DNA of 64,000 bases, taken from NCBI GenBank assembly GCA_021792365.1, contig JAJYUT010000009.1, positions 1 to 64,000 on the forward strand. The letters are read 5' to 3'. Source of the stretch: Pseudomonadota bacterium (GTDB taxonomy: Bacteria > Pseudomonadota > Alphaproteobacteria > Dongiales > Dongiaceae). The translations under genes were made by a program, and so were the position numbers. Position 1 is the first letter of the stretch. Each line of letters starts with the position of its first letter. Below the pieces are notes generated by a model. That model was not told where the DNA came from and made no database searches. It was given only the letters and a program-made list of their open reading frames with translations. Below are positions 1 to 64,000 of this stretch, piece after piece.

Positions 1-31
1 CGTTCTGAGCCAGGATCAAACTCTCAGGTTA
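1..31 (-). rRNA. rrs: 16S ribosomal RNA, 5' end only
   Basis: Read on the minus strand this is the conserved start of bacterial 16S rRNA, containing AGAGTTTGATCCTGGCTCAG, the universal 27F region, followed by AACG. Only the first ~30 nucleotides lie in the window; the rest of the operon continues off the left edge. The mature 5' end is placed by analogy, so its exact base is uncertain by a few nucleotides. Confidence 0.96.
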
Positions 32-318
32 ATCTGCCAGGGATTGCTCCCCAGCGACCAACTGACTCAAGTTCGCCTCTGCACATAACGCGTCTCACCA
101 GATCTGATCATCACAAGCCGTCACCGCACAGATCGCTCCGCACAGCACAAACCCACAACAACCAAACCCAAAAAGACCCACGTTCAGCAAAAGCTCCGGA
201 CTAACCAAAAGCCCGCCGCCCGCGAATCCCTTCTCAATATATCAACACTGTCAAATAGCAGGGCGAGAGAACCCATCCGGCACATTCACCAGCCGGCCCT
301 CGCGCCAACGGAGGCGGG

Positions 319-348
319 CTTATACGTGACAGTTCTGAAACCTGTCAA
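319..348 (-). promoter_or_regulatory. rrn operon sigma-70 promoter
   Basis: On the minus strand a perfect -35 hexamer TTGACA (343-348) is followed after 18 bases by TATAAG (319-324). Transcription would start near 312 and run ~280 bases to the 16S gene. The near-consensus hexamers and the position in front of 16S support an rRNA promoter. Confidence 0.75.
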
Positions 349-607
349 CGCCCTTCTTTCGCCCTCCCGGCCAGATTCTGCGCATATTTCCGGCAATATC
401 AGAAAATGCATGGAATTTCAGCCGTTTACCGGAATTTAACCCGCCCTGGTGCACCTTTGCGTGGAACACAGCAGGCGGAACGGACCATCGCAATAATTTC
501 CAACTGTGACTCTACCGCAACGCATAATGGCATCGCAGTCACAGATTTGAGCTTGGCGAGAGCCGGCGATCGTCCGCTAAATTCATGATCTAACAGGGAT
601 TTCCAGG

Positions 608-638
608 TTGACACGATCCGGCATGGCAAGCATGTTAT
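608..638 (+). promoter_or_regulatory. Possible promoter for the M23 peptidase gene
   Basis: A consensus TTGACA (608-613) lies ~135 bases before the peptidase gene. The best -10 candidate is TGTTAT (633-638) at a long 19-base spacing. The -35 is good and the -10 is weak, so this is tentative. Confidence 0.3.
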
Positions 639-747
639 TAACCTTAACAGTCGCGACTCGCGAGCGTTCCGTTGCAGCGCAACCGTCACGGAACTGCCGC
701 GGGTCGTATACGACACTGACCAGAATACCGTTCCGGGGGACCATCCA

Positions 748-2457
748 TTGATATTCGCGCGCAGCCAGGTCTGGGGCACGCTCAAGCGTTACCTGCTCTA
801 TACAACCGCCGGTTTCGTCGTGCTGGGCGGCCTGGGCGCCGCCTGGTCCAACCGGCCGGCGACCATCGAGGACGCGGCGGCCAGCCCGTTCGAGGGAGTC
901 GAGGCCGCCGATCGCCTCATGGAATCCACCGCGCAGACCTCGCCTGCTTGGGCTCAGCGCCTCATCGAGGAACTGGCCGCGCAGGGCAAGCCCGCGGCCG
1001 AGCCGGTGCTCGTCGCCACGGCGGATGACCGCGCGCTGACGGTGACGCCGCGGGAGGCGGTGGCACCGCAATTGAACCCGGCCTCGCGTACGAATCCCGG
1101 CACGGACCAGACCGCGCACGACGATACGTTTTCCGATATCCTGATCGCGCCCGCGCCCGTGCCTTTCGACACGAGTCCGTTCGAATCCATGCTGCTCGTG
1201 GATCTCGGCCAGACCGCGCCGCTGCCGGAGAGATCCTGGTACGACAGCGAGGTGTCGATCGCCGACGAGATCGCCAGCGCGATCGAGAAGGTCATCGAGG
1301 TGCGCCCCGGCGACACGCTCTATGGCGTGCTGATCGATGCCGGCCTCAGCCAGGACGAAGCGCATGACGCGGTCGGCGCCATTTCCGACGTATTTTCGCC
1401 GCGCGCCCTGCGCGCCGGCCAGGAAATCACGCTCAGCATCACCACCGCATCCGGCACGCGCGAAACCGAGGCCGAAGCCCAACTGGTGAGCCTCAGCTTC
1501 GAGCCCGACGTCACCAAGGACGTCAAGCTGACGCGCAACGACACCGGCGACTTCGTCGCCTCCGCCGTCGAGAAGGCGCTCGTCGAGCACAACCGCCTCG
1601 CCAGCGGCATCATCGACAGCAGCCTGTTCGACGCGGCGCAGGAAGCCGGTGTCCCGATGCCGGTGGTCGCCGACCTCATCAAGACCTTCTCGTTCGACGT
1701 CGACTTCCAGCGCGACATCCAGGACGGCGATTCCTTCGAAGTGCTCTATGAGCGGATGGAGAACGAGGAAGGAGAGTTCGTGAAGTCCGGCAAGGTCCTG
1801 TTCGCCTCGCTCACGCTGTCCGGCAAGACCATCCCGGTCTACTACTTCGAGCGCGACGGAGAGGGCGAGTATTTCCTGCCGAACGGCGAAGCCATCCGCA
1901 AGTCGCTGCTCAGGACGCCGGTCGACGGCGCGCGCATCACCTCCGGCTTCGGCATGCGCATGCATCCGGTCCTCGGCTTCTCCAAGATGCACAAGGGTAT
2001 CGACTTCGGCGCGCCGACCGGCACCCCCATCTTCGCGGCCGGCACCGGCACGATCGTGGAGATCGGGAGCAAGGGCGCGTACGGCAACTACGTCCGCATC
2101 CGGCACAGCGGCGAGTATCAGACCGCCTATGCCCATATGAGCAAGTTCGCAAAGGGGCTCAAGAAGGGCCACAAGATCCGGCAGGGCGACGTGATCGGCT
2201 ATGTCGGCACGACCGGCCGGTCCACCGGGCCGCACCTGCACTATGAGATTTTGGTCGCCGGCGCGCAGGTCAACCCGGCCAAGGTGAAGACCGTTGCCAG
2301 CAACAAGCTGAGCGGCAAGCAGCTGACGGCGTTCCAGGCCCAGGTCGCCGAGATCGATGCCGAGCGCAAGGAGCAGGTGCGGCGGCAGTTGATCGCCGAA
2401 CGCCCGGACGCGGTGATACCGCTCGACTGCACCGGCCCCGCCGGTTGCGAGAACTGA
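748..2457 (+). CDS. M23 family metallopeptidase with OapA/LysM-like domain
   Basis: Predicted periplasmic, membrane-anchored murein endopeptidase that cuts peptidoglycan cross-links during envelope growth. The N-terminus has one hydrophobic segment (about residues 14-33). A LysM/OapA-like segment around residues 185-230 (VRPGDTLYGVL) is followed by a Csd3-like middle region. The C-terminal M23 domain carries the zinc motif HKGIDFG (His415, Asp419) and the HLHYE motif near residue 496, so the zinc site looks complete. The start is TTG, chosen because GGGGGA sits 7 bases upstream and no better codon is near. The 569-residue length suits this subgroup. It stands alone, diverging from the rrn operon. 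I am sure of the family; the exact bond cleaved is inferred. Confidence 0.93.
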   Translation: MIFARSQVWGTLKRYLLYTTAGFVVLGGLGAAWSNRPATIEDAAASPFEGVEAADRLMESTAQTSPAWAQRLIEELAAQGKPAAEPVLVATADDRALTVTPREAVAPQLNPASRTNPGTDQTAHDDTFSDILIAPAPVPFDTSPFESMLLVDLGQTAPLPERSWYDSEVSIADEIASAIEKVIEVRPGDTLYGVLIDAGLSQDEAHDAVGAISDVFSPRALRAGQEITLSITTASGTRETEAEAQLVSLSFEPDVTKDVKLTRNDTGDFVASAVEKALVEHNRLASGIIDSSLFDAAQEAGVPMPVVADLIKTFSFDVDFQRDIQDGDSFEVLYERMENEEGEFVKSGKVLFASLTLSGKTIPVYYFERDGEGEYFLPNGEAIRKSLLRTPVDGARITSGFGMRMHPVLGFSKMHKGIDFGAPTGTPIFAAGTGTIVEIGSKGAYGNYVRIRHSGEYQTAYAHMSKFAKGLKKGHKIRQGDVIGYVGTTGRSTGPHLHYEILVAGAQVNPAKVKTVASNKLSGKQLTAFQAQVAEIDAERKEQVRRQLIAERPDAVIPLDCTGPAGCEN

Positions 2458-2598
2458 GCCGAACCGTACAAGCTTCTCACGTTCGCCATTCTACGGCGCG
2501 CCTGCCGGCGTGCCGCAATCCTGGGGCTTTGCAGCCGTCCGCAACGGCGGGATCATCGCGCTGTTGACGGAACGTCCGAGAATTGGCGCGGGGCAGCC

Positions 2599-2889
2599 GT
2601 GCGACCAGATTTCCTCAGTCTTGTGTTGGCCTGCATGGTTGCAGCAGGCGTGTCAGCGGATGACAAGCCGCAGCCGAAATACGCGCCCGGCTTCGATTGT
2701 TCGGCGGTTGCCGCCGGCTCGCACCGTCAGGCTTGCAACCGCTCGCAGCTGAAGCCTCCGATGGGCACCGCACCGGAGACCACGCGCTCCAAGCCGCAGG
2801 GCATCGTCCCGCAAGTCAAGCCGCAGCGTCTGCCGACCGCCCAGCCGCCGACTATTCCGCGCCTGCCGGGCACCATCGACCAGAACTAA
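2599..2889 (+). CDS. Small proline-rich secreted protein
   Basis: A 96-residue protein of unknown function. It starts with GTG and has a plausible signal peptide (about residues 1-20, ending VSA before DDKP). The mature part is rich in Pro, Gln and Lys and holds two cysteines in its first third. No known domain is recognised. It follows the peptidase gene on the same strand by 141 bases and may be periplasmic or envelope-associated. The ribosome-binding site is poor, so this could be a chance frame; the signal peptide and clean end argue for a real gene. Confidence 0.5.
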   Translation: MRPDFLSLVLACMVAAGVSADDKPQPKYAPGFDCSAVAAGSHRQACNRSQLKPPMGTAPETTRSKPQGIVPQVKPQRLPTAQPPTIPRLPGTIDQN

Positions 2890-3021
2890 CCACGGCCGAA
2901 AGACATCGATCCCGCGCCGCCTCTGCGCGACGGCAGGCCGCTTGGCTGCCGCATCAGCCTTCCGGCGTGGAACGCAAGGAGTGATAAAGGAGCCCGCCCG
3001 CGCGGCGCTACGCCGGCCTGG

Positions 3022-4704
3022 TTAGACGGTGCGGATGTCCCTTACGAAGTGCTCGATGACCTGGCGGATATCGGCTGTGTGCTTACCCAGCCGGTGCGAG
3101 GCATCGAGCACGGTCGCGGCGGCGCCCTTGGTGCCCTCGGCGGCCCGCGCCACCAGCTCCACCTTCTGCGACACCTCCGCGTTGCCGGCGGAGGCTTCCT
3201 GCACGTTGCGCGCGATCTCGCGGGTGGCGGCGTTCTGCTCCTCCACCGCGGCGGCGACGCCGCTCGAGATCTCCGTCATCTGTCGAACCTGCGTGCCCAC
3301 CGAGCGGATCGCATCGGCGGTGGATTGGGTCGAGTTCTGGATCGCGGCGATCTGCACCGTGATATCCTCGGTCGCGCGGGCGGTCTGGTTTGCCAGGCTC
3401 TTCACCTCGTTGGCGACCACTGCAAAGCCCTTTCCGGCCTCGCCCGCCCGCGCCGCCTCGATCGTGGCGTTGAGCGCCAGCAGGTTAGTCTGGTTCGAGA
3501 TCTCGGTGATCAGCCGCACCACGTCCCCGATCTTGGTCGAGGCCTCCGTCAGCATCTCGACGCGCGCGGTCGTCTCGTCGATCGAGTGCTCCGATTGCGC
3601 AGCGATACTCGCCTGGGTGGAAACCTGCCGGCTGATCTCCGTGATCGAGGAAGACAACTCCTCGGTCGCGGCGGCGACGGTCGACACGTTCGCGCTGGCC
3701 TCCGCAGCCGCGGAGGCGACCTTCTGGGCCTGCTCGAGCGAGTCCTTCGAGGTCTGGTCGAGGGCGCCAGCCGTCCGGTCCAGCGTCTCGGACGCGCCGA
3801 CCAGGGCATGCAGGATCGCCTCGATGTCGCGGTCGAAATGCTGGGCAAGCTGCGCGATCTCCAAGGCGCGCCGCTCCTTGGCCGCCTGATCGCGGGCGGC
3901 TTCCGCCTGCAGCTCCTGGTTCCGCCGCATGTTGTCGGCGAACACTTCCACCGCGCGCGCCATGTTGCCGACCTCGTCCTTGCGGTCGGCGAACGGGATC
4001 GCCACGCCCATGTCGCCGCCGGCGAGCTGGTTCATGGTGCCGGTGATGGAGCGGATCGGCGCGCCGATGGAGCGCGAGAGCCAGAAGAAGAAGCCGATCG
4101 AGGCGGCGAGCGTGACCACCGCGCTCAGGATCAGCGCCATCGACGTGGTCTCGAGCGCGTCCGTGTTCTCCGCACTGGCCGCGGCGGAGTTCGCGTCGAG
4201 AATGGCCGTCACCCCCGCCGCCGCCTTCTCCAGCCTGGCGGTCAGCTCCTCGCCCGCGCCGGTCACCTCTATGGCGCGCGCCTCGTTCACCGTGTCGGGA
4301 TGGCGGATCAGCGTCAGTTGCCTTGCCGCAGGCCCGGTGCGCCAGGCATCGACCACGGCGCCGATCTCCTGGATGCCCGCCGTCAGCGCGTCGTTCCCGG
4401 CCGCGTGCTCGAGCGCGGCCGCGAGACCCGCATCGAACCGCGCGCTCAAAGTCTCGAACGCCTTGCCGTATTGCGAACTGCCGGTCACCAGCAGCCCGCG
4501 TATGGCGGCCTGCATCTTCGCCGCGTCGGCCAGGACGGCGGTGACGCTCTTGGCTTGCAGCACAGTCGTGTCGCTGACCACGCTCGCACGCTCGATGCGC
4601 GCGGATTGCAGGATCGCGATGCCGCCGGCGACGATGATGACCACGCCGAGAATGGAGAAGGCCGAGATGAGCTTCTTGGCAACGGAAAGGTCGGAGAGAC
4701 GCAT
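3022..4704 (-). CDS. Methyl-accepting chemotaxis protein
   Basis: A 560-residue transmembrane chemoreceptor that would pass ligand signals to CheA/CheW at the inner membrane. A first transmembrane helix (about residues 12-30) is followed by a small, helical periplasmic region of ~150 residues, a second helix near residues 188-208, a HAMP linker ([21 protein letters not shown]), and a cytoplasmic signalling domain. The signalling tip matches the conserved hairpin: [20 protein letters not shown], then [15 protein letters not shown]. No CheR-tethering pentapeptide is seen at the C-terminus. It lies 10 bases after the gene for a periplasmic Cache-like protein, so the two are almost certainly co-transcribed and may act together. 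The ligand is unknown. Confidence 0.95.
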
Positions 4705-4714
4705 GATGGAATCC

Positions 4715-5341
4715 CTACAGGCCGGTGTGGAGCCGGCGCTGCAGCTCGGTCAGGTTGATTTCAGCCGTGGCGGCGCCGATGGCGGCCTTGCTCGCCGGAT
4801 CGACGATGGTGAAGTTGACCTGGGCGCGCCAGGTCCTGGTCTCGTCATGATATTCCGGCTGGTCGATGAAGACCGCGTCGGGCCCGACCGCGAAGGTCTT
4901 TTGGAACTTGTCCTCGTCGCCCTGCCAGTAATCGGAGGTCACCGAGCTTTGGCCGACATTGAGCCCGAACTGGTCCATGATGAAAATCTCGGTGAACAGG
5001 CCGGCGGACTTCGCCTGCAGGTAGAGCAGGTAGCTGGAAAGTGGGCTGCTCAAAATCTCCGCGATCAGCGGCTGATCGTCCGATTCCGCCTCGCTCTTCC
5101 AGGCCGCGTCGAGCTTGTCGATCTCCGCCTGCTGCACACCTGCGTGCCGTTTGTTCGACGCGGTGACGGAGAGGATCGTCACGGGCTGCTGCAACTGCTC
5201 GCGAAGCGTTGCCACCAATTGTGGCGCGATGATGCCGTTGGAGACCGTCGGCGCCTCCACGCTCGCAATCCCTTGGGCCTGCGGCTGGCCAGCCAGGCTC
5301 GCCAGTATCAGCGCCGTGGCGCCCGTGACACGCACAGACAT
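4715..5341 (-). CDS. Periplasmic PDC/Cache-like sensor protein
   Basis: A 208-residue exported protein with a signal peptide (MSVRVTG to about PQAQG) and no other membrane segment. The C-terminal half resembles single-Cache/PDC sensory domains, with the run [13 protein letters not shown], then [12 protein letters not shown], and a final strand [18 protein letters not shown] like the end of extracytoplasmic PDC folds. The start is the ATG preceded by GGGGAG 7 bases upstream; a longer frame beginning 10 codons earlier lacks a good site. It is the first gene of an apparent operon with the chemoreceptor 10 bases downstream, suggesting a soluble sensing partner for that receptor. The Cache call rests on motif resemblance only. 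Confidence 0.75.
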
Positions 5342-5363
5342 GTTTTCTCCCCGAGGGTGAGTG

Positions 5364-5377
5364 ACAGACATGTCTGT
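5364..5377. promoter_or_regulatory. 14-bp perfect palindrome before the sensor/chemoreceptor operon
   Basis: ACAGACATGTCTGT is perfectly self-complementary and lies 22 bases upstream of the Cache-like gene start. A TTGACG hexamer is found further upstream on the minus strand (5406-5411), so the palindrome would fall at or just after a start site. It could be an operator. No regulator is identified. Confidence 0.3.
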
Positions 5378-5531
5378 GGGTCTAGGCCGTTCACGGTAAA
5401 AAAACCGTCAACTTTGGCCGCGCGCTGCGCATGGGAGCACGCAGAAAGGGCATGCCGCCCGAGGCAAGGCTATTGCGACTGGGGGCACAGTGAGCGGATG
5501 CGCCTGGCGGGCGCCGCAGAACCTTGGACGC

Positions 5532-8126
5532 TTATGCCGCTTCCGAGAGCTTCTTGCCGTCGATGGTGAGGCCGTCCTTCTCGGCGGAGACGCGGATGAC
5601 GTCGCCCGCCTTGAACCGCCCCTCCAGCAGCAGGGTCGCGAGCGGGTTCTGCAGCTCGCGCTGGATGACGCGCTTCAGAGGCCGGGCGCCATAGACCGGG
5701 TCGTAGCCCGCCTCGCCCAGCCACTGCTTGGCGCTGTCGTCGAGCTGCAGCTCCAGCTTGCGGTCCGCCAGCAGCGCCTGCAGCCGCGTGAGCTGGATGG
5801 CCACGATGCCGGTCATGTTCGCGCGCGAGAGGCGGTGGAACAGCACGATCTCGTCGAGCCGGTTGAGGAATTCCGGCCGGAACGCCTGGCGCACCACGTT
5901 CATGACTTGCGCGCGCACCAGCTCTACGTCCTCGCCGTCCCGTTGCGCGGCAAGGATGTCGCTGCCCAGATTCGAGGTCAGGATGATGAGCGCGTTCTTG
6001 AAATCGACCGTGCGGCCCTGGCCGTCGGTGAGGCGCCCGTCATCCAGCACCTGCAGCAGGATGTTGAAGACGTCGGGATGGGCCTTCTCCACCTCGTCGA
6101 ACAGGATCACCTGATAGGGCCGCCGCCGCACCGCTTCGGTCAGGACGCCCCCCTCCTCGTATCCAACGTAGCCCGGGGGCGCGCCGATCAGCCGCGCGAC
6201 CGCGTGTTTCTCCATGAACTCCGACATGTCGACACGCAGCAGCGCCTGCTCGTCATCGAACAGGAAGGATGCCAGCGCCTTCGACAGCTCCGTCTTGCCG
6301 ACTCCGGTGGGCCCGAGGAACAGGAACGAGCCGATCGGGCGGTTGGGGTCCTGCAGCCCCGCGCGCGCGCGGCGCACCGCGTTGGCAACGGCGACGACCG
6401 CCTCCTGCTGGCCGATGACACGCTCGCCCAGCATCGTTTCCATGCGCAGCAGCTTGTCGCGCTCACCTTCCAGCATCTTGTCGACCGGGATGCCAGTCCA
6501 GCGCGACACGACCGAGGCGATATCCTCCTCGCCCACCACCTCGTTCAGCATCCGGTGCTGCTGGGCGGTCTCCGCGTCCTTCAGCCTCTTCTCCAGGCCG
6601 GGGATGACCGAATAGGTCAGCTCGCCCGCGCGCGCGAAATCGCCCCGGCGCTGCGCCTGCTCGGCTTCGATCCTGAACTGGTCGATCTGTTCCTTGAGCT
6701 TCTGCGCATCCTGCAGGGTCCGCTTCTCGGATTGCCACTGCTCGGTCAGGCGCCGGGACTGCTCCTCCAGCTCCTCGATCTCGTCGACCAGGTCCTTGAG
6801 GCGGTCCTTGGAAGCCTCGTCGCTTTCCTTCTTCAGCGCCTCGCGCTCGATCTTGAGCTGGACCAGGCGGCGATCGATCTCGTCGATCTCCTCCGGCTTG
6901 GAATCCACCTCCATGCGGAGGCGGCTCGCGGCTTCGTCCACCAAGTCGATCGCCTTGTCGGGCAGGAATCGGTCGGTGATGTAGCGGTTGGAGAGCGTCG
7001 CCGCCGCCACGATCGCGCCGTCGGTGATCCTGACGCCGTGATGCAACTCGTATTTTTCCTTGAGGCCGCGCAGAATCGAGATGGTATCGGCCACGTTCGG
7101 CTCGCTCACGAACACCGGCTGAAAGCGCCGGGCCAGCGCCGCGTCCTTCTCGATATGCTTGCGGTATTCATCGAGGGTGGTCGCGCCGACGCAATGCAGC
7201 TCGCCGCGCGCCAGCGCCGGCTTCAGCATGTTGGAGGCATCCATCGCGCCTTCCGCCTTGCCGGCGCCCACCAGCGTATGCAGTTCGTCGATGAAGAGGA
7301 TGATGTCGCCTTCCGACGCCGAGATCTCCTGCAGCACGGCCTTCAAGCGCTCCTCGAACTCGCCGCGATACTTCGCGCCGGCGATCAGCGAGCCGAGGTC
7401 CAGCGACATCAGCGACTTGTGCTTCAGCCCTTCCGGCACGTCGCCGTTCGCGATGCGCAGGGCGAGGCCTTCGACGATCGCGGTCTTGCCGACGCCGGGC
7501 TCGCCGATCAGCACAGGGTTGTTCTTGGTGCGGCGAGCCAGCACCTGGATGGTGCGGCGGATCTCTTCATCGCGCCCGATCACGGGATCCAGCTTGCCCG
7601 CGCGCGCCTGCGCGGTCAGGTCGCGCGCATATTTCTTCAGCGCGTCGTAGCTGTCCTCGGCACTCGCGCTCTGCGCGGTGCGGCCCTTGCGTATTTCGTT
7701 GATCGCAGCATTGAGGCCCTGCGGCGTCGCGCCGGCATCCTTGAGGATGCGCCCGGTAGCGCCATCGCTTGTGAGAGCCAGGGCAAGCAGCAGGCGCTCG
7801 GCCGTCACGAACCCGTCGCCCGCCTTCTCCGCCAGCTTCTCGGCCTGGTCCAGGACACGCGCCAGCTCGGGTCCCATGTAGACCTGCCCCGCGCCGGAAC
7901 CTTCGACTTTCGGCTGCTTGTCGAGCGCCGTCTCGATCGCCGCCAAAGCGCGCGCGGGATCGGCGCCGGAATTGCGCAGCAGGCCGGCCGCAAGGCCGTC
8001 CTTGTCATCCAGCAGAACTTTCAGAAGATGTTCGGGAGTGAGCCGCTGGTGCCCCGACCGCAAGGCCAGCGTCTGGGCAGCCTGCAGGAATCCACGCGAC
8101 CGTTCGGTGAACTTTTCCAGATCCAT
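5532..8126 (-). CDS. clpB: ATP-dependent chaperone ClpB
   Basis: Hsp104-type disaggregase that threads aggregated proteins through a hexameric ring together with DnaK/DnaJ/GrpE. The 864-residue protein has the full order: Clp N-terminal repeats (residues 1-145), NBD1 with Walker A GEPGVGKT (208-215) and Walker B FIDELH, the long coiled-coil middle domain (about 400-520) that separates ClpB from ClpA/ClpC, then NBD2 with GPTGVGKT near residue 605. The C-terminal sensor-2 region [10 protein letters not shown] is present, and there is no ClpP-docking loop as in ClpA. The length is normal. It is transcribed alone from a sigma-32 type promoter about 100 bases upstream. Very secure. Confidence 0.98.
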
Positions 8127-8226
8127 GTTCGCCCTCGCTCAAGCGCGCCCGATCAGGTCAGCACACGCTCTTGGATGCATCAGGACAGCTCCAAAGCTTG
8201 CGCTTCGAAGGCTTGCCCCGGGGACG

Positions 8227-8254
8227 ATATGGGAATGCCTAATTCATAAACAAG
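8227..8254 (-). promoter_or_regulatory. RpoH (sigma-32) heat-shock promoter of clpB
   Basis: On the minus strand CTTGTTT (8248-8254) and CCCATAT (8227-8233) are separated by exactly 14 bases, matching the sigma-32 pattern CTTGAAA-N11-16-CCCCATNT. It lies ~100 bases before clpB, a classic heat-shock gene, and just after a hairpin that would end upstream transcription. Confidence 0.8.
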
Positions 8255-8259
8255 AGGCG

Positions 8260-8280
8260 CCCGCCGCACAGGGCGGCGGG
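8260..8280 (-). terminator. Hairpin terminator after the DUF4167 gene
   Basis: An 8-bp perfect GC stem (CCCGCCGC / GCGGCGGG) with a 5-base loop follows the DUF4167 stop codon by 16 bases. On the minus strand it is followed by CGCCTCTTGTTT, a weak T-rich stretch that overlaps the clpB -35 element. It would insulate clpB from upstream transcription. Confidence 0.6.
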
Positions 8281-8296
8281 TGCATACGCTCTAGGC

Positions 8297-9178
8297 TCAC
8301 TCGGTCTCGGCCGGTCCCCGGGCCTGAGCCTCACCACCCTGGCGGCCCTCACCTTGGCGCGATCCGCGCCGCGCACGAAGGCGCGGACGTGGCGCGCGGA
8401 GGGTGCGTTGCACGCCTTCCTTCGGATCTTCATCGGCAGTCGGTTCGACCACCGCGGCAGGGGCAGCCTCCGGCGAGGGCAGCAGCTCCTCGGGATAGTC
8501 CGGCTGCTCCTCGCTCACCGGCGCAGCGGCGCGGGCCGGCTCGGTCGGCGCCACATAGGACGGCGGCGCATCGCCGCGATCGGCGTAGGTGCCGTAGTTT
8601 CCGTGGCCGTTGGATTGCGCGACGTTGCCGCCCGCTGGGCCCGCCTGACCATCGCCATGCGCCCGGGCCTGCTGGTGGCCCTGGCGATGCCCGCCCTGCC
8701 CCTGATTACCGTGGCCTTGACTGCCGTGGGCTTGGTTGCCGTGGCCCTGGTTGCCATGACCGGCGCCGGCCTGGTTGCCCGCATTGTCATTGGGCATCCC
8801 GGGATCCATGCCCTGCGGATTGGGGCCGCCCGAATTGTAGAGCGCGGCCGACAGACCCTGGCTCACGTTCTGCACGTTGACGTCGGCGACGGAGAGCTCG
8901 CGTCCGCCCATGCGCGGCCGCTGGCCATCATTCATGGCGCTGAGCACGCGATAGTAGTGGTCCGCATGCTGGAGGTAGTTCTCGGCGGCGACCCGGTCGC
9001 CGGCCGCGCCTGCGTCGCGCGCGAGCTGGAGATACTTCTCCAGAACCTGGTACGCATTGCCGCGGACCCGCAGCTCCTGCCCGCCGCTATCGTGAACCTT
9101 GTGCTGGCCGCCACCCATCCCGTGGGGCTTGCGCGGACCACGCCCGCGAGCGCGTCGGTTATTGTTGTTCTGTTTCAT
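8297..9178 (-). CDS. DUF4167 domain-containing protein
   Basis: A 293-residue protein typical of Alphaproteobacteria. The N-terminus begins with an Asn/Arg-rich run (MKQNNNNRRARGRGPRK). The DUF4167 core (about residues 35-85) follows, with the motif GNAYQVLEKYLQLARDA and YLQHADHYYRVL. The remainder is low-complexity: a Gly-His-Gln-Asn repeat around residues 140-165 and Pro/Glu/Arg-rich tails. Basic, Arg-rich ends suggest nucleic-acid binding, possibly ribosome or RNA related, but the family's function is not established. It lies downstream of prmC on the same strand after ~300 bases and has its own terminator. Confidence 0.9.
   Translation of the reverse strand: MKQNNNNRRARGRGPRKPHGMGGGQHKVHDSGGQELRVRGNAYQVLEKYLQLARDAGAAGDRVAAENYLQHADHYYRVLSAMNDGQRPRMGGRELSVADVNVQNVSQGLSAALYNSGGPNPQGMDPGMPNDNAGNQAGAGHGNQGHGNQAHGSQGHGNQGQGGHRQGHQQARAHGDGQAGPAGGNVAQSNGHGNYGTYADRGDAPPSYVAPTEPARAAAPVSEEQPDYPEELLPSPEAAPAAVVEPTADEDPKEGVQRTLRAPRPRLRARRGSRQGEGRQGGEAQARGPAETE
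8697..8762. repeat. 15-bp tandem repeat inside the DUF4167 gene
   Basis: Four to five imperfect 15-bp units encode the pentapeptide GHGNQ (variants AHGSQ and GQGGH). It is a coding low-complexity tract, likely variable in copy number. Confidence 0.7.
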
Positions 9179-9481
9179 GTAAGCGTCACTTCGTCATCGA
9201 CTGTGATCGAGATGGCAGGTCAAGCCGCATGTCGGCGTCCTCGCGCGTCTTGCAATATCCTGAAACGGCTGAGCCGCTCCTCTGTGCGCTGAACGCAGTC
9301 TATGTGCGGAGGCGCTATTTGGGGGCTGGCTTCGCTGCGCGATGGCCGGCTTTCCCCCGAGCTCGGCCCATGGTCAGCCCCGACTGCCGCGCTGACCCTA
9401 AACATTTCACGGCGCCTTTCCAACAGCTTTTTTGACACTCCTGGGTTGCACCAAACCATCGGCTTCAAGCTCTTGACTTCT
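9179..9481. other. Intergenic region between prmC and the DUF4167 gene
   Basis: 303 bases with no gene. It should hold the leader and probably the promoter of the DUF4167 gene, but I see no hexamer pair good enough to name. There is no clear structured RNA, though GC-rich complementary segments could fold. Confidence 0.5.
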
Positions 9482-10327
9482 CTATCGTTTTCGGAAAAGG
9501 ACGCAGCGCGGAATGCCGGCCAGATCCGCGGCTGTTGCAATATGCCGCAACCCGCCCTCCTCCATGATCCGCACCACCGACTCGCTCTGTCCCGCGCCGA
9601 TTTCGAAAGCCGCTAAGCCATGGGCCGCCAGCAGCCGCATCGCGGCCGGGGCAAGGCGGCGATAGGCGGCGAGCCCGTCCGATCCGCCGTCCAGGGCCAG
9701 GCGCGGCTCGAATTGCGCGACCTCCGGCTGCAAGGCCGCGACCTCGCCGCCCGGAATATAAGGCGGATTCGAGACCAGGATATCGAACAACGGATCGATG
9801 CCGTCATCCCAATCGCTGCGTTGGAACGCGGCGCGCGAATCGAGCCTGAGCGCAGCGGCATTCGCGTGAGCCACCGACAACGCCGCTTCCGAGATATCGA
9901 TACCGAGCCCCCGCGCGGCGGGAAGCTCATGCAGCAACGCCAACAGCAGGCATCCGGTGCCGGTTCCGAAGTCAACCAGGCGCAGCGGCCCGGCGCGGTC
10001 GGGAATCTGGTCCAGAACCGCCTGCACCAGGGCTTCCGAATCGGGGCGCGGGTCGAGCGTGTCCGCGGTCACCCGGAAGCTGAGCGACCAGAACTCGCGC
10101 CGCCCCAGGATATGGGCCATCGGCTCGCGCCTGGCGCGGCGCGCCACCATCCGGGCGAAGCGCGCCGCCGTTGCCCCGTCCAGGCCGCGTTCCGGGTGGG
10201 CGAAGATCGCCGCCCGATCGAGGCCCGCCGCCTCCGCCATCAGCAGCCGTGCCTCCCGGGACGCATCCGCAAGCCCGGCCGTCGCAAGCTCGGCGCTGGC
10301 GGCCTTCAGGAGATCCCCGATCGTCAC
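9482..10327 (-). CDS. prmC: Peptide chain release factor N5-glutamine methyltransferase
   Basis: PrmC (HemK) uses S-adenosylmethionine to methylate the GGQ glutamine of release factors, which raises termination efficiency. At 281 residues it has the usual N-terminal helical domain (about 1-75) and a Rossmann methyltransferase domain with the SAM motif [15 protein letters not shown] and the catalytic SNPPYIP. Its start overlaps the prfA stop by 4 bases, so it is translationally coupled to its substrate gene, a widely conserved arrangement. Secure. Confidence 0.97.
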
Positions 10328-11400
10328 TCCACTTCCGCCAGCCGCTCGGCCTGATCGTGGGCGATCAGCGCGTCGGTGAGTTCATCAAGCGCAGCGCCTT
10401 CCATCACCTTGTCGAGCTTGTAGAGCGTCAGGTTGATGCGATGATCCGTGCAGCGCCCCTGCGGGAAGTTGTAGGTGCGGATGCGCTCCGAGCGATCGCC
10501 CGATCCGACCTGGCTCTTGCGATGCGCGGCGCGCTCGGCATCGCGCTTGGAGCGCTCCATGTCGTAGAGCCGCGCACGCAGCACCTTCAACGCCTTGGCC
10601 TTGTTCTTGTGCTGCGATTTCTCGTCCTGCTGCTGCACGACCACGCCGGTCGGGATATGCGTGATGCGCACGGCGCTGTCCGTCGTGTTGACCGACTGGC
10701 CGCCCGGTCCGCTCGAGCGGAACACGTCGATGCGCAGATCCTTCTCGTCGATCTGGATGTCGACCTCTTCCGCCTCCGGCATCACCGCGACGGTCGCGGC
10801 GGAGGTGTGGATTCGGCCGGACGCCTCGGTCTCCGGCACGCGCTGCACGCGATGCACACCGGATTCGAACTTGAGCCGCTCGAACACGTTGCGGCCGGTG
10901 ATGGTCGCCGTCGCTTCCTTCACGCCGCCGAGGCCGGTCTCGTTGACGTCCATCTGCTCGAACCTCCAGCCCTTGAGCGCGGCGTAGCGCGCATACATGC
11001 GGAACAGGGCGGCCGCGAACAGGGCGGCCTCCTCGCCGCCGGTGCCCGCGCGCACTTCGAGGATGGCGTTGCGCTCGTCGGCCTCGTCCTTGGGCAGGAG
11101 CATGAGCTTCATGCTGTGCTCCAGCTCCGGCACGCGCGCGCGCAGGGCGACGACCTCGTCCTCCGCCAGGCTCCGCATCTCGGCCTCGGTCTTGGGATCG
11201 GCGAGCAGCGCCTCGAGGTCGGACAGCTCGCGCCGCGCGGTCTTCCATTGATGGATCGCTTCGACCAGCGGTGTCAGATCGGCATATTCCTTCGAGTTGC
11301 GCGCATAGACCTGCGCATCCTTCTGCTCCGGACTCGCGAGCAGAGAGGCCAGCTCCTCATGCCGTTTCACCACGCGGTCGAGCTTTGGTTCCAAGCTCAC
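10324..11400 (-). CDS. prfA: Peptide chain release factor 1
   Basis: RF1 reads UAA/UAG stop codons and triggers peptide release on the ribosome. The 358-residue protein has the UAG-specific PxT motif as PET (189-191) within [18 protein letters not shown], and the catalytic GGQ at 233-235 in [15 protein letters not shown]. The PxT rather than SPF motif separates it from RF2. It overlaps hemA upstream and prmC downstream by 4 bases each, giving a tightly coupled hemA-prfA-prmC block. Secure. Confidence 0.98.
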
Positions 11401-12674
11401 TTTTTGTCTTCCTTGTCGTTCAAGCCAAACAGGCGGCGCAGCGCCCCTTCCAGATCCTTGGCCGGCGCCGCCGCCTTCAGGGCAAGGCTGGGATGATGCA
11501 GCAGCCGGTTCAACAGGCGCCGCGTCGCCTCCGCGGCATCGATGCCGGGCTGCGCCAGGACCTCGGCGCGATGCTGCTCGAAATGCCGGCGCAGATCGGC
11601 AATCACCGGCGCCGCCGCCTGCTCGGTCACTTGCCGGCGGAAGGACGCCACCGATTGGTCGACGATGCGCCAGGCCTCCTCCGCCTCGCTGGCGCGATGC
11701 TGCCGCCCCGCCATGGCCAGTCGCTCCAGGTCGTCCAGCGTATAGAGGAAGGCGTCGTCCAGACCGGCGATGCGCGCATCCATATCGCCCGGGACGCCGC
11801 TGTCGATCAAGAGGATCGGCCGCCGCTTGCGCGCTTTCAGCGCCGCCTTCACGATGTCGACCGAGACGGCTTCGGCGCCGAGATCGAGGGCGCTCACCGT
11901 CAGGTCCGAAGCCGCCAGCGCCTGCGGCAGCTCACCGAACGGCCGCCAATGGGCATGGTTGCGCTCCGCCCAGGCCCGCGCCCGCCGCTCCTGCGGATGA
12001 ACCATGGTCCAGCGCTTCATGCCGGTGGCGGAGACCTGCTCGAAGATCATCTCCGCCAGGTCGCCGTCGCCGATCAGCAGCCCGCCGAGGCCGCTGACAT
12101 CGCCATGCATGCGGCGCAGAACGCTCACCGCGCAGGCCGCCATCGAGACGGACTGCCCGGCGATGCCGGTCTCGCTGCGCACGCGCTTGGCCGCCTGGTA
12201 GGCTGCCTCCAGGATGCGGTCGAGCTCCGGCCCGGTCATGCCGGCATGCTGGGCAAGCTGCTGCAATTCCTTCACCTGGCCCAGTACCTGCGGCTCGCCG
12301 ACGATCTGGCTTTCGAGCGAGGCGGCCACCGCGAAGGCGTAGCGCAGGGCCGCATCTTCCGTCAGAGCGTGCAGGCGCGGCGCGATCTCCGCCTCGCTCA
12401 GGCCCCCCGCTTCGGCGAGCAACGCCGTCAGCGTCGCTTGCGCCACGGCCGCGTCCGGCGTCACGCACCAGACCTCGCAGCGATCGCAGGTCGCCACGGC
12501 GATCGCCTGGGTGATGCCGCTCTCGAGGCAGCGGCCCAGCAGTTTCACCAAATCGCTCGCATCGCCTTGCAGGCGCTCGCGCAGCAATTGCGCGCCGGTG
12601 CGATGATTGACTCCGACGATCAGGAATGTCGGCTCGCCTACCCCATGCCGGCGGATGTCACTGATATTGCGCAA
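11397..12674 (-). CDS. hemA: Glutamyl-tRNA reductase (C5-type HemA), somewhat divergent
   Basis: Predicted to reduce glutamyl-tRNA(Glu) to glutamate-1-semialdehyde, the first step of C5 5-aminolevulinate synthesis. The catalytic cysteine region is ATCDRCEVW (Cys63) in place of the usual STCNRTE, and the conserved [11 protein letters not shown] block is intact near residue 126, followed by [15 protein letters not shown]. The NADPH site [11 protein letters not shown] departs from the common GAGxMG. The C-terminal dimerisation helices are present, and 425 residues is normal. It overlaps hisS by 17 bases and prfA by 4. Most Alphaproteobacteria use 5-aminolevulinate synthase instead, so a C5 enzyme here is noteworthy. 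The family is clear; full activity is less certain because of the altered motifs. Confidence 0.88.
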
Positions 12675-13902
12675 GGGACTCGATCAGCCCGTCGAGCGGC
12701 ACCTCGCGCTGCTCGCCGCTGTCGAGGTCACGCAAGGCGGCGACGTTCTTGGCCAGCTCGGTCTCGCCGACGATGATGGCGACGCGCGCATTGATCTTGT
12801 TGGCGCGTTTCATGCGCTTATTCATGTTCCCGGAATAGCCGAGATCGGCCGGCAGCCCGGCCCGGCGGATCTGGTTGGCGAGGATCAAGGCCTCGCGCTC
12901 GGCCGCCTCGCCGATCGGCACCAGGGCGAACGGCCGGCGCGCCGCCGGCTCTTCCGTCAGGAGCATCATGCAGCGTTCGACGCCGCTCGCCCAGCCGACG
13001 CCCGGCGTCGCAGGGCCGCCCATGATGCCGACCAGGCCGTCATAGCGGCCGCCGCCCATCACCGTGCCCTGCGCCCCCAGGTCGTTGGAGATGATCTCGA
13101 AACAGGTATGGCAATAATAATCGAGTCCGCGCACTAGGCGCGGATTGACCGCATGCGGAATGCCGAGCGCCTCCAATCCCTCCAGCACGCGCGAGAAGAA
13201 ATCGAGGCTCGCCTGGTTGAGGTGGTCGGAATAGACCGGCGCACTGGCGACGATCTCCCGATCTCCCTCGTCTTTCGAATCAAGGATGCGCATCGGATTG
13301 CGCTCCAGCCGCTCCAGGCTCTCCTTGCTCAGCCTGTCCTTATGGGCGGAAAGGTAGGAAACCAGCACATCGCGATAGGCCTTGCGGCTCTCCGCATCGC
13401 CGAGCGAGTTGACCTCGAGATAGCAGCGGTCCCACACGCCGATCCGGCGCAGGACCTCGACACCGAGAGCAATGATCTCCACGTCGCCCATCGGATCCGC
13501 GACGCCCAGCAACTCGACGCCGGTCTGGTGGAACTGCCGGAGACGGCCCTTCTGCGGCCGCTCGTAGCGGAACATCGGGCCGCTGTAGAAATACTTGAGC
13601 GGCACGTGCTGCGCGAGGCCGCCGGAGATGAAGGCGCGCGCGACGCTCGCCGTGCCCTCCGGCCGCAGCGTGATGGTCTCGCCGCCGCGATCGGTGAAGG
13701 TGTACATCTCCTTGGTCACGATGTCGGAGGTGTCGCCGAGCGTGCGCTTGAACACCTCGGAGAACTCGAAGATCGGGGTTTCGACCTCGAGGTAGCCGAA
13801 GCACTCCGCGGCCGCGCGCGCCGTATCGACGACGTGCCGGTAGCGGCGCATCTCGTCCGGCAACAGATCGTGCGTGCCGCGAACCGGCTGAAGCTGAGAC
13901 AC
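12658..13902 (-). CDS. hisS: Histidyl-tRNA synthetase
   Basis: Class II aminoacyl-tRNA synthetase that charges tRNA(His). The 414 residues contain motif 1 near the N-terminus (RGTHDLLP with RYRHVVDTA), motif 2 around FRYERPQKGRLRQFHQ, the histidine-binding LVRGLDYYCHT and motif 3 GGGRYDGLVGIMGG with GVGWASGVER, then an anticodon-binding C-terminal domain (ADLGYSGNMNKRMKRANKIN). The length is usual. It sits between ispG and hemA in a leftward operon, and its 3' end overlaps hemA by 17 bases. Secure. Confidence 0.98.
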   Translation of the reverse strand: MSQLQPVRGTHDLLPDEMRRYRHVVDTARAAAECFGYLEVETPIFEFSEVFKRTLGDTSDIVTKEMYTFTDRGGETITLRPEGTASVARAFISGGLAQHVPLKYFYSGPMFRYERPQKGRLRQFHQTGVELLGVADPMGDVEIIALGVEVLRRIGVWDRCYLEVNSLGDAESRKAYRDVLVSYLSAHKDRLSKESLERLERNPMRILDSKDEGDREIVASAPVYSDHLNQASLDFFSRVLEGLEALGIPHAVNPRLVRGLDYYCHTCFEIISNDLGAQGTVMGGGRYDGLVGIMGGPATPGVGWASGVERCMMLLTEEPAARRPFALVPIGEAAEREALILANQIRRAGLPADLGYSGNMNKRMKRANKINARVAIIVGETELAKNVAALRDLDSGEQREVPLDGLIESLAQYQ

Positions 13903-13954
13903 CGAAGAACCTTCCTGGAAAGTTACGCTTGGGCGATCCGCGACCGAGCCGACA

Positions 13955-15100
13955 CTAGGCCGCGCTGCTGGCGGCCGGCTGCTCGGTCCCTTCGTTGGCC
14001 GCCTTCGCTGCCTCGATCTCGGCCGCCTTCTTCTCGATCAGCTCGGCCATATGCTCGACGATGTCCTGGTCCTTCAGGCGGTGGTGCTGCTGACCGGCGA
14101 GATAGACCATGTGCGTGTTGTTGCCGCCGCCCGTGAAGCCGATGTCGGTCTCGCGCGCCTCGCCCGGGCCGTTGACCACGCAGCCGATGATGCTGACCGT
14201 CATGGGCGTGGTGACGTGGGCGATGCGCTTCTCCAGCGCTTCCACCGTCTTGATGACGTCGAAATTCTGCCGCGCGCAGGACGGGCAGGAGATCAGGTTG
14301 ACGCCGCGGTGCCGCAGGTTCAGCGACTTCAGCATGTCGAACCCGACCTTCACCTCCTCCGCCGGATCGGCGGAGAGCGAGACGCGAACGGTATCGCCGA
14401 TGCCCGACCACAGCAGCATGCCGAGGCCGATCGAGGATTTCACCGTTCCGGTCCGCAGGCCGCCCGCCTCGGTGATGCCGATATGGAGCGGATAATCACA
14501 CGCTTCGGCGATGCCCTGATAGGCCGCGACGGCGAGGAACACGTCCGACGCCTTCACGCTGATCTTGAAGTCGAAGAAGTCGTGGTCCTCGAGGATCTTC
14601 GCGTGGTTGAGCGCGGATTCGACCATCGCCTCGGGGCACGGCTCGCCATAGCGCTCCAGCAGATCGCGCTCGAGCGAGCCGGCATTGACGCCGATGCGCA
14701 TGGAGCAGCCGTGGTCCTTCGCGGCCTGCACCACTTCGCGCACGCGCTGCGCGCTGCCGATATTGCCGGGGTTGATGCGCAGGCACGCGGCGCCCGCCTT
14801 GGCCGCCTCGAGGGCGCGCTTGTAGTGGAAGTGGATGTCCGCGACGATCGGGATCTTGGCCGCCTTCACGATCTGCGGCAGGGCCGCCGTCGATTCCTCG
14901 TCGGGGCAGGAGACGCGCACGATGTCCGCGCCGGCCGCCTCGACCTCCTGGATCTGCTTGATGGTCGCCGCCGCGTCCGCCGTGAGCGTGTTGGTCATGG
15001 TCTGCACGGTGATCGGCGCGTCGCCGCCCACCAGCACCGATCCCACCCGGATCTGCCGGGACTTGCGGCGGTGGATGTCACGATAGGGGCGGACGCTCAT
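13955..15100 (-). CDS. ispG: 4-hydroxy-3-methylbut-2-en-1-yl diphosphate synthase
   Basis: IspG (GcpE) carries out the penultimate step of the MEP isoprenoid pathway, using a [4Fe-4S] cluster. The 381-residue protein has a TIM-barrel N-terminal domain and the C-terminal cluster domain with Cys272 and Cys275 (CPSC), Cys307 ([10 protein letters not shown]) and Glu314, matching the ligands of the Escherichia coli enzyme in spacing. The last ~20 residues are a Glu/Ala-rich tail. It lies between rodZ and hisS on the same strand, 52 bases before hisS. Secure. Confidence 0.97.
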
Positions 15101-15271
15101 TCGTCGGTCTTTCCTGTTCGGCGCCTGGCTGTGAAAAAGGCGCGATTCGTCGGGCGCGCGAGCGGCATCGGCGCGTCGGGCAGAAGATGCGCTGAGAGGG
15201 GCAAAAGATCAAGCCTGCCAGCCTCGACTCAAGCCATTGAAATGGAATGGTAATCTGCGGACCACGCAAGC

Positions 15272-16432
15272 CTAGTCGGAGGCCGTGGTGGCCCTGCTGG
15301 TGTTGAAGGCGGTGCCATCCTTCAGTTTCTGGGGATCGAGCGGGATGTCCCGCTTCACCAGCCCCACGGTGCCAAGGCTCCTGAGCTTCGTCCCGTCGAC
15401 CGTGATCTCAACGCCGCCGGCATTCCCGGTGGTGAACAGCAGGCCTTCCTCGTCCGGCACGGTATAAGTCTCGCCGGCCCTGAGGACGCGCGAGAAGATG
15501 ACCTCCTTCTCGGCGTTGGTGATCTGAATCCAGCTCTCGAGCCGCGCGCGGACCACGATCTTGCCGCCGGCCGGCTCGCTGGCCGCCGCGCCCGGCGGCG
15601 GCAACTCCGCCAGCGTCTCCTCATCCGGCACGGCAATGTCCGCCTCCGGCGGAATCTGCTCGTCGCTTCTCTCCGCCCCGCCTGCGGTTTCCGGGAGCGC
15701 CTCAGCCATGCCCGATGCGGCGTCAGTCGCCGGCGCGGTGTCGGTAGTCGGCGTACTGTCAGTGGCCGGCGCAGTTTCGGTCGACGCAGTTTCGGTCGAC
15801 GCGGTTTCGGTCGGCGCGCCCCCGGTCGGTGTTGTGTCAGTTGGCACGGCATCGGCCGGCGCGCTGGCATTGGCGCCGGTGGGCGATGGCGTGGCCGGCG
15901 CGGCGACCGGCTCTGGCGCGGAATCGGGCGCGATCGGCTCGGCCGGCTCTGATCCCGGCGTTTCGGCCGCCGCCATTTCCGCGGCATCCCCCCGAGGAGC
16001 GGTGGCATAGCCCCAAGCCACGTAGCCCGCAGCGCCCAGCACCACCAGGGTCGCCAGAACGACGCCCGGCGACATCCGCGTCTGCGCATGCCGGGCGCCC
16101 GGCGGCTCGGCCGCTTCCGCGCGCTTCTCCTCCCAGTGCCGGTTGCCAGCCAGCTCGTCGTGGTAGTCGGTGATCAGCCGGTTGCCGTCGAAGCCGAGGT
16201 AGTTCGCGTAGCTCCGGATATAGCCGATCATGTAGGCGGTACCCGGCAGGTCCTTGCGCCGCCCGTCCTCGATGGCCTTGAGATAATGCTGCCGGATGTG
16301 GGTGATCGCGGCGATGGCGGCGAGGTCCTGGCCAATGTCCTCGCGACGGCGACGGAGCATCACGCCGATTTCGCCCAGCGCGGCCGCGGCCCGGTTGGTC
16401 TCTTTGGTGCCCGACCCGTCCATCATGTCCAT
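15272..16432 (-). CDS. rodZ: RodZ-like protein: HTH, one membrane helix, DUF4115
   Basis: A cytoskeletal adaptor of the RodZ type, which links MreB to the elongation machinery. The 386-residue protein has an N-terminal Xre/HTH_25 domain (about residues 15-85, with LGEIGVMLRRRREDIGQDL and LPGTAYMIGYIRSYANYLG), a single transmembrane helix near residues 120-140 (VVLATLVVLGAAGYVAWGY), a long periplasmic Pro/Thr/Ala/Glu-rich linker with TETAS repeats, and a C-terminal DUF4115 beta domain (ARLESWIQITNAEKEVIFSR). The frame continues upstream, but the ATG chosen gives the family's usual start; the ribosome-binding site is weak, so a second ATG two codons later is possible. It heads the operon to ispG and beyond. 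Confidence 0.88.
   Translation of the reverse strand: MDMMDGSGTKETNRAAAALGEIGVMLRRRREDIGQDLAAIAAITHIRQHYLKAIEDGRRKDLPGTAYMIGYIRSYANYLGFDGNRLITDYHDELAGNRHWEEKRAEAAEPPGARHAQTRMSPGVVLATLVVLGAAGYVAWGYATAPRGDAAEMAAAETPGSEPAEPIAPDSAPEPVAAPATPSPTGANASAPADAVPTDTTPTGGAPTETASTETASTETAPATDSTPTTDTAPATDAASGMAEALPETAGGAERSDEQIPPEADIAVPDEETLAELPPPGAAASEPAGGKIVVRARLESWIQITNAEKEVIFSRVLRAGETYTVPDEEGLLFTTGNAGGVEITVDGTKLRSLGTVGLVKRDIPLDPQKLKDGTAFNTSRATTASD
15771..15815. repeat. 15-bp tandem repeat in the rodZ linker
   Basis: Three consecutive 15-bp units, the first two identical (GCAGTTTCGGTCGAC), encode the repeated TETAS of the periplasmic linker. Copy number could vary by slippage without changing the frame. 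Confidence 0.75.
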
Positions 16433-16453
16433 TTTTCTGCCCGGAACACTTGA

Positions 16454-16473
16454 GGAATCCTTATCAGGATTCC
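16454..16473. promoter_or_regulatory. Perfect 8-bp hairpin in the rodZ 5' leader
   Basis: GGAATCCT and AGGATTCC enclose a TATC loop between ptsP and rodZ. There is no T-tract on either strand, so it is unlikely to be an intrinsic terminator. It would lie in the rodZ mRNA leader, 22 bases before the start codon, and might affect translation. Confidence 0.4.
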
Positions 16474-16513
16474 GCGCTCGCCTCGGTGCCGCCGGAAGCT
16501 GGTTCCTCGCGGC

Positions 16514-16543
16514 TATATATATACCCCCTGGATAGGGTCGCAA
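16514..16543 (-). promoter_or_regulatory. Candidate promoter of the rodZ-ispG-hisS-hemA-prfA-prmC genes
   Basis: On the minus strand TTGCGA (16538-16543) and TATATA (16514-16519) are 18 bases apart within an alternating TA run. It sits directly after the ptsP stop codon and ~80 bases before rodZ, so rodZ need not depend on the ptsP operon. Confidence 0.5.
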
Positions 16544-16547
16544 TGCG

Positions 16548-18815
16548 TTAAAGCGGGATCTTGTGGTCCAATGCATAATCCAGCAACGCGCTCCTGAGGG
16601 AAGGCCCGTCGAGGTGCCAAACGTTCTGCCAGTATCCAAGTAACGCGTTGAAATCCAGGCTTCGGATCGCCGCCCGCATGGGCAGCACCCGCGGCGGCGC
16701 CATCGACAGGGCGCGGTAGCCAAGGCACAGCAGCGCCATCGCCGCGATCGGGTCGCCCGCCATCTCTCCGCACAGGCCGAACGGCTTGCCCGCCTCGCCC
16801 GCGACACGCGCCACCTCCGCCAGAGCCCGCAACATGGCGGGCGCCAGCGTGTCGTACCGCCCAGCCGCGGCGGGATTATCCCGATCCGCTGCAAACAGGA
16901 ATTGCTGCAGATCGTTGCTTCCGACCGACAGGAAATCGACCCGCTGCAGCAGTTCCGGAAGCTGCCAGAGCAGGGCCGGCACCTCGACCATGGCGCCGAC
17001 CCGGACCGCGCCCGGCAAGGGCACGCCGCGCCGGGCCTGACGCTGCAGTTCCAGGTCCAGCAGGCGGCGGCAGGCCTCGAGCTCCGCGACCTCCGTCACC
17101 ATCGGGAACATGATGGAAAGCGTGCGCCCCGCTGCCGCGTTCATCATGGCGCGGAGCTGCTGGCGCAGCATGGCCGGCCGGTCGAGCGCGATGCGGATGG
17201 CGCGCCAGCCCATCGCCGGGTTCTCCTCCGGATCGCGGTTCCAGTAAGGCAGTACCTTGTCCGAGCCGATGTCGAGGGTGCGGAAGATGACGGGCAGGTC
17301 GCCCGCGCCGTCCAGCACCTTCCGGTAGATCTCGGTCTGGCGCGTCACGTCCGGATAGTCGTGCGAGATCATGAAGGGGATCTCGGTACGATAGAGGCCG
17401 ATGCCCGCCGCTCCGGTCGCTGCGAGCTGCGGCACGTCCATGAGCAGGCCGGCATTGATGTGGAGATCGACCTTGATGCCGTCGCGGGTCACCGCGGGCA
17501 GGTCGCGGATCGCGGCATAGGCCTCGCGCTTCATGACGCGCTGGCGCATGCTCTCCGCGAAGGTCTGCAGGATGTCCTCGGACGGGCGGATGAACAAGGT
17601 GGCGTTGTCGCCGTCGATCACCAGCGGATCGCCGTCGCCGACCTTCTGCATCAACTCCTGGCAGCGGCCGAGCACCGGGATGTCCAGCGCGCGCGCGACG
17701 ATCGCGACATGCGCGTTCTGCGATCCTTCCTCCAGCACCAGCCCCTTGAGACGCGTGCGGTCATAGTCCAGCAGGTCCGCCGGCCCCATGGTGCGCGCCA
17801 CCACGATCGCCTCCTCCGGCAGGCGCCGCGTGCTCGGCACGGCGGCGCCCAGCAGGTGACGCAGCAGGCGGTTCGCGAGATCGTCGAGATCCGCGAGCCG
17901 CTCGCGAAGATAGGCATCCGTCACCTCGCGCATGCGCGCGCGGGTGTCGTTCTGCACCTTCTGCACCGCCGCCTCGGCGGTGAGGCCCGATTGCACCGCC
18001 TCCATCATGCGGTTGCGCCAGCCCTGGTCCTGCGCGAACAGGCGATAGGTCTCCAGCACGTCGAAATGCTCGCCATGGCCGGCGATGTCGCCCGCGCTGA
18101 GCAGCGTGTCGATCGAGCTCTGCATCTCGGCGAGCGCGTCGTTCAGCCGCTCGGCCTCGCGCCCCGGATCCTCCGCCACCAGGTTCTGGAGCTGCAGGGT
18201 CGGCTGGTGCAGGACCGCGATACCGCGCGCCAGGCCGGGGCACAAGGTCACGCCGTCGAGGCGCAGCGGCAACAGCGCGATGCCATCGCCGGGCCGCAGC
18301 TCCTCCTGGCTGACCAGCTCGCCGCTCGCCACCAGCTCGGCCAGGACCATGGCGACGGTTTCGAGGGTCTCGATCTCCTCTTCGCTGTATTGCCGCCGGG
18401 TGCGGTTCTGGATCACCAGCACGCCGATGACGCGCCCGGCGCGCAGGATCGGCACGCCCATCAGCGATTGATAGACCTCTTCGCCGGTTTCCGGACGATA
18501 GGCGAATTGCGGATGGTGCTGCGCGTCGGCGAGCGCGAGCGGCCGCGCATGGCTGGCGATGTCGCCAACCAGGCCCTCGCCCACCCGCAGGCGGGTCTTG
18601 TGCACGGCCTCCTTCTTGAGGCCCTCGGTCGCGAACAGCTCCAGAACCTCGCCGGCGCGCAGCAGATAGATGGAGCAGACTTCCGCCACCATCTCGCCGG
18701 CGATCAGCTTGACCGTCTGGTCGAGGCGCAGTTGCGCCGCGCCGCCACGCGCCATCACGTTGCGCAATCGCTTGAGCAACATGCGCGCCCCGCTCAGGCC
18801 AGTCCCGTCGGTCAT
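16548..18815 (-). CDS. ptsP: Phosphoenolpyruvate-protein phosphotransferase PtsP (EI-Ntr)
   Basis: Enzyme I of the nitrogen phosphotransferase system: autophosphorylates with PEP and passes phosphate to NPr and EIIA-Ntr in a regulatory relay. The 755-residue protein begins with a GAF domain (about residues 20-165), which distinguishes EI-Ntr from sugar EI. Next comes the EI N-terminal domain, the swivelling phosphohistidine domain with active-site His in SQNAHVAIVAR, and the PEP-binding barrel ending with the catalytic LCGEMAGD. The gene follows the nitronate monooxygenase-like gene by 3 bases and is probably in an operon starting at lysC. Secure. Confidence 0.97.
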   Translation of the reverse strand: MTDGTGLSGARMLLKRLRNVMARGGAAQLRLDQTVKLIAGEMVAEVCSIYLLRAGEVLELFATEGLKKEAVHKTRLRVGEGLVGDIASHARPLALADAQHHPQFAYRPETGEEVYQSLMGVPILRAGRVIGVLVIQNRTRRQYSEEEIETLETVAMVLAELVASGELVSQEELRPGDGIALLPLRLDGVTLCPGLARGIAVLHQPTLQLQNLVAEDPGREAERLNDALAEMQSSIDTLLSAGDIAGHGEHFDVLETYRLFAQDQGWRNRMMEAVQSGLTAEAAVQKVQNDTRARMREVTDAYLRERLADLDDLANRLLRHLLGAAVPSTRRLPEEAIVVARTMGPADLLDYDRTRLKGLVLEEGSQNAHVAIVARALDIPVLGRCQELMQKVGDGDPLVIDGDNATLFIRPSEDILQTFAESMRQRVMKREAYAAIRDLPAVTRDGIKVDLHINAGLLMDVPQLAATGAAGIGLYRTEIPFMISHDYPDVTRQTEIYRKVLDGAGDLPVIFRTLDIGSDKVLPYWNRDPEENPAMGWRAIRIALDRPAMLRQQLRAMMNAAAGRTLSIMFPMVTEVAELEACRRLLDLELQRQARRGVPLPGAVRVGAMVEVPALLWQLPELLQRVDFLSVGSNDLQQFLFAADRDNPAAAGRYDTLAPAMLRALAEVARVAGEAGKPFGLCGEMAGDPIAAMALLCLGYRALSMAPPRVLPMRAAIRSLDFNALLGYWQNVWHLDGPSLRSALLDYALDHKIPL

Positions 18816-18818
18816 GGC

Positions 18819-19853
18819 CTAGCCGGAGATGGATTTGGGGCGCTCCAGCAGGGCCTGGAGCGCGTCTTCGATCAGTTCCCGGATGATCTCGGCGGTCGAT
18901 TGTTCCTTGGTGACCATGCCGACGCTCTGACCGGCCATCAGCGAGCCGGTCTCGACATCGCCGTCGATCACCGCCCGGCGCAGGGCGCCGGCCCAGAAAT
19001 GCTCGATCTCGAGCTGCGCCTGCTTGGGATCCAGTTCGCCGCGATCGAACTTCGCGATCACCTCTTTCTGGACCTCCATGAACTTGCGCACGCCCTCGTT
19101 CACGATGGCGCGCACCGGGATCACCGGGAAGCGGTTGTCGAGCGCGACCGAGGGCATGGCATCGCGCGCCGCCGCACGGATGAAGGCCTGCTTGAATTTG
19201 GGATGCGCGATGGATTCGGTCGCGCACACGAAGCGCGTGCCGAGCTGCACGCCCGAGGCGCCCATCTCCAGATAGCCCAGCATCGCATTGCCGCGGCCGA
19301 TCCCGCCGGCGACGAAGACCGGCACGTCGCGGATGGCCGGCAGGATCTCCTGCGCCAGCACGCTGGTCGAGACCGGGCCGATATGCCCGCCCGCCTCCAT
19401 GCCTTCGATCACGATGGCGTCGGAGCCGCTGCGCACCAGCTTCTTCGCCAGAGCGACGGCCGGCGCGAAGCACATCACCTTGGCCCCGCCCTGCTTCAGG
19501 CGCTGGATGGCGGAAGCCGGCGGCAGCCCGCCGGCGAGCACCACGTGCCCGACCTTGGATTCGAGGCAGACCTCGACCAGCTGCTCAAGTTTTGGATGGA
19601 GCGTGATCAAATTGACGCCAAAGGGCTGGCTGGTCAGCTTGTAGGTCTCGGCGATCTCGGTTGCCAGCACATCGGGCGGCATGGAGCCGGAGGCGATCAC
19701 GCCGAACCCGCCGGCGTTGGAGATGGCCGCGACCAGGTGGCGCTCCGAGACCCAGGTCATCGCCCCGCCCATGATGGCGTAGCGGCAACCGAGAAACTCG
19801 GCTCCGCGCCGCCACAGGTGGTTCAGCAATGCCTCGGCCTGTCCACGGTCCAT
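18819..19853 (-). CDS. Nitronate monooxygenase / enoyl-reductase-like FMN protein
   Basis: A 344-residue FMN-dependent TIM-barrel protein of the 2-nitropropane dioxygenase/FabK superfamily. Visible signatures are AISNAGGFGVIASG near residue 45, IVEGMEAGGHIG with the conserved HIG segment, and the phosphate-binding FVAGGIGRG followed by GASGVQLGTRF. The family includes nitronate monooxygenases, which detoxify propionate-3-nitronate, and FabK-type enoyl-ACP reductases; the sequence does not separate these surely. It lies between lysC (25 bases) and ptsP (3 bases), an arrangement with no obvious shared pathway. Confidence 0.88.
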   Translation of the reverse strand: MDRGQAEALLNHLWRRGAEFLGCRYAIMGGAMTWVSERHLVAAISNAGGFGVIASGSMPPDVLATEIAETYKLTSQPFGVNLITLHPKLEQLVEVCLESKVGHVVLAGGLPPASAIQRLKQGGAKVMCFAPAVALAKKLVRSGSDAIVIEGMEAGGHIGPVSTSVLAQEILPAIRDVPVFVAGGIGRGNAMLGYLEMGASGVQLGTRFVCATESIAHPKFKQAFIRAAARDAMPSVALDNRFPVIPVRAIVNEGVRKFMEVQKEVIAKFDRGELDPKQAQLEIEHFWAGALRRAVIDGDVETGSLMAGQSVGMVTKEQSTAEIIRELIEDALQALLERPKSISG

Positions 19854-19878
19854 CTGTCGCCTGTTGTCCTCACGCCTC

Positions 19879-21120
<1,242 letters not shown>

Positions 21121-21272
21121 GTTCGGAGAAAGCCCTTAAACCGCAGCGGATTGCCGGCCGGAAGGGATTGTCTTGCCGGCGGCGGCTATCCATACTCAAT
21201 GGGACCCAGCGAGGCAAGGGCTGGGCCTCCATTTCAGCGGCGGATTTCCGCCAGAATCGGCCATTCCCAACG

Positions 21273-22040
21273 ATGTCTTCGCAACCCGCCCCGATGGCTT
21301 CCCCCGACCCAGCCGTCACCACGGTCGACAGCAGCGAGATCGCCAAGTTCAGCGCCATGGCCGAGGCCTGGTGGGATCCGGAAGGCGACTTCAAGCCGCT
21401 GCATCAGCTTAACCCCACCCGCATCGCCTTCATCCGCGATGTCGCGGTCCGGCATTTCGGCCGGGAGGCGGGTGACAGCCCGCTCGAGGGCCTCGCCTTG
21501 TGCGAAATCGGCTGCGGCGGCGGCCTGCTGACGGAGCCGATGCGCCGTCTGGGCGCGACGGTCACCGGCGTCGACCCCTCCCAGCGCAATATCGGCATCG
21601 CCCGCGCCCATGCGGAGAAGAGCGGGCTCAAGATCACCTATTTGCCGTGCGCGGCGGAGGACATGGTGGAGCGCGGCGACACCTTCGACATCGTGCTGGC
21701 GATGGAGGTGGTCGAGCATGTCGCCAATGTCGATGCGTTCGTCGCGAATTGCGGCCGTCTGGTGAAGCCCGGGGGAATCATCTTCTTCGCCACGCTCAAC
21801 CGCACGGCCAAGGCCTTCGCCCTGGCGATCGCCGGCGCGGAATACATCATGCGCTGGCTGCCGCGCGGCACCCATGACTGGCGCAAGTTCGTGAAGCCAT
21901 CGGAGCTGGCGCGCCCGCTGCGCCAAGCCGGCTTCGCCATCGAGCGGATGACCGGCGTCTCCTACAACCCGCTCGCCGACCGCTGGTCCCTGACCCGCGA
22001 CCTCGACGTCAACTACATGCTGGCGGCGAAGAAAATCTAG
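21273..22040 (+). CDS. ubiG: Bifunctional ubiquinone O-methyltransferase UbiG
   Basis: SAM-dependent enzyme that performs both O-methylations in ubiquinone synthesis. The 255-residue protein begins with a short extension, then the family pattern EIAKFSAMAEAWWDPEGDFKPLH, the SAM motif LCEIGCGGGLLTEPMRRLGA, and GTHDWRKFVKPSEL near the end. The chosen ATG gives the usual length; a second Met 7 codons later is also possible, and the frame runs open upstream without a ribosome-binding site. It is divergent from lysC, a pairing common in Alphaproteobacteria. Secure for function. Confidence 0.95.
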   Translation: MSSQPAPMASPDPAVTTVDSSEIAKFSAMAEAWWDPEGDFKPLHQLNPTRIAFIRDVAVRHFGREAGDSPLEGLALCEIGCGGGLLTEPMRRLGATVTGVDPSQRNIGIARAHAEKSGLKITYLPCAAEDMVERGDTFDIVLAMEVVEHVANVDAFVANCGRLVKPGGIIFFATLNRTAKAFALAIAGAEYIMRWLPRGTHDWRKFVKPSELARPLRQAGFAIERMTGVSYNPLADRWSLTRDLDVNYMLAAKKI

Positions 22041-22067
22041 AAAGCCTCCCTCTGGGCACTTCACGCC

Positions 22068-22101
22068 CCCTCTCGCGGGAGAGGGATGCGGAGCCTGGGC
22101 G
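22068..22101. repeat. Hairpin-bearing intergenic repeat copy
   Basis: A perfect stem CCCTCTC / GAGAGGG with a GCGG loop (22068-22085) is followed by ATGCGGAGCCTGGGCGAA. The same layout, a G-rich hairpin then ATGCGAAGCCTTAGCGAA, occurs at the left end of the 62-kb repeat. This points to a dispersed intergenic repeat; here it may also end ubiG transcription. Confidence 0.5.
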
Positions 22102-22161
22102 AATTCCTCGAATGGGAAGAACGTCTTTTTCGGGGAGTAACGCTCGAAAGGTGAGGAGTGT

Positions 22162-22668
22162 CTAAGCGTCGGACCGCGGCACCCAGGGAATGCGGGACAC
22201 TTCGACGCCTTCTTCGGCCAGTTCGTCGTGCTCCTGCTCGGTGGCTTCGCCGTAGATGCCGCGCGGCTCGGTCTCGCCGTAATGGATCTTGCGCGCTTCC
22301 TCGGCGAAGTTGTCACCGACGTAATCGCAATTCGATTCGATCTGGGCGCGGACTTGCTGGAGGTGCCTGCGCATGGCGCTCGCCATGACCGACATCGGGT
22401 GATCAGAGCTCTGCTGCGGATGAGACGGGGCCACCTGCTGCCCCTCGGCGGCCGGTGTCGGCGCGGGGGCAGGCAGCGCAGCCGGCTGCTTCCGCTTCTT
22501 CTCCGAACCGCTGATGCGCGGCGCCATCAGCGCCTTGCTGACCTTGTGGCTGCCGCAGGCCGGGCATTCCACCGTCTTGCGCGCGAGTTGCCGCTCGCAG
22601 GTCTGGCCATCCTTGAACCAGGCCTCGAATTCGTGGTCCTTGGCACAGCGGAGTTGGTACAGAATCAT
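22162..22668 (-). CDS. DUF1178 family zinc-ribbon-like protein
   Basis: A 168-residue cytoplasmic protein of unknown function, common in proteobacteria. It begins MILYQLRCAKDHEFEAWF and carries a CxxC-type pair (VECPACGS) in the first 45 residues that, with Cys8 and Cys24, could form a zinc ribbon. A Pro/Ala/Gln-rich linker follows, then a conserved C-terminal helix (MRRHLQQVRAQIESNCDYVGDNFAEEARKIHYGE in part) and an acidic end. It converges on ubiG and diverges from a methyltransferase gene by 84 bases. Family clear, role unknown. Confidence 0.93.
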   Translation of the reverse strand: MILYQLRCAKDHEFEAWFKDGQTCERQLARKTVECPACGSHKVSKALMAPRISGSEKKRKQPAALPAPAPTPAAEGQQVAPSHPQQSSDHPMSVMASAMRRHLQQVRAQIESNCDYVGDNFAEEARKIHYGETEPRGIYGEATEQEHDELAEEGVEVSRIPWVPRSDA

Positions 22669-22752
22669 CGTCGAAAGCTGCTGTTCGTCCCGTGTTTCCG
22701 GTTAACAGATGGCACAGTTTGAAAGTTTAACAAGCCCCAATGCGCCGCAGCC

Positions 22753-23280
22753 ATGACCACGGCCGGTAAGAGCGCCCCCTCCCGCTGGGTGCGGGCCCAT
22801 GCCGGCCTGATCCCGGCTGGGTCCAAAGTCCTGGACGTGGCCGCCGGCGGCGGGCGACATACGCGGTTCTTCAACGGCTTAGGGTACCGCGTGACCGCCC
22901 TCGACCGCGATGTGTCCGGCCTGCAGGACCTGGGCGGCGTGGGCGTCGACATCCACGCCGCCGACCTGGAGGATGGCTCCCCCTGGCCGCTGGGCGATCG
23001 CCAGTACGGCGGGATCATCGTGACGAACTACCTCCACCGCCCCCTCCTCCCGTCCCTGGCCGGCGCGCTGGCGCCCGGCGGGGTGCTGATCTACGAAACC
23101 TTCGGCGCCGGCAACGAGCGCTTCGGCAAGCCGAGCAACCCCGATTTCCTGCTCCGCCCCGGCGAGCTGCTGGACTTCGCCAGCGAGCATGGCTTGCAGG
23201 TGCTGGCCTATGAATGCGGCGAGGTCAGCGAGCCGAAGCGCGCCATCATCCAGCGCATGGGCGCGAAGCGGCTGAAATGA
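22753..23280 (+). CDS. Small class I SAM-dependent methyltransferase
   Basis: A 175-residue protein with a Rossmann fold. The SAM-binding motif is VLDVAAGGGRHTRFF (about residues 26-40), followed by the acidic ALDRD loop and the post-motif region GGIIVTNYLHRP. LIYETFGAGNERFGKPSNPDF is typical of small TehB/YfiC-like methyltransferases. The substrate is unknown. It is followed by a strong bidirectional terminator and converges with a peroxiredoxin gene. The ATG start gives a complete fold with no leader. Confidence 0.88.
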   Translation: MTTAGKSAPSRWVRAHAGLIPAGSKVLDVAAGGGRHTRFFNGLGYRVTALDRDVSGLQDLGGVGVDIHAADLEDGSPWPLGDRQYGGIIVTNYLHRPLLPSLAGALAPGGVLIYETFGAGNERFGKPSNPDFLLRPGELLDFASEHGLQVLAYECGEVSEPKRAIIQRMGAKRLK

Positions 23281-23281
23281 A

Positions 23282-23308
23282 AAACGGCCGGCGATGAGCC
23301 GGCCGTTT
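23282..23308. terminator. Bidirectional intrinsic terminator
   Basis: An 11-bp perfect stem (AAACGGCCGGC / GCCGGCCGTTT) with a GATGA loop, flanked by A and T runs, lies between the convergent methyltransferase and peroxiredoxin genes, 1 base after the first stop and 19 before the second. It should act for both. Confidence 0.85.
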
Positions 23309-23327
23309 CGCGATCGAGCGAGAGTGC

Positions 23328-23987
23328 CTATCGCGGCTGCGGCACGATCCGCAGATAAGGCTTCAGGGCCTTCCAGCCGCCGGGGAATTTCTGCTTGGCC
23401 TGCTCGTCGGAGACCGAGGGCGGGATGATCACGTCCTCGCCCTGCTTCCAGTTCACCGGCGTCGCGACCGTGTGCTTGGCCGTGAGCTGGCAGGAATCCA
23501 GCAGGCGCAGCACCTCGTCGAAGTTGCGGCCGGTGCTCATCGGATAGGTGAGCATCGCCTTGATCTTCTTGTCCGGGCCGACGATGAAGACCGAACGCAC
23601 GGTGGCGTTGTCCGCCGGCGTGCGGCCTTCCGAGCTGTTGCCCGCGCTGGCGGGCAGCATGTCATAGGCCTTCGCGACCTTGAGGTCGGAATCGGCGACC
23701 AGCGGATAGTTGACCTTCGCGCCCTGCGTCTCCTCGATGTCCTTGGCCCATTTCTCGTGGTTGCCGACCGGGTCGACGCTGAGGCCGAGGATCTTGGTAT
23801 TGCGCTTGTCGAACTCGGGCTTCAGCTTCGCCATGTAGCCGAGCTCGGTGGTGCAGACCGGCGTGAAGTCCTTGGGGTGCGAGAACAGGATGCCCCAGCT
23901 CTCGCCGAGGTAATCGTGGAACTTGATCTTCCCAATGGTCGAGTCCTGCTCGAAATCCGGAGCCGTATCGTTGATGCGTAGTGACAT
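23328..23987 (-). CDS. Peroxiredoxin, 1-Cys (Prx6) type
   Basis: Thiol peroxidase that reduces hydrogen and alkyl peroxides. The peroxidatic motif is DFTPVCTTE (Cys45), and the length (219 residues) and the extended C-terminal domain (TPVNWKQGEDVIIPPSVSD) mark the Prx6/1-Cys subfamily. A second cysteine lies in LLDSCQLT and might be structural or a resolving residue. It is transcribed on the minus strand just after a nitrilase-like gene's stop-side neighbour; no OxyR site is evident. Confidence 0.95.
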   Translation of the reverse strand: MSLRINDTAPDFEQDSTIGKIKFHDYLGESWGILFSHPKDFTPVCTTELGYMAKLKPEFDKRNTKILGLSVDPVGNHEKWAKDIEETQGAKVNYPLVADSDLKVAKAYDMLPASAGNSSEGRTPADNATVRSVFIVGPDKKIKAMLTYPMSTGRNFDEVLRLLDSCQLTAKHTVATPVNWKQGEDVIIPPSVSDEQAKQKFPGGWKALKPYLRIVPQPR

Positions 23988-24029
23988 GTCATCCTCCCTT
24001 ACTCTGAAATCCGTGTGCGGTGCGCGTTG

Positions 24030-24881
24030 CTATTCGCTGGCGGCGCGCATCAGGCCGTGCGGCCGCTCGACCTCTCGGTCATGACGCAGCGCCGGCACCA
24101 TGGCGCGCGCTTTTGCCACCTGCTCCAGGTCGATGTCCGCGACGATGTAGCCCGGCGCCTCGCCGGCATCCGCCAGCACCTCGCCCCAGGGCGAGACGAT
24201 CAGCGAATGGCCATAGGTGCGGCGGCCTTCGGCATGCTCGCCGGTCTGCGCCGGCGCGAACACGAAGCAGCCGGTCTCGATCGCCCGGGCCCGCAGCAGC
24301 ACGTGCCAATGCGCTTGCCCCGTCGGGACGGTGAACGCGGCCGGAACCGTCAGCATGGTTGCGCCCGCCTGCGCCAGCGCGCGATGCAGATAGGCGAAGC
24401 GCACATCGTAGCAGATGGTGAGGCCGAGGGCGCCCCAGGGCGTCTGCGCCACCACCGCCTGCTCGCCCGGCTTGACGCCGTTCGATTCGCGATAGGTCTC
24501 GCCGTTCGGCAGGTCGACGTCGAACATGTGGATCTTGTCGTAGCGCGCGACAATGCCGCCCTGGGGATCGAACAGGAAGGAGCGGTTGGCGATGCGCCGC
24601 TCATCGGCCCGCACCGGCATGGAGCCGATCAGCAGCCAGATGCCCAGTTCCCGGGCGAGGGCGGCGAAATGCGGCACTCCGGGATGCGCCTCCTCGCGCG
24701 GCGTCTTGGTAAGCTGGCGCGCGCGGTTCGGCTCGATCAGGGTGGTGTTCTCCGGCGTCATGACCAGCCGCGCGCCCGCGCCCACCGCGGCGCGGATCAG
24801 CGTGGCGGCGCTCTCAAGGTTCGGCGCCACCTCGGCGGCCGAATTCATCTGCACACAGGCGGCCTTGAAAACCTTGCTCAT
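24030..24881 (-). CDS. Nitrilase-superfamily carbon-nitrogen hydrolase (Nit1-like)
   Basis: A 283-residue amidase with the superfamily's Glu-Lys-Cys triad: Glu in MTPENTTLIEP, Lys in YDKIHMFDVDLP, and Cys in LTICYDVRF. The segments GETYRESNGVKPGE and YGHSLIVSPWGEVLADAG resemble deaminated glutathione amidases (Nit1) that repair by-products of transaminase action on glutathione. The start is taken at MSKVFKA, 4 codons inside the longest frame, which matches the family. It follows grxC closely on the same strand, and a shared glutathione link is plausible. Substrate is inferred. Confidence 0.88.
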   Translation of the reverse strand: MSKVFKAACVQMNSAAEVAPNLESAATLIRAAVGAGARLVMTPENTTLIEPNRARQLTKTPREEAHPGVPHFAALARELGIWLLIGSMPVRADERRIANRSFLFDPQGGIVARYDKIHMFDVDLPNGETYRESNGVKPGEQAVVAQTPWGALGLTICYDVRFAYLHRALAQAGATMLTVPAAFTVPTGQAHWHVLLRARAIETGCFVFAPAQTGEHAEGRRTYGHSLIVSPWGEVLADAGEAPGYIVADIDLEQVAKARAMVPALRHDREVERPHGLMRAASE

Positions 24882-24909
24882 TCCCCATTCCAATCACGAA
24901 GCTGGCCGA

Positions 24910-25176
24910 TCAGGAAGCCACCTGCTCCAGCAGCGGCTTCAGCTTGCCCGCACGGTCCAGCGCGTAGAGATCGTCGCACCCGCCGACATGCTGCCCGTTG
25001 ATGAAGATCTGCGGGACCGAGGTGCGGCCACCGGCACGCTGCCGCATCTCCGCGCGCAGCTGGCCGTCGGTCATCACGTCGACCTCGCGATAGGCCGCCC
25101 CGCGTTCCTCCAGCAACTTCTTGGCACGCCAGCAATAGGGGCACAGCATCGTGGTATAGATTTCAACGCGCGCCAT
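24910..25176 (-). CDS. grxC: Glutaredoxin 3
   Basis: An 88-residue dithiol glutaredoxin that reduces protein disulfides and mixed disulfides using glutathione. The active site is CPYC (residues 12-15), with the cis-proline in TSVPQIFING and the glutathione-binding GGCDDLYALD. It lies between comF and the Nit1-like amidase on the same strand, likely in one transcript (the grxC stop is 28 bases before the next start). Secure. Confidence 0.96.
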   Translation of the reverse strand: MARVEIYTTMLCPYCWRAKKLLEERGAAYREVDVMTDGQLRAEMRQRAGGRTSVPQIFINGQHVGGCDDLYALDRAGKLKPLLEQVAS

Positions 25177-25301
25177 GCGCCGACCTGTCGTGCATCTGGC
25201 ATCTCTGGGCAGTTGCCGTCAGGTCAGTACTTTTGGCCGTCACCGGGCAATTTGCAAGTGGATACCACCTCGATGTCTCCTGGTCCGGCGTTATAGGCTG
25301 G

Positions 25302-26051
25302 CTAGCCAGGCTGAACCCGGATAACCCGCGCCAGAACCAGCAGATCGACGGCCTTCGCCCCTGCATTTCGTAGGGCTTTGGCGCAGGCCTCCGCCGTCGC
25401 GCCGGTCGTCAGGACATCGTCGACCAGCAGGATCCGGGCCCCCACCGCCGAGTGCGCCCGTCCCGGGTGGAGGGCGAAGGCCCCGGCAACGTTACGCCGG
25501 CGCTGGCTGCGGCCGAGATGGCCCTGGGATGGCGTCGCCCGACGGCGGACCAGGAGGTCGGGGACGACGCGCTTTCCGCGCAGAGCTGCGATGGCGTTGG
25601 CCAGGACGGCGGCCTGATTGTAGCGCCGCCGGACCAGCCGCCAGCGATGGAGCGGCACCGGCGCGATGATGTCGGCCGAGGCGACCAGCTCCGCCCCGGC
25701 CCGCCCCATCCAGCCGGCAAAGGTGGCGGCGCCGTCGATCCGGTCCGCATGCTTGAAACGCAGGACTAGGTCCCGGCTGGCGTCGTCATAGACAAGGGCA
25801 GCCCGCGCCCGGTCATAGAGCGGGCGGTCTGCAGTGCAGGCGGCGCACAGGCTGCCCTCCCCCATGTCGAACTCGAACGGAAAGCCGCAGCAGGCGCAGC
25901 ACGGCGCCGACAGGAACCGCAGCTCCGGCCAGCAGCGCCCGCATAGCGATCCGGAATCGGCGATGATCTCCCCGCACTTCAGGCAGCGCGGCGGCAGGAT
26001 GGCATCGAGCAACCGGGATGCCGACCGGCGCAGGGCGGGAGCCAGCTCCAT
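25302..26051 (-). CDS. comF: ComF family protein (phosphoribosyltransferase-like)
   Basis: A 249-residue protein of the ComF/GntX type, linked to DNA uptake or use of external DNA. It has an N-terminal zinc-ribbon with several CxxC pairs (PPRCLKCGE, GSLCGRCW, CCACCGFPF, GSLCAACTAD), and a C-terminal type I phosphoribosyltransferase domain with the PRPP loop ILLVDDVLTTGATAEAC. The inner ATG is preferred because the longest frame would start inside the divergent methyltransferase's start codon. No other competence gene is nearby. Confidence 0.9.
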   Translation of the reverse strand: MELAPALRRSASRLLDAILPPRCLKCGEIIADSGSLCGRCWPELRFLSAPCCACCGFPFEFDMGEGSLCAACTADRPLYDRARAALVYDDASRDLVLRFKHADRIDGAATFAGWMGRAGAELVASADIIAPVPLHRWRLVRRRYNQAAVLANAIAALRGKRVVPDLLVRRRATPSQGHLGRSQRRRNVAGAFALHPGRAHSAVGARILLVDDVLTTGATAEACAKALRNAGAKAVDLLVLARVIRVQPG

Positions 26052-26109
26052 GACGGCAGCTTGCGGAGCCGCGCCGGTTCCTGTCAATTGGCCGCGACAG
26101 GACGGTTGC

Positions 26110-27003
26110 ATGGCTCAGAGCACGGTACCGGAACAGGCCCGCATCTTCGATCGCGGTTTGCTGCGTCAGCGCCGCACGCGCGCGGCGCGCGACCTGCACG
26201 CCCATGACTTCCTGCTGAAGGAGATCGGCGAGCGGCTGTGCGATCGGCTGAGTGACGTCGCGCGCGGCTTTCCGCTGACGCTGGATCTCGGCGGACGGAA
26301 CGGCCTGCTCGCGCGCCTGGTCGAGGGGCGTGGCGGGATCGAGACGCTGATCCAGTCGGACTTGTCGCTGGTCAACGCACGCCACATGCGGGAGAGCGGC
26401 GCGAGCCTGGTCGCGGACGAAGAGCTGCTGCCGTTCAAGGCCGCATGCTTCGACGCGGTCCTCAGCAATCTCGCGCTGCATTGGGTCAACGACCTGCCGG
26501 GCGCGCTGGTCCAGATCCGCAACAGCCTGAAACCGGATGGCCTGTTCCTCGCCAGCCTGTTCGGAGCCGGCACGCTCAACGAATTGCGCACCTGCCTCAT
26601 GGAAGCCGAACTGGCTGAGCTGGGCGGCGCCAGCCCGCGGGTCTCGCCCTTCGCCGATCTGCGCGACGCCGCCGGCTTGCTGCAGCGCGCCGGCTTCGCG
26701 CTGCCCGTTGCCGATCTCGATACGGTGACCGTGACCTATGGCGACTTCTTCGCTCTGCTCCGCGATCTGCGCGGCATGGGCGAGGCCAACGCGCTGCTCG
26801 ACCGGCTGAGGCAGCCGACCCGCCGCGCCATCTTCGCGCGCGCGGCGGCGATCTACCAGGACCGCTTCAGCGACCGCGAGGGGCGCCTGCGCGCAACCTT
26901 CCAGGTCCTGTTCCTCACCGGCTGGTCGCCGCACGAATCCCAGCAGCAGCCCGCCCGCCGCGGCAGCGGGCAGACCAGCCTCAAGGATGTCCTCGGGCCC
27001 TGA
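26110..27003 (+). CDS. Methyltransferase of the BioC/NDUFAF5 type
   Basis: A 297-residue SAM-dependent methyltransferase. The start is supported by AGGA 7 bases upstream. It begins with the typical FDRGLLRQRRTRAARDLHAHDFL, then LTLDLGGRNGLLARL in the SAM site and DAVLSNLALHWVNDLPGAL, which are hallmarks of the alphaproteobacterial relatives of human NDUFAF5 and of BioC. NDUFAF5 hydroxylates an arginine of a complex I subunit, so a respiratory assembly role is possible. The start diverges from comF. Confidence 0.88.
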   Translation: MAQSTVPEQARIFDRGLLRQRRTRAARDLHAHDFLLKEIGERLCDRLSDVARGFPLTLDLGGRNGLLARLVEGRGGIETLIQSDLSLVNARHMRESGASLVADEELLPFKAACFDAVLSNLALHWVNDLPGALVQIRNSLKPDGLFLASLFGAGTLNELRTCLMEAELAELGGASPRVSPFADLRDAAGLLQRAGFALPVADLDTVTVTYGDFFALLRDLRGMGEANALLDRLRQPTRRAIFARAAAIYQDRFSDREGRLRATFQVLFLTGWSPHESQQQPARRGSGQTSLKDVLGP

Positions 27004-27018
27004 CGCCCGGAGGTACCA

Positions 27019-27600
27019 TCACCGCAGCGACCAGGGCCGCGCGATCTCGGATCGCACCTCGTCCGGCGTCAGGCCGATGTCGCGGAGCAAGCGTTCGTCA
27101 AGCTCTGCAAGATGCCGGCGGTCGCGCCAGCACGCCAGCCACAAGGCAAGGCCACGCTCCGGGCGGCAGGCGCCGTCCGTCGGCGCCTTGCGGGCCCAGC
27201 GATAGAGCGCGTCATACAGCACCAGCCCGATCGCGACCCGCTCCTGATCGTCACGCACCGCGCCGGCGAGGCCGAGCGAGATCGCGCGCAGACCTGCGGC
27301 TTCCGGAGCCTGACGGAGATTGTCATTGTCGGCCGTGCGAACGATCGCCGCAATCCGGAGCAGAGCCGGGTCTTCGCATCGGTATTTGGCAAGCAACACG
27401 TCGAAGCTGCATCCCGTGCCGCCGTGCCAGAGCTCGACGCCCGGCACATCGAACGGGATTGCGCCGCGTGCCTGCGCGACGGCGCGCACCTCGCCCGCCG
27501 GCACGAACAGGAACTCCGATTGCTCGTCGATGAAGCGCCTGATCAGCCATGGGCAAGCCAGGCGATCAATCTTTGGACGCTGTCGAGTAACCCACTGCAT
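27019..27600 (-). CDS. ChrB-type chromate-resistance domain fused to a DUF1127 tail
   Basis: A 193-residue protein. Residues 1-150 match the chromate-resistance ChrB C-terminal family: MQWVTRQRPKIDRLACPWL, then FLFVPAGEVRAVA, PFDVPGVELWH and AAGLRAISLGLAG. The last ~40 residues (CWRDRRHLAELDERLLRDIG, then LTPDEVRSEIARPW) match the short DUF1127 domain, normally a stand-alone RNA-related or regulatory small protein in Alphaproteobacteria. The inner ATG is used because AGGAG lies 8 bases upstream; a longer frame has no such site. No chromate transporter ChrA is nearby. The function of the fusion is unknown. Each half is recognised with good confidence; the joint use is what is odd. Confidence 0.85.
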   Translation of the reverse strand: MQWVTRQRPKIDRLACPWLIRRFIDEQSEFLFVPAGEVRAVAQARGAIPFDVPGVELWHGGTGCSFDVLLAKYRCEDPALLRIAAIVRTADNDNLRQAPEAAGLRAISLGLAGAVRDDQERVAIGLVLYDALYRWARKAPTDGACRPERGLALWLACWRDRRHLAELDERLLRDIGLTPDEVRSEIARPWSLR

Positions 27601-27791
27601 GGCTCGATCTCCTCTCTGTGTTCGGCAGGCGGGAGGAAGCTTCGAGCCAAAATGGCCAAACACGCTCCGGCCCCGACCGGGGAAAGAGCAGAGCTTGGAC
27701 GAACATCGTCTTGGGAAAGCCGGGCGTCTGCAAAGCCCGACGGGCACAGCCTATGGCAAGGCACCGCGGTGCGCAAGGATCTGTTGTCGGC

Positions 27792-28067
27792 TCATGAGTC
27801 CGCGCGCTCGATCGGACATGGAGTCCGCTTGCGCGAGGCTCCGGCAAAAGCCGCCGGCAGTTGGCGGCGCGGCGCATCGAAGCCCGACAGGTCTGCCGCC
27901 ACCGTAGGCTTGACGGAGGAAGCGACGGTTGGGGAGGTCACATCGGGCACCTCGGGAAGGGCGGCGGCAATGAGGCCGAAGGCGAGCGCCCCCACCGCCA
28001 GGTTGAGCTTCCAACTACCCTTGCGCGGCACGTGGTCTTCCCAATGGTATTTCTCGAAATGCATCAT
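27792..28067 (-). CDS. Small single-pass membrane protein, unknown function
   Basis: About 91 residues, starting with two Met codons behind GGAG at 7 bases. A charged N-terminus (HFEKYHWEDHVPRKGSWK) is followed by one hydrophobic helix (LNLAVGALAFGLIAAALP, about residues 20-38) and a Thr/Val/Pro-rich then basic tail, probably periplasmic. No family is recognised. It diverges from the response regulator gene, and a conserved 23-bp box lies ~100 bases before it in the same orientation as the one before the hydroxylase operon, suggesting shared control. Could be a spurious frame, but signals are coherent. Confidence 0.55.
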   Translation of the reverse strand: MMHFEKYHWEDHVPRKGSWKLNLAVGALAFGLIAAALPEVPDVTSPTVASSVKPTVAADLSGFDAPRRQLPAAFAGASRKRTPCPIERADS

Positions 28068-28166
28068 GTCCCGTCTCCATTGAACGGGGGCCAGACTGGC
28101 AGACGCCTGTGGCAGGACTTTGTCCGGCACGGGCCGCAAACGCCGCAACCTGTCGCTGGCGCGCCC

Positions 28167-28190
28167 GCTGACAAAATTTGATACACTTTT
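28167..28190 (-). promoter_or_regulatory. Shared operator box, copy 1 (likely OmpR-type site)
   Basis: On the minus strand this reads AAAAGTGTATCAAATTTTGT followed by CAGC. It matches the copy before the iorA-like gene at 21 of 23 bases. The half-sites GTGTATCA and TTTTGTCA begin 10 bases apart, as expected for tandem binding of an OmpR-family dimer. It lies 52 bases before the response regulator gene and 100 before the divergent membrane-protein gene. Confidence 0.65.
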
Positions 28191-28242
28191 GTGCCTGGGG
28201 CGGTGGGCATGGCAGTGCTAGAAATTGCGCGGAGCCGAATGC

Positions 28243-28962
28243 ATGGAATCCATCCCACACATCGCGATCGTCGACGATCACAAGGACATCCGGGAACTGG
28301 TCGGGCGCTATCTCGGGCAGCATGGCTGCCGGGTGAGCGCGGCCGACAGCGCAGCCAGCCTGCGCCACCTGCTTCAGCGCAGCGCGCCCGACCTGGTGGT
28401 GCTCGACGTCATGATGCCGGGGGAGGACGGGCTCTCCGTCTGTCGCTACCTGCGCGCGACCAGCAACCTGCCGGTCATCCTGCTGACCGCGGCGGCGGAG
28501 GAGACCGACCGCATCATAGGCCTGGAGATCGGCGCCGACGATTACGTGACGAAGCCGTTCAACCCGCGCGAGTTGCTGGCGCGCATCAAGGCGGTCCTGC
28601 GCCGCGCCAACAGCTTGCCGCCACAGCGCTCGGCCCAGCGCAACAAGGCCGTGCGCTTCGACCGTTGGATGCTCGACGTCGGCCGGCGCGAGCTGATCGG
28701 CGCGGACAGCGTCGCGGTGCCGCTCAGCACCGCGGAGTACCGCCTGCTCTGCGTGCTGGTCGAGCGGCCGGGCCTGGTGCTGACCCGCGATCAATTGCTG
28801 GACCTGACCGTCGGGCGCGCCGCCGACGTCTATGATCGGTCGATCGACAACCAGGTCAGCCGCCTGCGCAAGAAGATCGAGCTCGACCCGCGCAACCCGA
28901 GCCTGATCAAGACCCATTGGGGCGGCGGCTACAGCTTCACCGCGGAAGTGACGCCCGCATGA
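28243..28962 (+). CDS. OmpR-family response regulator
   Basis: A 239-residue two-component regulator. The receiver domain has the acidic pocket VDDHKD (Asp11, Asp12), the phosphoacceptor Asp55 in VVLDVMMPG, and the conserved Lys in DYVTKPFNP. The C-terminal winged-helix domain ends with the typical RLRKKIELDP and THWGGGYSF. The start ATG has GGAG 8 bases upstream. Its stop overlaps the kinase start by 4 bases (ATGA), so the pair is translationally coupled. It is the obvious candidate to bind the duplicated 23-bp box beside its own gene and before the hydroxylase/sox operon. Confidence 0.95.
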   Translation: MESIPHIAIVDDHKDIRELVGRYLGQHGCRVSAADSAASLRHLLQRSAPDLVVLDVMMPGEDGLSVCRYLRATSNLPVILLTAAAEETDRIIGLEIGADDYVTKPFNPRELLARIKAVLRRANSLPPQRSAQRNKAVRFDRWMLDVGRRELIGADSVAVPLSTAEYRLLCVLVERPGLVLTRDQLLDLTVGRAADVYDRSIDNQVSRLRKKIELDPRNPSLIKTHWGGGYSFTAEVTPA

Positions 28963-30422
28963 CCGGCATCCGGTGCCTGTGGTCGCGCTGCTTCTGGACC
29001 AAGAGCCTGGTCGGCCAGCTCATTGGCTTCATGCTGCTGGCGCTGGTGGTCTCGCAGGCCATCAGCTTCTTCATCTATTGGGACGAGCGCGGCCAGGCTT
29101 TGCGCGCCGCCGCCAAGGAGGAGTTCCTGGTCCGCTCGGCCTCGGTCGCGCAATTGCTGGAGACCACGCCGGCCAGCTACCACCCCGAGATCCTGCGCGC
29201 GGTCGCCACCACCTACACGCGGTTCTGGCTGACCACGGAACGCCCGGACGACGTCACGGCCTGGAAGGCGGAGGCGTGGTACCGGCTCGGCCAACCCTTG
29301 CCGCGCTATGGAGAGCCGGAGCGCCGGCCGGAGCCGCTGCCCGACACGCGCGCCACGTCCAAGGACGCATCCCTGGTCACGGCCCCCGCTTACGCTTCGG
29401 AGTTCAGCACGTGGGACGTCCTGCCCGCCACCTCCTGGTCGCTGGATCGGCCGGCGCACTTCGTGCGGCTGGATCACACGTATGGCGCGGGGCTCACGGT
29501 CGAGTTGCAGGGCGGCAGGTGGTTGAACGCGGCCTTCGCGAAGGCCGCCTATGGCTCCATCTGGACGCAATCCACCGTTTCCCTCGCCATCACCGCGGTC
29601 GTCCTGACCTTGATCGCGGTGCTGGTCGCGCACCGGGTCTCGCGGCCGATGCGCCGACTCGCCTTCGCGGCCGAGGCGTTCGGGCGCGGCGAGGAGATCA
29701 AGCCGCTGCCTGAGGAAGGGCCGACCGACATCCGCCGCACCGCCGAGGCCTTCAACCGCATGCAGGAGCGGCTGCGCCGCTTCGTATCGGACCGCACCAG
29801 CATGCTGGCCGCCATCGGCCACGACCTGCGCACGCCGATCACGACACTGCGGCTGCGCGCGGAGTTCGTGACCGATATGGACATGCGCGAGAAGATCCTC
29901 GCGACGCTCGACGAGATGCAGGCGATGACCGAGGCGACGCTCGCCTTCGCCCGCGAGGAGGCGACCGGCGAGCCGACCCGCGTTGTCGACCTCGCCGCGC
30001 TGGCCGAGAGCGTGTGCAACGACCTGGCCGATCTCGGCTGGGACGTCACCTTCGCCGAAAGCGGCAAGGTGCCCTATCGCTGCAGGCCTGCCGCCATCCG
30101 CCGCGCTTTGCGCAACCTGATCGAGAATGCCGTGCGCTATGGCGGCGGCGCGCGCGTCGGCCTCGCGCTTGCCAAGGATTCCTTCGAGATCTCCATCGAG
30201 GATGACGGCCCCGGCATCCCCGAAGAGGAGTTCGAGCGCGTCTTCGTCCCCTTCTTCCGGCTGGAAGGCTCGCGCAGCCGCACCACCGGCGGCGTCGGCC
30301 TCGGCCTCTCCATCGCCCGCACCATCGCGCGCGGCCATGGCGGCGACATCGAGCTCACCAACCTGCGCAGCGGCGGCCTGCGCGCCGTGATCCGCCTGCC
30401 CCAGGAACCGAAGGTGCGATAG
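28959..30422 (+). CDS. Sensor histidine kinase
   Basis: A 487-residue membrane kinase, partner of the preceding response regulator. Two transmembrane helices (about residues 17-40 and 205-228) bracket a ~165-residue periplasmic sensor domain with no family I can name. A HAMP linker (HRVSRPMRRLAFAAEAF) follows, then the H-box AAIGHDLRTPIT (His near residue 288), the N-box RNLIENAVRYGGG, and the G boxes EDDGPGIPEEE and GGVGLGLSIA. All catalytic motifs are intact. What it senses is unknown; the downstream genes suggest an aldehyde, aromatic or reduced-sulfur signal. Confidence 0.94.
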   Translation: MTGIRCLWSRCFWTKSLVGQLIGFMLLALVVSQAISFFIYWDERGQALRAAAKEEFLVRSASVAQLLETTPASYHPEILRAVATTYTRFWLTTERPDDVTAWKAEAWYRLGQPLPRYGEPERRPEPLPDTRATSKDASLVTAPAYASEFSTWDVLPATSWSLDRPAHFVRLDHTYGAGLTVELQGGRWLNAAFAKAAYGSIWTQSTVSLAITAVVLTLIAVLVAHRVSRPMRRLAFAAEAFGRGEEIKPLPEEGPTDIRRTAEAFNRMQERLRRFVSDRTSMLAAIGHDLRTPITTLRLRAEFVTDMDMREKILATLDEMQAMTEATLAFAREEATGEPTRVVDLAALAESVCNDLADLGWDVTFAESGKVPYRCRPAAIRRALRNLIENAVRYGGGARVGLALAKDSFEISIEDDGPGIPEEEFERVFVPFFRLEGSRSRTTGGVGLGLSIARTIARGHGGDIELTNLRSGGLRAVIRLPQEPKVR

Positions 30423-30498
30423 GCGCCGCCTGAAAGCTCCCGAGAGTCCCTGCCCCCGGTATCGGTCGGACATCGGCCGCGGGTCCGAATGCGACTGG

Positions 30499-30521
30499 AA
30501 AGTGTATCAAAGTGTGTCAGC
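30499..30521 (+). promoter_or_regulatory. Shared operator box, copy 2, before the hydroxylase/sox operon
   Basis: AAAGTGTATCAAAGTGTGTC plus AGC. Direct half-sites GTGTATCA and GTGTGTCA start exactly 10 bases apart. It lies 134 bases before the iorA-like gene, in the same orientation relative to it as copy 1 is to the small membrane-protein gene. Best read as the binding site of the adjacent OmpR-type regulator. Confidence 0.65.
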
Positions 30522-30654
30522 ACGCCTCGCTCCCAAATCTGGCGACAAAAAGAGCGATGCGGGGCACAGCTCCGTGACACTCGCCCTCTAGATTGCCCCT
30601 GCACATGCGGTGCGGCGCCCCAGGCGCCTGCTCAATTCAACTGAAGGGTCAGTC

Positions 30655-31107
30655 ATGGCGCGCATAACGGTCAACGGAATCCCCCACGATGTCGACGTCG
30701 AGCCGGAAACCCCCTTGCTCTGGGTCCTGCGCGAGCAGCTGGGACTGACCGGCACCAAATACGGCTGCGGCGTGGCGCAGTGCGGCGCATGCACGGTCCA
30801 GATCGACGGTGCCGCGACGCGCTCCTGCGTCCTGCCGGTCAGCGCCGTCGAGCCCACGCAGAACGTGACCACCATCGAGGGCCTGTCCTCCGACGGCTCT
30901 CACCCCGTGCAGAAGGCGTGGCTCGCGCTCGATGTGCCGCAATGCGGTTATTGCCAAGCCGGCATGATCATGGCGGCCGCCGCTCTCCTCGAGCAGAACA
31001 AGAGGCCGACCGATACCGACATCGATGCGGAGATCACCAATATCTGCCGGTGCGGCACCTATAACCGCGTCCGCGCCGCGATCAAGCGCGCCGCCGAAGA
31101 AGCTTAA
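30655..31107 (+). CDS. [2Fe-2S] small subunit of a molybdenum hydroxylase (IorA type)
   Basis: A 150-residue electron-transfer subunit of the xanthine dehydrogenase family. The N-terminal ferredoxin-like cluster site is [18 protein letters not shown] with a later Cys in RSCVLP, and the C-terminal helical domain binds the second cluster with CGYCQAG and CRCGTY. In isoquinoline 1-oxidoreductases and related aldehyde dehydrogenases such a subunit passes electrons from the molybdenum centre. The inner ATG behind GAAGGG is chosen. It is followed 22 bases later by the large subunit. Confidence 0.93.
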
Positions 31108-31129
31108 CCGCAAGCTGTTAGGGGCAGTC

Positions 31130-33307
31130 ATGAACGCCATCTCGAAGCTTTCCCGCCGCAACTTCATCGTCGGTTCCACCGCCGCCATCGGCGGCCTCTC
31201 CCTCGGATTCCATGTGCCCTTCGGCCGCGAGGCCTTGGCCGATGGCAGCGCGCCGCCCGAGGTCAATGCATGGGTTGTGGTGAAGCCGGACGACACGATT
31301 GTCATCCGCATCGCGCGATCCGAAATGGGCCAGGGCTCCCTCACTGGCCTCGCGCAGCTGGTCGCGGAAGAGCTGGAATGCGACTGGTCCAAGGTCACCA
31401 CCGAATATCCGACGCCCGGTCAGAACCTCGCCCGCGACCGTGTGTGGGGCGATTTCACGACCACGGGCAGCCGCGCCATCCGCCAGTCGCACCAATATCT
31501 GCGCCAGGGCGGCGCCGCCGCGCGCGAGATGCTGATCGCCGCCGCGGCGGAGCAATGGAGCGTGCCGGCAAGCGAGTGCCAAGCTGCCAACAGCATCATC
31601 ACGCATCAGCCGACCGGACGCACCACGACCTACGGCCAGGTGGCCGAGGCCGCCGCCCGCCAGTCGCCGCCGGCCGAGATCACGCTCAAGGACCCGAAGG
31701 ACTGGAAGATCGCCGGCAAGCCGCTGCCGCGCCTCGACACCGCCGACAAGCTGACAGGAAAGCAGAAATACGGCATCGACCTTGTTCAGCCGAACATGAT
31801 GAACGCCGCGATCCGCGCCTGCCCCGTCTTCGGCGGCAAGGTAGCGAGCTTCGATGCCGCAGCGGTCGAGAGCATGCCGGGCGTGCGCAAAGTGGTACAG
31901 GTCGATGAGACTGCCGTTGCGGTCGTGGCAGACACCTGGTGGCGCGCCAAGACCGCGCTCGATGCCCTGCCCATCACCTGGGACGAAGGGCCGAACACGG
32001 GCGTCAGCAGTGCCACCATCGCCGACATGCTGGCCGAAGGGCTCGAGGCCGAGGACGCGTTCGTGGGCACGTCGCTGGGCGATGCGCGCGGGGTGATCTC
32101 TCAAGGCGGCAAGATCGTCACCGCCACCTACGCCTATCCCTACCAGAACCACGCCACCATGGAGCCGATGAATGCGATGGCGCTCTGGACACCGGAGCGC
32201 TGCGATGTGTGGGTGCCGACCCAGAGCGGCGAATCCAGCCTCGCCGCCGCGGCGGAGGCGGCGGGCCTGCCGATCCAGCAATGTGACGTGCACAAGGTCC
32301 ACTTGGGCGGCGGCTTCGGCCGGCGCGGCGGGTTCCAGGATTTCGTCGGCCAGGCCGTAAGGATCGCGAAACAGATGCCGGGCACGCCCGTGAAGCTGAT
32401 CTGGTCGCGCGAAGAGGACATGCTGCACGGCTTCTATCACCCAACCACGCAATGCAAGCTGACCGGCGTTCTCGATGACGCAGGCAACATCAAGGCGCTG
32501 CACATCCGCATCTCCGGACAGTCGATCCTGGCCGCGGTGCGCCCGGAAGCGCTGCGCGACGGCATGGATCCCGTCGTGTTCCAGGGCCTGCATAATGGCG
32601 GCGACGAATACGCCTTCGGCTATGGGGTCGAGAACCTGCTGGTCGACCACGCCATGCGCAACCCGCCGATCCCGCCGGGATTCTGGCGCGGCGTGAATCT
32701 CAATCAGAATGCCGTTTATGTGGAATGCTTCATGGATGAGCTCGCCCATGCAGCCGGTGAGGACCCCCTAGCCTTCCGGCGCAAGCTGATGGGAAATCAT
32801 CCGAAGCATCTGGCCGTGCTCGAGGCGGTGGCGGAGCGCATCGGCTGGAACAGCGCGCCACCGCAAGGGGTTCATCGCGGCCTGGCCCAAATCATGGGCT
32901 TTGGCAGCTACGTCGCCGCGGCGGCCGAGGTCTCGGTCTCTGACGGTCAACTGAGGATCCATCGGATCGTCGCGGCGACGGACCCCGGCCATGCCGTCAA
33001 CCCGGCGCAGATCGAGCGCCAGGTGGAAGGCTCCTTCGTCTACGGCTTGTCGGCCTGCCTCTACGGCGAATGCACCGTGAATGGCGGCCGCATCGAGCAG
33101 GAGAACTTCGACACCTACAACGTCCTGCGCATGGCGGAAATGCCGCAGGTCGAAACCATCATCATGCCGTCCGGCGGATTCTGGGGCGGCGTGGGCGAGC
33201 CGACGATCGCGGTCGCCGCGCCGGCGGTCCTCAACGCGATCTTCGCCGCCACCGGCAAGCGCATCCGGCGGCTTCCGCTGGCCAACCACGACCTGGGGAG
33301 CGCATGA
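31130..33307 (+). CDS. Molybdopterin-binding large subunit (IorB type), Tat-exported
   Basis: A 725-residue catalytic subunit of the isoquinoline 1-oxidoreductase/aldehyde dehydrogenase branch of the xanthine oxidase family. The N-terminus is a twin-arginine signal (LSRRNFIVGSTAAIGGLSLG), so the complex is periplasmic, carrying IorA with it. Cofactor-binding segments include SEMGQGSLTG, GGGFGRRGGFQDF and RGVNLNQNAVYVECFMDELA. The catalytic Glu is in GGVGEPTIAVAAPAV near the C-terminus. There is no FAD subunit; a cytochrome c gene starts 1 base after the stop, so electrons likely go to cytochrome c. The substrate is not known. Confidence 0.93.
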   Translation: MNAISKLSRRNFIVGSTAAIGGLSLGFHVPFGREALADGSAPPEVNAWVVVKPDDTIVIRIARSEMGQGSLTGLAQLVAEELECDWSKVTTEYPTPGQNLARDRVWGDFTTTGSRAIRQSHQYLRQGGAAAREMLIAAAAEQWSVPASECQAANSIITHQPTGRTTTYGQVAEAAARQSPPAEITLKDPKDWKIAGKPLPRLDTADKLTGKQKYGIDLVQPNMMNAAIRACPVFGGKVASFDAAAVESMPGVRKVVQVDETAVAVVADTWWRAKTALDALPITWDEGPNTGVSSATIADMLAEGLEAEDAFVGTSLGDARGVISQGGKIVTATYAYPYQNHATMEPMNAMALWTPERCDVWVPTQSGESSLAAAAEAAGLPIQQCDVHKVHLGGGFGRRGGFQDFVGQAVRIAKQMPGTPVKLIWSREEDMLHGFYHPTTQCKLTGVLDDAGNIKALHIRISGQSILAAVRPEALRDGMDPVVFQGLHNGGDEYAFGYGVENLLVDHAMRNPPIPPGFWRGVNLNQNAVYVECFMDELAHAAGEDPLAFRRKLMGNHPKHLAVLEAVAERIGWNSAPPQGVHRGLAQIMGFGSYVAAAAEVSVSDGQLRIHRIVAATDPGHAVNPAQIERQVEGSFVYGLSACLYGECTVNGGRIEQENFDTYNVLRMAEMPQVETIIMPSGGFWGGVGEPTIAVAAPAVLNAIFAATGKRIRRLPLANHDLGSA

Positions 33308-33308
33308 A

Positions 33309-33668
33309 ATGAGATTGGACGCTTCGCGTTCCGACAGCCGGTGCTTCTGGCTGTGGGTATGCGGAACGGCCACGGCGGCGCTGCTGATGATTACATCCAG
33401 CGCGGCGGCGGATTCTTCCCCCTCGAAGCTCCCGCCGTCGGGCGCGGCATCCTGCTCCGGGTGCCACGCCCCCGCTGCGGTCGCCGGAACGGTTCCGGCG
33501 ATCGCGGGTCTCCCGGCCCAAGAGATCGCGGCGGCCATGATGGCGTTCCGCGCCGACCAGCGCCCATCCACCGTGATGAACCGAATCGCGAAAGGCTTTA
33601 CGGATGAGGAGATCCGCGCAATTGCGGACTGGCTCGCAAGCAGGCAGGATCAGGCGGCCAAGCCGTAG
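33309..33668 (+). CDS. Small periplasmic cytochrome c
   Basis: A 119-residue monoheme cytochrome. A signal peptide (about residues 10-33, ending SSAAA) is followed by the heme motif CSGCH and a downstream Met (AAAMMAFRADQRPSTVMNRIA) that can be the sixth ligand, with a C-terminal helix EIRAIADWLASRQ. This is the layout of class I cytochromes such as FccA-like subunits. It lies directly between the molybdenum hydroxylase and the FccB-like flavoprotein and overlaps the latter by 65 bases. It could serve as electron acceptor for either or both. Confidence 0.9.
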   Translation: MRLDASRSDSRCFWLWVCGTATAALLMITSSAAADSSPSKLPPSGAASCSGCHAPAAVAGTVPAIAGLPAQEIAAAMMAFRADQRPSTVMNRIAKGFTDEEIRAIADWLASRQDQAAKP

Positions 33669-34920
33669 GTCGGTCCTCAAGGGCATCGCGGCCGGCACGG
33701 CCTTCGTCGCCTGCGCGCCCTACGCCGTCGGGCAGCAATCCCAGCGCGTCGTCGTGATCGGCGGCGGCTTCGCCGGCGCGAGCTGCGCGCGGGCGCTGCG
33801 GGCGTTCGCCCCCGATGTCGCCATCACACTCGTCGAGCGCGGCCGGCGCTTCACCGCCTGCCCGTTCAGCAACGCCGTCATCGCCGGGCTGCGCGCGCTG
33901 GACCAGCAGCAATTCGGCTATGATGCGCTGAGCCGGGAGGGCATCGAAATCGTGCATCGCGCGGCGATTGGCGTCGACCCGCAGGCGCGGCAGGTGCGGC
34001 TCGATGACGGCGCGATTCTCGAATATGCGCGCCTGGTCGTGACGCCCGGTATTGACCTGCGCTTCGACGCGATCCCCGGCTATGACGAGAGCGCGACCGA
34101 GGCCATGCCGCATGCCTGGAAGGCGGGCGACCAGACGGCCCTCCTGCGCCGGCAGCTCGAAGCCATGGAGGATGGCGGCGTGGTGGTGATGTCGGTGCCG
34201 GCCAATCCGTTCCGCTGTCCGCCAGGCCCCTATGAGCGCGCCAGCCTGATCGCGCATTATCTCAAGACCAGCAAGCCGCGCTCCAAGCTGATCGTGCTCG
34301 ACGCCAAGGATGCGTTCTCCAAGCAGCGCCTGTTCGAGGCAGCGTGGAAAGAGCTCTATGCCGGCCTGCTGGAATGGGTGCCGCTCTCCTTCGGCGGGCA
34401 GGTCACGGAGATCGACGTCGCGAGCCAGACCCTTGTTACCGAGTTCGGCAGCCATCGCGCCGACGTGGCGAACGTCGTCCCGCCGCAGCGCGCCGGCGCC
34501 ATTGCCGAGGCTGCCGGCGTCGCCGACCGGACCGGCTGGTGTCCGATCGATCCGGCCACCTTCGAATCGCGCCTGCAGCCGAACATCCATGTGCTCGGCG
34601 ATGCCGCCATCGCCGGCGCGATGCCGAAATCCGCCTTCGCCGCCAACAGCCAGGCGAAGGTCTGCGCGGCCGCGATTGCGCAGCTCCTGCGCGGGGAGGC
34701 GCCGGCCGCGCAGAAGCTCGTCAACACCTGCTACAGCCTGATCGCGCCCGATTACGGCATATCCATTGCCGGGGTCTACTACCCGAAGGACGGCATGCTG
34801 GCGGATGTGGAAGGCGCCGGCGGCGCCAGCCCGCAGGACGTGCCCCTCTCCTTCCGGCAGGACGAAGCGCGCCATGCCGAAAGCTGGTTCGGCACCATCA
34901 CGGCCGAGGTGTTTGGATGA
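33604..34920 (+). CDS. fccB: FccB-type sulfide dehydrogenase flavoprotein
   Basis: A 438-residue flavoprotein like the catalytic subunit of flavocytochrome c sulfide dehydrogenase, which oxidises sulfide in the periplasm and passes electrons to a cytochrome c. A Tat signal (SRRSVLKGIAAGTAFVACAP) precedes the FAD motif VVVIGGGFAGASCARAL. The Cys in RFTACPFSNAVIAG is where FccB proteins bind FAD covalently, and FRCPPGPYERASLIA and GWCPIDPATFES are family signatures. The adjoining cytochrome is the likely FccA partner. The start overlaps the cytochrome by 65 bases; no later start keeps the Tat signal. Sulfide as substrate is inferred from the family. Confidence 0.92.
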   Translation: MRRSAQLRTGSQAGRIRRPSRRSVLKGIAAGTAFVACAPYAVGQQSQRVVVIGGGFAGASCARALRAFAPDVAITLVERGRRFTACPFSNAVIAGLRALDQQQFGYDALSREGIEIVHRAAIGVDPQARQVRLDDGAILEYARLVVTPGIDLRFDAIPGYDESATEAMPHAWKAGDQTALLRRQLEAMEDGGVVVMSVPANPFRCPPGPYERASLIAHYLKTSKPRSKLIVLDAKDAFSKQRLFEAAWKELYAGLLEWVPLSFGGQVTEIDVASQTLVTEFGSHRADVANVVPPQRAGAIAEAAGVADRTGWCPIDPATFESRLQPNIHVLGDAAIAGAMPKSAFAANSQAKVCAAAIAQLLRGEAPAAQKLVNTCYSLIAPDYGISIAGVYYPKDGMLADVEGAGGASPQDVPLSFRQDEARHAESWFGTITAEVFG

Positions 34921-35363
34921 GCCTGCGCTGCATGCTCATCCTCATGATCGCCGGCATGCCGTTTATCGCCTCAGCCCAGGAACCCCTTCAACCGTTCGCG
35001 GTGCAGGCGGATTCGATCGAGCGCTCCTTGACCGGCGCGCCCGGCGATCCCGCGCGCGGCAAGGCGCTGATCGAGGACCGCCAGCGCAGCCTGTGCATGC
35101 TCTGCCACACGGGCCCCTTCGCCGATCCGCGGCTGCAGGGCGATCTCGCGCCGGATCTGGCAGGGATCGGCGCACGGCTGTCGGAGGGCCAGATCCGGCT
35201 GCGCATTGTTGACATGAAGCGTGTCGTTCCCTCCACCATCATGCCGTCCTATTATCGGGTGGACGGTCTCCGGCGGGTTGCTCCCGCTTGGCGCGGCAAG
35301 CCGATCCTCGCCGCGGCCGAGATCGAGGACCTCGTCGCCTATCTCACGACGTTGAAGGACTGA
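34917..35363 (+). CDS. soxX: SoxX, monoheme cytochrome c
   Basis: Small subunit of the SoxAX cytochrome, which attaches thiosulfate to the carrier SoxY. The 148-residue protein has a signal peptide (ending IASA about residue 20), heme motif CMLCH, and the Met ligand region PSTIMPSYYRVDGLRRVAP, typical of SoxX, with a C-terminal helix EIEDLVAYLTTLKD. Its start overlaps the fccB stop by 4 bases, and soxY follows after 2 bases. Secure. Confidence 0.94.
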   Translation: MSLRCMLILMIAGMPFIASAQEPLQPFAVQADSIERSLTGAPGDPARGKALIEDRQRSLCMLCHTGPFADPRLQGDLAPDLAGIGARLSEGQIRLRIVDMKRVVPSTIMPSYYRVDGLRRVAPAWRGKPILAAAEIEDLVAYLTTLKD

Positions 35364-35365
35364 GC

Positions 35366-35854
35366 ATGGCGGATCACGAACTTGAACCACGCCTTCAATC
35401 CATGCCTCTCCTGAACCGCAGAGAGCTGATGGCCGGCGCCGCCGGCCTGGTGCTGGTCTCGGTCGCGCGGCCCGCCCAGGCGCGGCCGGCGCTCGCCGAG
35501 GCGCTGCGCGCCTTCTCCGGAGGCGCCGAGATCCGCCCCGGCAAGGTGACATTCGAAATCCCGCCGCTGGTGGAGAACGGCAACGCAGTTGGCGTCACGA
35601 TCACCGTGGACAGGCCGATGAGCGCCTCCGATCACGTCAGGCGCATCGCCATGTTCAACGAGAAGAACCCGCAGGCCGACGTGGCTGTCTTCCAGCTCGG
35701 CCCGCGCGCCGGCCGCGCCAAGGTGCAGACCCGCATCCGCCTCGCGGATTCGCAGATGGTGGTCGCCGTCGCCGAGCTCAGCGACGGGAGCTTCTGGTCG
35801 AGCGAGGCGAAGGTCTTCGTCACGCTCGCGGCCTGCGTCGAGGACCTGTCATGA
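35366..35854 (+). CDS. soxY: SoxY sulfur carrier with a non-canonical C-terminus
   Basis: Periplasmic carrier protein that holds the sulfur substrate on a C-terminal cysteine. At 162 residues it has a Tat signal (LNRRELMAGAAGLVLVSVA), the SoxY fold (TFEIPPLVENGNAVGVTITV; IAMFNEKNPQADVAVFQLG), and ends VTLAACVEDLS. In studied SoxY proteins the end is GGCGG, a flexible arm. Here the Cys is kept but its flanking glycines are gone and five residues follow. Reading frame and overlap with soxZ are clean, so this is not an obvious sequencing shift. A start at an inner ATG 12 codons later is also possible. Family secure; mode of sulfur binding uncertain. Confidence 0.9.
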   Translation: MADHELEPRLQSMPLLNRRELMAGAAGLVLVSVARPAQARPALAEALRAFSGGAEIRPGKVTFEIPPLVENGNAVGVTITVDRPMSASDHVRRIAMFNEKNPQADVAVFQLGPRAGRAKVQTRIRLADSQMVVAVAELSDGSFWSSEAKVFVTLAACVEDLS

Positions 35855-36171
35855 CCCGCACCATGATCAGCGCGCCGGAAACCGCACGCGCCGGCGACGT
35901 CGTCGAGATCAAGGCGATGATCGCGCATCCCATGGAGACCGGCTATCGCGTCGACGCCACCGGCAAGCCGATCCCGCGCAACATCATCAACCGCTTCGAA
36001 TGCACCTATGACGGCGAGGTGGTGTTCGCCGCCGATCTCCACCCTGCCATCTCTGCCAATCCCTTCATCGCCTTCTCCACAATCGCCACGCGCAGCGGCC
36101 CAATCTCCTTCACCTGGACCGACGATGAGGGGAAGACCGAAACTGCCTCCGTGGAGATCCAAGTGGAATGA
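35851..36171 (+). CDS. soxZ: SoxZ, partner of SoxY
   Basis: A 106-residue Ig-like protein that forms the SoxYZ heterodimer. It shows the family pattern ARAGDVVEIKAMIAHPMETG, RNIINRFECTYDGE, and the end FTWTDDEGKTETASVEIQV. It has no signal peptide and is expected to be carried out by the Tat system bound to SoxY. It overlaps soxY and soxA by 4 bases each. Secure. Confidence 0.96.
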   Translation: MTRTMISAPETARAGDVVEIKAMIAHPMETGYRVDATGKPIPRNIINRFECTYDGEVVFAADLHPAISANPFIAFSTIATRSGPISFTWTDDEGKTETASVEIQVE

Positions 36172-36941
36172 GGGGGTGGTTGTCGCTGCTCGCGATCGGC
36201 CTGCTGCTGGCCGCCGCGGATTCCAACGCGATCGAAGAGCAGCCCAAGCTGTCCGGGCTGGAATTCGTGTCGCCCGAGACGCGCAGCCTGCAGGCGGACG
36301 ACGCCAGCAATCCGGGCATGCTCTGGGTCTTGCGCGGCGAGCAATTGTGGCAGGAGCCCGCCGGCCGGTCGCAGGCGAGCTGCGCAAGCTGCCATGGCGA
36401 AGCGCGGCAGAGCATGCGCGGCGTCGCGCTGCGCTACCCGGCCTTCGATGCCGGAGCCGGCCAGCCGATCGACCTGAAGGGCCGCATCAACCGCTGCCGC
36501 ACGGACAATCAGGACGCACCGGCGCTGGAGCACGAGAGCGAGGAACTGCTGGCCCTCACGACCTATGTCGCGCACCAGTCGCGCGGCATGTCCGTTCCGC
36601 CGGTCGAGGACGAGCGCCTGCGCTCCGTCATCGAACAGGGCGAGTCGCTGTTCCGAGAGCGCATCGGGCAACTCGATCTCTCCTGCGCGGCCTGTCATGA
36701 CGACCGGTGGGGGCAGCGCCTTGGCAGCAGCCCCATCCCTCAGGCGCATCCGACCGCCTATCCGCTCTACCGCCTGGAATGGCAGACCGTCGGCTCGCTC
36801 CAGCGCCGGCTGCGCAATTGCATGATCGGCGTGCGCGCCGAGCCGTTCGCCTATGGCTCGCCCGAGTTCATCGCGCTGGAGCTCTACCTGATGCAGCGCG
36901 CGGAAGGTTTGCCGGTCGAGACTCCTGGCGTCCGCCCATAA
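36168..36941 (+). CDS. soxA: SoxA, diheme cytochrome c
   Basis: Large subunit of SoxAX. The 257-residue protein has a signal peptide (ending SNA about residue 20), two heme motifs (CASCHG and CAACHD), and the active-site cysteine region RRLRNCMIGVRAEPF, where SoxA carries its persulfide heme ligand. This is the two-heme version. It is the last gene of the operon: no soxB (thiosulfohydrolase) or soxCD follows, and the next gene is an unrelated peptidase ~40 bases on. Secure. Confidence 0.95.
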   Translation: MRGWLSLLAIGLLLAAADSNAIEEQPKLSGLEFVSPETRSLQADDASNPGMLWVLRGEQLWQEPAGRSQASCASCHGEARQSMRGVALRYPAFDAGAGQPIDLKGRINRCRTDNQDAPALEHESEELLALTTYVAHQSRGMSVPPVEDERLRSVIEQGESLFRERIGQLDLSCAACHDDRWGQRLGSSPIPQAHPTAYPLYRLEWQTVGSLQRRLRNCMIGVRAEPFAYGSPEFIALELYLMQRAEGLPVETPGVRP

Positions 36942-36981
36942 AACCGATATGCTCGCTCCCCTCGAAAAGGATGGGGGCTGC

Positions 36982-38649
36982 ATGCTCAAAGGTCACAATG
37001 TCCGGCGGTTGAACCCACAGCCTGAGCGGGCCAAGGAATGGGCCTTGGCAATGACCGAGCTGCCGAGCGTCAGCGGCAGCCCGGAGGAAGCCGAGTTTCC
37101 CCATAAGCTGGCGGCGATGCTGCGTGCCAGCCCCGCATTCGCGCAGGCGCCGCAGAATGTCTGGACCATGGCCGTCCCGGGCGGACGCCACCCGCGCGCC
37201 TGCGTCGCCGCCCTGGTCCGCGGATCGGGAACCAGAACAGTGCTCCTGACCGGCCACTTCGATACCGTCCCGATCGAGGATTACGGCGACCTCAAGCCTC
37301 TGGCCGGCAGTGCGCATGCCTTGCGGCAGGGCCTACAACAGCGGCTTCGAGCAACGGCTGGAACGCCGGCCGAGAAGCGAGCGCTGCAGGATCTCGCGAC
37401 CGAGGACTACCTGCCGGGACGCGGCCTGCTCGATATGAAAGCGGGGCTCGCTGCCGGCCTTGGTGTTATCGAGGCCTTCGCTTCCGACCCGGATCGCCAG
37501 GGCAATCTCCTGTTCCTGACAGTCCCGGACGAGGAAGTGAACTCGGCGGGCGCGCGCGCTGCTGCGCCGGCCCTGCCGGAGATTGCGCGCAAGCATGGGC
37601 TGGAGATCGTCGCCGCCATCAATCTCGACGCAATTGCCGATGACGGCGATGGGTCTGTCGGCCGGGCCGTCGCGTTGGGCACGATCGGGAAGCTGCTGCC
37701 CAGCGCGCTGGTGGTCGGCGTTCCTGCCCATGCCGGCTATTCCTTCAACGGCCTCTCGGCCTGTGCCCTGGCCGGCGCTTTGGCCGCCGAGGTCGAATGG
37801 GCGCCGGAATTGACGGAGCGAAGCGGCGAGCAGGTTGGCGCGGGACCGACCTTGCTGGGCATGAAGGACAGCAAGACGGCGTATGACGTCACGATGCCCG
37901 ACAAGGTCTGGATGTTCTGGAACGTGATGCTCTATGCCCGCAAACCCACCGAGGTTCTCGAGCATATGGAGTTGCTGGCGCAACGTGCATCCGTCGGCCT
38001 GGTAGAACGATTGCAAGCGCGAAACGTCGCGGCCGGAAGGACTGATGCGCCACAGCCACCGACGGTGCGCGTGCTCACCTTCGAGATGTTGCGCCGGGAG
38101 GTGGAGGAGAAGGTTCCAGGAGCCAACAAGCTGATTGCGGATTTCGCGCGATCGGTTGCCGCGACCCATGCCGATCTGCCGGAGCAGTGCCGCCAGATCA
38201 CCGACTATGTCTGGCGCCTGAGCGGCCGCGGAGAGCCGACGATCGTGCTGGGCTTCGCGTCGACACCCTATCTTTCCACGCAACTTGGATCGGATGCGGA
38301 CGCGCGCCGCCTCGCGCGCGCTGTCGAGACCGCCGCACAGCAGATTGCTGAACGCCACGCCACGACCATTGCCGCGCCGAAATACTTCCAGGGCATCTCC
38401 GACATGAGCTTTCTTGGTCAGGCGGACGAGAGCGAAGTGCCGACGATCGCACGCAACACGCCCGCGTGGGGCGCCGGATTGCACTGGCCGGAGGGGCGTG
38501 CCTTCGCGGGCATTCCGGCCATCAATGCGGGACCGTGGGGCCGCGATTATCACACCGTGCTGGAGAGGCTCCACACGCCTTACGCATTCACCGTGCTGCC
38601 CGATCTGATCGGCGAGATCGTGACGCGCGTCTTGGACCCGGCCGAGTAG
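36982..38649 (+). CDS. M20 family metallopeptidase, RocB-like
   Basis: A ~555-residue zinc peptidase/deacylase. Metal-site motifs are visible: LLTGHFDTVP, GRGLLDMKAGLAAGLGVI and the catalytic PDEEVNSAGA. The overall length and insertion match RocB, a poorly understood arginine-utilisation relative of ArgE/DapE. The start at MLKGHNV is supported by GGGGG 5 bases upstream; an ATG 11 codons earlier has no site. It sits just after soxA on the same strand and converges on an N-carbamoylputrescine amidase-like gene, so a role in arginine/polyamine breakdown is possible. The substrate is unknown. Confidence 0.88.
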   Translation: MLKGHNVRRLNPQPERAKEWALAMTELPSVSGSPEEAEFPHKLAAMLRASPAFAQAPQNVWTMAVPGGRHPRACVAALVRGSGTRTVLLTGHFDTVPIEDYGDLKPLAGSAHALRQGLQQRLRATAGTPAEKRALQDLATEDYLPGRGLLDMKAGLAAGLGVIEAFASDPDRQGNLLFLTVPDEEVNSAGARAAAPALPEIARKHGLEIVAAINLDAIADDGDGSVGRAVALGTIGKLLPSALVVGVPAHAGYSFNGLSACALAGALAAEVEWAPELTERSGEQVGAGPTLLGMKDSKTAYDVTMPDKVWMFWNVMLYARKPTEVLEHMELLAQRASVGLVERLQARNVAAGRTDAPQPPTVRVLTFEMLRREVEEKVPGANKLIADFARSVAATHADLPEQCRQITDYVWRLSGRGEPTIVLGFASTPYLSTQLGSDADARRLARAVETAAQQIAERHATTIAAPKYFQGISDMSFLGQADESEVPTIARNTPAWGAGLHWPEGRAFAGIPAINAGPWGRDYHTVLERLHTPYAFTVLPDLIGEIVTRVLDPAE

Positions 38650-38660
38650 CGGAAGGCCTG

Positions 38661-39548
38661 TCAGCCGCCGATCCGCGGGGGCGCGCCCTGCGGCGTTACG
38701 CCGTCCAGCGTCAGAAGCGGCCAGTAGAGGTCCGGCCGTCGATCCCTGAACACCCCCCAGTTGGCGCGCTTCTCGCGCAGTTCCTCGATGTCGAATTCCG
38801 CGACGATGGCTTCCTCCTGATCCGGGCTGGCCTTCGCGACGATCTGGCCGGTTGGTCCGGCAATGAACGAGCGGCCCCAGAACGTGGTTGTGCCCAACGA
38901 ACCCTCTTCCCTGCCGATGCGGTTGGATGCGACGAGCGGCGTCAGGTTCGCGGCCGCATGGCCCTGCATCGTGACCTGCCAATGGTCGTGGCAATCGGAC
39001 CCGATGCCGGTCGGATAGAACAGGAAGTCCGCGCCCAGGACGCACATGCAGCGCGCCGCCTCCGGGAACCACTGGTCCCAGCACACGCCTACCCCAAGAT
39101 TCCCGAACCGGGTCTTCCAGACTTTGAAGCCGGTATCGCCCTCGCTGGTGTAGTTCTTCTCGAAGCAGCCGGGCGGGCCGAGCGGGATGTGCGACTTGCG
39201 ATAGATGCCGAGCTCCCTGCCCTCGTCATCGATGACCATGACCGTGTTGTAATAAGCGTTGTTCGCCCGCTCGAAGAAGTTGACCGGCAGGACGACGCCA
39301 AGCTCTTTCGCGAGCGCGCTCATGCGCCGGAGGATTGGATTGTCCTCGACCGTCATGGCGAGCCTGAAATATTCCGGCTTCCAGTCCATGAAGGCGAAGA
39401 AACGCGTGGCGAACATTTCCTGCAGCAGGACGACGTTGGCCCCTTGCTGCGCAGCCTTCCTCACCAGGCGTTCTGCGGTCGCGAGGTTCTCCTCCATGCT
39501 CCAGTTGCAAGCCATCTGTGTCGCCGCAAGTCGAACACCCATCGCCAT
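38661..39548 (-). CDS. aguB: N-carbamoylputrescine amidase-like hydrolase
   Basis: A 295-residue nitrilase-superfamily amidase. Triad residues: Glu in LLQEMFATRFFAF, Lys in YRKSHIPLGP, Cys in VGVCWDQWFPEAAR. The CWDQWFPE motif and SDCHDHWQVTMQGHAAAN are characteristic of AguB, which turns N-carbamoylputrescine into putrescine, the last step of the agmatine route. No agmatine deiminase (aguA) is next to it. It converges on the RocB-like peptidase, with 11 bases between their stops. Family secure, substrate likely. Confidence 0.92.
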   Translation of the reverse strand: MAMGVRLAATQMACNWSMEENLATAERLVRKAAQQGANVVLLQEMFATRFFAFMDWKPEYFRLAMTVEDNPILRRMSALAKELGVVLPVNFFERANNAYYNTVMVIDDEGRELGIYRKSHIPLGPPGCFEKNYTSEGDTGFKVWKTRFGNLGVGVCWDQWFPEAARCMCVLGADFLFYPTGIGSDCHDHWQVTMQGHAAANLTPLVASNRIGREEGSLGTTTFWGRSFIAGPTGQIVAKASPDQEEAIVAEFDIEELREKRANWGVFRDRRPDLYWPLLTLDGVTPQGAPPRIGG

Positions 39549-39658
39549 GCCCTTCCTTCAGCAGTCTTGTCTCTGGTTTGGCGCCGCGGTCGCGGTCCCG
39601 GCCGGAGTGTGGATGAACGCTCCCTACGCGGTCAACAAGCCACCGCGCCCTGGCGATT

Positions 39659-40471
39659 TTATCGCACGAACACCTGGCTGCGGTCCGATCCGAAATCATG
39701 CTGCGTCACGAGAGACACGATGGCGGTCGCGATCTTGGCGCCGCCCTGGACCGACGGCTCGATGGGATTGGCGAAATCCGCATCCTCATTGCAGACCACG
39801 CGCAAGTCGATGAGGGCCAAGCCGCGTGACGCAGCCTCTCGCAGGATGCAGTCGTTGAGCACGGCCAAGGCCGTCGTGGCCACGCGCCGCTGGATCGGGT
39901 CGGGATAGCGCGGGTCGTAGATGGTGCAGATCGCCGTCGGCAGGTTCAGGCGAAGCACTGCCTCGATCATCTCGCGATACGCGGCGCGAAACGCCTGCTG
40001 GATGTCCGCGAGCTGCAGCATGGTGTCGGCCACGGACGCCGACGGGGCACCAAGGATCGCTGCCTGGCCCAGCGCATCATTGCCGCCGATGCTGATGACG
40101 AGGTGCGTGGTGCCCGCCGGCACCTGCGCAAGCTGGTCGTCGATGTCGGATATCGTGCTGCCGTCAATGGCCGCGAGGCTCGCACGCCAGTCCTGCGGCA
40201 GCCGGTCTCGCAATTGGCGAACGACATCCGGTCCACCACCGACATAAGCGGCATTGTCAAAGATCGAATCGCCAAGCAGGACGACATGCGGCATGGCTGG
40301 ACCCTCCTCGGCCTGTGCATTTCCTGCCGCGACGAGCGCGCCGGCGGTTGCCGCCAGGAACGCACGTCGGGAGGAGCAGAAAATTCCGCCGAGGCCGTAC
40401 TCAGAGGCACATGGCGGGGCGCCCGGAGCAAAATCATCCGTCGCGCGTTGGTGCACCGGGCGTAGACCCAT
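39659..40471 (-). CDS. SGNH/GDSL-like hydrolase, apparently without the catalytic His
   Basis: A 270-residue exported protein with the SGNH fold. The start has AGGAGG 5 bases upstream. A Tat-like signal (SSRRAFLAATAGALVAA) lies about 35 residues in, then the nucleophile block VVLLGDSIFDN, the Gly/Asn blocks STISDID and ISIGGNDALG. The final block reads NPIEPSVQGGAKIA, where active members have DxxH; no His is visible. It may be inactive, or this may be a subfamily trait. It diverges from a small secreted-protein gene by 33 bases. Confidence 0.85.
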   Translation of the reverse strand: MGLRPVHQRATDDFAPGAPPCASEYGLGGIFCSSRRAFLAATAGALVAAGNAQAEEGPAMPHVVLLGDSIFDNAAYVGGGPDVVRQLRDRLPQDWRASLAAIDGSTISDIDDQLAQVPAGTTHLVISIGGNDALGQAAILGAPSASVADTMLQLADIQQAFRAAYREMIEAVLRLNLPTAICTIYDPRYPDPIQRRVATTALAVLNDCILREAASRGLALIDLRVVCNEDADFANPIEPSVQGGAKIATAIVSLVTQHDFGSDRSQVFVR

Positions 40472-40504
40472 CGCGCCCTCCTCAACCGAGACAGGGGACA
40501 TGCC

Positions 40505-40903
40505 ATGAAAATCATCAGCACGACAATGGTTCCCGCGCTGGCGCTGGCACTGGCACTGACGGCGCTCGGCAGCCCGCCCGCCCTGGCCGAGCAATACCGT
40601 GTCTTTGACGGCGGCGCTCCAGATGTCTGCCAGTCCGGCACCAGATCGGATCCGGTGACGATCGAGGGAGAGGACGACGTCAACGTCGCGCGCGAGGGCG
40701 AGGACAGTGTGAACGCGGTCGTCTGCGTCCCCGAGGGTGGCGGCGCGGTTCACGTCCGCTGGAAGGCCAGCGGCTACTGGAAGAGCAGCGGCACGATCGG
40801 CGACGGCTGCGCCGAGATCCTCGGCGCCAGCGAGATCAAGGTCCGCCCCGTGAACACCGGTTTCCAACCGACGGCGACCTACTATACCTGCCTGCAGGAA
40901 TAG
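40505..40903 (+). CDS. Small secreted protein, unknown function
   Basis: A 132-residue protein with a clear signal peptide (about residues 1-28, ending ALA before EQYRVF) and an AGGGGA ribosome-binding site. The mature part is acidic with four cysteines (VCQSG, VVCVPE, GDGCAE, YTCLQE), probably two disulfides, and probably all beta. I recognise no family. It diverges from the SGNH protein and is followed by a hairpin terminator shared with a TPR gene. Confidence 0.8.
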   Translation: MKIISTTMVPALALALALTALGSPPALAEQYRVFDGGAPDVCQSGTRSDPVTIEGEDDVNVAREGEDSVNAVVCVPEGGGAVHVRWKASGYWKSSGTIGDGCAEILGASEIKVRPVNTGFQPTATYYTCLQE

Positions 40904-40921
40904 GTCTCGGCGCGCAAAGAA

Positions 40922-40944
40922 CCCGGGCGCCATTGACGCCCGGG
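40922..40944. terminator. Hairpin between convergent genes
   Basis: CCCGGGCG and CGCCCGGG enclose a 7-base loop, between the secreted-protein gene and the convergent TPR gene. It lacks a T-tract, so termination strength is uncertain. Confidence 0.5.
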
Positions 40945-40965
40945 CGCGTGGTGGCTCAGTGATAC

Positions 40966-42288
40966 TTACGCCGCCTGCTTGGTGCCGCGCTCGCGATAGC
41001 GCCGGGCCAGCGGGCTCTTCGGCTTGAGCGCCAGCCGTTCATTGGCCAGCGCGCGCACCAGGCCCGTCTCGCCGCCGCGATCCGCAGCCTCGAGCAGGGT
41101 GAGGTCGATGAGGTCGCGCTGCGCGTGGCTGCCGCCGAAGCGCTGGGCGATGTTGCGCAGTGGCCGCAGCAGGTCGATTGTTGCGGCATACTTGCCCTGC
41201 TCGAAGGCCAGCAGGGCGCGGGCCAGCGGCAGGCCGACATCGCGGCTCATCAGCGCGTTATCCGATTGCTTGCGCGCGGTCTCCGTCATGATCGACACCG
41301 AACGCTCAGCCTCCGCCATGCGCCCGGCGCCGAGCAGCGCCATCACGCCGTGGCAGTCGTTGAAGGCATAGAGCTTGTCCTCGATCAGCGGCTGCCAGCG
41401 GTCTGCGATCGCCTCCCAGCGCTTGCCGAGGTCCGCGCCGCGCAGCTTCAGCCGCCACAGCAGCGCCGAGGCGTCGACCATGTCGAGCACGGTCGCGGAC
41501 TCGCCGCCGCGGATCGGCCCGTCATAGAGCTTCAGCACCTCGGCGGTCTGGTCGGCTTCCAGGTGGAACAGGGCGAGATGCCACCAATTGTGCACCTGGA
41601 AGAACGATTCCGGCGCCCAGCCCGCCTCGTTGCCGCGCAGGAAGGCCGCGCCATCCTCGTAGCGTCCCATCATCTCCATCACGTGGGCGATGGCGTGGTA
41701 GGCCCAGCCGTCGCGCGTGTTGAGCTGGATGGCGCGGTGCGCGCTTTCCTCCGCGCGGGCATAATCGCCCGTCTCCTCCAGGCCGAAGGCATGCATGCCG
41801 AGCAGCGCATGATAGCCGGGCATCTGCGGGCTCCATTCCGCCAGCACGCGCGCCACGCGGTCGCGCAGGTTGCGGCTGTCGCCGCGGTAGAAATCGAGCA
41901 GATGGCCCATCTGCAGCGCGACGATGTCGTGCGGATCCTCGATCAGGATGTCGTCCAGCCGTTCCGAGGCGCGGTTGAACGCCCCGTCGATCAGGCAGGC
42001 GATGGCCGCCGCATGGCGGCGCTCCCGATCGTTGAGCTTCAGGTCGTGAAGCCTTGCCAGCAGGTCGGCCGCCTGCGCCCCCGGGGCGCGCTCCATGCCG
42101 CTCAGCAGCAGATAGGCCTTGAGCGCGATCGCCATGGCGAAGTCCGGGCTTTGCGCGATCGCGCTGTCGACCGTCGCCACCGGGTCACCGACATAGCAGT
42201 TGAACTGGCAGACCGCCGTCTCGTAGAGCGCGACCGCGTTGGCATCGGCGCCCGTCAACGGCGCGCCGCGATGATCCCTGAAACCCAT
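40966..42288 (-). CDS. Tetratricopeptide-repeat protein, TTC38-like
   Basis: A 440-residue cytoplasmic, helical-repeat protein. TPR-like helices run through the middle (ALKAYLLLSG; GYHALLGMHAFGLEETGDYARAEE; DGWAYHAIAHVMEMMGRYEDG) in the manner of the TTC38 family, whose function is unknown. The ATG chosen has AGGAG 8 bases upstream; an in-frame GTG five codons earlier overlaps that site. A perfect TGTGA-N6-TCACA box lies 90 bases upstream, at the end of the crp-like gene, so it is a likely target of that regulator. Confidence 0.85.
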   Translation of the reverse strand: MGFRDHRGAPLTGADANAVALYETAVCQFNCYVGDPVATVDSAIAQSPDFAMAIALKAYLLLSGMERAPGAQAADLLARLHDLKLNDRERRHAAAIACLIDGAFNRASERLDDILIEDPHDIVALQMGHLLDFYRGDSRNLRDRVARVLAEWSPQMPGYHALLGMHAFGLEETGDYARAEESAHRAIQLNTRDGWAYHAIAHVMEMMGRYEDGAAFLRGNEAGWAPESFFQVHNWWHLALFHLEADQTAEVLKLYDGPIRGGESATVLDMVDASALLWRLKLRGADLGKRWEAIADRWQPLIEDKLYAFNDCHGVMALLGAGRMAEAERSVSIMTETARKQSDNALMSRDVGLPLARALLAFEQGKYAATIDLLRPLRNIAQRFGGSHAQRDLIDLTLLEAADRGGETGLVRALANERLALKPKSPLARRYRERGTKQAA

Positions 42289-42377
42289 GGCTCTCTCCTT
42301 CACATGGCCGCTTCATATGGCCGCGCCGGATGGTGCAACCAGTGGTCGTTGATCTAGGCCCGCAGCCACGTCCGCGC

Positions 42378-42393
42378 TGTGAGGTGGGTCACA
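42378..42393. promoter_or_regulatory. CRP-type operator, copy 1, before the TPR gene
   Basis: TGTGAGGTGGGTCACA is a perfect TGTGA-N6-TCACA palindrome, the classic cAMP-CRP core. It overlaps the crp-like stop codon and lies 90 bases upstream of the TPR gene on the same strand. Confidence 0.7.
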
Positions 42394-43108
42394 CCGGGTC
42401 GATTCGGTCGATCGCCGCATGCGCGCGCAGGGCGGCAAGATCGAGGATGGTGAGCCCGCCATCCTCGGTGCTGACGATCCCCTTGTGACTCCAGGCCGCG
42501 AGCTGCTTGTTGATGGCCTCGCGCGAGACGCCCAGCATCTGCGCCAACTCGGTCTGGGAGAAGCGCCGGCCGAGCCGCGCCTCGTTGCCGTCGATCTCGC
42601 CATGCGCGACCACCAAATCGCCGAGCTTGCGCGCCAGGCGCACCGGCAGATCGGCGAAGGCGAAGTCGCTGAGGAGGTCTGTCTTGCGCCGCATGCGCTC
42701 GCACAGCAGCTCGATGATGTGCCGCGCCAGGATCGGCTCGCTCTCGAGCACCGAGAGGAACGCGGAGCGCTGGATCACCAGCAGCAGGGTCGCCTCCTGG
42801 GCGGTCGCGTTGGCGGTGCGCGGCAGGCCGTCCAGCAGCGCGATCTCGCCGAACACGTCGCCCGGCTCCATCATGGAAAAGGTCAGCTCCTTGCCGCTGT
42901 CGCTACCGACCCAGATGCGCACCAGGCCCTCCACCACGGCATAGAGGGCATCGCCCTCGTCCCCCCGGCTGAACAAATTCTCGCGTCTTTCGAGATGCTT
43001 GGTGACCGTAAGGGCAGCCAGCCGCTCCAGGATGGGCTGGGCCACGTCCCGGAAAAGAAAGCTGCGCCGGATGAGCGCCTGCCGCTGGCTTTGGTCTAGT
43101 CGCCCCAT
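42389..43108 (-). CDS. Crp/Fnr family transcriptional regulator
   Basis: A 239-residue regulator. The N-terminal cyclic-nucleotide domain has the phosphate-binding cassette GEIALLDGLPRTANATA, with the Arg-Thr pair matching the Arg-Ser that holds cAMP in CRP. There is no cysteine cluster of the FNR type. The winged helix has FSQTELAQMLGVSREAINKQL; the recognition helix keeps the Arg-Glu pair used by CRP to read TGTGA. The ATG has AGGA upstream, and the longer frame is rejected. It is flanked by two perfect TGTGA-N6-TCACA sites and is divergent from a gene for a CHASE2-adenylate cyclase, which argues that cAMP is the ligand. Confidence 0.93.
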   Translation of the reverse strand: MGRLDQSQRQALIRRSFLFRDVAQPILERLAALTVTKHLERRENLFSRGDEGDALYAVVEGLVRIWVGSDSGKELTFSMMEPGDVFGEIALLDGLPRTANATAQEATLLLVIQRSAFLSVLESEPILARHIIELLCERMRRKTDLLSDFAFADLPVRLARKLGDLVVAHGEIDGNEARLGRRFSQTELAQMLGVSREAINKQLAAWSHKGIVSTEDGGLTILDLAALRAHAAIDRIDPV

Positions 43109-43200
43109 GATGTATCCTAGATCTGTCGTCTCGCGGTCCCCCCACAGGCCATCCCTGGGGCACGCCATAAAGTTACAAGTGGCCACTGCCTGCAAGGGCC

Positions 43201-43216
43201 TGTGAACGCAGTCACA
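43201..43216. promoter_or_regulatory. CRP-type operator, copy 2, between crp and the cyclase operon
   Basis: TGTGAACGCAGTCACA is a perfect TGTGA-N6-TCACA palindrome, 93 bases before the crp-like gene and 110 before the FecR-domain gene. It can control either or both. A further half-site TGTGAC lies ~24 bases to the right. Confidence 0.75.
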
Positions 43217-43325
43217 GCCGCAGCCGGTCGGGCCTAACTATGTGACAGCCGGAGCCGCTCGGCCGCGCCGACGGCACGAGACGCCATCGGTTGCGTATTG
43301 TATCACCTTGATCAGGGGACTTTGA

Positions 43326-43979
43326 ATGGAATCGAGTCGAGCCATGAATGAACCGCGTCGCGGGGCCAGTGGGTCCCGCTGGATGATAGTCTTATGTACC
43401 GGTACGATTTTGGCGCTGGCCTCGCCCGCGCTCGCGCAGGAGCGCACCTGCGAAATTGCCGAATCCTCCGGCGACGTCGCCTTGATTCAGGCGGGAAGCC
43501 GCGCCAATGCGCAGGTCGGCGCGAGTATCGGCCCCCGGGACGTGCTGCAGACGGGGCCCGCCGGGCGGGTCGAGGTGGCTTGCAGCGACGGCGCACGCGT
43601 GACCCTCGGCCCCGACACCCAGATCGGCCTCGGCTCGCTGGTCGGCGAGCAGGCGGAGGATTCCTCGATCGGCATGAGCCTGCATCGTGGCATCGCCCGC
43701 TTCCTGGCGCCGGTCAGGACCTGGGGCAGCTTCAACGTGTTCGGGCCGGTGGCGGTCGCGTCGGTGCGCTCCACCGAATGGATCATGGAGACGCCGGAGG
43801 GCGCCACCAACGTGTTTGTGCGCGACGGCGTGGTCGAGGTGCGCAGCATCCGCGGCCAGACCGCGAGCCTCCAGCCGACCTATGGCGTCAACGTGGCGCC
43901 CGACGGCACCATGGCGGAGCCGCGGCAATGGGGCGCCCAGCGCGTTGCCGATGTCCTGTCGAGGCTCGGCATCCAGTAA
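43326..43979 (+). CDS. Periplasmic FecR-domain protein
   Basis: A 217-residue exported protein: signal peptide (about residues 18-37, ending ALAQ), then a FecR domain (SGDVALIQAGSRANAQVGASI, IGPRDVLQTGPAGRVEVACSDGARVTLGPDTQI) and the typical FVRDGVVEVRSI. Such stand-alone FecR proteins often pair with CHASE2-containing cyclases or kinases. The cyclase gene begins 14 bases downstream. It likely senses or tunes envelope signals to the cyclase; no sigma-factor (FecI) partner is present. Confidence 0.9.
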   Translation: MESSRAMNEPRRGASGSRWMIVLCTGTILALASPALAQERTCEIAESSGDVALIQAGSRANAQVGASIGPRDVLQTGPAGRVEVACSDGARVTLGPDTQIGLGSLVGEQAEDSSIGMSLHRGIARFLAPVRTWGSFNVFGPVAVASVRSTEWIMETPEGATNVFVRDGVVEVRSIRGQTASLQPTYGVNVAPDGTMAEPRQWGAQRVADVLSRLGIQ

Positions 43980-43993
43980 GCGGGCGGGCGCGC

Positions 43994-45916
43994 GTGCGCA
44001 CCACCATCGGCACGCTGCCCTGGTATTCCACGATTCTGTGCCTGATCGCCGGGGTCGCCATCGGCTGGTGGCATCCCGGCGAAAGCACGGCGATCACCGC
44101 CGCGCTCGAGGGGCGCCTGCTCGATCTGCGCCACGTGCTGCGCGGGCCCCTCGAGCCGCCGCAAGAGATCGCCATCGTCGCGATCGACGATGACAGCGTT
44201 GCGCGGCTGGAGCGGTTCCCGGTGCCGCGCGGTGCGCTCGCCGCCGCAATCGATCGCCTGGCCGAAGCCGGCGCCAAAGCCGTGGCGATCGACCTGCTTC
44301 TGCTCGACCGCGAGCCGGGCGGCGAAGGCGATGCGCTGTCGCCCGGTGATTCCGTGCTGGCCGCCGCGCTGGCGCGCCACGGCGGCGCGATCCTCGCCTC
44401 GACCGAGGCGCCGCAGAACCCGGCCGATGCCGATCTGGTCGAGCGCAACATGTTCAGCATCGTGCGCGCGGCCGGCGCAGCCGCGCAGCGGCCGGCGGGT
44501 GCCGTGGGCTTCCTGCTGCCCGTCAGGGAGTTCGCGCAGGAGGCCTCGCTCGCGCATGTGAACCTCGGCCGCGAGGCCGACGGCGCCATCCGGCGCATCG
44601 TGCTCGCCATGCCGATCGGGACCGCCGCCTATCTGCCGGCCATGCCGCTGGAAGCGGTCCGCCTGCTGCGCGGCTTGCCGCGGTCGGAGGTGCAGTTGAC
44701 GGTCGGCGAGAGCATCTCGCTCGGTCGGCAGGCGATCGTGACCGGCGCGCAGGACGCGATCGGCATCAACCATTACGGCCCGCAGGGCGCCATCCCGACC
44801 TATTCCTTCATCGATCTCATCGACGGCAGGCTGCCCATCGACCAGCTGGCCGGCCGCGCGATCTTCATCGGCGCCACCGCGCTCGCCTCCGGCGATGTGT
44901 TCCTCTCGCCCTTTGCCACCCAGCTGCCCGGCGTGGAGGTCCTGGCGACCGCCGCCGCCAACGCCGCGGGCGACCAATACCTGCGCCGCGCGCCCTCGAC
45001 CTTCCTCATCGACGTCATCGTGGCGGCGCTGCTGTCGGTCCTCGCCTTCGCCGCCGCCAATCGGCGCTCGCTGGCGGTGGCGGCGGCCGCGACCGTCGCG
45101 CTGTGGGGCCTCACCTTCGCCGGGCTGCAGTTCGCCTTCGCATCCGCGTATCTCTGGCTCGACGCGACCACCTACGTGCTGGTGCTGTTCACGATCGGCC
45201 TCGTCACCTTCGCGGCGCGCGTCGTGCAGCAGCGGCGCATCTCCGGCCGGCTGGAGCGCGAGCGCGACAATCTCGCGCGCTACCAGTCGCCGCTGATGGC
45301 CGAGTTCCTGGCCGAGCGGCAGGGCTCCGGCTTCGACCAGCGCGCGCAGGAAGCCGCGGTGATGTTCGTCGACGTCGCCGCCTTCACCCTGCGCGCGGAG
45401 CGCCTGGGCCCGACCGCCACCGTCGCCTTCCTGCGTGAGCTGCATGGGCGAATCGAGCGCTCCGCCCTCGCCCATCGCGGCGTGATCGAGCAGTTCATGG
45501 GCGACGGGGCGATGATCGTCTTCGGCCTGCCGGAGCCGCGGCCCGACGATGCCGTCCGCGCCCTCGCCGCCGCCCGGCAATTGCTGGATATCCTCGCCGA
45601 CTGGAACCTCGACCTCGAGGCGGCCGGGCACGACCCGGTGCGGCTGCGCATCGGGCTGCACTACGGACCGGTGATCGCGGCCCTCCTGGGCGGGGAGCGT
45701 CAGGGCCAGATGACGATCGCCGGCGACACCGTCAACGTGGCGAGCCGGTTGCAGGAGATGGGCAAGGAGCACAAGGCCGCGATCGTCGCCTCCGCCGCCT
45801 TCGCCGCCGGCGTCGAGCGGGCCGGCCGCGACGACATGCTCACCGGCCTGCGCCGCCTCGCCGCCCAGCCCGTCCGCGGCCGCAACGAGACCATCGACCT
45901 CTGGGTCTGGCCCTAG
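43994..45916 (+). CDS. CHASE2-domain class III adenylate cyclase
   Basis: A ~640-residue membrane cyclase predicted to make cAMP in response to a periplasmic signal. After an N-terminal helix (about residues 8-25) comes a CHASE2 domain (EIAIVAIDDDSVARLERFP; GRAIFIGATALASGDVF), three transmembrane helices (about 335-415) and the catalytic domain. This has the metal site MFVDVAAFTLRAE, the second Asp in QFMGDGAMIVFG, and the ending IAGDTVNVASRLQEMG. The start is GTG, which keeps the N-terminal helix and follows fecR by 14 bases. With the Crp-type gene next door it forms a local cAMP circuit. Confidence 0.92.
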   Translation: MRTTIGTLPWYSTILCLIAGVAIGWWHPGESTAITAALEGRLLDLRHVLRGPLEPPQEIAIVAIDDDSVARLERFPVPRGALAAAIDRLAEAGAKAVAIDLLLLDREPGGEGDALSPGDSVLAAALARHGGAILASTEAPQNPADADLVERNMFSIVRAAGAAAQRPAGAVGFLLPVREFAQEASLAHVNLGREADGAIRRIVLAMPIGTAAYLPAMPLEAVRLLRGLPRSEVQLTVGESISLGRQAIVTGAQDAIGINHYGPQGAIPTYSFIDLIDGRLPIDQLAGRAIFIGATALASGDVFLSPFATQLPGVEVLATAAANAAGDQYLRRAPSTFLIDVIVAALLSVLAFAAANRRSLAVAAAATVALWGLTFAGLQFAFASAYLWLDATTYVLVLFTIGLVTFAARVVQQRRISGRLERERDNLARYQSPLMAEFLAERQGSGFDQRAQEAAVMFVDVAAFTLRAERLGPTATVAFLRELHGRIERSALAHRGVIEQFMGDGAMIVFGLPEPRPDDAVRALAAARQLLDILADWNLDLEAAGHDPVRLRIGLHYGPVIAALLGGERQGQMTIAGDTVNVASRLQEMGKEHKAAIVASAAFAAGVERAGRDDMLTGLRRLAAQPVRGRNETIDLWVWP

Positions 45917-46157
45917 CGCGCGAGAATCTCTCTTTTTTGCTGCGCGGAGGAGCGGTTTGCGCGCTTCGGGGAGGATTTTTCCAACAGATCGCAGCCGATT
46001 CCGTCCAGGGTCGCTCTGGCGACACTCAGCGTCGCGTGAGGTGTTCCATTTACACCCTGGCGTTCCTATGGTTTTCTGACTGCCATAACAAAAGAAAACA
46101 CAGGGAGGCGGCCGCGCACCTGCGCGAAGCCCGCCGCAGCGTATTGGAAGGGGACGG

Positions 46158-47099
46158 ATGCTTGCTTTCTTCCTGAAGCGGCTGGCGTCGCTGCTGTTCA
46201 CGATGCTGGTCGTGTCGGCCCTGGTCTTCGCCGCATTCGAGTTCACGCCCGGCCAGGTGGCGACCAAGATCCTGGGTCCCTTCTCGACCCAGGATCAGCG
46301 CGACCGGCTGATGGAGGAGCTCGGCCTGCACCGGCCGGTCTATGAGCGCTATCTCGAGTGGCTGGGCAACGTGCTGACCGGCGACCTCGGCTATTCGACG
46401 CTCTACAAGGTGCCGGTCAACGACATCATCTGGGACCGCCTCGGCAACACCCTGTTCCTGGCGATGATCGCCTTCGCGGTGATGGTGCCGCTCTCCATCC
46501 TGCTCGGCATCAGCGCCGGCATGCGCGAGGGCTCGAAGCTCGACCGCACCATCTCGGTCGGCAGCATCGTGACCACCTCGGTGCCGGAATTCGCCTCCGG
46601 CGTGTTCCTCGCCAGCATCTTCGTGATCGGCCTCGGCTGGCTGCCGGGGACCGCCACGCTGGACCAGGGCGCCGGCTGGCCGATCGCGGCCCAGCTCGTC
46701 CTGCCGGTGGCGGTGATCGTGCTCTACGATCTCGGCTACGTGGTGCGCATGGTGCGCGCCTCGATGGTGGAGGTGATGACGCGGCCCTATATCCGCACCG
46801 CCGTGCTCAAGGGCCTCACTTTCCGCGACGTGATCCTGAAGCATGCGCTGCGCAACGCCATGATCGCGCCCTTCACCGTGATCCTGCTGCAGATCAACTA
46901 CATGATCACCGGCGTGGTGGTGGTGGAGGCGGTGTTCGCCTATCCCGGGTTCGGGCGCATGCTGCTGGATTCGGCGCTGTCCCAGGACGTGGCGACGGTG
47001 CAGGCCGCCTCGCTGTTCGCCGTGCTGGTCTCGGTCTCGACCCAGATCGCCGGCGACCTGGGCTACATGATGCTGAACCCGCGCATCCGGTTCAGTTGA
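46158..47099 (+). CDS. Dipeptide/oligopeptide-type ABC transporter permease (DppB-like)
   Basis: A 313-residue inner-membrane permease with six expected helices. It has the N-terminal FFLKRLASLLFTMLVVSAL, the ELGLHRPVYERYLEWL segment typical of DppB/OppB, and the EAA loop YIRTAVLKGLTFRDVILKHALRNA that contacts the ATPase. The ribosome-binding site is GGAAGGGG. It starts a three-gene operon (13 and 11 bases to the next genes). No periplasmic binding protein gene is adjacent on either side. Confidence 0.94.
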   Translation: MLAFFLKRLASLLFTMLVVSALVFAAFEFTPGQVATKILGPFSTQDQRDRLMEELGLHRPVYERYLEWLGNVLTGDLGYSTLYKVPVNDIIWDRLGNTLFLAMIAFAVMVPLSILLGISAGMREGSKLDRTISVGSIVTTSVPEFASGVFLASIFVIGLGWLPGTATLDQGAGWPIAAQLVLPVAVIVLYDLGYVVRMVRASMVEVMTRPYIRTAVLKGLTFRDVILKHALRNAMIAPFTVILLQINYMITGVVVVEAVFAYPGFGRMLLDSALSQDVATVQAASLFAVLVSVSTQIAGDLGYMMLNPRIRFS

Positions 47100-47112
47100 G
47101 GGAGGGCTTGGC

Positions 47113-47973
47113 ATGGCGATGAGCGACACCGGCGGCACACTGACCCGGACCTGGGCACGGCTCAGCCTGCTGCGGGAATCCCCGGTCGGCATGGTGGGCG
47201 CGGCCCTGGTGGTGTTCTGGGTCCTGGTCGCGATCTTCGCGCCGGTGATCTCGCCCTACGGGCCGAACACCAACGACCTCGACGCGCTGGTCGATCCATC
47301 GCCCAATGCGACGCACTGGTTCGGGACCGACATGCAGGGCCGCGATATCCTCGCGCGCGTGATCTGGGGCTCGCGCACGGTGCTGACCGTGGCACCGGTC
47401 GCGGTCGCCGTGGCCTATGCCATCGGCTGCCTGCTGGGCCTGCTCGCCGGCTATTACCGCGGCTGGGTCGACACGCTGATCAACCGCATCTCGGACATCA
47501 TCCTGTCGTTCCCGGCAATCGTGCTCTATATCATCGTCATCATGCGGTTCGGGCCGAGCGCGCTCAACATCATCCTGGCGGTGATCTTCATCGCCACGCC
47601 GCAGATCACGCGCATCGTGCGCGGCATGACGCTGGATTTGCGCGAACGCGAATACATCGCTGCCGCCAAGATGCGCGGCGAGCCCGCGCTCTACATCATG
47701 TTCGTGGAGATCCTGCCCAATGCGCGCGGGCCGCTGATCGTCGATGCCTGCCTGCGCATGGGCTACACCACGATCGCCATCGGCGTGCTCGGCTTCCTCG
47801 GGCTGGGCCTGCCGCCGCCGACCCCCGACTGGGGCGGCATGGTGAAGGACAGCTATGCCCTGATGTCCATCTTCCCGCACATGGCGCTGTTCCCGGCGGC
47901 GGCGATCACGTCGCTGGTGGTGGGCTTCAGCCTGCTCGCCGACGGCATGCGCGAGATCAGCATGCGGGACTAG
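47113..47973 (+). CDS. Dipeptide/oligopeptide-type ABC transporter permease (DppC-like)
   Basis: A 286-residue second permease subunit. The N-terminal SPVGMVGAALVVFWVLVAIFAP and the conserved HWFGTDMQGRDILARVIWG identify the DppC/OppC group. The EAA loop is EYIAAAKMRGEPALYIMFVEILPNA, and GLGLPPPTPDWGGM is also typical. It lies between the first permease and the fused ATPase in one operon. Confidence 0.95.
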   Translation: MAMSDTGGTLTRTWARLSLLRESPVGMVGAALVVFWVLVAIFAPVISPYGPNTNDLDALVDPSPNATHWFGTDMQGRDILARVIWGSRTVLTVAPVAVAVAYAIGCLLGLLAGYYRGWVDTLINRISDIILSFPAIVLYIIVIMRFGPSALNIILAVIFIATPQITRIVRGMTLDLREREYIAAAKMRGEPALYIMFVEILPNARGPLIVDACLRMGYTTIAIGVLGFLGLGLPPPTPDWGGMVKDSYALMSIFPHMALFPAAAITSLVVGFSLLADGMREISMRD

Positions 47974-47984
47974 AAGGAGCCGGA

Positions 47985-50084
47985 ATGCAATACGCCGCCG
48001 CCCCCGAGACGAATACCCGCCCCGCGACCGGACCCGGCGCGCCGCCGGTGCTCGAGCTGCGCAACGTCAGCATCTCCTATTTCGTGCGCGCGGGCGAGAT
48101 GAAGGTGGTGCCGAACATCAGCTTCAAGCTTGGCCAGGGCGAGGCGCTGGGTCTGGTCGGCGAATCGGGCTGCGGCAAGTCCACCGTCGCCTTCGCAATC
48201 ATGCAATATCTCGGCACGGTTGGGCGCATCACGAGCGGCCAGGTCCTGTTCGAGGGCAAGGACCTCGCCAAGTTGCCGGCGGAGGAGCTGCGCGCATTGC
48301 GCGGGCGCCGGATTTCCATGGTCTACCAGGACCCTATGAGCAGCCTCAACCCGGTCATCCCGATCGGCAGGCAGCTCATGGAGGTGCCGATCGTCCATTT
48401 CGGCCAGAGCGAGCGGGAGGCTCACGCCCGCGCCTTGCAGATGCTGCGCGAGGTCAACCTGCCCGATCCCGAAACCATGATGACGCGCTATCCGCACCAG
48501 CTCTCCGGCGGGCAGCAGCAGCGCGTGGTGATCGCGATGGCGCTGATGGCCGAGCCCTCCCTGCTGGTGATGGACGAGCCGACCACCGGTCTCGACGTGA
48601 CCGTGGAGGCGGCCGTCCTCGACCTCGTCGCGCGGCTGCGCGAGAAGCACAACACCGCCATCGTCTTCATCAGCCACAATCTCGGCACCGTGGTGCGCAT
48701 CTGCGACCGCATCGGCGTCATGTACGCGGGCGAGCTGGTGGAGGAAGGGCCGATCACCGACGTGTTCCGCAACCCGCGCCATCCCTATACGCGCGGCCTG
48801 CTGAGCTGCATCCCGACCCTCGGCGCGGACAAGAACAGCCGGCCGCTGACCGCGATCCCGGGCCAGGTGCCCTCGATCCTCAACCGCCCCAAGGGCTGCG
48901 TGTTCCAGCCGCGCTGCCGCTTCGCGATCGCGGAGCGCTGCAGCCAGGATCCGCTCCCGACCGTCAGCCTCGGCGAGCATCACCGCGCCAAATGCGTGCG
49001 CGCCGAGGAACTGCCGCCGCACGAGAAGCTGCCGCAAGGACTCGAGGCGGTCGCGGTCGGCCCCCAGCCGGGCGATGCGGAGGAAGTGCTGCGGATCGCC
49101 AATCTGCGCAAGACCTATCACCAGGCCACCGGCATGTTCGGCGGCAAGGGCTATGACGTGCACGCCGTCGACAACATCGACCTGGAGGCCAATCGCGGCC
49201 GCACCCTGGCGATCGTCGGCGAATCCGGCTGCGGCAAGTCGACCCTGGCCAAGGTGCTGACCGGCATCGAGCTCGGCAGCGCCGGCATGGTGACCCTGGG
49301 CGGCAAGGAGATCAGCCAGATTGCGGTGGAGGACCGCGACGCGGGCACCAAGCGCGCCATCCAGATGGTGTTCCAGAACCCGGACTCGACGCTCAACCCC
49401 AGCCATTCCATCGGCTACGTGATGACGCGCGCGATCCGCAAGCTGCGCGGCCTCACCGCGGGCGCGGCGAAGAGCGAGGCCGGGACGCTGCTCAAGACCG
49501 TGAACCTGCCGCCGGAATTCGCGAGCCGCATGCCGCGGCAGTTGTCCGGCGGCCAGAAGCAGCGCGTCGCGATCGCCCGCGCCCTGGCCGGCGAGCCGGA
49601 CCTCATCCTGGCAGACGAGCCGGTGTCGGCGCTCGACGTCTCGGTGCAGGCCGCGATCATCAACCTGCTGGTGGAGATCCAGGCCAAGCGCGGCGCGACC
49701 CTCATCTTCATCTCGCACGACCTCTCGGTGGTGCGCTACATCGCCGACCACGTCGCGGTCATGTATCTGGGCCAGGTCATGGAGTTCGGCCGCACGGATG
49801 AGATCTTCGCGCCGCCTTATCATCCCTATACCGAGGCCCTGCTCTCGGCGGTCCCGATCGCGGACCCGGACGTGCATCAGCGCCGCATCATCCTGGAAGG
49901 CGCGATCCCCAGCCCGCAGAACCGCCCGCAGGGCTGCCCCTTCGCCACGCGCTGCCCGCGCAAGCTCGGCCCGATCTGCGACAACCAGGCGCCGCCGATG
50001 CAGACCACCGCCACCGGCCACCGCATTGCCTGCCACATCCCGCTGGAGGACCTGACGAAGGTCGACAAGGTGCTGGTGGCGTAG
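47985..50084 (+). CDS. Fused dual ATPase of the dipeptide-type ABC transporter (DppD-DppF)
   Basis: A 699-residue protein with two complete ATPase domains in one chain, replacing separate DppD and DppF. Each half has Walker A GESGCGKST, signature LSGGQQQR or LSGGQKQR, Walker B (VMDEPTTGLD; LADEPVSALD), and the C-terminal oligopeptide-transporter region with Cys clusters (GCVFQPRCRFAIAERC; GCPFATRCPRKLGPIC) typical of this family. The linker is near residues 345-370. Powers the two permeases upstream. The substrate (peptides, nickel, opines or sugars) cannot be told from sequence. Confidence 0.95.
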   Translation: MQYAAAPETNTRPATGPGAPPVLELRNVSISYFVRAGEMKVVPNISFKLGQGEALGLVGESGCGKSTVAFAIMQYLGTVGRITSGQVLFEGKDLAKLPAEELRALRGRRISMVYQDPMSSLNPVIPIGRQLMEVPIVHFGQSEREAHARALQMLREVNLPDPETMMTRYPHQLSGGQQQRVVIAMALMAEPSLLVMDEPTTGLDVTVEAAVLDLVARLREKHNTAIVFISHNLGTVVRICDRIGVMYAGELVEEGPITDVFRNPRHPYTRGLLSCIPTLGADKNSRPLTAIPGQVPSILNRPKGCVFQPRCRFAIAERCSQDPLPTVSLGEHHRAKCVRAEELPPHEKLPQGLEAVAVGPQPGDAEEVLRIANLRKTYHQATGMFGGKGYDVHAVDNIDLEANRGRTLAIVGESGCGKSTLAKVLTGIELGSAGMVTLGGKEISQIAVEDRDAGTKRAIQMVFQNPDSTLNPSHSIGYVMTRAIRKLRGLTAGAAKSEAGTLLKTVNLPPEFASRMPRQLSGGQKQRVAIARALAGEPDLILADEPVSALDVSVQAAIINLLVEIQAKRGATLIFISHDLSVVRYIADHVAVMYLGQVMEFGRTDEIFAPPYHPYTEALLSAVPIADPDVHQRRIILEGAIPSPQNRPQGCPFATRCPRKLGPICDNQAPPMQTTATGHRIACHIPLEDLTKVDKVLVA

Positions 50085-50124
50085 CGCTGCGATTGTGCGC
50101 ACCGTCATCGCAACCCCTCCACCT

Positions 50125-50220
50125 GTCACCCCGGACAGCCGCGAAGCGGCGTGATCCGGGGTCCATTCATCCGCCGCATGTGCGACTGCTCAATGGACCC
50201 CGGCTCAAGGCCGGGGTGAC
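50125..50220. repeat. Intergenic palindromic repeat (~96 bp)
   Basis: Begins GTCACCCCGG and ends CCGGGGTGAC, exact complements, with inner complementary tracts (CCGGGGTCCATTC; CAATGGACCCCGG) and a small CCGCGAAGCGG hairpin. Together it folds into a long imperfect hairpin. Elements of this style are scattered between genes in many Alphaproteobacteria. It sits between the ABC operon and a convergent gene and may also help end transcription. Confidence 0.75.
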
Positions 50221-50257
50221 GTAAGAGAGTGAAGGCGAGAACGAAACCCGGCCGTCT

Positions 50258-50866
50258 CTACCGCTTCCCCGTCAGCGCCCAGCGCAGCAGGATGAGGCGG
50301 TCATTGCCCCAATACACCTCGCCGTCGAGCACGAAGCTCGGCACGCCGAACACACCCAGCGCGACCGCGTCGGTGATGGCATGATGCAGCTCGGCCTTGG
50401 TATCGGAGCTCTTGGAGGCTTCGATCAGGCGCCGCGGATCGAGCCCCGCATCGCGCGCCGCGGCGGCGATCACGGTCTCCGTGTCGCGCTCCTCGCGCTC
50501 GCCCATGGTGAGGTCGAAGACCGCCTGCGAGAACTTGGCGCAGCCTTCCGGCTCCTTGGCCGCCTCGGTCGCGGCGAGATTGAAGCGTAGCCAGTCATAC
50601 TTCTCCCATTCCACGATCCGGAGCGGGATTCCATAAAAGGCGGCCCAGCGCGCAACGTCCTTGCGGCGGTAGGCGACGTCGTATTGCCCGGACGTGGGCG
50701 CGCCGGAGAACGGATCCCACTTGCGCGCCACCATCAGCAGGTCGAAATCGAGCGGCCGCCAAGTGACCTCCGCGCCACATTCCTGCTCCAGCGCCGCGAT
50801 CTGCGTCGCGGCGAGGTAGGCGTAGCGGCTGTTGAGGGCGAAATAGAAATCGACATGCTTGGCCAT
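50258..50866 (-). CDS. DsbA-family protein, 2-hydroxychromene-2-carboxylate isomerase-like
   Basis: A 202-residue thioredoxin-fold protein of the DsbA/HCCA isomerase group (kappa GST-like). Visible are HVDFYFALNSRYAYLAATQI at the N-terminus, with a Ser where DsbA has its active Cys, the middle helical insertion, and GVFGVPSFVLDGEVYWGNDRL, the cis-proline region. These enzymes isomerise naphthalene intermediates or act on glutathione conjugates. The start is taken at the inner Met, as in homologues. The physiological substrate is unknown. Confidence 0.88.
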   Translation of the reverse strand: MAKHVDFYFALNSRYAYLAATQIAALEQECGAEVTWRPLDFDLLMVARKWDPFSGAPTSGQYDVAYRRKDVARWAAFYGIPLRIVEWEKYDWLRFNLAATEAAKEPEGCAKFSQAVFDLTMGEREERDTETVIAAAARDAGLDPRRLIEASKSSDTKAELHHAITDAVALGVFGVPSFVLDGEVYWGNDRLILLRWALTGKR

Positions 50867-50999
50867 GGAAGAGACATCCATTGTCAGCGAGGCTCTCGCA
50901 GCCGATTAGAGCATAGCGGGCGGGCGCTGTCGCGGGTCGAACCCATGCACCGGCCTCGGCCGGTCGATGAGGGGCTGCTATGCGCGACTTAGAACAAGC

Positions 51000-52676
51000 C
51001 TAGTTCCGCCCGCTGAGCAGGCCCCGCGCGACCACCTGGGCCTGGATCTCAGCGGCGCCCTCGAAGACATTGAGGATGCGGGCGTCGCACAGGACGCGGC
51101 TGATCTCGTATTCCTGGGCGTAGCCGTTGCCGCCGTGGATCTGCAGCGCGTTGTCCGCATTGGCCCAGGCGATTCGCGCCGCCAGCAACTTCGCCATGCC
51201 GGCCGGGATGTCGCAGCGTCTGCCTGAATCCTTCTCGCGCGCGGCGAAATAGCCGAGCTGGCGCGCGATCATGGTCTCGACCGCCATCCAGGCGAGCTTC
51301 CCGTGCACGCGCGGGAAGTCGTAGATCGGCTTGCCGAACTGCACGCGCTCGCGAGCGTATTTCAACCCCAGCTCCATGGCGCATTGCGCGACGCCCACGG
51401 CGCGCGCCGCGGTCTGGATGCGCGCGGATTCGAAGGTCGCCATCAATTGCTTGAAGCCCTCGCCTTCGCGCCCGCCGAGCAGACTCCTCGCCGGCACCTC
51501 GAAGCCGTCGAAGCCGATCTCGTATTCCTTCATGCCGCGATAGCCGAGCACGGGGATTTCGCCGCCCCGCATGCCCTGGGCCGGGAACGGGTCGGCATCG
51601 GTCCCGCGCGGCTTCTCCGCCAGGAACATGGAGAGGCCGCGGTAATCGGTCGAGCCGGGATCGGTGCGCGCGAGCAGCGTCATCATGTCGGCGCGCCCCG
51701 CATGGGTGATCCAGGTCTTGTTGCCGGTCACCTTGTAGACGTCGCCCTCCCTCACCGCGCGGGTCTTGAGCGCGCCGAGGTCGGAGCCGGTGTTGGGCTC
51801 GGTGAACACCGCCGTCGGCAGGATCTCGCCGCTCGCGAGCTTCGGCAGCCAGTAGCGCTTCTGCTCCTCCGTGCCGCCGAGGCGGATCAGCTCCGCCGCG
51901 ATCTCCGAACGCGTGCCGAGCGAACCCAAGCCTATGTAGCCGCGCGACAATTCCTCCGTCACCACGCACATGGCGAGCTTGCCGAGCCCCGCGCCGCCGA
52001 ATTCCTCCGGCACGGTCAACCCGAACACGCCCATTTCCGCGAGCTGCGCGATGACCCCCAAGGGGATCAGCTCATCCTTCAGGTGCCAGCGATGCGCCTG
52101 CTCGCGATGATTCTCCGCGAAGCGGCGGAACTGGTCGCGCACCATCAGCAGCGCCTCGTCGCCAAGGCCGAGTTCGCCGAACTCCCCTTCGGCAATCAGC
52201 CTTGCTAGACGCGCGCGCAGGGCCGGCAAGTCCGCCTGCTGGAAGATTGCAGCGTGATTCGCCAGCTTTTCGAGATCGCCGGCACCGAGACCGAGATCGG
52301 CCGGCCGCACCATCTCGCCCTGGCTCATCGGAATGCCGCCGAGTATCTGCGCCAGGTATTCGGTGAATCCGAGTTGCAGGATCAGCCGCTCGCGTTCGCC
52401 GAGCTTGCCCGCGCGTTCCAGGTTCTTCGCCCAGTCCAGCGCCGCGCGCAAAGCCGCCACATAGGTCGCGAGCCACGCGAAGCCATGGGCCGCATTCTGG
52501 TCGCGGTCGAGCGCGGCAGCATCGATCCTGCCGGCCGGCGCAACCCGCGCGCCGATTGCGGCTTGCGCGCGCGCCAGCACGTCTTCCGCCGCGCCCAGTG
52601 TGTCGCGGCACGATGTCAGCAGATCGGATGGCAGGGCGGCGTCGCGCGCCGCCGCGCCCGGAGCGCCGGCGGACAT
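51000..52676 (-). CDS. mcd: (2S)-methylsuccinyl-CoA dehydrogenase
   Basis: Flavin acyl-CoA dehydrogenase acting after ethylmalonyl-CoA mutase in the ethylmalonyl-CoA pathway, making mesaconyl-CoA. At 558 residues it is longer than ordinary acyl-CoA dehydrogenases (~380), with the extra N-terminal domain (~150 residues) known from Mcd. The core shows MGVFGLTVPEEFGGAGLGKLA, FTEPNTGSDLGALKTRAV, and the C-terminal QIHGGNGYAQEYEISRVLCDARI. It follows ccr by 9 bases on the same strand. The pairing with ccr makes the assignment firm. Confidence 0.93.
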   Translation of the reverse strand: MSAGAPGAAARDAALPSDLLTSCRDTLGAAEDVLARAQAAIGARVAPAGRIDAAALDRDQNAAHGFAWLATYVAALRAALDWAKNLERAGKLGERERLILQLGFTEYLAQILGGIPMSQGEMVRPADLGLGAGDLEKLANHAAIFQQADLPALRARLARLIAEGEFGELGLGDEALLMVRDQFRRFAENHREQAHRWHLKDELIPLGVIAQLAEMGVFGLTVPEEFGGAGLGKLAMCVVTEELSRGYIGLGSLGTRSEIAAELIRLGGTEEQKRYWLPKLASGEILPTAVFTEPNTGSDLGALKTRAVREGDVYKVTGNKTWITHAGRADMMTLLARTDPGSTDYRGLSMFLAEKPRGTDADPFPAQGMRGGEIPVLGYRGMKEYEIGFDGFEVPARSLLGGREGEGFKQLMATFESARIQTAARAVGVAQCAMELGLKYARERVQFGKPIYDFPRVHGKLAWMAVETMIARQLGYFAAREKDSGRRCDIPAGMAKLLAARIAWANADNALQIHGGNGYAQEYEISRVLCDARILNVFEGAAEIQAQVVARGLLSGRN

Positions 52677-52685
52677 GGGATACGC

Positions 52686-53987
52686 TTACCCTTCGACCAC
52701 GTCTTCCAGGGTGCGGCAGCCGGGCCGCTTGGCCTGGACCAGCACCGCCATGTTGCCGGGCTTGTGCTGGTTCTTCCACATCTTCGTATGCGCGGCCGGG
52801 ATATCGTGCCAGCCGAACACCTCGGACATGCAGGGATCGATGCGCCGTTCCAGCACCAGGTTGTTGGCCTGGCTCGCCTGCAGCAGGTTCGCGAAATGAC
52901 TGCCCTGGATGCGCTTCTGCCGCATCCATACGAAGCGCGCATCCATGGTGAGATTGTAGCCGGTGGTGCCGGCGCAGAACACGACCATGCCGCCGCGCTT
53001 CACCACGAAGCACGACACGGGGAAGGTCTGCTCGCCCGGATGCTCGAACACGAAATCGACGTCGACGCCCTTGCCTGTGATACCCCAGATCGCCTTGCCG
53101 AACTCGCGGCAGCGCTTCATGTAATCCGCGTAGCCGGCGACGTCGTCGACGTCCGGCAACTGGCCCCAGCAATTGAAGTCGTTGCGGTTGATGACGCCCT
53201 TGGCGCCCAGCGACATCACGAATTCGCGCTTCGATTCGTCGGAGATGATTCCGATCGCGTGAGCGCCCGCCGTCGCGCAGAGTTGCACCGCCATCGAGCC
53301 GAGCCCGCCGGAAGCGCCCCAGATCAGCACGTTGTGTCCGGGGCGCAGGATATGCGGCCGATGGCCGAACAGCATGCGATAGGCCGTCGCGAGCGTCAGC
53401 GTGTAGCACGCGCTCTCTTCCCAGGTCAGGTGCTTGGGCCGCGCCATCAGCTGCCGGCCCTGCACCTTGGCGAATTGCGCGAAGGATCCGTCCGGCGTCT
53501 CGTAGCCCCAGATGCGCTGCGAGGGCGAGTTCATCGGATCGCCGCCGTTGCACTCCTCGTCGTCGCCGTCGTCCTGGTTGCAATGGACGACCACCTCGTC
53601 GCCGACCTTCCAGCGCTTCACCTTGGAGCCGACCGCCCACACGATGCCCGACGCATCGGACCCGGCGATGTGGTACTCGGCCTTGTGCACGTCGAAGGGC
53701 GAGATCGGCTTACCGAGCCCGGCCCACACGCCGTTGTAGTTCACGCCGGCCGCCATCACGAGCACGACCACCTCGTCCGACTCGGGCTGCGGGGTCGGCA
53801 CCACCTCGACCTGCATGCTCTGCTCCGGCGGGCCGTGGCGCTCGCGCCGGATCGCCCAGGCATACATCTTGGACGGCAGGTGCCCCATGGGCGGGATCTC
53901 GCCGACCTCATAGAGGTCTTTGCGCACCCCGTTTCCGCCCGGGGCATTTTCCTTGCGAAGCTGGATCACTTCCGCCGTCTCGGACAT
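52686..53987 (-). CDS. ccr: Crotonyl-CoA carboxylase/reductase
   Basis: Carboxylates and reduces crotonyl-CoA to ethylmalonyl-CoA with NADPH and CO2, the key step of the ethylmalonyl-CoA pathway for acetyl-CoA assimilation. The 433-residue MDR protein has the characteristic N-terminal region (EVGEIPPMGHLPSKMYAWAIR; NYNGVWAGLGKPISPF), the insertion HCNQDDGDDEECNGGDPMNS, the nucleotide motif VLIWGASGGLGSMAVQL, and FVFEHPGEQTFPVSCF. These are hallmarks of true Ccr rather than general quinone reductases. It heads the ccr-mcd operon. Confidence 0.97.
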   Translation of the reverse strand: MSETAEVIQLRKENAPGGNGVRKDLYEVGEIPPMGHLPSKMYAWAIRRERHGPPEQSMQVEVVPTPQPESDEVVVLVMAAGVNYNGVWAGLGKPISPFDVHKAEYHIAGSDASGIVWAVGSKVKRWKVGDEVVVHCNQDDGDDEECNGGDPMNSPSQRIWGYETPDGSFAQFAKVQGRQLMARPKHLTWEESACYTLTLATAYRMLFGHRPHILRPGHNVLIWGASGGLGSMAVQLCATAGAHAIGIISDESKREFVMSLGAKGVINRNDFNCWGQLPDVDDVAGYADYMKRCREFGKAIWGITGKGVDVDFVFEHPGEQTFPVSCFVVKRGGMVVFCAGTTGYNLTMDARFVWMRQKRIQGSHFANLLQASQANNLVLERRIDPCMSEVFGWHDIPAAHTKMWKNQHKPGNMAVLVQAKRPGCRTLEDVVEG

Positions 53988-54066
53988 GCCTCATCTCCCT
54001 GTTCGTTTCGCGCCCGCTCAGACTCCGGCGCTCCCCTCGCCTGTCATCATGCCTTCGCACCTGCGA

Positions 54067-54081
54067 TTTGCGCAACGCAAA
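54067..54081. promoter_or_regulatory. TTTGCG palindrome upstream of ccr
   Basis: TTTGCGCAACGCAAA is a 15-bp palindrome (TTTGCG-CAA-CGCAAA) about 80 bases before ccr, overlapping a possible minus-strand -10 (TATTTT). It resembles TTTGC/GCAAA-type sites of RamB/ScfR-like regulators of acetate and short-chain acyl-CoA genes, and it recalls the inverted repeat before ecm. Confidence 0.45.
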
Positions 54082-54133
54082 ATAGTCATGATCGTGCGAC
54101 TTCAGTTCAGACTTAGGTATAAACTGACTATTT
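54080..54133. repeat. Inverted repeat in the ccr/beta-lactamase intergenic region
   Basis: AAATAGTCA and TGACTATTT, 9 bases each and exactly complementary, are 36 bases apart. The whole 53988-54359 region (372 bases) has no gene; it separates the divergent ccr and beta-lactamase genes and must hold both promoters. The role of this repeat is unknown. Confidence 0.4.
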
Positions 54134-54359
54134 CATGGGCACACGAGCAACATAATTCCATCCCGGTGTGCTGCACTGCGGGACCGAGGGTTCCCGTCTA
54201 GCATAACCCCGCACCGCCCTGCTTGGTTGCGCCCGCGACGGGCGCCGTGGTCAAGCCTGGGCGCGCACCGCGCCAGTGCCACAGGACCGCCCCACGCGGG
54301 ACTCAATCGCCGACGATTTTCCCGCCGTCAGATCCATCACCGGACAAGGAGACTTCAGA

Positions 54360-55253
54360 ATGATGACACGGCGCCATTTTGCGCTGAGCGCGGGCATGGC
54401 TGTGGCCGGCGGCGCGATTGCCGCGACTCTGCGAACGGCGCGCGCCGGCGATCCCTTCGATGAATTGGCCGCGGAGTTCGCGCGCATCGAGCGGGAAGTC
54501 GCCGGCCGCCTCGGCGTCGCGGTTCTCGACACCATGAGCGGCGAGGCGGCGGGCCATCGCAGCGACGAGCGCTTCCCGCTGTGCAGCACCTTCAAGCTGC
54601 TGGCGGGCGCCGCGATCCTGGCGCGCGTCGATGCGGGCGAGGAGAGCCTGGAGCGCCGCATCCAATTTGGCGCCGGCGACCTCGTCACCTATTCGCCGGC
54701 CACCGAGAAGCGAACCGGCGAGCCGGGCATGACTCTCGCGGAATTGTGCGAGGCCGCGATCACCCTCAGCGACAACACGGCGGGCAACCTGCTGCTGGAA
54801 ACGCTCGCCGGACCGGCGGGTTTCACTGCCTACGCGCGGTCCCTCGGGGATTCCGCCACGCGCCTCGACCGCATCGAGCCGGCGCTCAACGAGGCAATCC
54901 CCGGCGATGCGCGCGATACCACCACGCCGGCCGCGATGACGGCAAACCTGAACGCGCTCATCCTCGGCGATGCGCTGTCGAGCGCATCCAGAAACCGTCT
55001 CACGCATTGGATGATCGCCAACAAGACAGGCGACGCGCGCCTCAGGGCCGGCCTGCCGAAAGACTGGCGGGTCGGCGACAAGACCGGCTCCGGCGATCGC
55101 GGCACCACCAACGACATCGGCGTCGCCTGGCGGCCCGATCAGGGGCCGATCATCATCGCGGCCTATCTGACGCAGACCACGGCCCCGACCGATCAGCGCA
55201 ACGCGGCCCTCGCCGCGGTCGCACGCGCTATCGCTTCCCGCTTGGGCAGTTAG
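54360..55253 (+). CDS. bla: Class A beta-lactamase
   Basis: A 297-residue periplasmic serine beta-lactamase. The twin-arginine signal (MMTRRHFALSAGMAVAGG) indicates Tat export. All catalytic motifs are intact: STFK with nucleophile Ser76 and Lys79, SDN (137-139), the omega-loop EPALN with Glu173, and KTG in DKTGSGDRGTTND near residue 240. The SD sequence AAGGAG is 8 bases upstream, and the next codon is also ATG. It is a single chromosomal gene with no AmpR/BlaR-type regulator next to it and no mobile-element sign. Activity is likely; the spectrum cannot be told. Confidence 0.95.
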   Translation: MMTRRHFALSAGMAVAGGAIAATLRTARAGDPFDELAAEFARIEREVAGRLGVAVLDTMSGEAAGHRSDERFPLCSTFKLLAGAAILARVDAGEESLERRIQFGAGDLVTYSPATEKRTGEPGMTLAELCEAAITLSDNTAGNLLLETLAGPAGFTAYARSLGDSATRLDRIEPALNEAIPGDARDTTTPAAMTANLNALILGDALSSASRNRLTHWMIANKTGDARLRAGLPKDWRVGDKTGSGDRGTTNDIGVAWRPDQGPIIIAAYLTQTTAPTDQRNAALAAVARAIASRLGS

Positions 55254-55691
55254 CGGGCTGTCCGGCGCGCACCGATTGGCCGCTGCTCGGTTTCAGAACA
55301 GGTGCAATATTGCTGCCACCGCGCCTAGCACGATCAGGAGCAGGACCAACAGAACCGGCCAACCGGTGCGATTGCAGGACTCGATCGCCGCGAAACCCAA
55401 ATGCCGCCACAGCCGCGGGCGCATCGGGCCAGCTGGGGCGAGCGCTTGCGCACTGCGCGATAGTCCTCGTCGTTTTGGAGCTCCAGGTAGGCCTCACACG
55501 CGGCGATCGCCGATCGACCAGCGTTCACCAAGCACGGCGATGTCTCGAGTTTCAAGCTGATCGAGAGACCAGCTCGCGACCACGCGATCCGAAAGCGTGT
55601 GCAGCACAAGTGAGCTTTCGGCAAAGAACAGCCGCACGCTCTGCCTCGCTGGTTTTGTTGCGAAGATACCAACCCTGAATGTCGAGACCGC
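55254..55691. other. Gene-poor region after the beta-lactamase gene
   Basis: 438 bases without a gene I can support. On the minus strand two frames give short protein-like stretches, for example ESSLVLHTLSDRVVASW followed by SLDQLETRDIAVLGERW, but these lack convincing starts. They could be remnants of a decayed small gene. Codon use is less GC3-rich than in neighbours. Confidence 0.4.
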
Positions 55692-56756
55692 TCATGTCGC
55701 GTCGCACACCTTGCGCAGGGCCTGCCACTCGGCGTCGCTCATGGCGGGCGCGCCGGTCGGCGGCTGCTGCGTGGCGGCGATGCGCGCGGCGAGATCGGGA
55801 TGGCTGGAAAGGAACTCGGGCAGGCGGCCGAACGCACCCGTGCGCATGTCCTCCTTGATCACGCCGAAGAACGCCGCCATGCCGTCGGCGCGGATGCCGG
55901 CCCGTTGCAGCAGGGCGATGCCGCGCGCATCGGCCTCGCGCTCCATCTCGCGGCTGTAGGACAGGGCAAGCGCAAGCTGGCCGAGGCTGGCGAGCGAGGA
56001 ATCTCCGAAGATGAGCGAGACGACGACACCCAGGCCCAGTTGATGGATGAAGCCGCGCATCGGGTGGTTCAGCTCCACATGTCCCATTTCGTGGGCCAGC
56101 ACGCCGGCCACCATTTCCGGATTGCGCGCCCGCTCGATCAGGCCGGAGAAGACGACGATGCGGTGGCCCGGCACCGCGAAGGCGTTCGGGTCGCCCTCCT
56201 TGCGCACGAACAGCTTCACCTTGCGCGCCGGGTCCTGCTCCGGCCAAAGGCGGTCGCCCAGAGCCTGGAGCGCGCGCAGCCCCTCCTCCCCCGTGCAGCG
56301 CGTGCGTTCCGGGAACATCAGCGATTCGACTTGCGCTCCGATGCGGTCCTCCCAGGCAAAGGGGATCCAGGTCGCGATGGCGATGGTGGCACGGCTCCAG
56401 CCGAGATAGAGCCCCGCCAGCACGGTGACGCCGACGGCGCCCCACAGCAGGAATCCCCGGAGCAGGCCCGCCAGCTCCCGTGCGCGCCAGCGGCGCAGCG
56501 CCGGCTGTTGCGTGAGCAGCGCGTCGAGCTGCGCGCCCGGCGCGATCTCCAGCCGCGCCGCATCGTCGGAGTCGAGCCGCAGCATATAGGCGCCGCTGAC
56601 CGCGTTCTGGTCCGCGACCCGCACGTGCGACAGCGGCCAGACCGCGATCGTCGCGTTCCGCTCGTCGAAAATGCCGATCTCCGCCGTTCCGATCGCGAGC
56701 CGGACGGCATGCGGCTTGGCGACCCTGCCGTCGAAGAACCGGTGCAGCTCGCTCAT
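55692..56756 (-). CDS. M48 family metallopeptidase, membrane protein
   Basis: A 354-residue zinc peptidase of the HtpX/Oma1 kind. An N-terminal DUF-like domain (about 1-95) precedes a transmembrane helix (FLLWGAVGVTVLAGLYLGW), then the catalytic domain with AHEMGHVELNH (HExxH) and a downstream Glu in REMEREADARGIALL. The last ~20 residues hold a Pro-rich tail. It follows the DUF898 gene by 22 bases on the same strand, a recurrent pair. A role in membrane-protein quality control is possible; no substrate is known. Confidence 0.9.
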   Translation of the reverse strand: MSELHRFFDGRVAKPHAVRLAIGTAEIGIFDERNATIAVWPLSHVRVADQNAVSGAYMLRLDSDDAARLEIAPGAQLDALLTQQPALRRWRARELAGLLRGFLLWGAVGVTVLAGLYLGWSRATIAIATWIPFAWEDRIGAQVESLMFPERTRCTGEEGLRALQALGDRLWPEQDPARKVKLFVRKEGDPNAFAVPGHRIVVFSGLIERARNPEMVAGVLAHEMGHVELNHPMRGFIHQLGLGVVVSLIFGDSSLASLGQLALALSYSREMEREADARGIALLQRAGIRADGMAAFFGVIKEDMRTGAFGRLPEFLSSHPDLAARIAATQQPPTGAPAMSDAEWQALRKVCDAT

Positions 56757-56778
56757 GCCGATGGCGCTCGTCGCCCGC

Positions 56779-57957
56779 TCAGAAGAAGCCGGGATCGAAC
56801 GCCTCCAACAGCCCTTCGCCGAATTTCGGCCGGTCGAGGGAGGTCTGTTTCAGGCGCTCGACATCCAGTTCGCCGTGGATCGTCAGCCGGTTTGCGAAGA
56901 ACTTTAAGCTGCGATGCACCGCCACCGGCAGCCCGATTCCCAGCGTCAGGATCACCCACAGCAGGTTGCCCAGCCACAGGCTGACATAGCTCCAGGCCGT
57001 CACCTCGCTGGAGAAACGCAACTCGGCAAGCTGCAGGTTGTTGGCGATGGTGCGGAACCAGGCCGCCATGTAGTGGGCGAAGGCCAGGATGCCGATGACG
57101 GCGATTCCGAGATACCCCGCAACCACCACCCCGAAGATGAACTTGACGTAGAGCACGCCTTGCTCGGCGGTCAGGTTGGGCTCGCGCCCCATGATTTCGG
57201 CCTCCTCCATCTCGCGTTGGATGGGCGCGATCTGGTCCAGCGTGCCGGTCGCGCTCAGGTAGGCCCAGATGAGCCCGCCCCACAGGGCGATGCCGAGGAT
57301 CATGCCGATGAAGCCGAGCACGAAGGACAGGTAGAGCGGTTTGGCCGAGGCCTGGAGCGACGCCTTCGTGTTGCCGAAATAGCTGTTGTTGAAACGGTCT
57401 TCCGCGAGGCGCAGCGCGGTCCAGGGCGCGGCGAAATTCAGCGTGACGAGGTTGAGCAGCGTGAAGAGGAAGGCCTTCACGCCGTATCGCCAAGCCGACC
57501 CGGTCATGCCGCCGCGGATGCCGCACCACAGGGTGCGCGTGAGCCGGTAGTTCTGCGCGGCATACTGCGCGACGAAGATCAGATAGAGGATGAGCACGGG
57601 GAAGCCGATCTGGCCGATCAGCCCGAGCGTCGGGCCGAGCATGATCGTGGCGACCGCGAGCGCGATGAAGCCGATAATGTAGATGCCGACGACGATCAGG
57701 AATCCGGCGAACAGCTCCCCGCCGCGTCCCGTGTATTCGAAGCGCTGCCCCTGCAGCGTCGTGTGCGACCAGGCATAGCGCCGGAGGTTGGTCTTGCCCC
57801 AGAAGCGGTAGATGGTGAGCGTGATGATGCCGAGCAGCAGGTTCTTGATGAAGATCCAATAGAGTGCACCGATGGTCCCATCGTAGTGCAGCTTCTGCAC
57901 CGGCTGCTGCGCGCCCGGCCAGGACGCGGCCGCGACGACTCCGCCTCGATCGTTCAT
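56779..57957 (-). CDS. DUF898 (YjgN-like) membrane protein
   Basis: A 392-residue multi-pass inner-membrane protein. It shows the family pattern LHYDGTIGALYWIFIKNLLL, YRFWGKTNLRRYAWSHT, GRGGELFAGF and AQYAAQNYRLTRTLW. Ten or so hydrophobic segments are visible. The start is preceded by GGGGGG, and a longer frame lacks a site. It forms an operon with the M48 peptidase gene; the function of the pair is unknown. Confidence 0.88.
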   Translation of the reverse strand: MNDRGGVVAAASWPGAQQPVQKLHYDGTIGALYWIFIKNLLLGIITLTIYRFWGKTNLRRYAWSHTTLQGQRFEYTGRGGELFAGFLIVVGIYIIGFIALAVATIMLGPTLGLIGQIGFPVLILYLIFVAQYAAQNYRLTRTLWCGIRGGMTGSAWRYGVKAFLFTLLNLVTLNFAAPWTALRLAEDRFNNSYFGNTKASLQASAKPLYLSFVLGFIGMILGIALWGGLIWAYLSATGTLDQIAPIQREMEEAEIMGREPNLTAEQGVLYVKFIFGVVVAGYLGIAVIGILAFAHYMAAWFRTIANNLQLAELRFSSEVTAWSYVSLWLGNLLWVILTLGIGLPVAVHRSLKFFANRLTIHGELDVERLKQTSLDRPKFGEGLLEAFDPGFF

Positions 57958-58121
57958 GGAACCCCCCAGATTCGCGGCCGCGGCCGGCGATCGGTCGCGC
58001 TCTCCCGCCCATGCCCCCACGCGCAACACTAGAAATAAAACCTACCCCCTGCAAGCCGGCAATGCCTTGGTCGCGGGTGCCGCCGCGCGGGTTCACTCCG
58101 GCCGGGCGTCGGCGCCCTCGC

Positions 58122-58150
58122 TTGACTCCGCCCCGACCCTGTGAATACAT
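58122..58150 (+). promoter_or_regulatory. Promoter of the metZ riboswitch transcript
   Basis: TTGACT (58122-58127) and ATACAT (58145-58150) are 17 bases apart, with a TG three bases before the -10. Transcription would begin near 58157, just before the SAM-II aptamer. Confidence 0.65.
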
Positions 58151-58161
58151 GCGCGCGACCA

Positions 58162-58211
58162 CGTGGTGATTTGGACCGGATTGCGGCCACGTTAAACAAG
58201 CGGCTAAAAGG
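58162..58211 (+). promoter_or_regulatory. SAM-II riboswitch (metA/metZ type)
   Basis: The sequence fits the SAM-II consensus: CGTGG pairing with CCACG (P1), the GATTTG segment, TTGC, CACGTTAAA and the conserved GGCTAAAAGG 3' part that forms the pseudoknot. This aptamer binds S-adenosylmethionine and is known upstream of metA, metX and metZ in Alphaproteobacteria. Here it lies ~100 bases before metZ and is followed by an intrinsic terminator. Boundaries are from the core only. Confidence 0.9.
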
Positions 58212-58233
58212 ACCTGGCGATTCTCAAAGCGCG

Positions 58234-58266
58234 CCTCGACCTTGGTTCCGGTCGGGGTTTTTTATT
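58234..58266 (+). terminator. Intrinsic terminator between the SAM-II aptamer and metZ
   Basis: CCTCGACC pairs with GGTCGGGG (8 bp, one G-T) around an 8-base loop, followed by TTTTTTATT. It stands 22 bases after the aptamer and ~50 before metZ, so it probably acts as the expression switch through transcription attenuation. An antiterminator pairing is not obvious. Confidence 0.8.
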
Positions 58267-58316
58267 GCCTGGATTCCATCGGGATGCCCGTCCGGAATCC
58301 GGGGGGAGCCAGGAAC

Positions 58317-59516
58317 ATGCAGAGCTACGATCGCGAAATCCTGCCCGAATGGGGCATCGCCACCCAGATGGTGCATGGCGGACAGACCCGCTCGCACCAC
58401 GCCGAGACCGCCGAGACCATCTACATGACCTCCGGTTATGTCTATCGGTCGGCGGAGGAGGCCGAGGCCGCGTTCAACAATTCGCGCCCGCGCTTCGTCT
58501 ATGGCCGCTTCGGCAACCCGACCGTCTCGATGTTCGAGGAGCGCATGGCGCTGCTGGAAGGCGCCGAGGCCGCGCGCGCCACCGCCAGCGGCATGGCCGC
58601 GGTCTTCGCCTCTCTCGCCTGCCTCGTGAAGGCCGGCGACCGCGTGGTTGCATCCGATGCCCTGTTCGGCTCCTGCAACTACATCGTCCAGGAGATTCTG
58701 CCCAAGTGGGGCGTGGAGACCGTCTCGGTCGACGGCCGCGACCTCGACCAGTGGCGCAAGGCGCTGTCCAAGCCGACAAAGGCCGTCCTGCTCGAGACGC
58801 CCTCCAACCCGAGCTTGCGGCTGGTGGATCTCGAGGCGGTGTGCGACCTCGGCCACGCCGCCGGCGCGCAGGTCATCGTCGACAACGTGTTCGCGACCCC
58901 GCTGTTGCAGCGTCCGCTCGCGTTCGGCGCCGATATCGTGGTCTATTCCGCGACCAAGCACATCGACGGCCAGGGCCGCTGCCTCGGCGGCGTCATCCTC
59001 GGCACCGCCAAATACATCAATGAGACCTTGCAGCCTTTCATCCGCCACACCGGGCCGAGCCTGAGCCCGGTCAACGCCTGGATCCTGCTCAAGGGCCTGG
59101 AGACGCTCGACCTGCGCCTGCAGCGCCAGTGCGAGAGCGCGGAGAAGATCGCCAAGGAGCTGCAGGGCCACCCCAAGCTCAACCACGCGCACTATCCGAC
59201 GCTGGCGAACTTCCCGCAGGTGGAGCTGGCGCGCCGGCAGATGAAATCCGGCGGCAGCATGGTGAGCCTGGATTTGGAGGGCGGCAAGGAAGCGTCGTTC
59301 CGCTTCCTCGACGCGCTGAGGCTGGTGCTGATCTCCAACAATCTCGGCGATTCGAAATCGATGGCGACGCATCCCGGGACCACCACGCACCAGCGCCTGA
59401 CGCCCGAGCAGAAGATCGCACAGGGCATCACGCCGGGACTGGTCCGCCTGTCGATCGGCCTCGAGGACGTGAAGGACCTTCTCGCCGACGTCCGGCAAGC
59501 GCTGGACGCGGCATAG
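58317..59516 (+). CDS. metZ: O-succinylhomoserine sulfhydrylase
   Basis: PLP enzyme of the Cys/Met metabolism family that forms homocysteine from O-succinylhomoserine and sulfide. The 399-residue protein contains TIYMTSGYVYRSAEEAE, the FVYGRFGNPTVSMFE motif, and the PLP lysine in YSATKHIDGQGRCLGG (Lys214). The C-terminus has ATHPGTTTHQRLTPEQK and LVRLSIGLED. The ATG behind AGGA is chosen over upstream in-frame Met codons, which lie in the terminator region. Expression should respond to SAM through the upstream riboswitch. Family secure; direct sulfhydrylation is the best fit. Confidence 0.95.
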   Translation: MQSYDREILPEWGIATQMVHGGQTRSHHAETAETIYMTSGYVYRSAEEAEAAFNNSRPRFVYGRFGNPTVSMFEERMALLEGAEAARATASGMAAVFASLACLVKAGDRVVASDALFGSCNYIVQEILPKWGVETVSVDGRDLDQWRKALSKPTKAVLLETPSNPSLRLVDLEAVCDLGHAAGAQVIVDNVFATPLLQRPLAFGADIVVYSATKHIDGQGRCLGGVILGTAKYINETLQPFIRHTGPSLSPVNAWILLKGLETLDLRLQRQCESAEKIAKELQGHPKLNHAHYPTLANFPQVELARRQMKSGGSMVSLDLEGGKEASFRFLDALRLVLISNNLGDSKSMATHPGTTTHQRLTPEQKIAQGITPGLVRLSIGLEDVKDLLADVRQALDAA

Positions 59517-59630
59517 GGAAAGAAAGAGGCGCCGCTCTCACGCGCGGGAGAGGATGTTTCCCAGCGGAGATCTTGTAGTCCGCACGGCAGATGCACGCAC
59601 CAGACGCGCTTTACTGCGCCGGCTGCCGGC

Positions 59631-59792
59631 TTACTGCCGGTCCCCGCGCGGAAACTCGTCGTTGGCGGGCTTCTGCGACACGCCGATTTGCTTCAGCCAC
59701 CGCTGCTCGATCGCCCGCTGGATGCGCTCGGGCTCCTCACCCTCCGTCGGGCGGGCAAGCCAGGTCGCTTCGTCCTGAGTATAGGGCCACAT
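59631..59792 (-). CDS. Small hypothetical protein
   Basis: A 53-residue protein starting MWPYTQDEATWLARPTEG, with AAGGA 8 bases before the ATG. It is charged and probably helical (EPERIQRAIEQRWLKQIG), with a polar tail. I recognise no domain. It lies between metZ and ecm, convergent with metZ. The ribosome-binding site and amino-acid make-up favour a real gene, but proof is lacking. Confidence 0.5.
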   Translation of the reverse strand: MWPYTQDEATWLARPTEGEEPERIQRAIEQRWLKQIGVSQKPANDEFPRGDRQ

Positions 59793-59901
59793 GGTCCACG
59801 TCCTTCCGTGACGCGCAGGCGGTCGCTGGCCCTGAATCGCGATTTTATTGCTGCGCTGCGTGACCACTATCTTGTTATTTCGCTGTTGTATTTCAAATGA
59901 A

Positions 59902-59981
59902 TTTTGCAATGCAGCATGGCAGGGGGGGTCGCTGCTGCGCTGGACGGGCGGAACGATCCGCCTCTATATTGCATTGCAAAA
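59902..59981. promoter_or_regulatory. 12-bp inverted repeat before ecm
   Basis: TTTTGCAATGCA (59902-59913) and TGCATTGCAAAA (59970-59981) are perfect complements 56 bases apart, the right copy overlapping a TATATT -10-like element. The TTGCAA core matches sites of RamB/ScfR-family regulators of short-chain acyl-CoA metabolism. It is the probable control region of ecm. Confidence 0.55.
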
Positions 59982-60019
59982 CGTGGCCTTTAGGGCCGGA
60001 CGTGAGGTCAGGGGCGCCG

Positions 60020-62029
60020 ATGGACCGGGAAAGATTGCCGCAGACTGAGACCCGCAGGGAGCAACCGAGGGACCAACCCTGGCTGTTCCGCACCTATGCC
60101 GGCCATTCCTCCGCCGCCGCTTCCAATGCGCTCTACCGCACCAACCTCGCGCGCGGGCAGACCGGCCTCTCCGTCGCCTTCGACCTGCCGACCCAGACCG
60201 GCTACGACCCCGACCACCCCCTCGCCAAGGGCGAGGTGGGCAAGGTCGGCGTGCCCATCAGCCATCTCGGCGACATGCTGGCGCTGATGGACGGCCTGCC
60301 GCTCGACCGCATGAACACCTCGATGACGATCAACGCGACGGCGCCGTGGCTGCTCGCGCTCTACATCGCCGCTGCGGAGAAGCAAGGGGTCGACCGCGCG
60401 CTGCTGCAAGGCACGGTACAGAACGACATCATCAAGGAATACCTCTCGCGCGGCACCTACATCTTCCCGCCGGAGCCGAGCCTCAAGCTCACCGCCGACG
60501 TCATCGCCTTCACCTATCGCGAGGTTCCCAAGTGGAACCCGACCAATGTCTGCTCCTACCACCTGCAGGAAGCGGGCGCGACACCGGAGCAGGAATTGGC
60601 CTACGCGCTGGCGACCGCCATTGCCGTGCTCGACCGCGTGAAGCCGCGCGTGCCAGCGGAGGACCTGCCGCAGGTGGTCGGGCGGATCAGCTTCTTCGTC
60701 AATGCCGGGCTGCGCTTCATCACCGAGTTGTGCAAGATGCGCGCCTTCACCGAATTGTGGGACGAGATCACGCGCGAGCGCTACGGCGTCGCCGACCCGA
60801 AGCTGCGCCGCTTTCGCTACGGCGTGCAGGTCAATTCCCTCGGCCTCACCGAGCAGCAGCCCGAGAACAACGTCTATCGCATCCTGCTGGAGATGCTGGC
60901 CGTCACCTTGAGCAAGGATGCGCGCGCCCGCGCCGTGCAGCTGCCGGCCTGGAACGAGGCGCTGGGCCTGCCGCGCCCCTGGGACCAGCAATGGTCGCTG
61001 CGCCTGCAGCAGATCCTCGCCTTCGAGACCGACCTGCTCGAATACGACGACATCTTCAACGGCTCCAAGGTGATCGACGCCAAGGTCGCAGACCTGAAGC
61101 AGGCGGCGCGCGAAGAGCTCAAGCACATCGCGGAGATGGGCGGCGCGGTCGCCGCGATCGATTCCAGCTACATGAAGCAGCGTCTGGTCGAATCCAATGC
61201 GCGCCGCGTGGCGGCGATCGAAGCTGGCGAGCAGGTGGTGGTCGGCGTCAACCGCTACACCGACAGCGCGCCTTCGCCGCTCACCGCCGGCAGCGATGGC
61301 GGCATCCTCAGCATCGACGAGGCCGCCGAGACCGAGGCCATCGAGCGCCTCGAGGCCTGGCGCGCCGGCCGCGACGAGAAGGCCGTGAAGGCCGCGCTGG
61401 CGCGGCTGGAAGATGACGCGCGCATGGGCCAGAACATCATGCCCGCCTCGATTGCCTGCGCCCATGCCGGCGTCACCACCGGCGAATGGGCAGCCGCCCT
61501 GCGCCAAACCTATGGCGAATACCGCGCGCCGACCGGCATTTCCCGCGCCGCCTCCAACGCGCCGCATCTCGACCTCGACGCCGTGCGCGCGCGGGTCGAA
61601 GCCGTCTCGGCAAAGCTCGGCCGGCGCATCAAGATCCTGGTCGGCAAGCCCGGCCTCGACGGCCATTCCAATGGGGCGGAGCAGGTCGCCGTGCGCGCCC
61701 GCGATTGCGGCATGGACCTTGTTTATGACGGCATCCGCTTTACCCCGGAGGAGATCGTCCAGGCGGCGCAGGAGCAAGGCGTGCACGTCATCGGCCTCTC
61801 CATCCTCTCCGGCTCGCATGTCACGCTGGTGAAGGACGTTCTGGACCGCCTGCGCGCCGGCGGCCTCGACGTGCCCGTGGTGGTGGGCGGCATCGTGCCG
61901 CCGGAGGATGCCGAGCGCCTGAAGGCGCTGGGAGTCGCGCGCATCTACACGCCCAAGGACTACGACATGTGCCGCATCATGGGCGAGATCATCGACTTGG
62001 TCGAAGCCGCCCACGCACGCGCGGCGTGA
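60020..62029 (+). CDS. ecm: Ethylmalonyl-CoA mutase (MeaA-type)
   Basis: B12-dependent mutase converting ethylmalonyl-CoA to methylsuccinyl-CoA, the step between ccr and mcd products. The 669-residue protein has a TIM-barrel domain (PWLFRTYAGHSSAAASNALY; SVAFDLPTQTGYDPDHPLAKGEVGKVG in part) and a C-terminal cobalamin domain with DxHxxG as DGHSNG near residue 547. The start follows AGGGG by 7 bases; the frame is open further upstream through the promoter. The barrel sequence and single-chain form match Ecm rather than methylmalonyl-CoA mutase. It neighbours bluB, which makes the B12 lower ligand. Confidence 0.95.
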   Translation: MDRERLPQTETRREQPRDQPWLFRTYAGHSSAAASNALYRTNLARGQTGLSVAFDLPTQTGYDPDHPLAKGEVGKVGVPISHLGDMLALMDGLPLDRMNTSMTINATAPWLLALYIAAAEKQGVDRALLQGTVQNDIIKEYLSRGTYIFPPEPSLKLTADVIAFTYREVPKWNPTNVCSYHLQEAGATPEQELAYALATAIAVLDRVKPRVPAEDLPQVVGRISFFVNAGLRFITELCKMRAFTELWDEITRERYGVADPKLRRFRYGVQVNSLGLTEQQPENNVYRILLEMLAVTLSKDARARAVQLPAWNEALGLPRPWDQQWSLRLQQILAFETDLLEYDDIFNGSKVIDAKVADLKQAAREELKHIAEMGGAVAAIDSSYMKQRLVESNARRVAAIEAGEQVVVGVNRYTDSAPSPLTAGSDGGILSIDEAAETEAIERLEAWRAGRDEKAVKAALARLEDDARMGQNIMPASIACAHAGVTTGEWAAALRQTYGEYRAPTGISRAASNAPHLDLDAVRARVEAVSAKLGRRIKILVGKPGLDGHSNGAEQVAVRARDCGMDLVYDGIRFTPEEIVQAAQEQGVHVIGLSILSGSHVTLVKDVLDRLRAGGLDVPVVVGGIVPPEDAERLKALGVARIYTPKDYDMCRIMGEIIDLVEAAHARAA

Positions 62030-62072
62030 GTGATGTCTGACCGCACGAAAGAGATTCTAACCAAGCGAAATT

Positions 62073-62270
62073 CCCCTTCCCCCCTTGTGGGGGAAGGATG
62101 CGAAGCCTTAGCGAACGAAGTGAGCTTAGGCGAAGCTGGATGGGGGGTGACGCGGCACGAACGTTCGAAGCGAAGCACCGCAAGACGCGCCCAGGCGCAT
62201 CATCACCTTTCGCCCAGCATCGTGCGGCGGCACCCCCCATCCCTACCTTCCCCCACAAGGGGGGAAGGGG
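62073..62270. repeat. 198-bp element with perfect 25-bp inverted ends (MITE-like)
   Basis: The left end (62073-62097, CCCCTTCCCCCCTTGTGGGG then GAAGG) and the right end (62246-62270) are exact reverse complements over 25 bases. Inside them GATGGGGGGTG and CACCCCCCATC also pair. Each end is itself a small hairpin. No ORF of note lies within. It fills the ecm-bluB gap and shares a motif with the repeat at 22.07 kb, suggesting a dispersed non-autonomous element. Confidence 0.8.
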
Positions 62271-62323
62271 CTCACTATGCGTGCTGACACGGCGGTGCAT
62301 TCCATGCGTGAAAGCTAGCCGCC

Positions 62324-62986
62324 ATGTTCCGCGAGATCGTCGCTTTCCGGCGTGCGCCGCAATTCAACGACCGCTTCCGCCACGATTTGCGCGAACTGCT
62401 GCGCTGGCGGCGCGACGTGCGCCGCTTCCGCACCGACCCGATTCCCGATTCGCTCGTGGAGGAATTGCTGGACCTCGCCTGCCTCGCGCCCTCGGTCGGC
62501 AATGCGCAGCCCTGGCGCTTCGTCATCGTGGACGACCTCGCCAATCGCACCGCAATCATCGCCAACTTCAACGCCGCGAACGAGCGCGCCCTCGCCGGCT
62601 ATCAGGGCGAGCGTGCGCGGCTCTATGCCAGCCTGAAGCTTTCGGGCCTGCAGGACGCGCCACGTCATCTCGCGGTGTTCTGCGAGGAAGGCACAAGCCA
62701 GGGCCAGGGCCTCGGCCGCCAGACCATGCCCGAGACCCTGCGCTATTCCGCTGTGCTCGCGGTCCATACGCTCTGGCTCGCCGCGCGCACCCGCGGCATC
62801 GGCATCGGCTGGGTTTCCATCCTCGATCCGGCCGCGGCCACCCGCCAGTTGCGCGTGCCGGAGGGCTGGTCACTGATCGCCTATCTCTGTGTCGGTTGGC
62901 CGGTGGAGGAGCACGACCAGCCCGAGCTACAACGCGCCGGCTGGCAAGCGCGTGAGGATGCTTGCCGCCAGGTGCTACAGCGTTAG
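62324..62986 (+). CDS. bluB: 5,6-dimethylbenzimidazole synthase
   Basis: Flavin-destroying enzyme that makes the lower ligand of cobalamin from FMN and oxygen. The 220-residue nitroreductase-fold protein shows RWRRDVRRFRTDPIPDSLVE, LACLAPSVGNAQPWRFVIV, DAPRHLAVFCEE and TRGIGIGWVSIL with the C-terminal LCVGWPVEEHDQPELQRAGW, all typical of BluB. It sits downstream of the B12-dependent mutase gene, separated only by the inverted-repeat element, so a functional link is likely. Secure. Confidence 0.95.
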   Translation: MFREIVAFRRAPQFNDRFRHDLRELLRWRRDVRRFRTDPIPDSLVEELLDLACLAPSVGNAQPWRFVIVDDLANRTAIIANFNAANERALAGYQGERARLYASLKLSGLQDAPRHLAVFCEEGTSQGQGLGRQTMPETLRYSAVLAVHTLWLAARTRGIGIGWVSILDPAAATRQLRVPEGWSLIAYLCVGWPVEEHDQPELQRAGWQAREDACRQVLQR

Positions 62987-63015
62987 AAAGGAAGCCAGCG
63001 GAAGCCGCCTGCCCG

Positions 63016-63699
63016 TCACTGCACGATCATGAGCTGATTGTCCCTGACCTGCCACTCGCTGAGACGGTCGAAAAACGCCATCCCGAGCACATTCGCGAGC
63101 GCGCCATCCACCGTAACCTTGGCGGGAACGTCGTCAATCACGATGGAACCGACCTGGAGCCGGTACAGGCGAACGCTGGCGGCCTTCTCCACACCTCGCC
63201 CCATCTGGACCTTCTGGTCGAAGGTCAACGAGGAGGGATCAAACCCGATGCGCCGCGCGTCCTCCAACGTCAGCACGATGTCCGCCACATCGGTATCCAC
63301 CACGAAATCCACGAAGGTATCGCCAATGTCGACGCGCGGATGAAAGCGGCCGTCATCGGCCCTGGCGAAACGCACGCCTTCGCCGCGATCGAAGCTGTCC
63401 ATCCTCGCGGCCGCCAGGAGCTGGAGGCTGCCCACGTAGATCTCCTTGTGGAACGATAGACCCATGGTCAGCAGCATGGCGGCGATCGGGCAGAATGACA
63501 TAAGCGCAGGTTCCCCCGACCGGATCTGAACGATCGCGTGCGCGACCATGAGCATGACGCCGATGAGCGCAAGCGCGGTGATCAAGGTAAAAAAGACGCC
63601 GTCCCCGATGAGCCCGGGCGCAAGCACTTGCACGGCAATGAGCGCCCCCGAGATGACGATGTACGGGACGGCAGCCCATAAGGTAAGCTTCCGTTGCAT
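63016..63699 (-). CDS. Retropepsin-like (clan AA) membrane protein with altered active site
   Basis: A 227-residue protein with three or so hydrophobic segments at the N-terminus (about residues 5-100) and a C-terminal single-domain aspartic-protease-like region (TIGR02281-type). Where active relatives have VDTGAS, this has FVVDTDVADIVL, so the DTG is DTD and the following Ser is lost. The rest of the fold (LTLEDARRIGFDPSSL, DDVPAKV, NVLGMAFFDRLSEWQV) is kept. It may be inactive or changed in function. Start supported by AGGGGCG upstream. A second related gene lies directly upstream. Confidence 0.82.
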   Translation of the reverse strand: MQRKLTLWAAVPYIVISGALIAVQVLAPGLIGDGVFFTLITALALIGVMLMVAHAIVQIRSGEPALMSFCPIAAMLLTMGLSFHKEIYVGSLQLLAAARMDSFDRGEGVRFARADDGRFHPRVDIGDTFVDFVVDTDVADIVLTLEDARRIGFDPSSLTFDQKVQMGRGVEKAASVRLYRLQVGSIVIDDVPAKVTVDGALANVLGMAFFDRLSEWQVRDNQLMIVQ

Positions 63700-63785
63700 G
63701 CAGCGCCCCTCCCGGCTCCCGGTTGCGCGACACTGCAATTGCAGCCAGCAGGGGTTAAGGTTCGGTTATTCTGGCCTGCCGTCGT

Positions 63786-64000
63786 CTAAGGCACCAGCGT
63801 CAGCACCCCGTTCTCCACGCGCCAGCCGCTGAGGCGGCGCAGGAAAGCCATGCCGAGCAGGCTCTTCGACATCTCGGCTTCGTTGACGGCGGCCGGCAGG
63901 TCGCGCATGGCGATCGTGCCCACAGCAAAGCTGTCGAGCCGGACCGATGCGCCGCGCACCGTGCCGTTCGCGGTCTCGGCAAGCTGATCGAATTCGAGCC
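63786..64000 (-). CDS. Retropepsin-like (clan AA) protein, C-terminal part
   Basis: A partial gene whose 5' part lies beyond the window. The visible ~71 residues read on the minus strand show LDSFAVGTIAMRDLPAAV and SKSLLGMAFLRRLSGW, ending VENGVLTLVP. They match the end of the TIGR02281-like protease family and the neighbour downstream, so the two form a tandem pair of paralogues. The catalytic DTG would be off the edge, so activity cannot be judged. Confidence 0.8.
   Translation of the reverse strand, partial: LEFDQLAETANGTVRGASVRLDSFAVGTIAMRDLPAAVNEAEMSKSLLGMAFLRRLSGWRVENGVLTLVP

Follow-up and report, generated by a model that had tools for sequence, protein, structure and literature searches.

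The Sox thiosulfate system comprises SoxXA, SoxYZ, SoxB, and SoxCD, and surveys of genomes and metagenomes use sox genes to mark thiosulfate oxidation. According to the accessible part of PMC4782131, flavocytochrome c adjoins SoxY and SoxZ in SAR324 with no further sox genes, and that collection of draft genomes also includes isoquinoline 1-oxidoreductase. The accessible part of PMC11237559 states that SoxY sequences without GGC were discarded, so that proteins with an AAC arm would be excluded there. Here, we describe a locus in a window of 64,000 nucleotides (the whole stretch of DNA analyzed) in which soxXYZA accompanies genes for a predicted molybdenum hydroxylase. No account of this module was found among the literature matches listed, which lay mostly outside subscription journals, nor do the accessible parts of PMC4782131, PMC6067878, PMC5748708, PMC11237559, PMC4423706, and PMC5371076 describe it; the string AACIE was not found in the relevant literature searched. 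The module is a compact, uncharacterized gene set that occurs in numerous bacteria from soil and plants.

Architecture of the Locus

The eight genes that the initial annotation had placed at 30655-36941 were all present, densely packed with overlaps or near contacts, and their families were assigned with Pfam and NCBIfam models (Table 1).

Table 1. Genes of the hydroxylase-Sox locus and the regulatory genes upstream of it
Gene	Assignment	Position	Strand	Basis
S	[2Fe-2S] small subunit, xanthine-oxidase-family (IorA-type) hydroxylase (predicted)	30655..31107	+	Fer2, Fer2_2 above Pfam cut-offs
L	Molybdopterin large subunit (IorB-type; predicted)	31130..33307	+	MoCoBD_1, MoCoBD_2
cyc	Small monohaem cytochrome c	33309..33668	+	One CxxCH; Cytochrom_C 23.7 bits (cut-off 21.3)
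Fcc	Flavocytochrome c sulfide dehydrogenase flavoprotein (FccB/SoxF-like)	33604..34920	+	FCSD_central, FCSD-flav_bind
soxX	SoxX, c-type cytochrome	34917..35363	+	TIGR04485 66.2 bits (cut-off 61)
soxY	Variant SoxY, AACVED arm in place of GGCGG	35366..35854	+	TIGR04487 210.7 bits (cut-off 172)
soxZ	SoxZ	35851..36171	+	TIGR04490 104.2 bits (cut-off 76)
soxA	SoxA, c-type cytochrome	36168..36941	+	TIGR04484 235 bits (cut-off 110)
	Response regulator and histidine kinase, upstream	28243..30422	+	Response_reg, Trans_reg_C, HisKA, HATPase_c

The translation of S contains the cysteines for two [2Fe-2S] clusters, and L carries a Tat-like RR motif close to its N terminus. The solved chain closest to L was 8gy3_C, the large subunit of an aldehyde dehydrogenase (1.4e-77; 5.3e-110 with a profile), and the glutamate of the GVGEP motif, E690, was invariant in 17 of 17 sequences. 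With a 2Fe-2S small subunit, a MoCoBD large subunit, and the catalytic Glu all present, S-L is a predicted xanthine-oxidase-family (IorAB-type) molybdenum hydroxylase. As to whether the monohaem cytochrome represents FccA, its score barely exceeded the cut-off of Cytochrom_C, a general-family model. The Fcc gene overlaps the cytochrome gene by 65 bases, and its start codon is uncertain. Fcc matched the structures 5n1t_A (1.4e-146), 3vrd_B (7.9e-125), and 1fcd_A (4.6e-121); three cysteine positions align with 5n1t_A and 3vrd_B, and we take these residues to serve in flavin binding or disulfide formation. Pfam identified SoxY, SoxZ, and SoxA-TsdA cytochrome domains in the Sox genes, and the C-terminal, active-site cysteine of SoxA is conserved, aligning in the match to 1h31_A (7.1e-47). 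Each of the last four junctions is a 4-base overlap, which for SoxX/SoxY requires the alternative soxY start, a TTG at 35360.

The upstream two-component system is likely the regulator of the module. Response regulators 70-77% identical to this one were present at 12 of 80 named hydroxylase loci (the best 80 of at least 585 candidates), and a 13th, at L102, was 55% identical; L053 also has one (79%). An M20 peptidase is encoded 8 bases 3' of soxA; it was rejected as a possible ninth module gene, as 140 loci yielded no M20 match.

The SoxY Arm

SoxY ends in AACVEDLS, and the sulfur-holding GGCGG arm is missing. The protein exceeded the cut-off of the NCBIfam model TIGR04487, "SoxY-related AACIE arm protein," and fell below that of the true-SoxY model TIGR04488 (98 bits; cut-off 125). 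The model for quinoprotein-associated fused SoxYZ, TIGR04557 (cut-off 140), was reached neither by SoxY (53.4 bits) nor by SoxZ (51.6 bits). SoxY of this locus is a TIGR04487 member and not a standard SoxY. The earlier assignment of four Sox proteins thus stands for SoxX, SoxZ, and SoxA, all above their NCBIfam cut-offs, but SoxY had to be redefined.

The [AGPS]AC class of arms was defined by pattern, so that A and C at positions -1 and 0 are there by construction. An acidic residue two positions after the Cys, present in 92 of 96 distinct AC-arm tails, and Ile or Val six positions before it, present in 86 of them, lie outside the search pattern, and their conservation is not built in; in GGC arms, the latter position is Lys in 19 of 23. 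One further arm (LAC, at L243) was met later and enters no count. Masking of a GGCGG arm by a frameshift or late stop was unsupported in view of the 96 distinct AC tails, the acidic residue in most of them, and the absence of any internal stop. In a SoxY tree computed without the arm columns, arm type appeared as one change (support 71); the tree leaves out 23 AC-arm loci from much-sampled genera, L064, L093, rows lacking SoxY, and L063, whose GGCGG protein gave no match to this SoxY and is also missing from the 23 GGC tails. The altered SoxY tip suggests a sulfur pathway unlike the known thiosulfate one, and it is the best reason to doubt the involvement of thiosulfate/SoxB chemistry.

SoxB and SoxC

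The initial annotation had pointed out that SoxB is absent from the cluster and that soxB could lie elsewhere. The absence was borne out, and the second suggestion was not: in the whole genome, estimated to be 100% complete, no SoxB match exceeded 101.6 bits, where 550 are required. The best SoxC score was 44.5 bits against 420, and no complete sox set exists elsewhere in this genome. An ordinary Sox system with a distant SoxB was rejected, both proteins being far below cut-off. Of 33 other module genomes, 26 likewise lack a SoxB that exceeds the cut-off. A GGCGG arm was read in a separate SoxY of six of the seven that have SoxB, and the remaining genome encodes a second SoxY next to its SoxB. 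Bradyrhizobium sp. BTAi1, which carries the module at L129, has a GGCGG SoxY in addition.

Linkage of the Hydroxylase to AC-arm SoxY

The gene order, with the small and then the large hydroxylase subunit, an optional cytochrome/FccB, and SoxX-Y-Z-A, recurs in Alpha- and Betaproteobacteria; distant relatives keep it far more faithfully than chance would allow. The comparison of gene order proposed earlier was therefore positive, though near relatives lack a TIGR04487 SoxY: none scored above the cut-off in three same-genus genomes (one of them 68% complete) or in 13 other genomes of the family, one of which gave a 59-bit match.

Arms were read at 60 of 110 SoxY places (our own excluded), comprising the best-ranked places, those ranked directly below them, and some 10 lower ones picked by hand, several of these because the match reached the profile end. 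A locus was taken as assessable if 4,000 bases or more preceded SoxY, and nine of the 60 (six AC-arm, three GGC) were too short and were left out. Of 29 assessable loci with an [AGPS]AC-arm SoxY, 28 had the hydroxylase next to it, whereas none of 22 with a GGC-arm SoxY or fused SoxYZ did (17 GGCGG, four other GGC arms, and one fused SoxYZ-like protein), a difference with a Fisher p of ~1.5e-13 when kinship among loci is ignored. Viewed from the hydroxylase side, an AC-arm SoxY was present at 70 of the best 80 of at least 585 confirmed candidates, 22 of the 80 being from Bradyrhizobium, and seven of the ten loci without such a SoxY were contig ends. The species titles of L113, L114, and L127 (Bordetella parapertussis, Chitinophaga pinensis) look doubtful for metagenome bins. 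Chance proximity of hydroxylase and Sox genes was ruled out because order is conserved and linkage holds in both directions.

Sox linkage is not a trait of every IorB-like enzyme, as no Sox genes occurred in the fetched stretch around any of eight IorB-like control loci (33-44%); these controls leave out the distant L G091 C24:116859, which is L065 and lies by an AC-arm SoxYZ, and G091:C7. Distant L proteins showed no uniform pattern: an AC-arm SoxY adjoins L065-L067 and L069-L072 (28-49% identical), and none adjoins the eight controls.

Exceptions were seen on both sides. The 29th assessable locus belongs to G091, in which the AC-arm SoxY is unlinked and a module-type L (63%) lies on another contig. 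G127 has the same arrangement (L, 61%) at L061, a locus too short for the 29; its 2,500 upstream bases contain neither S nor L, and this SoxY is probably unlinked to a hydroxylase. Conversely, module-type L occurred without adjoining Sox genes at L076, L078, and L081 among the best 80 of at least 585. The genome of L076 has the full module as well, so that this L is an additional copy, and no AC-arm SoxY was seen in the genomes of L078 and L081. Further Sox-less copies were L241 (G091), L240 (G127), and L262 (G127, a fragment of 67% where a contig ends). At L127 and L143, S-L-Y-Z is present and SoxXA is missing.

Across 97 loci, SoxZ was present in 96, SoxA in 93, SoxX in 90, and Fcc in 64, leaving about a third without FccAB. 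In 25 Fcc-less loci that have every one of the six core genes, the span from S to A is ~4.2-5.0 kb, which leaves no space for another cytochrome; SoxX and SoxA are the sole cytochromes between the first and last module genes of Fcc-less loci. The flanking genes gave no common clue to the substrate, as neighbors vary among loci. The two-component system and, in seven loci, an extra c-type cytochrome were the only telling neighbors that recurred; transporters and further families of a general kind recur at varying positions.

It is well supported that the hydroxylase and the variant Sox genes form a conserved stand-alone module, whose substrate and chemistry we infer below. The earlier idea of one SoxB-less pathway joining hydroxylase and SoxYZ gained strong comparative support from arm-specific linkage, gene order, the lack of SoxB in this genome, and the many other module genomes without it; the substrates it named (organosulfur compound, aldehyde, or N-heterocycle) are candidates.

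Possible Function of the Module

Our preferred reading, put forward tentatively, is a stand-alone periplasmic module in which variant SoxYZ, loaded by SoxXA, would present a sulfur compound, probably organic, to the hydroxylase. An organic thiol (R-SH) is the most likely such compound; SoxXA would couple it oxidatively to the cysteine of SoxY, giving SoxY-S-S-R. The AAC-x-E arm, without the canonical glycines, would offer the bound group to the IorAB-type hydroxylase rather than to SoxB/SoxCD, and the hydroxylase would place a water-derived oxygen on the carbon adjoining the sulfur. The adduct would collapse, releasing an oxidized carbon product and leaving sulfane sulfur on SoxY; FccAB, where encoded, might oxidize leftover sulfide or persulfide, and electrons would pass to c-type cytochromes. 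That the hydroxylase indeed acts on disulfide-tethered substrates and frees carbon from sulfur on SoxYZ is a rather doubtful proposition. The coincidence of arm type with hydroxylase linkage, the presence of a module-type L elsewhere in both genomes with an unlinked AC-arm SoxY, the Sox-less control loci, the conserved residues of the arm and its single change on the SoxY tree, the retention of the SoxA active-site Cys and the Fcc cysteines, the many module genomes without SoxB, and the tight spacing of the Fcc-less loci speak for organosulfur oxidation; the varied flanks, the loci without FccAB, the Sox-less L copies, the S-L-Y-Z loci without SoxXA, and the mixed linkage of distant L proteins speak against it. 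Xanthine-oxidase-family enzymes hydroxylate mostly sp2 carbons and aldehydes, a preference that fits simple alkyl thiols poorly.

The module might instead handle inorganic sulfur, with SoxXA loading thiosulfate, sulfide, or polysulfide, the hydroxylase replacing SoxCD, which is itself a molybdenum enzyme, and the products leaving without SoxB. The ordinary sequences of SoxXA, SoxZ, and Fcc and the frequency of Fcc would agree with this, but thiosulfate carriers have a markedly different arm, the hydroxylase family is known to oxidize carbon rather than sulfur, and SoxB-bearing module genomes mostly keep a separate GGCGG SoxY. A second SoxY of Bradyrhizobium diazoefficiens is dispensable for thiosulfate oxidation according to the accessible part of PMC5748708, which would further weaken the idea if that protein has the AAC arm. 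We regard an inorganic substrate as unlikely.

The same holds for a hydroxylase that uses a free aldehyde or heterocycle, with the Sox proteins as electron carriers or co-regulated for, e.g., sulfide or thiol detoxification. Such a role would suit the aldehyde dehydrogenase nearest to L and the existence of unlinked L copies, and both paralogue loci of this genome encode their own c-type cytochrome, where many module loci have SoxXA alone. It leaves unexplained why haem-free SoxYZ is as constant as SoxXA, why the arm changes with the partner, and why two S-L-Y-Z loci have no SoxXA. Very improbable, in our estimate, is a third possibility, that SoxYZ ferries sulfane sulfur to the molybdenum cofactor for periplasmic repair of the exported hydroxylase at its terminal sulfido ligand. 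It would account for a Sox set of nothing more than loading proteins (SoxXA, Fcc) and a carrier (SoxYZ) at the locus of a sulfido-molybdenum enzyme, but other exported members of the family are known to undergo sulfuration before export, and the eight IorB-like controls have no nearby Sox genes.

If the hydroxylase does act on carrier-bound substrates, the module would constitute a new route of sulfur-compound oxidation. The Sox system would in that case exemplify a wider carrier chemistry in which the arm sequence chooses the partner enzyme, GGCGG for SoxB/SoxCD and AAC-x-E for the hydroxylase, a rule directly testable by swapping arm sequences. The soxXYZA genes can sit in a conserved setting without SoxB and with an altered carrier arm, so that for genera such as Mesorhizobium, Bradyrhizobium, Azospirillum, and Duganella, among others, calls of thiosulfate oxidation may be mistaken.

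Comparison with Known Systems

With the Sox thiosulfate system, the module shares SoxXA, SoxZ, the SoxY family, and the logic of exported cytochromes and carrier; it differs in its AAC-x-E arm, in the lack of SoxB and SoxC above cut-off in the genome, and in having a xanthine-oxidase-family hydroxylase as its fixed partner. Its SoxY agrees with TIGR04487 in score and in the AAC-x-E type of C-terminal arm, a comparison made by family name and scores. S-L shares its subunit architecture, RR leader, and catalytic glutamate with IorAB and with the membrane-bound aldehyde dehydrogenase known from acetic acid bacteria (8gy3). The latter, which we take to come from an acetic acid bacterium and to include a cytochrome subunit, differs from the module, whose locus has no dedicated multihaem cytochrome subunit and supplies SoxXA-SoxYZ as partners. 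FccB domains and redox cysteines are shared with flavocytochrome c sulfide dehydrogenase (FccAB, SoxF), but here the partner is a small monohaem cytochrome, and Fcc is optional. SAR324 has Fcc beside SoxY and SoxZ as well, although the accessible part of PMC4782131 states no tie between these genes and isoquinoline 1-oxidoreductase. The fused SoxYZ proteins (TIGR04557; SoxYZ-S2/S4 in the accessible part of PMC11237559) likewise represent a SoxYZ variant tied to a carbon-oxidizing enzyme, but those carriers are fused and accompany other dehydrogenases.

Gene Content of the Cluster

Eight tightly packed genes encode an IorAB-type hydroxylase ([2Fe-2S] small subunit, S; molybdopterin large subunit, L), a monohaem cytochrome c (cyc), an FccB-like flavoprotein (Fcc), SoxX, SoxY, SoxZ, and SoxA. 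This set had been described in the initial annotation, and its eight identities were backed by family scans. SoxX, SoxZ, and SoxA all exceeded their own NCBIfam cut-offs, and L carried an RR leader and the catalytic glutamate. No relative of the downstream M20-type peptidase was found among the other loci fetched.

Features of the hydroxylase-Sox region
Feature	Position	Strand	Remark
Response regulator and histidine kinase	28243-30422		directly upstream of S
Eight-gene cluster S, L, cyc, Fcc, SoxX, SoxY, SoxZ, SoxA	30655-36941	+	tightly packed
M20-type peptidase	36949-38649	+	starts 8 bases past soxA
N-carbamoylputrescine amidase-like protein	38661-39548	minus	TIGR03381, 374 bits, slightly below the cut-off of 410

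The SoxY Arm

SoxY of the window ends in VTLAACVEDLS in place of GGCGG. The protein passed the model TIGR04487, "SoxY-related AACIE arm protein" (210.7 bits, cut-off 172), and failed the true-SoxY model TIGR04488 (98 bits, cut-off 125), implying that the carrier cysteine was retained while its flanking glycines were lost. The initial annotation was correct in naming a SoxY-type carrier, but the canonical arm is absent and the altered one had been overlooked. The AACIE-arm family is already named in NCBIfam, so the carrier by itself is no novelty.

Tails with the pattern [AGPS]AC were classed as AC arms. In 96 distinct AC-arm tails, whose A and C were set by construction, an acidic residue was present at Cys+2 in 92 and Ile or Val at Cys-6 in 86. 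Among 23 GGC arms, Lys occupied position -6 in 19, and the residues past the cysteine were Gly, Ser, Ala, Val, and Thr only. When the arm was left out of the SoxY tree, arm type required a single change (83 AC and 23 GGC rows), with support of only 71 for the dividing branch. At two loci, L069 and L070, the AC-arm SoxY extended 36 and 22 residues past the arm cysteine and the gene order was split (S-L-Y-Z-cyc-Fcc-X-A). Another SoxY type with the tail RVATDGCA occurred in Mesorhizobium (L183, L224/L238); at L238 it adjoined SoxZ and an FccB-like gene, without a hydroxylase.

SoxB and SoxC

The absence of SoxB noted in the initial annotation held genome-wide: in the window's own genome (GCA_021792365.1; estimated completeness 100%), the best SoxB match reached 101.6 bits against a cut-off of 550. 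The soxCD look-up it had proposed was run for SoxC, for which the best match was 44.5 bits (cut-off 420). At an E-value limit of 0.01, the sole further hit resembling SoxY (19.5 bits; on another contig, C30, about 199330-200142) lacked an arm cysteine at its end and is, from its sequence, probably a fused SoxYZ carrier of the kind that goes with quinoprotein dehydrogenases. SoxB exceeded its cut-off in 7 of 33 other genomes with an AC-arm SoxY. A separate GGCGG SoxY was read in six of these seven; in the seventh, SoxB adjoins a second SoxY match.

Linkage of Hydroxylase and AC-arm SoxY

An even set of 385 genomes of the class was searched with TIGR04487, giving matches at 1e-10 in 86 and scores over the cut-off in 21, the window's genome included. 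SoxY surroundings were examined at 60 of 110 places other than the window's. When the count was restricted to loci with 4 kb or more of upstream sequence, S and L lay in the fetched stretch for 28 of 29 AC-arm SoxY versus 0 of 22 GGC-arm or fused SoxYZ (Fisher p about 1.5e-13, not corrected for kinship). The single unlinked case, genome G091, carries S and L (the latter 63% identical) together on a different contig. An AC-arm locus in genome G127, too short for the 29, also appears unlinked; this genome has an L of 61% identity and an L fragment of 67%, both on different contigs and neither accompanied by Sox genes in the sequence covered.

From the L side, a profile of 17 L proteins yielded at least 585 candidates, and 70 of the best 80 had an AC-arm SoxY. 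The association proposed in the initial annotation was recovered from both sides. Seven of the ten misses lay at a contig edge. The others were L076, a second L copy in a Reyranella genome that also has a complete module, and L078 and L081, in whose genomes an AC-arm SoxY was not found. At L078 (Mesorhizobium), S, L, and a cytochrome-like frame remain along with the two-component system, and the other module genes seem to have been deleted; the right flank of L078 corresponds to that of L077, another Mesorhizobium locus with the whole module.

No Sox genes occurred in the fetched stretch near any of eight IorB-like controls (three from the own genome and five from two others; 33-44% identical). 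The control was not clean: a ninth IorB-like hydroxylase, from G091, has an AC-arm SoxYZ as its neighbour (L065) and was included among the linked loci, and other distant L proteins (28-49%; L066, L067, L069-L072) also adjoin AC-arm SoxYZ.

Gene Order and Spread

The comparison of gene order suggested in the initial annotation covered 97 loci that combine S and L with an AC-arm SoxY. The window's order, S-L-cyc-Fcc-X-Y-Z-A, was found in 32, S-L-X-Y-Z-A in 25, S-L-Fcc-X-Y-Z-A in 20, S-L-X-Y-Z-A-cyc-Fcc in 7, and others in 13. SoxX was present in 90, SoxZ in 96, SoxA in 93, Fcc in 64, and cyc in 42, with small proteins under-counted owing to similarity cut-offs. These counts point to a core of S-L-X-Y-Z-A with FccAB optional. 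In 25 loci with the six core genes and no Fcc (at one, L057, SoxX follows SoxA), the S-to-A span of 4.2-5.0 kb left no space for an extra cytochrome gene. Two loci, L127 and L143, had S-L-Y-Z without SoxXA; a full module whose arm is LAC (L243) occurs as well in one of the two genomes, and the other has SoxA elsewhere.

Of the best 80 of the at least 585 L loci, 54 were alpha-, 21 beta-, and 1 gammaproteobacterial, and 22 came from Bradyrhizobium. Of the closer genomes searched, 3 from the same genus and 13 others from the same family, none exceeded the TIGR04487 cut-off; one of the thirteen had a 59-bit match. This patchy spread near the window, together with a Luteimonas (gammaproteobacterium) L 77% identical to the window's, suggests that the module may have spread by horizontal transfer.

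Discussion

The earlier observation on the eight-gene cluster was right, and understated. We consider it very likely that the S-L hydroxylase and the Sox set form a functional unit. The C-terminal cysteine of SoxA, the ligand of the active-site haem in solved SoxA, is kept in an alignment to the solved protein. SoxA has been proposed to form a cysteine adduct that is then handed to the SoxY cysteine, although SoxAX itself is said to have resisted mechanistic analysis (PMC4423706). Loading of SoxY can hence be expected to proceed as in Sox. SoxXA would load a sulfur compound on the SoxY cysteine, the re-shaped arm would enter the hydroxylase, and the bound compound would carry the carbon that the hydroxylase attacks; an arm re-shaped for entry and a compound with an attackable carbon are the most economical reading of the sequences. 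The sulfur might afterwards go to FccAB. One study on methanethiol offers no more than a hint of thiol loading by Sox: recombinant Sox enzymes from Paracoccus "showed the potential to decrease" it, its status as a substrate still to be clarified according to the authors (PMC5371076).

A rival reading keeps inorganic sulfur as the substrate and lets the hydroxylase take the place of SoxCD. In another, the Sox proteins are electron carriers or bystanders; the two loci of hydroxylase paralogues in the own genome come with dedicated c-type cytochrome genes, carrying a single haem motif in one case and three in the other. Sulfur delivery to the molybdenum cofactor is a further rival. A locus on contig C28 of the own genome (L255) holds two further IorB-like hydroxylases flanking a three-haem cytochrome c. 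In the window's L protein (P0012), C84, C358, and C385 are invariant in 17 aligned module hydroxylases and missing at those places in the aligned chain of 8gy3, the closest solved chain; C358 may pair with C385 in a disulfide that links adjacent strands.

Among the full-text matches listed, no account of the module was found. SAR324 genomes are reported to have Fcc adjoining SoxY and SoxZ, with isoquinoline 1-oxidoreductase present separately (PMC4782131), a survey of the SoxY family left out sequences without GGC (PMC11237559), and soxY2 of Bradyrhizobium diazoefficiens is reported dispensable for thiosulfate oxidation (PMC5748708). Another B. diazoefficiens strain encodes a single AAC-arm SoxY together with one GGCGG SoxY and a SoxY-like protein that lacks the arm cysteine, so that, judging from this strain, soxY2 of USDA110 may be the AAC-arm gene.

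The module is a conserved, uncharacterised Sox variant centred on a molybdenum hydroxylase and on a SoxY whose arm is re-shaped; its substrate and chemistry are not well supported. In the canonical Sox thiosulfate system, the substrate is held by the GGCGG arm of SoxY. Here, in contrast, the arm is AACVED and SoxB and SoxC are absent, with a molybdenum hydroxylase as the constant partner.
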